In this document: positions 1 to 19,217 of the stretch, one piece after another
Layout: each line of letters starts with the position of its first letter
Position numbering within the stretch: position 1 is the stretch's first letter
Source: an uncultured Lachnospiraceae bacterium
GTDB taxonomy: Bacteria > Bacillota > Clostridia > Lachnospirales > Lachnospiraceae
NCBI GenBank assembly: GCA_902803015.1
Contig: CADCOL010000140.1
Span: 1 to 19,217, forward strand
Direction: 5' to 3'
Length of the DNA stretch: 19,217 nt
The notes under the pieces: generated by a model
Told to the model about the DNA's origin: nothing
Databases searched by the model: none
Seen by the model: only the letters and a program-made list of their open reading frames with translations
Made by a program: the position numbers and the translations under genes

Positions 1-258
1 GGTATTCGTCCTGAAGACGTATATGACAGCGAAATGTATGTTGAAACCTCTCCGATGAGCGTATTCGAATCCACCATTAAGGTATACGAATTGCTTGGTG
101 CAGAAGTATTCTTATACTTCGATCTTGAGATGTTCCCGATGACTGCAAGAGTTGATTCCAGAACAACCGCAAGACCGGGCGACACCATTAAGTTTGCACT
201 CGATGTTGAGAAGATTCACGTATTCGATAAAGAAACCGAAATGGTAATCACCAACTAG
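1..258 (+). CDS. Sugar ABC transporter ATPase, C-terminal end (MsmK/UgpC family, partial)
   Basis: The reading frame is open from the first base (GIRPEDVYDSEMYVE) and stops with TAG at 256-258, so only the last 85 codons are in the window. The opening GIRPED and the closing KIHVFDKETE are typical of the C-terminal regulatory/TOBE part of the MalK/MsmK/UgpC ATPases. These energise uptake of sugars or glycerol phosphate through CUT1-type ABC importers, often as a shared ATPase for several transporters. Walker A, signature and Walker B motifs would lie upstream, outside the window. No permease or binding-protein gene is visible here, so the substrate cannot be inferred. A strong terminator follows, making this the last gene of its transcript. 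The family is confident; the exact symbol is not. Confidence 0.88.
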   Translation, partial: GIRPEDVYDSEMYVETSPMSVFESTIKVYELLGAEVFLYFDLEMFPMTARVDSRTTARPGDTIKFALDVEKIHVFDKETEMVITN

Positions 259-310
259 TAACAGGAATCGGATGATTCCGGCAGTATTTTCGAACAAAAT
301 ATGATATGAT

Positions 311-343
311 AAGGGTGTATGCGGATATGCATACACCCTTTTT
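311..343 (+). terminator. Intrinsic terminator after the sugar ATPase gene
   Basis: A perfect 12-bp inverted repeat (AAGGGTGTATGC at 311-322 and GCATACACCCTT at 329-340) encloses a 6-base loop and runs into TTTTT (339-343). This is the classic Rho-independent layout. It separates the sugar ATPase gene from the downstream kinase operon. Confidence 0.9.
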
Positions 344-406
344 ATGCATAAGGCTGCGTGCAATTTTCCCGGCCCGGTTTGCAACTTAAATTAAGGATAC
401 GGATTC

Positions 407-2110
407 ATGAAGCTTAACACACGACTCATAGTTATATTCTTTGCCATTATCGTTCTGCCTTTTGTTCTGGCGGGGCTTACATATCTTGTCATCTGCGGGT
501 CCATCGCCTGGAATTTAAAGCAGGCGTACGGAGTCAAAAAAGTACCGATTTCCGCTGCTCTCAATCCGACGGAACTGTATTCCACCGTTACGGAAGAATA
601 TATGGAACTTCTGCGTGAAAAACTGGAGAAGGATACGGATTACATTAAGAATACGGAAGAACTGACCGCCCTGGATGAAGAACTGGGACGTATTTCTTCC
701 TTCCTTGTGGTAACCAAGGGAGAGGAGATTTATTATATCGGTGCCGACAAAGCGGACGATCCGGTTCTCGGGGTGTTGTCGCATGATGTATTTTACCCGG
801 AAGGACAGGGCGCAAGCTTATATTACAATGACATCAAGAGAGTGGTTAAACAGGTGGATTATTCGACATCCGACGGACAGACGGGAACCATTTATTTTGT
901 AACCATGGTCGGAATGATGGTTTCGGAAGTCACGGGTCCCGGCGTAATTATCTCCATCATTATCGTGCTGATTCTGACAGGTGTTTTACTGACTTCTTGG
1001 TTAAATCAGGGCATCATAAAACCCATGCTTTCCCTAAAAAGCGCGATGACGAGAATCGAAGAGGGAGATCTGGATACCCCGGCGACAACCCTGGAAAAGG
1101 GAGAGGTCGGAGAACTCTTCGAAGGATACGAACAGATGCGTAAGCGCCTGAAGGAATCCGAAGAGGAAAAAACCAAAACCGAAGCCGCCAACCGGGAACT
1201 TGTCAGCAATATTTCGCATGATTTAAAGACGCCGATTACATCCATCAAAGGGTATGTGGAAGGAATCCAGGACGGAGTTGCGGATTCCCCCGAAAAAATG
1301 GAAAAATACATCAAAACGATATATAATAAAGCTTGTGATATGGACTTTTTGATTGACGAGCTCACGATGTATTCCAAGATCGATGCCAATCAGATTCCGT
1401 ATCAGTTCCACCGCATGAATGTCTGCGATTACTTCTCGGATTGCGCGGAAGAAGTCGGACTGGATTTGGAAAACAAGGGAATTCTCTTTGATTATCAAAC
1501 CGAATGCAGGCCGGAAACGGAGATGAATGCGGACCCGGAACAGTTAAAGAGGGTAATTAACAATATTATCAATAACTCCGTAAAGTATCGCAGGGATACG
1601 GAAAGCCGTATCGCACTCAGGGTTTCGGAACGCGACAATGCCGAGATTCTTGTGGAGATTGAGGATAACGGCAAGGGCGTTTCCGAGAAGGATTTGAAAA
1701 AAATCTTTGACCGGCTTTACCGCACGGATGCCTCAAGAAATTCCAAGCAGGGAGGCAGCGGAATCGGACTCTCCATTGCCAAAAAGGTGGTGGAAGACCA
1801 TGGCGGCAGCATCTGGGCCGGAGGAGAAGAAGGAAAGGGAATGACCTTAAGCTTTACCATTCCGATTTACGAAGATAAAAAACCGGAAGAAGAGATTCCG
1901 GCAGAGGATTCCTCCAATCCGATTGTCAAGATTGAGAAAATGGTCGGCAAAACCGTTGAGAGTGCGGTTGCCGGCGTAAAGACCGGTGTAAAGACCGGCG
2001 TTGCGGGTGTGAAGACCGGCGTGGAAAAGACGGTGGCCGAAATCGAGAAAAAGACCAAACGCGACGGGGCGACCAAAGAAGAGAAAGATAACATCGAGAA
2101 AGATGAATAA
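407..2110 (+). CDS. Membrane sensor histidine kinase with a repeat-rich C-terminal tail
   Basis: This 567-residue protein phosphorylates itself and then its partner regulator. Membrane segments lie at about residues 7-29 and 178-198, enclosing an extracytoplasmic sensor of about 145 residues that I do not recognise. A HAMP linker follows (about 199-252), then the HisKA domain with phospho-acceptor His271 in SNISHDLKTP. The ATPase domain shows the N box (NNIINNSVKY, about 385-394), DNGKG (about 420-424) and GGSGIGLSIA (about 449-458). After residue 490 there is an unusual charged tail with repeated GVKT units. The ATG start is preceded by AAGGA at 393-397. The regulator gene begins 12 bases after the stop, so kinase precedes regulator, the reverse of the common order. 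Kinase identity is very secure; the signal it senses is unknown. Confidence 0.95.
   Translation: MKLNTRLIVIFFAIIVLPFVLAGLTYLVICGSIAWNLKQAYGVKKVPISAALNPTELYSTVTEEYMELLREKLEKDTDYIKNTEELTALDEELGRISSFLVVTKGEEIYYIGADKADDPVLGVLSHDVFYPEGQGASLYYNDIKRVVKQVDYSTSDGQTGTIYFVTMVGMMVSEVTGPGVIISIIIVLILTGVLLTSWLNQGIIKPMLSLKSAMTRIEEGDLDTPATTLEKGEVGELFEGYEQMRKRLKESEEEKTKTEAANRELVSNISHDLKTPITSIKGYVEGIQDGVADSPEKMEKYIKTIYNKACDMDFLIDELTMYSKIDANQIPYQFHRMNVCDYFSDCAEEVGLDLENKGILFDYQTECRPETEMNADPEQLKRVINNIINNSVKYRRDTESRIALRVSERDNAEILVEIEDNGKGVSEKDLKKIFDRLYRTDASRNSKQGGSGIGLSIAKKVVEDHGGSIWAGGEEGKGMTLSFTIPIYEDKKPEEEIPAEDSSNPIVKIEKMVGKTVESAVAGVKTGVKTGVAGVKTGVEKTVAEIEKKTKRDGATKEEKDNIEKDE
1973..2017 (+). repeat. 12-bp in-frame repeats encoding GVKT in the kinase tail
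   Basis: Three copies of GGYGTRAAGACC occur at 1973-1984, 1985-1996 and 2006-2017. The first two are directly adjacent; a 9-base partial unit (GGCGTTGCG) separates the third. Each encodes Gly-Val-Lys-Thr, and a degenerate unit (GVEKT) follows. The units differ mainly at third codon positions, which suggests an old repeat kept for its protein sequence. Confidence 0.8.
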
Positions 2111-2122
2111 GGGGTACAGGGT

Positions 2123-2815
2123 ATGAGTAAGATTCTGATTATTGAAGACGAGCAGTCCATTGCCGAACTGGAGAAGGATTATCTGGAAATGAATGGTTTC
2201 GAAATCCTTGTCTGCAATGACGGACTTTCCGGGGAAGAAACCGCGCTTCGCGAAGATATCGATTTAATCGTTCTGGATTTGATGCTTCCGGAAGTCGACG
2301 GATATGAAGTTTGCCGCAAAGTCCGTGAGGTGAAGGATATTCCGATTATCATGGTCAGCGCAAAGAAAGAAGATCTGGATAAAATCTACGGACTCGGTAT
2401 GGGCGCGGATGACTACATGACCAAACCGTTTTCGCCCAGCGAACTGGTAGCCAGAGTCAAAGCCCACATGGCAAGGTATTCGAGACTGGTTGCCGCAAAG
2501 AAGAGTGACAACAATGATGTTCTTGAAATCAAATCCCTTCGCATTGACAAGACCTCCCGTCGCGTTTTTATCGGCGGAGTGGAGAAACAGTTTACCACGA
2601 AGGAGTTTGATCTTCTGCTCTTCCTGGCACAGAACCCCGATAAGGTGTTCACTAAACAGGAGCTCTTTAAGGAAATCTGGGGAATGGAATCCGTCGGAGA
2701 CATTACGACCGTAACGGTACACATTAAGAAAATCCGTGAAAAAATGGAAGACGATCCTTCCACCCCGCGCTTTATCGAAACCATCTGGGGCGTCGGATAC
2801 CGTTTTAAAATGTAG
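2123..2815 (+). CDS. OmpR/PhoB-family response regulator
   Basis: This 230-residue DNA-binding regulator is the evident partner of the kinase encoded just upstream. The receiver domain (about 1-120) has the acidic pocket near Glu9-Asp10, phospho-acceptor Asp52 in LIVLDLMLP, Ser79 and Lys101 in the TKPF motif. A winged-helix output domain fills about residues 130-230, with the typical VTVHIKKIREK recognition helix and the closing IWGVGYRFKM. The length is normal for the family. The start lies 12 bases after the kinase stop with a GGGGT/AGGG-like ribosome site, so the two are co-transcribed. The targets cannot be read from the sequence. Confidence 0.95.
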   Translation: MSKILIIEDEQSIAELEKDYLEMNGFEILVCNDGLSGEETALREDIDLIVLDLMLPEVDGYEVCRKVREVKDIPIIMVSAKKEDLDKIYGLGMGADDYMTKPFSPSELVARVKAHMARYSRLVAAKKSDNNDVLEIKSLRIDKTSRRVFIGGVEKQFTTKEFDLLLFLAQNPDKVFTKQELFKEIWGMESVGDITTVTVHIKKIREKMEDDPSTPRFIETIWGVGYRFKM

Positions 2816-2823
2816 GATTATGT

Positions 2824-3498
2824 ATGAGGATGCCGAATATGAACTCCAATCTGATTCAGTATGAAGACGATGACATTCTCGTGGTATTAAAACCTGCCGG
2901 ACTTGCCGTGGAAACCAAAAAGGTCAGCGAAGAAGACTTAAGAAGCCTCCTTCGGAAGCATTGCGCCGGACAGGAAGGAAAAACAACGCAGTTTGCGCCG
3001 GCCCCCGTTAACCGGTTGGACCAACCGGTACAGGGGCTGGTTTTATTTGCAAAGAATAAGGAAGCGGCCGGTGCTTTAAGCCGGCAGATGCAGGGCGGCG
3101 ATTTTACCAAGATTTACGAAGCCTGCATTTACGGAAGCATGGAGGAAAAGAAGGGCCGGCTTCATTCGTATCTTTATAAGGATGCGAAAACGAATACTTC
3201 CAAAGCGGTTTCGAAAAACGACCCCGAATTTGCCAAAGCGAAGGAAGCAATTCTGGATTATGAGGAAATCGCGCCGGGGATTCTCAGAATCCGATTGCAA
3301 ACCGGCAGGCATCATCAGATTCGCGTACAGCTTTCGGAAACCGGGCACCCGATTCTCGGAGACTATAAATACGGAACGGAAGAGTCCGTAAAAATGACGA
3401 AGGAAAAGCAAATTGAGCGGCTTATGCTTACGGCCGTCGAACTGAGCTTTACGCATCCGGTTACAAAGAAACAAATGACATTTCGTTGTGAAGAATAA
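2824..3498 (+). CDS. RluA-family RNA pseudouridine synthase (short form)
   Basis: This enzyme isomerises uridine to pseudouridine in rRNA or tRNA. It is 224 residues from the first ATG and has no N-terminal S4 RNA-binding domain, so it belongs to the short RluA group. Visible motifs are ILVVLKPAGLAVE near the N-terminus, the active-site loop NRLDQPVQG with catalytic Asp66, FTKIYEA, and LQTGRHHQIRVQL. In this loop Asn replaces the His of the usual HRLD. The start is uncertain: ATG at 2824 has AGGA at 2814-2817, while ATG at 2839 has a better placed GAGGA at 2826-2830 and would give 219 residues beginning MNSNLIQYEDD. It follows the regulator by 8 bases and precedes ahcY by 17, so it sits in the same operon. 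The target uridine is unknown. Confidence 0.9.
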   Translation: MRMPNMNSNLIQYEDDDILVVLKPAGLAVETKKVSEEDLRSLLRKHCAGQEGKTTQFAPAPVNRLDQPVQGLVLFAKNKEAAGALSRQMQGGDFTKIYEACIYGSMEEKKGRLHSYLYKDAKTNTSKAVSKNDPEFAKAKEAILDYEEIAPGILRIRLQTGRHHQIRVQLSETGHPILGDYKYGTEESVKMTKEKQIERLMLTAVELSFTHPVTKKQMTFRCEE

Positions 3499-3515
3499 AA
3501 ATAGCGGAGGGAATT

Positions 3516-4763
3516 ATGGCAAGTGAAATCAGAGATTTATCATTGGCAGAAAGCGGCGAGCGTAAAATCGAATGGGTAAAACGTAATTGCGATTTGCTCC
3601 GTACCTTAAAGGAAGAGTTTGAGGTAACCAAGCCCTTTGCGGGCAAAAAGATAGCGTTAAGCGTTCATCTGGAAGCAAAAACCGCATTCCTGTGCCTGAC
3701 CATGGCAGCAGGCGGTGCCGAGATGTACGTGACCGGATCCAACCCGTTGTCCACGCAGGATGACGTTGCGGCGGCACTCGTAAAAGCAGGTCTTGAGGTG
3801 CATGCATGGTACGGTGCGACCGAAGAGGAATACAATCATCATATTGAAGAAGTTTTAAAAATCGGTCCCAATATCATCATTGATGACGGCGGAGATTTGG
3901 TTCATATGATGCATACGAAATATCGGGACCTGATTCCGAATGTAATCGGAGGATGCGAGGAAACCACGACGGGAATCCTTCGTCTCGAGGCGATGGAACG
4001 CGACGGCAGTCTGATGTTCCCGATGGTAAAAGTAAACAATGCGGACTGCAAGCATTTCTTCGATAACCGCTACGGCACGGGCCAGTCGGTCTGGGACGGC
4101 ATTAACCGTACGACGAACCTGATTGTGGCGGGTAAAATCGTTGTAGTTGCAGGTTACGGCTGGTGCGGAAAAGGAACCGCCATGCGTGCAAAAGGTCTTG
4201 GAGCAAGAGTTGTGGTTACCGAAGTGGATCCCGTAAAAGCCATTGAGGCGGTTATGGACGGATTCGATGTAATGCCCATGAAGGAAGCGGCAAAGATCGG
4301 AGACTTCTTTGTAACGGTAACCGGATGCAACAAGGTAATCGACGAAGAAGATTTTGCGGTTATGAAGGACGGCGCGGTACTTTGCAATGCCGGACATTTT
4401 GACTGTGAAGTGGATGTGGCTTATTTAAAGAAGGTTGCAACCGAAACAGCGGAAATGCGTAAGAACATTATGGGATATCATCTCCCCACCGGACAATGGG
4501 TATACGTGCTTGCGGAAGGTCGGCTTGTAAACCTGGCAGCAGGCGACGGACATCCTGCGGAAATCATGGACATGAGCTTTGCAATTCAGGCATTGTCCGC
4601 TAAATATCTGGTGGAAAACGAAGGTAAGATTAACGGAATACTTCTGGACGTTCCGAAGGAAGTGGACAGGGAAGTTGCGCTTCGCAAACTTCGTTTCCTC
4701 GGAAAGGAAATCGATACCCTGACCGAGGAGCAGATAAAGTACTTATCCAGCGCGGAAGTATAA
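3516..4763 (+). CDS. ahcY: S-adenosylhomocysteine hydrolase, short thermophile/archaeal type
   Basis: This cytoplasmic enzyme reversibly splits S-adenosylhomocysteine into adenosine and homocysteine, removing the by-product of SAM-dependent methylation. It has 415 residues. Landmarks are SVHLEAKTAFL near residue 49, GCEETTTG at about 146-153, the substrate-loop residues Lys179, Asp183 and Asn184 in CKHFFDNRYG, and the NAD-binding GYGWCGKG at about 213-220. NAGHFDCEVD and LVNLAAGDGHP follow. The C-terminus ends YLSSAEV and lacks the Lys/Tyr-bearing KPxHYRY tail of the longer eukaryotic/proteobacterial type, resembling Thermotoga and archaeal enzymes. GGAGG at 3506-3510 supports the ATG. In methanogens a related enzyme acts on S-inosylhomocysteine, so the exact base preference is open. 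Confidence 0.95.
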   Translation: MASEIRDLSLAESGERKIEWVKRNCDLLRTLKEEFEVTKPFAGKKIALSVHLEAKTAFLCLTMAAGGAEMYVTGSNPLSTQDDVAAALVKAGLEVHAWYGATEEEYNHHIEEVLKIGPNIIIDDGGDLVHMMHTKYRDLIPNVIGGCEETTTGILRLEAMERDGSLMFPMVKVNNADCKHFFDNRYGTGQSVWDGINRTTNLIVAGKIVVVAGYGWCGKGTAMRAKGLGARVVVTEVDPVKAIEAVMDGFDVMPMKEAAKIGDFFVTVTGCNKVIDEEDFAVMKDGAVLCNAGHFDCEVDVAYLKKVATETAEMRKNIMGYHLPTGQWVYVLAEGRLVNLAAGDGHPAEIMDMSFAIQALSAKYLVENEGKINGILLDVPKEVDREVALRKLRFLGKEIDTLTEEQIKYLSSAEV

Positions 4764-4784
4764 GGTTTTGATTGGCCGATTTGA

Positions 4785-4814
4785 TTGACAAGCCCGATTT
4801 TACTGTGATAGTAT
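4785..4814 (+). promoter_or_regulatory. Sigma-A-type promoter for the amino acid transporter operon
   Basis: A perfect -35 TTGACA (4785-4790) is followed 18 bases later by TAGTAT (4809-4814), with a TGN extension just before the -10. Transcription would start near 4821. This lies in the 111-base gap after ahcY and gives the transporter operon its own promoter. I see no terminator in this gap, so read-through from ahcY is possible. Confidence 0.7.
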
Positions 4815-4820
4815 TGTAAT

Positions 4821-4862
4821 GCTTTATCAAAGCAAAGTATGTTTTACGCGGAGATTTCCGCG
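4821..4862 (+). promoter_or_regulatory. Leader with two small hairpins just before the ribosome site
   Basis: GCTTT-ATC-AAAGC (4821-4833) can fold at the predicted 5' end of the transcript. CGCGGA-GATT-TCCGCG (4847-4862) forms a 6-bp GC-rich stem ending immediately before AGGAGG (4864-4869). These could protect the 5' end or tune ribosome access. The structures are visible; the role is inferred. Confidence 0.4.
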
Positions 4863-4874
4863 AAGGAGGAAAAA

Positions 4875-5675
4875 ATGAAAAAGTTATTGGCAATGGGATT
4901 GTCCGTTCTTATGGTAGCTGCATTGCTTTGCGGATGTACCGGAAAGAAAGAGGGCGGCAGAGTATTTAAGCAAGGTTTTGACCTGGATTATCCCCCCTAT
5001 TCCTACATCGACGATAACGGCGAAGTAGGCGGATTCGATGTAGAGCTTTGCAAGGCTTTATGCGAGTACAAGGGATGGACTTATGAAGCAGTTCCTTTTA
5101 ACTGGGATGCAAAAGATGCGGAATTAAACGCAGGAAACTGCGACTGCATCTGGTCCGGATTTACCAAGAACGGTCGTGAAGACGAGTATGCATGGAGTAT
5201 CTGCTACTCCGACAATACCCAGATGATTATGGTTCCCGATGATTCCGACATCAAGTCTTTGGCAGATCTTGCAGGCAAGAGAGTCGGTGTCCAGACCGCA
5301 ACAAGTGCGTATGATTTACTTCAGGATAAGGAAGAAGGTCAGGGAGAACTTCGCGAAACCTTTGAAAAACTGGAAGTATATGATACTTACACCATCGCAT
5401 TCAACGATTTGCAGGCAGGCGGTATCGATGCCATCGCAATCGACGTTACCAGCGGTAACTTCTTAATGAGCGGAACCGAAGGTTATCATTTCCTTGACGA
5501 AGCATTGGGAAGCGAGCAGTATGGAATCGGCTTCCGTAAGGATGATACCGAACTTCGCGATGAAGTAAACGAAGCACTTCAGGCATTGGTTGATAACGGA
5601 ACCTACGACGAAATCGGCAAGAAATATCCGGAAATCTATGAATTCCTTTGCCTTAAGCCCTCTTCCGAAGAATAA
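4875..5675 (+). CDS. Polar amino acid ABC transporter substrate-binding lipoprotein
   Basis: This protein captures an amino acid outside the membrane and delivers it to the permease encoded next. I place the start at ATG 4875 because AGGAGG (4864-4869) sits 5 bases upstream and translation then begins with a lipoprotein signal, MKKLLAMGLSVLMVAALLCG, with lipidated Cys21. An upstream ATG at 4839 would add 12 non-signal residues and has no such support. The mature part is an SBP_bac_3 domain: FDLDYPPYSYIDDNGEVGGF, then CDCIWSGFTKNGRED and DLAGKRVGVQTATSA. The 266-residue length is normal. The closest groups bind cystine, glutamine or other polar amino acids; the ligand cannot be fixed from sequence alone. 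The C-terminus is followed by a hairpin before the permease gene. Confidence 0.92.
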   Translation: MKKLLAMGLSVLMVAALLCGCTGKKEGGRVFKQGFDLDYPPYSYIDDNGEVGGFDVELCKALCEYKGWTYEAVPFNWDAKDAELNAGNCDCIWSGFTKNGREDEYAWSICYSDNTQMIMVPDDSDIKSLADLAGKRVGVQTATSAYDLLQDKEEGQGELRETFEKLEVYDTYTIAFNDLQAGGIDAIAIDVTSGNFLMSGTEGYHFLDEALGSEQYGIGFRKDDTELRDEVNEALQALVDNGTYDEIGKKYPEIYEFLCLKPSSEE

Positions 5676-5709
5676 TCGGAAGAATCGATTCGTTCACAAT
5701 GAGTCACAC

Positions 5710-5739
5710 ATCGAGTAGGGGAGAAATCTCCTACTCGAT
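5710..5739 (+). terminator. Intercistronic hairpin (partial terminator or mRNA stabiliser)
   Basis: Bases 5710-5722 pair with 5727-5739 as a 13-bp stem with one G-U pair, closed by a GAAA tetraloop. The sequence after it (TTCTCAC) is a poor U-tract, so full termination is unlikely. Placed between the binding-protein and permease genes, it probably raises binding-protein mRNA relative to the downstream genes. Confidence 0.65.
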
Positions 5740-5777
5740 TTCTCACTATACAGGATAATTCTTCAGAGGAAACAAAA

Positions 5778-6425
5778 ATGACTTTTGCGACAATGCTACA
5801 GACCATGGGAAGCGGAATGTTAAAAACGATTCTGCTCTTTGTCCTGACCTTACTGGGATCCATTCCGCTCGGAATGATCGTGGTCTTTTTAAAGAAGTCC
5901 AAATTTAAGCCGATTGCGTGGCTTACGGACATTTATATTGCCATCATGAGAGGAACTCCCCTGATGCTTCAGCTTTTGGTATGGTATTTCGGACCGTATT
6001 ACATTTTCGGCTGGAGTATCCGCGGATATAAATTTCCGGCGCTTTTAATCGGTTTTATCATGAATTATGCCGCATATTTTGCGGAGATTTACCGAAGCGG
6101 AATCGACTCGATGCCCGTTGGACAGTATGAAGCGGCGGAGATTCTCGGATACGGTAAAATCCAGACCTTCTTCCGTATTATTTTGCCGCAGGTAATCAAA
6201 AGGATTCTTCCCTCGGTTACCAATGAAGTCATTACCCTGGTAAAGGATACTTCCCTTGCCTCGGCACTTGCTTATGCGGAAGTATTCTCTTTGGCAAAGC
6301 AGATTTCCGCATCCCAGACATCGTTCCTGCCGTTCATCGTTGCAGGTGTCTTCTATTTCGTGGCAAACTACGTTGTGGCATGGATTATGAAGGGAATCGA
6401 AAAATCCATGCAGTACTATAAATAA
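5778..6425 (+). CDS. Polar amino acid ABC transporter permease
   Basis: This 215-residue inner-membrane permease is of the HisM/GlnP family. It opens with LQTMGSGMLKTILLFVLTLL, has the characteristic MRGTPLMLQLLVWYFGPYY stretch, several hydrophobic helices and the EAA loop (GQYEAAEILGYGKIQTFF) that contacts the ATPase. AGAGGA (5765-5770) precedes the ATG. Only one permease gene is present, so the transporter presumably uses a homodimer. It sits between the binding protein (102 bases upstream, across a hairpin) and the ATPase gene. Confidence 0.94.
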   Translation: MTFATMLQTMGSGMLKTILLFVLTLLGSIPLGMIVVFLKKSKFKPIAWLTDIYIAIMRGTPLMLQLLVWYFGPYYIFGWSIRGYKFPALLIGFIMNYAAYFAEIYRSGIDSMPVGQYEAAEILGYGKIQTFFRIILPQVIKRILPSVTNEVITLVKDTSLASALAYAEVFSLAKQISASQTSFLPFIVAGVFYFVANYVVAWIMKGIEKSMQYYK

Positions 6426-6446
6426 TCGTTGCCGGAGGAATCGTTC

Positions 6447-7247
6447 ATGGCAGAGCAGAATTTGGAAAATCAGGAAAACCTCGGAAAAGAAGTTCTTCGA
6501 ATGACGAACATTCATAAATGCTTTGATACGCTGGTTGTTTTGCAGGATATCAATTTAACCGTACATCACGGAGAGGTGGTAAGTATTATCGGACCCTCCG
6601 GAAGCGGCAAATCCACGTTGCTTCGGTGTGCCACTTTTTTGGAGCGCATTGACGGCGGAGAGATTGAGTATCTTTCCAAAACCGCAGCGAAAACCGAGAA
6701 CAACGGGAAAGTGTCATATGCAAACAAGCAGGAGATGAAGGAGATTAAGAAGTATTTCGGACTGGTATTCCAGCAGTTCAATCTTTTCCCTCATCAGTCC
6801 GTTCTTCAGAATGTAATGGGCGCACCCGTGCATGTATTGAAAAGAGATAAAAAGGAAGTGGAAGAGGAAGCCCGCATTTTACTTCAGAAGATGGGGCTTG
6901 CCGATAAGGCGGATGCATATCCGTGTAATCTGTCCGGCGGCCAGCAGCAGCGTGTGGCCATTGCAAGAGCGCTTGCAATGAAGCCGGAAGTCCTGTTCTT
7001 TGACGAACCGACTTCTGCACTGGATCCGGAGCTTACCATAGAAGTTCTGAAGATTATCCGTCAGCTGGCGGAGGAAAAAATGACCATGGTAATCGTTACA
7101 CATGAAATGTCCTTCGCAAGAGCGGTCAGCAACCGTGTCATTTTCATGGACGGCGGAGTTATCGTGGAAGAGGGCGATCCGGAAGATGTATTCGGAGACC
7201 CGCAGCAGGAAAGAACGAAGCAGTTCTTAAAAAGTTATAAAGATTAA
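6447..7247 (+). CDS. Polar amino acid ABC transporter ATP-binding protein
   Basis: This ATPase powers the amino acid importer. From ATG 6447 it has 266 residues: Walker [10 protein letters not shown] (about 49-57), Q-loop FQQFNLFPH, signature LSGGQQQR (about 162-169), Walker [15 protein letters not shown] and H-loop VTHE. All catalytic positions are intact. I prefer ATG 6447 because GGAGG lies at 6434-6438; an in-frame TTG at 6429 would add only six residues and lies ahead of that ribosome site. A segment at about 77-98, between Walker A and the Q-loop, is somewhat long for the GlnQ/HisP family ([19 protein letters not shown]). It lies 21 bases after the permease and 14 before the next gene, all on one transcript. 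Confidence 0.94.
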
Positions 7248-7261
7248 TTCGGGAAGAAAGC

Positions 7262-8716
7262 ATGGAAGTAAAATACGTCCTGATGAATCCGACCGGAAAC
7301 CGAACCGTATTGGTGGAAACTCCGGTAAAGAAAAGTCAGTATCCGCAAATTGCAGAATGTTTGATGAAAGCAGAACCCACAGCCGAGCAGGTGGGTTTTG
7401 TTGACTTTACGGATGCATCCTGCGTGAAACTTCATATGGCTGGCGGAGAGTTCTGCGGAAACGCAACCCTGTCGGCAGCGGCCCTGTCCGTAAAACGGGG
7501 GATTTGCGAAAGTCCCGTAAGAATCAGAGTCTCCGGCGCAAAGAGTGGATTAAGCGTTGAATTAAAAAACACCAATGCAGATACCGTCAAAGGACTTGTA
7601 AAAATGCCCGCTCCCTTGGAAATCCGACAGGTGGGTGTGAATCTGGCCGGGAAAGAGTATTTTCTTCCGGCAGTGATTTTTGAAGGAATCACGCATCTGA
7701 TTCTAAGCGGAATCGGGATTGCAAAAAAGCAGGCGGAAAAATATGCAAAGCAGTGGAGCGAAGAGTTAAATGCACCCTGTCTCGGACTGATGTTTTATGA
7801 TTCGGCGAAGAATAAGTTAAAGCCGCTTGTGTATGTTCGTAAGCCGGAAACACTCTTTTGGGAGCATTCCTGCGGAAGCGGTTCGGTGGCGGTTGCCGCA
7901 TATCTTAATCACGCCGGAATCAAAAAGGACGCTTATGATTTCGCGGAACCCGGAGGAAGAATCCGCGTATTGAAAAAAGGAAAGAGCTTTTATCTCGAAG
8001 GAAGCACGAAAGTCGAGAAAGAGGGCATTTGTGAGATGGAAGCCGGAAAAGCGGGCGGAAAGAAAACTTCCAAAACCGCCGGGAGCAGTTCTTACGATAA
8101 GCGCATGGAAATCATCCGCGCCTTTGAGAAGGAGTACGGAACGGATTATACCTGCTATCTCCATCATGAGAATGCATGGCAGCTCCTCTTTGCGACCATC
8201 ATGAGCGCACAGTGTACCGACGAGCGCGTCAATATGGTCACAAAGGATTTATATGTAAAATATCCCGACCTTCAATCCTTTGCCGATGCGGATTTAAAGG
8301 AGCTTGAAAAGGATATCCACTCGACGGGCTTTTATCACAACAAAGCAAAGAACATTATCGCATGTGCGAAGAAACTCATAGAAGATTATAACGGAGAAGT
8401 ACCGTCGGATCTTGAAAGCCTGACCGCCCTTCCCGGAGTCGGAAGAAAAACCGCAAACGTGATCCGTGGCAATATTTATCATATTGACAGCATTGTTGTG
8501 GATACGCATGTTAAGAGAATCAGCAGAAAACTGGGATTTACCGAAGAGGAAGACCCGGTCAGAATAGAATTTGATTTGATGGAGAAAGTTCCGAAAGAGT
8601 ACTGGATTTTAATCAATATTCATTTTATCCGTTTGGGAAGAACCGTATGTAAGGCACCGACTCCGCGTTGCGGGGAGTGTTTCTTAAAGGATTTGTGCCC
8701 GTCGTATAAAGGATAG
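7262..8716 (+). CDS. DapF-fold racemase/epimerase-like domain fused to endonuclease III
   Basis: One uninterrupted 484-codon frame carries two unrelated enzymes. Residues 1 to about 258 resemble diaminopimelate epimerase/histidine racemase proteins, with both catalytic cysteines in place: Cys65 in MAGGEFCGNAT and Cys204 in EHSCGSGSVA. Such enzymes invert an amino acid alpha-carbon without cofactor. A Gly/Lys/Ser linker (about 260-277) leads into a full endonuclease III (about 278-484): LLFATIMSAQCTD, helix-hairpin-helix LPGVGRKTANV with Lys396, Asp414 in VVDTHVKRISRKLG, and the cluster ligands Cys463, 470, 473 and 479. That half removes oxidised pyrimidines from DNA. An internal ATG at 8105 lacks a nearby ribosome site. 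The gene follows the transporter ATPase by 14 bases, so the racemase may act on the imported amino acid. Both domains are secure; the racemase substrate is inferred. Confidence 0.88.
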   Translation: MEVKYVLMNPTGNRTVLVETPVKKSQYPQIAECLMKAEPTAEQVGFVDFTDASCVKLHMAGGEFCGNATLSAAALSVKRGICESPVRIRVSGAKSGLSVELKNTNADTVKGLVKMPAPLEIRQVGVNLAGKEYFLPAVIFEGITHLILSGIGIAKKQAEKYAKQWSEELNAPCLGLMFYDSAKNKLKPLVYVRKPETLFWEHSCGSGSVAVAAYLNHAGIKKDAYDFAEPGGRIRVLKKGKSFYLEGSTKVEKEGICEMEAGKAGGKKTSKTAGSSSYDKRMEIIRAFEKEYGTDYTCYLHHENAWQLLFATIMSAQCTDERVNMVTKDLYVKYPDLQSFADADLKELEKDIHSTGFYHNKAKNIIACAKKLIEDYNGEVPSDLESLTALPGVGRKTANVIRGNIYHIDSIVVDTHVKRISRKLGFTEEEDPVRIEFDLMEKVPKEYWILINIHFIRLGRTVCKAPTPRCGECFLKDLCPSYKG

Positions 8717-8730
8717 AGAATGCGGACTTC

Positions 8731-8759
8731 TTGCCAAAAATACAAGAATCATCTATAAT
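8731..8759 (+). promoter_or_regulatory. Sigma-A-type promoter for the small-ORF/Lrp/aminotransferase operon
   Basis: TTGCCA (8731-8736) and a perfect TATAAT (8754-8759) are separated by the optimal 17 bases, only 14 bases after the stop of the fused racemase-nuclease gene. The predicted start near 8766 gives a leader of about 40 bases before the 35-codon ORF. The upstream transcript has no visible terminator here. Confidence 0.8.
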
Positions 8760-8803
8760 TCGAGTTGTGTGCAGATATGCCAAAACAGAAGGGAAACAGC
8801 ACC

Positions 8804-8911
8804 ATGATTAATTTTCACAATAAAAAAGCAAAACAGATTCTTGCCATCATCATCATTGTGGCGCTTGTCATTGCAATGGTGATTCCTACGATTTCTTATT
8901 TTGCAAGGTAA
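8804..8911 (+). CDS. Small single-pass membrane protein, 35 residues
   Basis: ATG 8804 opens a 35-codon frame ending in TAA at 8909-8911. The peptide starts with a basic MINFHNKKAKQ and continues with one hydrophobic helix, ILAIIIIVALVIAMVIP, then TISYFAR. This is the layout of a tail-in membrane peptide. GAAGGGA (8788-8794) stands 9 bases before the ATG, and a near-consensus promoter lies upstream, so it is the first gene of its transcript. The next ribosome site (AAGG at 8905-8908) is inside its last codons and the next ATG is 4 bases after its stop, which suggests translational coupling. I do not recognise a named family and assign no function. Confidence 0.65.
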   Translation: MINFHNKKAKQILAIIIIVALVIAMVIPTISYFAR

Positions 8912-8915
8912 GAAA

Positions 8916-9461
8916 ATGGAACGCGGAATCGTGATGGCCGGTTATGCCGGAAATGCGGGTGCGGCAAAATTGATTGCCGAAAACGAGGTTGCTTTGAAGA
9001 ACCGTTTTCCGGGATTCTTTGTCGATACCGTCGGGACATTTGCAAAAGATGCCTATGATGAAGCGGCAGAAGATTTCCTGCGGGAAAAGGAAAACATTTA
9101 CCGGGTTGCGGAATGCGTAAAAGTATCCGACGGCGGGGTTTTTGCGGCTCTCTGGGAAATGGGAGAATCCGAACGAATCGGATTTGCCGTGGAGTTAAAA
9201 CAGATTCCCGTGCGGCAGGAGACCATTGAAATCTGCAATTTTCTGGACATCGATCCGTACAGATTGTATGCAAAGGGATGTATACTGATTCTCGCCGAAT
9301 ACGCGGAAAGGCTTGCCGGCGATTTGGAAAAAGCGGGCATTCCGGCGGCGGTAATCGGAAGGGAGCATTCCGAAAAGAAACGTGTGGTTTATTACGATGA
9401 TGAAGAAAGATTCCTGGAACCCAGAAAGGGAGATTCCATTTTGGAAACGAATCGAAACTGA
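8916..9461 (+). CDS. AIR synthase/HypE-like protein, C-terminal domain only
   Basis: This 181-residue protein resembles the C-terminal half of the PurM/HypE/SelD superfamily: SDGGVFAALWEMGE (about 71-84), GFAVELKQIPVRQETIEI (about 89-106) and NFLDIDPYRLYAKGCILI (about 108-125). The ATP-binding N-terminal domain of those enzymes is absent, and so is the C-terminal cysteine motif of true HypE. It therefore cannot be assumed to catalyse either reaction. The start is ATG 8916, served by AAGG at 8905-8908. A TTG at 8901 would lengthen it by five residues but overlaps the preceding gene. It follows the 35-codon ORF by 4 bases and precedes the Lrp gene by 23. Intact start, ribosome site and codon use argue against a decaying pseudogene. 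Confidence 0.75.
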   Translation: MERGIVMAGYAGNAGAAKLIAENEVALKNRFPGFFVDTVGTFAKDAYDEAAEDFLREKENIYRVAECVKVSDGGVFAALWEMGESERIGFAVELKQIPVRQETIEICNFLDIDPYRLYAKGCILILAEYAERLAGDLEKAGIPAAVIGREHSEKKRVVYYDDEERFLEPRKGDSILETNRN

Positions 9462-9484
9462 CCGGACAGAAGAGGGGAAAGAAT

Positions 9485-9967
9485 ATGAGAGAGAAGATTC
9501 TTACAGTCATTGAGAAGAACAGTAAAATCGATTTGAAGGAACTTGCCATTATTCTCGGAGAAGACGAGATTGAAGTTGCAAACGAAATTCAGGCCATGGA
9601 AGAGGACGGCACGATCTGCGGCTATCATACTTTAATTGACTGGGACAAAACTTCCATTGAAAAAGTAAGTGCATTAATTGAAGTTCGAGTAACCCCGCAA
9701 AGAGGTCAGGGCTTCGATACCATAGCCGAGCGCATCTATAAGTACCCCGAGGTAAACAGCGTGTATTTAATGTCCGGCGGATACGATCTTTTGGTAACAC
9801 TGGAAGGCAAAACACTTAAGGAAGTGTCTTCCTTCGTTACGAATAAGCTTTCCACGCTTGATACGGTGTTAAGCACCACCACGCATTTTATCCTTAAAAA
9901 ATACAAGGATCACGGAACCATTATGGCGAAGAAATACGAAGATACCAGACTGAAAATGACGCCGTAA
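9485..9967 (+). CDS. Lrp/AsnC-family transcriptional regulator (AlaR-like)
   Basis: This 160-residue DNA-binding regulator senses an amino acid. The N-terminal winged helix spans about residues 1-50 (VIEKNSKIDLKELAIILG, then VANEIQAMEEDGTICGYHT). The ligand-binding RAM domain follows at about 65-140, with VNSVYLMSGGYDLLVTLEG. An AGGGG-type site lies just upstream of the ATG. The aminotransferase gene follows after 25 bases. Lrp gene plus class I aminotransferase is the arrangement of Bacillus subtilis alaR-alaT (yugG-yugH), where the regulator activates the alanine transaminase gene, so a similar role is plausible here. The target itself is inferred from context. Confidence 0.9.
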   Translation: MREKILTVIEKNSKIDLKELAIILGEDEIEVANEIQAMEEDGTICGYHTLIDWDKTSIEKVSALIEVRVTPQRGQGFDTIAERIYKYPEVNSVYLMSGGYDLLVTLEGKTLKEVSSFVTNKLSTLDTVLSTTTHFILKKYKDHGTIMAKKYEDTRLKMTP

Positions 9968-9992
9968 ATCCTTTAGTCAGAAGAGAACATTT

Positions 9993-11162
9993 ATGAGAAA
10001 CCCGTTAAGCGATAAAATTACAGAAGTAAAACCGTCCGGAATCCGGAAGTTCTTCGACATCGTAAGTGAAATGAAAGATGCCATTTCTCTCGGTGTGGGC
10101 GAACCGGATTTTGATACCCCCTGGCATATCCGCGAAGAGGGTATTTATGCGTTGGAAAAGGGCAGAACTTTTTATACCTCCAATGCAGGTTTGAAGGAAT
10201 TAAGAGAAGAAATTCAGAATTACATCGAAAGAAAACAGGGGGTTCATTACGACCCGTTGAAAGAAATCATGGTAACCGTCGGCGGCTCCGAAGCAATTGA
10301 TGTGGCGCTTCGCTGCATGCTGAATCCGGGAGACGAAGTCATCATTCCGGAACCCTGCTATGTTTCGTATGTTCCCTGTACGAAAATGGCGGACGGTGTT
10401 CCCGTGATTATCAATTTAAAGAATGAGAACCGCTTCCGTTTAACTCCGGAAGAATTACTGGATGCCATCACGGAGAAGACGAAAATCCTGATTCTGGCAT
10501 TCCCGAACAATCCGACCGGAGCCGTTATGGAAAAAGAGGATCTGGAAAAGATTGCTAAAATCGTCATCGAGAAAGACCTCTATGTCATTTCGGATGAGAT
10601 TTATTCGGAACTTTCCTATACGGGAGATCATGTATCCATCGCATCCATTCCGGGCATGCGGGAGAGAACGATTATGATTAACGGTTTCTCCAAAGCGTTT
10701 GCGATGACCGGTTGGAGACTGGGATATGCATGCGGTCCGGAAACGATTTTAAAACAGATGATTAAGCTTCACCAGTTTGCGATTATGTGCGCACCCACGA
10801 CCAGCCAGTATGCTGCAGTGGAGGCACTGAAAAACGGCGAAGAAGACGTAGATATGATGCGTGAGGCATATAACCAGCGCCGCAGATATCTTCTGCATGC
10901 GTTCAAAGAAATGGGACTTCCCTGTTTCGAACCGGGCGGCGCATTCTATGTGTTCCCCTGCATCAAAGAGTTCGGTATGACCAGCGAGGAATTCGCTTTG
11001 AAGTTTTTGGAAGAAGAGAAGGTTGCGGTAGTTCCCGGTACGGCATTCGGAGACTGCGGCGAGGGATTCCTTCGAATCTCCTATGCGTATTCGCTGGAAG
11101 ACTTAAAAGTGGCAATCGACAGACTTGCACGATTTGTGGGAAATTTAAGAAAAGAATCATAA
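9993..11162 (+). CDS. PLP-dependent class I/II aminotransferase (AlaT-like)
   Basis: This enzyme transfers amino groups between an amino acid and a keto acid. It has 389 residues, the usual size. Visible motifs are SLGVGEPDFDTPWHI near the N-terminus, TVGGSEAIDVALRC, LAFPNNPTGAVM with the cofactor-contacting Asn, VISDEIYSELSY with Asp201, the Schiff-base Lys234 in INGFSKAFAMTGWRLGY, and the carboxylate-binding Arg in GFLRISYAYS. It is paired with the Lrp-type gene upstream, which points to an alanine transaminase (AlaT/YugH-like) role, but aspartate or aromatic substrates are possible from sequence alone. The ribosome site is weak (AGAAGAG). trmL follows after 12 bases. Confidence 0.92.
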   Translation: MRNPLSDKITEVKPSGIRKFFDIVSEMKDAISLGVGEPDFDTPWHIREEGIYALEKGRTFYTSNAGLKELREEIQNYIERKQGVHYDPLKEIMVTVGGSEAIDVALRCMLNPGDEVIIPEPCYVSYVPCTKMADGVPVIINLKNENRFRLTPEELLDAITEKTKILILAFPNNPTGAVMEKEDLEKIAKIVIEKDLYVISDEIYSELSYTGDHVSIASIPGMRERTIMINGFSKAFAMTGWRLGYACGPETILKQMIKLHQFAIMCAPTTSQYAAVEALKNGEEDVDMMREAYNQRRRYLLHAFKEMGLPCFEPGGAFYVFPCIKEFGMTSEEFALKFLEEEKVAVVPGTAFGDCGEGFLRISYAYSLEDLKVAIDRLARFVGNLRKES

Positions 11163-11174
11163 AAGGATGAATCG

Positions 11175-11714
11175 ATGAACATTGTACTTCATCAACCGGG
11201 AATTGCACTGAATACGGGAAATATCGGAAGGACCTGCGTGGCAACGGGCAGCGTCCTTCATTTAATTGAGCCGTTCGGATTTCGTCTCGACGAAAAAGAA
11301 ATCAAAAGAGCGGGAATGGATTACTGGGAAAAACTCGATGTGCGCAGATACATAAACTTCGAAGATTTTTTAGAGAAAAATCCGGACAGTCTGCGTCAGG
11401 GCATATACCAAACCGGCGCCGGAACGGCCGGACCGAGACTCTTTATGGCGACTACGAAGGCACATTTTAACTACTGCGATGTTTCCTTCGGGCAGGACGA
11501 TTATATTATGTTCGGAAACGAATCGAGGGGAATTCCAGAGGAAATCCTCGTGGAATATGAAAAGACCTGCATCCGCATTCCCATGAAGGATGAGATCAGG
11601 TCCCTAAATCTTGCCAATTCGGTTGCCATTGTTCTTTATGAAGCACTCCGGCAGAATGATTTTGCAAACATGCAGCTGAACGGGGAACTCCACAGGTTAA
11701 ACTGGAAAGAATAG
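11175..11714 (+). CDS. trmL: tRNA (cytidine(34)-2'-O)-methyltransferase
   Basis: This SPOUT-class enzyme uses SAM to methylate the ribose of the wobble nucleotide in certain leucine tRNAs. The three knot motifs are all visible: NIVLHQPGIALNTGNIGRTC at the N-terminus, DYIMFGNESRGIPEEIL in the middle, and RIPMKDEIRSLNLANSVAI near the end. At 179 residues it is about 20 longer than the E. coli enzyme, mainly from a short C-terminal extension. AAGGA (11163-11167) supports the ATG. It is the last gene of the plus-strand operon and meets the converging kinase gene with one base between the stop codons. Confidence 0.93.
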   Translation: MNIVLHQPGIALNTGNIGRTCVATGSVLHLIEPFGFRLDEKEIKRAGMDYWEKLDVRRYINFEDFLEKNPDSLRQGIYQTGAGTAGPRLFMATTKAHFNYCDVSFGQDDYIMFGNESRGIPEEILVEYEKTCIRIPMKDEIRSLNLANSVAIVLYEALRQNDFANMQLNGELHRLNWKE

Positions 11715-11715
11715 T

Positions 11716-13161
11716 TTATTCTTCGGATTCCGCTTCCACTTCGACATTATCGTCGTCTTCAACCGGTAAGGAGAAGGTAAACTCGGTTCCTTCGCCTTCG
11801 GTACTGGTTACATTAATATTCTCATTATGGGCACGGATGATTTCACGGGCAATGGAGAGCCCGAGTCCCGTGCCTTTTTTGTCTTTTCCTCTTGAAGAAT
11901 CGCTTTTGTAGAAGCGATCGAAAACCTGTCCGATGCTTTCCTTGGGAATACCGATTCCGAAGTCCTTGACGCTGACAAAGACTTTACGGTGCTTCTCCGT
12001 GGTGGAGATGCGAATCTCGGAATCGCGGTTGGAAAACTTGATGGCATTGTCCAGAAGGTTATAAAGCACCTGCTGGATTTTACCCATATCGGCTTTCACA
12101 TAAAGTGTTTCGCCGGTAAGGATTAAATTCAAAGTAATCTTTTTTTCGCGGCAGCTGCCCTCGAAGGTGGCTGCCGTTTTGCGAATGACATCGTTGATAT
12201 CGAAAACGGTAAAGTCCAGCATCAGTCCTTCGGTATTTAAATTGTTTAGCGTCAGAAGGTTATTGGTAAGCTTAATCAGACGTTCGGATTCATTTACGAG
12301 GATGGCCAGATATTTTTCATGCATTTCGGGGGGAATGGTTCCGTCGAGCATGGCTTCGGAATATCCCTTAATGGAAGTCAAAGGAGAGCGGAAGTCGTGG
12401 GAAACATTGGCCACCAGCTTTTTCTGGGTGTCCTCGACTTTGGAAAGCTCGCTTGCCATATAGGTTAAGGTTGCGGCAAGGTAACCCATTTCGTCGTTGG
12501 AATCCACGGAAAACTGATAGTGAAGATTTCCTTCCGCATATTGCTCCGTGGCGGTCGTGATTTTGCGAAGCGGTTTATAAACCACTTCGTTAAAGAAGAT
12601 TAAAATAATCAGCGAAAGAAGCAGAATAATTCCGAGCAGAATGTAAGAAATGTTGGTAATGGACTCGATAAATTTATGCAGCTCCGACATGGGTTTGTGA
12701 ATGAAAACATATCCCTGCACCTTGTAACCGTCGGTGATGGGGGCGTAAACACTTAGATAATCCTCTTCAAAGAAGTGGAAAAAATCTCCGGTGGAGTAAT
12801 ACTTTCCCGCAAAGAGAGTGGAATCAAACCCTTCCACAACCGGCGGGTTGGCAACTTCAATCGGTTCCGTGGAATCTAAAACAATCAGACCGGAAGGGTT
12901 GATAATCCAGATTTCCGCGGATAAGTAATCATCGAGAAAATCGAGCTGCTGCATTACCGTATCCAGAGCGGCACGGTTAGTGTAAAGGTCGGAGGCATAG
13001 GTCGTCGCAATGCGGCTTGCCTCTTTGTAGAGGGAATCCGCTTCGTGCTGTACCACCTGGTTTCGGACCATCGTGGAACCGAATGTTGCAACCATGAAGA
13101 TTCCGAAGAACGCAAAAATCAGGTACGCCAATATGAACTTGAAATATAATGCCTTCCTCAT
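11716..13161 (-). CDS. Membrane sensor histidine kinase
   Basis: This 481-residue kinase has membrane segments at about 8-30 and 170-192 around an extracytoplasmic sensor of roughly 140 residues containing AEIWIINPSGLIVLDS, reminiscent of Cache/PAS-like sensors. A HAMP linker follows, then His255 in VANVSHDFRSPLTSIKGY. The ATPase domain has the N box NLLDNAIKF, the DFGIGI segment and KGTGLGLSIA. A short acidic tail closes the protein. It lies 24 bases downstream of its regulator gene in the usual regulator-kinase order, with AGAGGA before the ATG. The stimulus is unknown; the architecture resembles ResE/WalK/PhoR-type kinases. Confidence 0.95.
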   Translation of the reverse strand: MRKALYFKFILAYLIFAFFGIFMVATFGSTMVRNQVVQHEADSLYKEASRIATTYASDLYTNRAALDTVMQQLDFLDDYLSAEIWIINPSGLIVLDSTEPIEVANPPVVEGFDSTLFAGKYYSTGDFFHFFEEDYLSVYAPITDGYKVQGYVFIHKPMSELHKFIESITNISYILLGIILLLSLIILIFFNEVVYKPLRKITTATEQYAEGNLHYQFSVDSNDEMGYLAATLTYMASELSKVEDTQKKLVANVSHDFRSPLTSIKGYSEAMLDGTIPPEMHEKYLAILVNESERLIKLTNNLLTLNNLNTEGLMLDFTVFDINDVIRKTAATFEGSCREKKITLNLILTGETLYVKADMGKIQQVLYNLLDNAIKFSNRDSEIRISTTEKHRKVFVSVKDFGIGIPKESIGQVFDRFYKSDSSRGKDKKGTGLGLSIAREIIRAHNENINVTSTEGEGTEFTFSLPVEDDDNVEVEAESEE

Positions 13162-13185
13162 TGCGTACGGTTTCCTCTTATGCCA

Positions 13186-13893
13186 TTAGTGTCTTAATAC
13201 CAGGAATTTATAACCGACGCCCCATACGGTATCAATGCGCCAGTCGGGGGTGTCTTTGATTTTTTCACGGATTCTTTTAATGTGTACATCCACCGTTCTG
13301 GTATCTCCGGTGTAGTCGTAACCCCAGATCTGATTCAGAAGCTGCTCTCTGGTAAATACCTGTCCGGGAGAGGACGCCAGGAAGAACAAAAGCTCGAGCT
13401 CCTTGGGCGGCATGTCCACGGAGGCTCCTTTATAAAGAACGGAGTAGTTGCTTAAGGAAACAACAAGACCCGGATATTCCACGGTGCGATCGCCTTTTTC
13501 TTCCTGTACGGCAGGGGCGGCAGTGGGTTTGTAACGGCGGAGAACCGCTTTGACACGGGCTACCAGTTCCTTGGAATCAAAAGGTTTTTGCATATAATCG
13601 TCGGCACCCATTTCCAGCCCGAGAACTTTATCAAAAATCTCGCCCTTTGCGGAAAGCATGATAATCGGCGTGGAACATTTGGAACGGACTTCTCTGCAGA
13701 CGGTATAGCCGTCGATGCCGGGAAGCATTAAGTCCAAAAGAATCAGGTTGGGCTCAAACGCGGGAACAGCCTCCAAAGCTGCTTCGCCGTCACCGACAAT
13801 CATGGTCTCGTAGCATTCCTTGGTAAGATACAGGGAAATGAGTTCCGCGATGTTGTTGTCATCGTCTACGATTAAGATTTTTTGCTTGTTCAT
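13186..13893 (-). CDS. OmpR/PhoB-family response regulator
   Basis: This 235-residue regulator is partnered with the kinase directly downstream. The receiver shows the acidic cluster around Asp10-Asp12, phospho-acceptor Asp54 in ILLDLMLPG, Ser81 and Lys103 in QKPFDSKELVARV. A linker rich in Ala/Pro (about 124-135) leads to a winged-helix domain with PPKELELLFFLA, RTVDVHIKRIREK and the terminal WGVGYKFLVLRH. GGGGAG precedes the ATG. It follows mutS2 by 42 bases on the same strand, so it may be read from the mutS2 promoter as well as its own; I see no clear promoter in the 42-base gap. Confidence 0.95.
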   Translation of the reverse strand: MNKQKILIVDDDNNIAELISLYLTKECYETMIVGDGEAALEAVPAFEPNLILLDLMLPGIDGYTVCREVRSKCSTPIIMLSAKGEIFDKVLGLEMGADDYMQKPFDSKELVARVKAVLRRYKPTAAPAVQEEKGDRTVEYPGLVVSLSNYSVLYKGASVDMPPKELELLFFLASSPGQVFTREQLLNQIWGYDYTGDTRTVDVHIKRIREKIKDTPDWRIDTVWGVGYKFLVLRH

Positions 13894-13935
13894 GTTTCTC
13901 CCCTTTTCCGGTTTGGTAACCTATTTTCATTTTCT

Positions 13936-16308
13936 CTATTTAAAATTTACAATCGTTACGCCGGCGTCTCCTTCGCCGTATTCTCCGAGGTGAAAACTGT
14001 CCACATAGGAAAGCTTTTTTAAGTGCCTTGCCACGGCATCGCGTAAAACACCGGTTCCTTTTCCGTGTACCACGCGTACACTGTGCAGATGGGATAAATA
14101 TGCATCGTCCAGATACTTGTCCAGATTGGCGATGGCTTCATCGGCAGTCTGGCCGAGCAGGTTGATCTCCGGCGAAATGTTTGCGGCTTTCGAGAAGGAG
14201 CCGGAATAATTGCCGCCTTTTTTGTTTTTGACGGGGGCCGGTTCATCTTTCGGGGCCTTGGCATAGCAAACATCTTTCACATTGGTCTTTACCTGCATCA
14301 TACCACAGGTTAGGAAGAAATTCCCCTTTGCATCGGGAAGTGATTTGACATATCCGCAAAGCTGCATGGAAAGGATTTCCAGATAGTCGCCCTTTTTGAT
14401 TTCGTCCGGCTTGGGAATTCTGCGAGTTTCTTCTTTCTTTACTTTCGGAGCAAGGTCTTTTTTCCGGTCGTTGATTTTACCGCGAAGCTTGGCGCGGGTC
14501 TGTTCCATGGACTGGATGTCCGTACCTTTATGGTAGGAACGGATTGCCTCGTCTGCGGTTTCTTTCGCATCTTCGAGAATTTCTTTTGCTTCTTCGTTTG
14601 CCCTCCTTATGATGCCCTCGCGACGCTCTTCCAAAGCGGCATTTTTTTCATCCAGGCGGCTTTGCATGGCGTTGATTTCCGAAAGACGGGTTTCAATGGA
14701 AAGCTCTTTTTCCTCGAGTTCTTTTTTCAGGCTGCCCAGATTCGCAATGACGTCTTCGAAATTCTCACGGCTTTCCGTAATCTCCGTTTTCGCGTCATCG
14801 ATAATCTCCTTCGGCAGGCCGAGTTTTGAGGAAATGGCGAATGCGTTGCTCTTACCCGGGATTCCGATTAACAACCGGTATGTGGGCGAAAGACTTTCCA
14901 CGTCGAACTCGCAGCTTGCATTTTTCGTAAGCGGAGCAGCGGAGGCAAAAATCTTTAACTCGCTGTAATGCGTGGTGGCCATGGTCAATGCCCCGCGGTC
15001 CCTTAAGGAGCGGAGGATGGCAATGGCGAGAGCGGCACCTTCCGAAGGATCGGTACCTGCACAGAGTTCATCAAACAGGCATAAGCAGTTTTCGTCCGCG
15101 GATTTCAGAATCGATATGATATTGGTCATATGTGCGGAGAAAGTACTCAGGGACTGTTCAATACTCTGCTCGTCTCCGATATCCGCATAAATTTCCCGGA
15201 ATACAGTCAGCTTTGATGTGGACAGCGCGGGGATATGAAGTCCGGCCTGGCCCATGGCACATAAAAGGCCGGTCGTTTTTAACGAAACGGTCTTTCCGCC
15301 GGTATTCGGTCCGGTGACTACCAAAAGCAGGTACTCGTCTCCGAGTCTGATATCTATGGGTACTACTTTTTTTGCATCGATAAAAGGATGTCGCGCTTTC
15401 CGGATCTCGAGAATGCGTTCTTTGCAGTATTCGGGTTTGGCGGCATTCATAAGAAGTGCCAGATTTGCTTTGGCAAAGATAAAATCAAGCTCCGAAAGCA
15501 CCTTGCAGTCGGCACTCAGTTCCGTGATGTATTCTCCGGCAAGGCCGCTTAACGAAATCAGGATTTTCTCGATTTCTTCTTTCTCTGCGCTTTCGAGTTC
15601 GGAAAGTTTGTTATTGTATTCCACAATCTGGGCCGGTTCGATGAAGAAGGTGGAGCCGGCTTTGGACTGGTCATGTATCATGCCGTGGACGGCATTTTTA
15701 TATTCCGCTTTGACAGGTAGACAATAGCGGTTGTTACGCATGGTAATAACGGCATCCTGCAAATAGGTGCGCAGAGATGTGTTTACCATATGCGTCAGTT
15801 CGCTGTGAATGCGTTCGGAATAGTTCAGTTTCTGCCGGCGGATGTTTTTCAGTTCCGCGCTGGCATCGTCCGCAACTTCTTCTTCGCTTATGAGGCATCT
15901 GCGAATCTCACGTGATAATTCTCTCAGCGGATGCAGTGCTTCAAAAAGGGAGGTGAGGGAATCGTCCGGATCTTCCGGATGTTCCTTTTCGCCGAATTTC
16001 CGGACACGCTCGGCACATTCGCAAACACCGGCAATGTGCAAAAGCTCCGCGATGGAAAGGCAGGATGAGAGAGACAGGGCATTCAGGGAAAAAGAAAGGT
16101 CCCTGTTTCCCGCAAAGGAAACACGACCGAGCCGGATGCTTCTTGAAACCGCATCGGAAGTTTCGTTCTGGGCTTTTTCAATCAGGGAATACTCCGTCAT
16201 GGGGAGAAGTCCGGCACAACGGTCCTTTCCGGGTGCGGAGTGTGCAAGATCGCAAAGCATTTTGATGACTTTGTCGTATTCAAGAATATGCAGGGATTTC
16301 TCGTTCAT
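13936..16308 (-). CDS. mutS2: MutS2 ATPase/endonuclease (ribosome rescue / recombination control)
   Basis: This 790-residue MutS-family protein lacks the mismatch-recognition domain. It is known to restrain recombination and, in Bacillus, to act on collided ribosomes. In order it has the core/lever region, Walker A GPNTGGKT (about 333-340), ADIGDEQSIEQSLSTFSAHM, Walker B CLCLFDELCAGTDPSEGAA (about 408-426) and THYSELK. A charged coiled coil (about 515-625), a KOW-like linker (KKGDYLEILSMQLCGYVKSL) and a C-terminal Smr domain (about 714-790) with HGKGTGVLR follow. The Smr opening motif reads INLLGQ rather than LDLRG. The length matches B. subtilis MutS2. AGAGGAG lies before the ATG, and the gene is divergent from the pseudoprotease gene. 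Confidence 0.96.
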   Translation of the reverse strand: MNEKSLHILEYDKVIKMLCDLAHSAPGKDRCAGLLPMTEYSLIEKAQNETSDAVSRSIRLGRVSFAGNRDLSFSLNALSLSSCLSIAELLHIAGVCECAERVRKFGEKEHPEDPDDSLTSLFEALHPLRELSREIRRCLISEEEVADDASAELKNIRRQKLNYSERIHSELTHMVNTSLRTYLQDAVITMRNNRYCLPVKAEYKNAVHGMIHDQSKAGSTFFIEPAQIVEYNNKLSELESAEKEEIEKILISLSGLAGEYITELSADCKVLSELDFIFAKANLALLMNAAKPEYCKERILEIRKARHPFIDAKKVVPIDIRLGDEYLLLVVTGPNTGGKTVSLKTTGLLCAMGQAGLHIPALSTSKLTVFREIYADIGDEQSIEQSLSTFSAHMTNIISILKSADENCLCLFDELCAGTDPSEGAALAIAILRSLRDRGALTMATTHYSELKIFASAAPLTKNASCEFDVESLSPTYRLLIGIPGKSNAFAISSKLGLPKEIIDDAKTEITESRENFEDVIANLGSLKKELEEKELSIETRLSEINAMQSRLDEKNAALEERREGIIRRANEEAKEILEDAKETADEAIRSYHKGTDIQSMEQTRAKLRGKINDRKKDLAPKVKKEETRRIPKPDEIKKGDYLEILSMQLCGYVKSLPDAKGNFFLTCGMMQVKTNVKDVCYAKAPKDEPAPVKNKKGGNYSGSFSKAANISPEINLLGQTADEAIANLDKYLDDAYLSHLHSVRVVHGKGTGVLRDAVARHLKKLSYVDSFHLGEYGEGDAGVTIVNFK

Positions 16309-16331
16309 AATTCTCCTCTTTCCACTCGTTT

Positions 16332-16361
16332 ATCATAGCATAAACAAAGGGGAATTGACAG
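16332..16361 (-). promoter_or_regulatory. Probable promoter of mutS2 (minus strand)
   Basis: Read on the minus strand, CTGTCA (16361-16356) is followed 18 bases later by TATGAT (16337-16332), preceded by a TGC extension. The distance to the mutS2 ATG at 16308 fits a short leader. Confidence is moderate because the -35 is imperfect. Confidence 0.5.
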
Positions 16362-16381
16362 TACAAAACACAAGGAAAATG

Positions 16382-16390
16382 TGGTAGGAT
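16382..16390 (+). promoter_or_regulatory. Possible extended -10 for the pseudoprotease-yhaM operon
   Basis: TGGTAGGAT resembles an extended -10 (TGN plus TAGGAT) and would start transcription just before GGAGGAAGG and the ATG at 16414. The nearby TTGACA (16355-16360) is 24 bases away, too far to pair with it normally. Weak call. Confidence 0.3.
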
Positions 16391-16413
16391 AGTGGATACG
16401 GGAGGAAGGTAAA

Positions 16414-17730
16414 ATGGAGAAGAAACAGGAAAATGATGATTATTCCTTCATGCAGGAACAAATCAAGAAACGTCCCATAAATAAACGGAAACTGATTAAA
16501 AGAGCTTTTACGACGGGCGCAATGGCCATTATGTTCGGTATCATTGCATCCCTGGTGTTTATTTTACTGGAACCGCTCCTTACCAAAATGGTATCTCCGA
16601 AGGAAGAGAAAGTGGCCATTTCCCTGCCGGACCCCACGCTTCCGGAAGAAACGAATGAAATCCTGCCCGAGAATATGGTGCAGGAGCAGCAGGATCTGGA
16701 GAAAAAAGAGGGCGATACCGAACCGATTGCCAGCTCCATCCAGAAATCGGAAATTGAAATCGAAGATTATCAGAAGCTTTACGGGAAGCTTGCTTCACTG
16801 GCGGAAGAGACCAAGAAAAGCATGGTCATTGTAAACGGTTCCACTTCGGAAGTGGACTGGTTTTCCAATGTGATTGAGAAGAAAAGCAGTGTATCCGGTC
16901 TTCTTGTGGCGGATAACGGCAAAGACCTTTTTATCATTTCGAATTACAGTCTGATTTCTTCTTCTACGGAATATGACATAGAATTTGGAACGGGAGAAGA
17001 GGTGGAAGGTACGCTGGTCGGTTTTGACAAGGCGACCAATATTGCGGTTTTCAGTGTTCCGCTCAGTTCCGTTTCCTCCAAAACGATAGAGCAGATTGTA
17101 TATGCCAACCTGGGCAATTCCAATATCGGAAATCGTGAAGGAGATGTGGTCATTGCCATCGGCGACCCGATGGGGTACTCCGCTTCCATCGGCTACGGAA
17201 TTATTACTTCCCTGTCCACCGTCGTATATACGCCGGATCATAATTATAAGCTGATTACGACGGATATCTACGGAAGCAGGAATGCGGAGGGCTTTTTAAT
17301 CAATACAAAGGGACAGATTCTCGGAGTCCTGAACCAGAAATACAACAATTCCGATTTGTCCAACCAGATTTCCGCAATCGGTGTGTCGGAGCTTCGAAGA
17401 GTGGTGGAAGATATTTCCAACGGTGCGGAGAAAGCATATCTGGGCATTACCATGGTGGATATCACGGAACAGGCCATTCAGAACGGTGTGCCGGACGGTG
17501 TGTTTATCCGTAAAGTGGAAATGGATTCTCCTGCCATGGAAACGGGAATTGCACCGGGAGATATTTTAACCAGAATCGGCACGGACTTTGTGAATACCGT
17601 AAGTGCCGTTGAAGTAAACATGCGAAACCGTAAACCGGGAGACGAAGTGATTCTGACGCTTCTTCGTCAGTCCGGGGATGAATACAAAGAAATCAATGTG
17701 AAAGTGACATTGCAGGAAAAAACGGATTAG
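16414..17730 (+). CDS. Membrane-anchored HtrA/DegP-like pseudoprotease with PDZ domain
   Basis: This 438-residue protein has a basic cytoplasmic N-terminus, one membrane helix (about 34-58), an acidic extracytoplasmic linker (about 60-120), a trypsin-like domain (about 130-335) and a PDZ domain (about 342-433) with DGVFIRKVEMDSPAMETGI. The fold is marked by GLLVADNGKDLFIISN, GTLVGFDKATNIAVFSV, VVIAIGDPMGY and GYGIITSL. All three catalytic positions appear replaced: the HtrA His is Ser179 (SNYSLI), the Asp is Asn209 (ATNIAV) and the Ser is Ala291 (RNAEGFLIN). It should bind but not cut peptides. GGAGGAAGG precedes the ATG. yhaM follows after 14 bases. The family is confident; the loss of activity is inferred from alignment by eye. 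Confidence 0.87.
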   Translation: MEKKQENDDYSFMQEQIKKRPINKRKLIKRAFTTGAMAIMFGIIASLVFILLEPLLTKMVSPKEEKVAISLPDPTLPEETNEILPENMVQEQQDLEKKEGDTEPIASSIQKSEIEIEDYQKLYGKLASLAEETKKSMVIVNGSTSEVDWFSNVIEKKSSVSGLLVADNGKDLFIISNYSLISSSTEYDIEFGTGEEVEGTLVGFDKATNIAVFSVPLSSVSSKTIEQIVYANLGNSNIGNREGDVVIAIGDPMGYSASIGYGIITSLSTVVYTPDHNYKLITTDIYGSRNAEGFLINTKGQILGVLNQKYNNSDLSNQISAIGVSELRRVVEDISNGAEKAYLGITMVDITEQAIQNGVPDGVFIRKVEMDSPAMETGIAPGDILTRIGTDFVNTVSAVEVNMRNRKPGDEVILTLLRQSGDEYKEINVKVTLQEKTD

Positions 17731-17744
17731 AAAGAGGTCATTAC

Positions 17745-18689
17745 ATGAAGTACATTAAGGATTTGCAGGAAGGAATGGCGGTAAGGGACATATACTACTG
17801 CAAACAAAGAAACGCGGCAGTGACAAAGAACGGAAAGGATTACTGGAATGTCATTCTGCAGGATTCCACCGGCACACTGGATGCCAAAGTCTGGGATATT
17901 GCATCCCCGTCCATCGTGGAATTTGAGGCCGGCGATTTTATCTACGTATACGGAGAAGTAACATCTTTTAACGGTGCACTTCAGATTTCCGTGAAGCAGA
18001 CGAGAATCGCGCAGGAAGGGGAATACAATCCGGCGGAGTATTTTCCGGTGACGGGCAAAGATATCGACGAAATGTGGAAGCGTTTCACGGAGTATGTGGA
18101 TTCCGTAAAGAATCCGTACCTGAATGCTCTTTTAAAGAAAATCTTTATTGAGGACGAGGATCTGGCGAAACGTTTTAAAAAGAATTCCGCAGCAAAGAGT
18201 ATGCATCACGGATTCATCGGCGGACTTCTGGAGCATACGCTTTCCGTAACGGAGAATTGCGAATTCTTCTGCAAAAGATATCCGATTCTGAAAAGGGATT
18301 TATTAATCAGCGCGGCGCTGCTGCATGATGTGGGTAAGACCAAAGAGCTTTCGCTTTTCCCGGAGAACGATTATACCGATGAAGGAAATCTTCTCGGTCA
18401 TATTGTGATCGGTTCCGAGATGGTGGAGCGTGCGGCATCACAAATCGACGGATTCCCGGAAACTCTGAAAAACGAACTGAAGCACTGTATTCTTGCACAT
18501 CACGGAAAATTGGAATTCGGATCTCCGAAGGTTCCGGCGCTGGTGGAAGCACTGGCACTGAACTACGCGGACGATCTGGATGCGAAAATGGAGATGTTTA
18601 CCGAACTTGCCGATAAAGTACACAATACAGACTGGCAGGGATACAATAAAATGTTTGAAACCAATATTCGCTTAACCAGAGGCGAATAA
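17745..18689 (+). CDS. yhaM: 3'-5' exoribonuclease YhaM (OB fold plus HD domain)
   Basis: This cytoplasmic exonuclease trims RNA 3' ends and can act on single-stranded DNA. It has 314 residues, equal to B. subtilis YhaM. The N-terminal OB fold covers about 1-95 (VILQDSTGTLDAKVW, IYVYGEVTSFNGALQISV). The HD metal-binding domain follows, with His164 in LLEHT, His194-Asp195 in LLHDVGK, His252-His253 in ILAHHGKLEFGSP and the Asp pair in NYADDLDAK. AGAGG lies just upstream of the ATG. It is co-transcribed with the pseudoprotease gene before it and probably the RlmD-type gene 31 bases after it. Confidence 0.95.
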   Translation: MKYIKDLQEGMAVRDIYYCKQRNAAVTKNGKDYWNVILQDSTGTLDAKVWDIASPSIVEFEAGDFIYVYGEVTSFNGALQISVKQTRIAQEGEYNPAEYFPVTGKDIDEMWKRFTEYVDSVKNPYLNALLKKIFIEDEDLAKRFKKNSAAKSMHHGFIGGLLEHTLSVTENCEFFCKRYPILKRDLLISAALLHDVGKTKELSLFPENDYTDEGNLLGHIVIGSEMVERAASQIDGFPETLKNELKHCILAHHGKLEFGSPKVPALVEALALNYADDLDAKMEMFTELADKVHNTDWQGYNKMFETNIRLTRGE

Positions 18690-18720
18690 CGCGAAACATC
18701 AAAGGAAGACCGAACCACGG

Positions 18721-19217
18721 ATGAAGACGGAGAAAAACGGTTTTAAAAAGAATGATATCGTAACCGTAACGATTACGGACATGGACGAAAAAGGGCAGGG
18801 CATCGGCAAAGCTGACGGCTTTACCCTTTTTGTTAAGGATGCCGTTGTCGGGGATGTGGTCGAAACCAAGGTAATGAAAGCAAAGACGAATTATGCCTTT
18901 GCAAAGCTTATGAAGGTAATTACGCCATCGCCCGACAGAGTTTCGCCTGCCTGCCCGATGGCGAGAGCCTGCGGGGGGTGTCAGCTGCAGGAATTAAGTT
19001 ACGAGGCGGAACTTAAGTTTAAGGAAAACAAGGTAAAGAACCATCTTGTCCGGATCGGGGGATTTGAAGAAGAGTTTATTGAGAGCATCAAAGAACCGAT
19101 TGTCGGAATGACGCAAACGGCGGAAGACGGTCCTTACCGGTACCGTAACAAGGCACAATATCCCGTCGGAGCGGATAAGGACGGCAACCCCGTTGTCGGA
19201 TTCTATGCCGGCAGAAC
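18721..19217 (+). CDS. rlmD: 23S rRNA (uracil-C5)-methyltransferase, RlmD/RumA family (5' part)
   Basis: The frame opens at ATG 18721 and runs off the window, so about 165 residues are visible of an expected 400 or more. The N-terminal TRAM domain (KKNDIVTVTITDMDEKGQG, then FVKDAVVGDVVETKV) binds RNA. Next come the [4Fe-4S] ligands Cys78, Cys84 and Cys87 in ACPMARACGGCQLQ and the start of the methyltransferase region (YRYRNKAQYPVG). These enzymes methylate a uracil at C5 in 23S rRNA (position 1939 or 747 in E. coli numbering); Gram-positive homologues may modify both, so the exact site is open. AAGGA at 18702-18706 is rather far (14 bases) from the ATG, but no alternative in-frame start exists upstream. 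Last gene visible in the yhaM operon. Confidence 0.88.
   Translation, partial: MKTEKNGFKKNDIVTVTITDMDEKGQGIGKADGFTLFVKDAVVGDVVETKVMKAKTNYAFAKLMKVITPSPDRVSPACPMARACGGCQLQELSYEAELKFKENKVKNHLVRIGGFEEEFIESIKEPIVGMTQTAEDGPYRYRNKAQYPVGADKDGNPVVGFYAGR

Follow-up and report, generated by a model that had tools for sequence, protein, structure and literature searches.

A racemase-like domain and endonuclease III in one open reading frame

The window, by which we mean the whole stretch of 19,217 nucleotides analysed here, carries three genes of a polar amino-acid ABC importer directly followed by a gene in which two enzymes are joined. The importer genes encode a substrate-binding protein (SBP; 4839..5675, +), a permease (5778..6425, +) with an HEQRo_perm_3TM domain above cut-off, and an ATPase (6429..7247, +) that stops 14 nt short of the fusion gene. 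The fusion gene is a single open reading frame, as a preliminary description of this DNA had stated: it runs from ATG 7262 to TAG 8716 (7262..8716, +) and encodes 484 amino acids with no internal stop. Residues 1-256 (7262..8029, +) form a histidine-racemase-like domain that includes Cys65, Cys204, Glu42, Glu63 and Glu201. Residues 278-484, together with the stop (8093..8716, +), form an endonuclease III (Nth) domain that includes Lys396, Asp414 and Cys463/470/473/479. The Gly/Lys/Ser linker described earlier lies between them (8030..8092, +; approximately residues 257-277) and is predicted to be flexible, with pLDDT below 50 at residues 261-275. The predicted structure as a whole has a pTM of 0.53, and the placement of the racemase domain relative to the Nth domain is not confident.

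Downstream of the fusion gene lies a short hydrophobic open reading frame (about 35 aa, ~8804-8911), followed by a gene at 8901-9461 that has only half of an AIRS_C domain (186 aa). A relative of the latter (L108:4013-5059) encodes a full, 348-aa AIR-synthase-like protein.

Both halves retain their active-site residues

The C-terminal half scores 225 bits against the nth model TIGR01083, above the cut-off of 211.7. The whole domain, the catalytic Lys/Asp pair and the [4Fe-4S] cysteines align with Nth of E. coli (2ABK) and with the Nth structures 1P59 and 1ORN of Geobacillus. Lys396 and Asp414 correspond to E. coli K120 and D138, the catalytic residues of that enzyme, and both are invariant in 19 fused sequences; the iron-sulfur motif C-x6-C-x2-C-x5-C is complete. 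The endonuclease III is thus as intact as the preliminary description had claimed, and differs from these known enzymes in that it begins inside a longer polypeptide and lacks a start codon where nth usually has one. No second Nth was found in the seven genomes that carry an intact fusion. Their remaining Nth-like matches are MutY-sized (26-30% identity, frames of 362-420 aa; none in G419), and the one that was checked, from the window's own genome, has a MutY score. Listed completeness is 100% for two of the seven genomes (G120 and G406) and below 90% for four, and as far as these genomes show, the fused endonuclease III appears to be the cell's only Nth copy. This domain most likely acts in ordinary base excision repair.

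The N-terminal half had been described as a DapF-fold racemase with both catalytic cysteines kept. The fold and the cysteines stand, as the predicted fold is DapF-like and the two catalytic cysteines are present in the alignment as Cys65 and Cys204, but the enzyme is of the histidine-racemase-like kind and not DapF. CntK and HisR are its nearest solved relatives among PDB matches. Because it scores below the cut-offs of both NCBIfam equivalog models, with 138 bits of 300 for CntK (NF033599) and 128.4 of 400 for HisR (NF052224), we class it only as histidine-racemase-like. Glu63, Glu201 and Glu42 are invariant in 19 fused sequences; they are the equivalents of HisR Glu65 and Glu206 and of CntK Glu46 (HisR Glu49), all of them glutamates proposed to bind the imidazole. 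CntK is the histidine racemase of staphylopine synthesis (PDB 6JIS/6JIW), and a search for staphylopine/opine dehydrogenase (PF10100) gave no match in the seven fused genomes, nor in the control genomes. HisR of Fusobacterium nucleatum (PDB 9CR1/9CR6; PMC11602996) has Ala210 where the fusion has Gly205, and is a single-domain protein in another gene context, whereas the racemase described here adjoins ABC-importer genes and carries Nth. Against the DapF model TIGR00652 the N-terminal half reaches 21.5 bits of a required 114.65, and its PF01678 match is also weak; six of the seven fused genomes encode a DapF elsewhere that exceeds the TIGR00652 cut-off, the one miss being G419, which is 73% complete. 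We therefore rejected an assignment as DapF. Judged from its residues and fold, the domain is most likely a cofactor-independent, two-cysteine racemase whose substrate would be histidine or a near analogue.

The importer offers little further guidance on the substrate. The SBP scores best against the lysine/arginine/ornithine model (135 of 256 bits), followed by cystine (94 of 312), glutamine (86 of 303) and histidine (68 of 459), and its PDB matches are equally mixed in specificity. As no model exceeds its cut-off, we assign the importer no substrate. No T-box or riboswitch that might serve as a clue was found near the racemase genes among gathering-level Rfam matches at 14 loci.

The fusion recurs and both halves are conserved

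A search of 5.8 billion proteins, restricted to candidates of ~266-847 aa (ordinary Nth proteins of 211-216 aa were not eligible) and read over the best 120 of 3222 matches, returned 22 fused clusters besides the window's own that are full-length or nearly so, at 55-71% identity, and three more that are N-terminally truncated. The preliminary description had suggested counting fused against separate copies in relatives. Among 31 genomes of the genus, seven carry the intact fusion (G000, G120, G399, G406, G415, G419 and G422), one (G423) has a copy whose frame is lost in the linker, one has the racemase apart from nth (G414), 21 have nth without a racemase match and one (G398) has no match at all. 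Adjacent genes split by a stop codon, with nth having its own ribosome site, had been named as the arrangement that would speak against a fusion; it was found in none of the 31. The only adjacent, out-of-frame case, in G423, is broken inside a linker repeat, and its nth lacks an early start codon; in G414, the only genome where the two genes are apart, the racemase is a distant one and another gene lies between. Across the family, 18 of 397 genomes have the racemase, and a fusion-length frame occurs only in the two members of the genus in that sample.

Every one of the 29 sequences that are complete or almost so, from 22 clusters and seven genomes and including some near-copies, has all six active-site motifs; in the three truncated clusters those of the N-terminus are missing. 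When the seven genome copies are compared pair by pair, identity in the racemase half is 66-86% at codon position 2 and 35-57% at position 3, and the corresponding Nth values are 87-93% and 41-58%, which indicates purifying selection on both halves, in a comparison where dS is saturated for many pairs. The racemase halves of fused copies diverge down to 48% identity. Between the window (7351-8100) and the corresponding locus of G399 (L103), the DNA of the racemase half is 51-60% identical and that of flanking 300-base segments 61-88%, with 88-94% identity between the proteins encoded next to it; in one of these lineages the racemase half may have been exchanged or have diverged rapidly.

Gene order and trees

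The importer genes are a recurrent companion of the racemase outside the genus. We fetched 11 racemase loci from the 16 genomes of other genera that have the racemase, and in seven (L089-L094 and L096) SBP, permease and ATPase genes precede it; in L095 the importer is divergent, L099 has only the binding protein, and L097 and L098 have neither. No nth was found at any of the 11. Upstream of the fusion, AHCY and the same importer genes are found in all seven fused genomes, L101 and L102 having extra open reading frames between AHCY and SBP; within the range inspected, six of the seven have an LRP gene downstream, L102 being the exception. One further locus of the gene-order comparison, L084 (G421), has an nth that was matched in the genome search and is absent as an open reading frame from the listing. 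In L086 and L114 (G413 and G424), a different, distant amino-acid ABC importer lies directly upstream of nth, with no racemase, and in L114 an importer gene overlaps nth.

G414 has the order SBP-permease-ATPase-racemase-DUF4080 radical SAM-nth, in which the radical-SAM gene overlaps the racemase gene by 4 nt and nth follows 12 nt after it. Its racemase is only ~40% identical to the fused ones and groups with standalone racemases, so G414 is not the direct ancestor. DUF4080 is a usual neighbour of nth in the family: among the 69 genomes found in both lists of best matches, it lies directly upstream of nth in 48, and in 13 more one match spans both, with gaps measured between alignments and not between genes. 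Most spanning matches hold stops and hence comprise both neighbours in one frame and fusions. The remaining eight were counted as elsewhere, yet G318 and G045 really are spanning and G347, G242 and G310 just miss the limits; in G274 the two are 2 kb apart, and in the last two they are on another contig or strand. Within the genus, eight of the 31 genomes have a DUF4080 match; none was found in the seven fused genomes or in G423, and of the other 23 genomes 15 lack it as well. Its loss is thus not specific to the fusion and, given also the distance of the G414 racemase, we infer rather than observe that a radical-SAM gene was deleted.

In a tree of Nth, with 17 family loci as outgroup and P0120 left out because the motif was not found, 16 fused rows (G423 included) and the distant, long-branched fusion P0112 fall on one side of a branch with 100/100 support; a single fused clade is not rejected (p-AU 0.449), which is not proof of one. 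In the racemase tree those of the fusions group together, with modest support (86/80). Both trees are consistent with a single origin of the fusion.

One polypeptide or two

The linker has a different length in each of the seven genomes, from 7 to 57 aa, and all keep the frame. It is mostly Lys-rich, unconserved and predicted to be disordered. The preliminary description had noted the lack of an internal ribosome site before the ATG at 8105..8107 (+), the sole ATG near the former nth start. There is indeed no match of at least 4 bases to AGGAGG at 4-11 nt before it, but this is weak evidence: the fusion gene's own start at 7262 fails the same test, as do nine of 18 unfused nth starts and three of the seven fusion genes' own listed starts. 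Unfused nth genes of the genus start with Met (once TTG) 17 aa before a YGT motif, and around this position the other six fused genes have no ATG, and none of the seven has a GTG or TTG with an SD-like match. Possible internal starts occur elsewhere, in G422 (L101) as an ATG at codon 254 with GGAGG 11 nt upstream, and in G415 and G419 as GTG or TTG codons with 4-base matches.

The frame is broken in or near the linker in G423 (L107:9337-10799) and in the protein P0039. In G423 the racemase frame ends within a KKETV-type linker repeat and nth continues in another frame, in which the first ATG, GTG or TTG comes no earlier than the middle of the Nth core; this may be a true break or a collapse of the assembly. 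The closely related P0010 and P0026 keep the frame and have unequal numbers of KKETV repeats, which suggests that slippage of the repeat makes the linker vary. The earlier proposal of one polypeptide rather than two overlapping genes is supported by the single open frame and the conservation of the fusion.

Other fusions of both enzymes

Relatives of Nth are joined to a wide range of partners. When the Nth part of a DUF4080-Nth protein was used as query, 25 of the best 120 long relatives listed had both domains in one chain, and a further such fusion occurs in the same family (G059; L022). In these B12-radical-SAM fusions Nth is again the C-terminal part, and it is joined to what is usually its upstream neighbour; the partner differs, and DUF4080 has no function in Pfam. 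Single proteins that we checked combine Nth with a histidine phosphatase, an arginine repressor, a deaminase, Ham1 or an X-type DNA polymerase, and one has cyclophilin with Nth coming first. A PF01497 periplasmic-binding domain and Nth share a chain in many clusters (P0133-P0194), and the four with a named source are from Acidobacteria, Holophagaceae or Geothrix. That the partner is a former neighbour of nth was established for DUF4080 only. The racemase, too, has other partners: in P0285 (524 aa) it is fused to the ABC ATPase, its usual neighbour, and in P0212 (387 aa) a relative is joined to part of IMP dehydrogenase. With so many partners of Nth, adjacency rather than shared function best explains the fusion.

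Discussion

We favour, with a probability of roughly 70%, an inherited operon fusion that yields one bifunctional polypeptide, in which a racemase and the cell's sole Nth act as independent domains on a flexible tether. The preliminary description had left the choice between a chance operon fusion and a real bifunctional protein, and of the two the operon fusion is the better supported. A locus with the order importer-racemase-radical SAM-nth would have lost the radical-SAM gene, the racemase stop and the nth start in one step, by a deletion with one end in the racemase tail and the other in the nth head, after which the racemase would run into nth. The fusion would have been born once within the genus and then inherited, its linker growing and shrinking in frame. 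The substrate of the racemase domain would be an amino acid that the adjacent ABC importer handles and that of the Nth domain oxidised pyrimidines in DNA, each domain working independently of the other.

The two domains might instead be functionally coupled, with the racemase domain dimerising, positioning or regulating Nth, or sensing the amino-acid state. A group of genomes retains the joint, with the two active sites intact, and that it persists over such divergence could mean that the tether is useful. DapF activates RppH. In E. coli RppH-DapF, a complex present in the PDB (6d13), the DapF fold partners a nucleic-acid enzyme, and HisR forms dimers in crystals (PMC11602996). However, a linker that is this variable and disordered, with no confident placement of the domains, argues against a fixed interface; Nth relatives are joined to many unrelated partners, and racemase and nth are not neighbours at the 11 loci of other genera. 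Coupling is unsupported, and we regard it as unlikely. Somewhat less likely still is its specific form by analogy with DapF-RppH, in which the racemase would be a regulatory or oligomerising subunit of Nth and, being covalently attached, tie base-excision repair in the genus to the amino-acid or thiol state that its two-cysteine site reads.

It is doubtful, at slightly longer odds again, that the frame yields two proteins, through internal initiation or proteolysis of the linker, so that the enzymes are separate in the cell. A protease could plausibly cut a linker that is Lys-rich and disordered, three genomes have possible internal starts, and weak starts could escape a test that many genuine starts fail; against this, no start occupies a conserved place, and all seven linker lengths hold the frame, G423 being the case that does not. 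A far more remote prospect is that the N-terminal half is the host's diaminopimelate epimerase of cell-wall synthesis, fused to nth. The fold is the same and the PF01678 and TIGR00652 models give weak matches, yet HisR and CntK match best, the glutamates proposed to contact histidine are invariant, and most fused genomes encode DapF separately. The possibility that an assembly error, or a missed stop or frameshift, joined two neighbouring genes can be dismissed almost completely: the window's genome is only 77% complete and in 330 contigs, and G423 and P0039 illustrate that breaks in or near the linker occur in assemblies, but the joint recurs in 22 further clusters and six other genomes, of which two have a listed completeness of 100%, which rules such an error out.

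None of the papers listed by our searches of the open literature describes a racemase-endonuclease III fusion. The novelty is one of domain architecture, joining two known kinds of enzyme. Given the many different partners to which relatives of Nth are joined, such a gene fusion is not proof of a shared pathway. A likely consequence of the inherited operon fusion is that expression of a repair enzyme would follow that of the importer operon. The finding places a metabolic enzyme and what is apparently the only Nth copy in one protein, and the likely steps towards it can be read in relatives, from separate importer-racemase genes through racemase-DUF4080-nth to the fusion. It also draws attention to a branch of histidine-racemase-like enzymes linked to importers and, with tethers of 7 to 57 aa, provides a set of natural constructs well suited to asking whether such fusions are neutral or functional.
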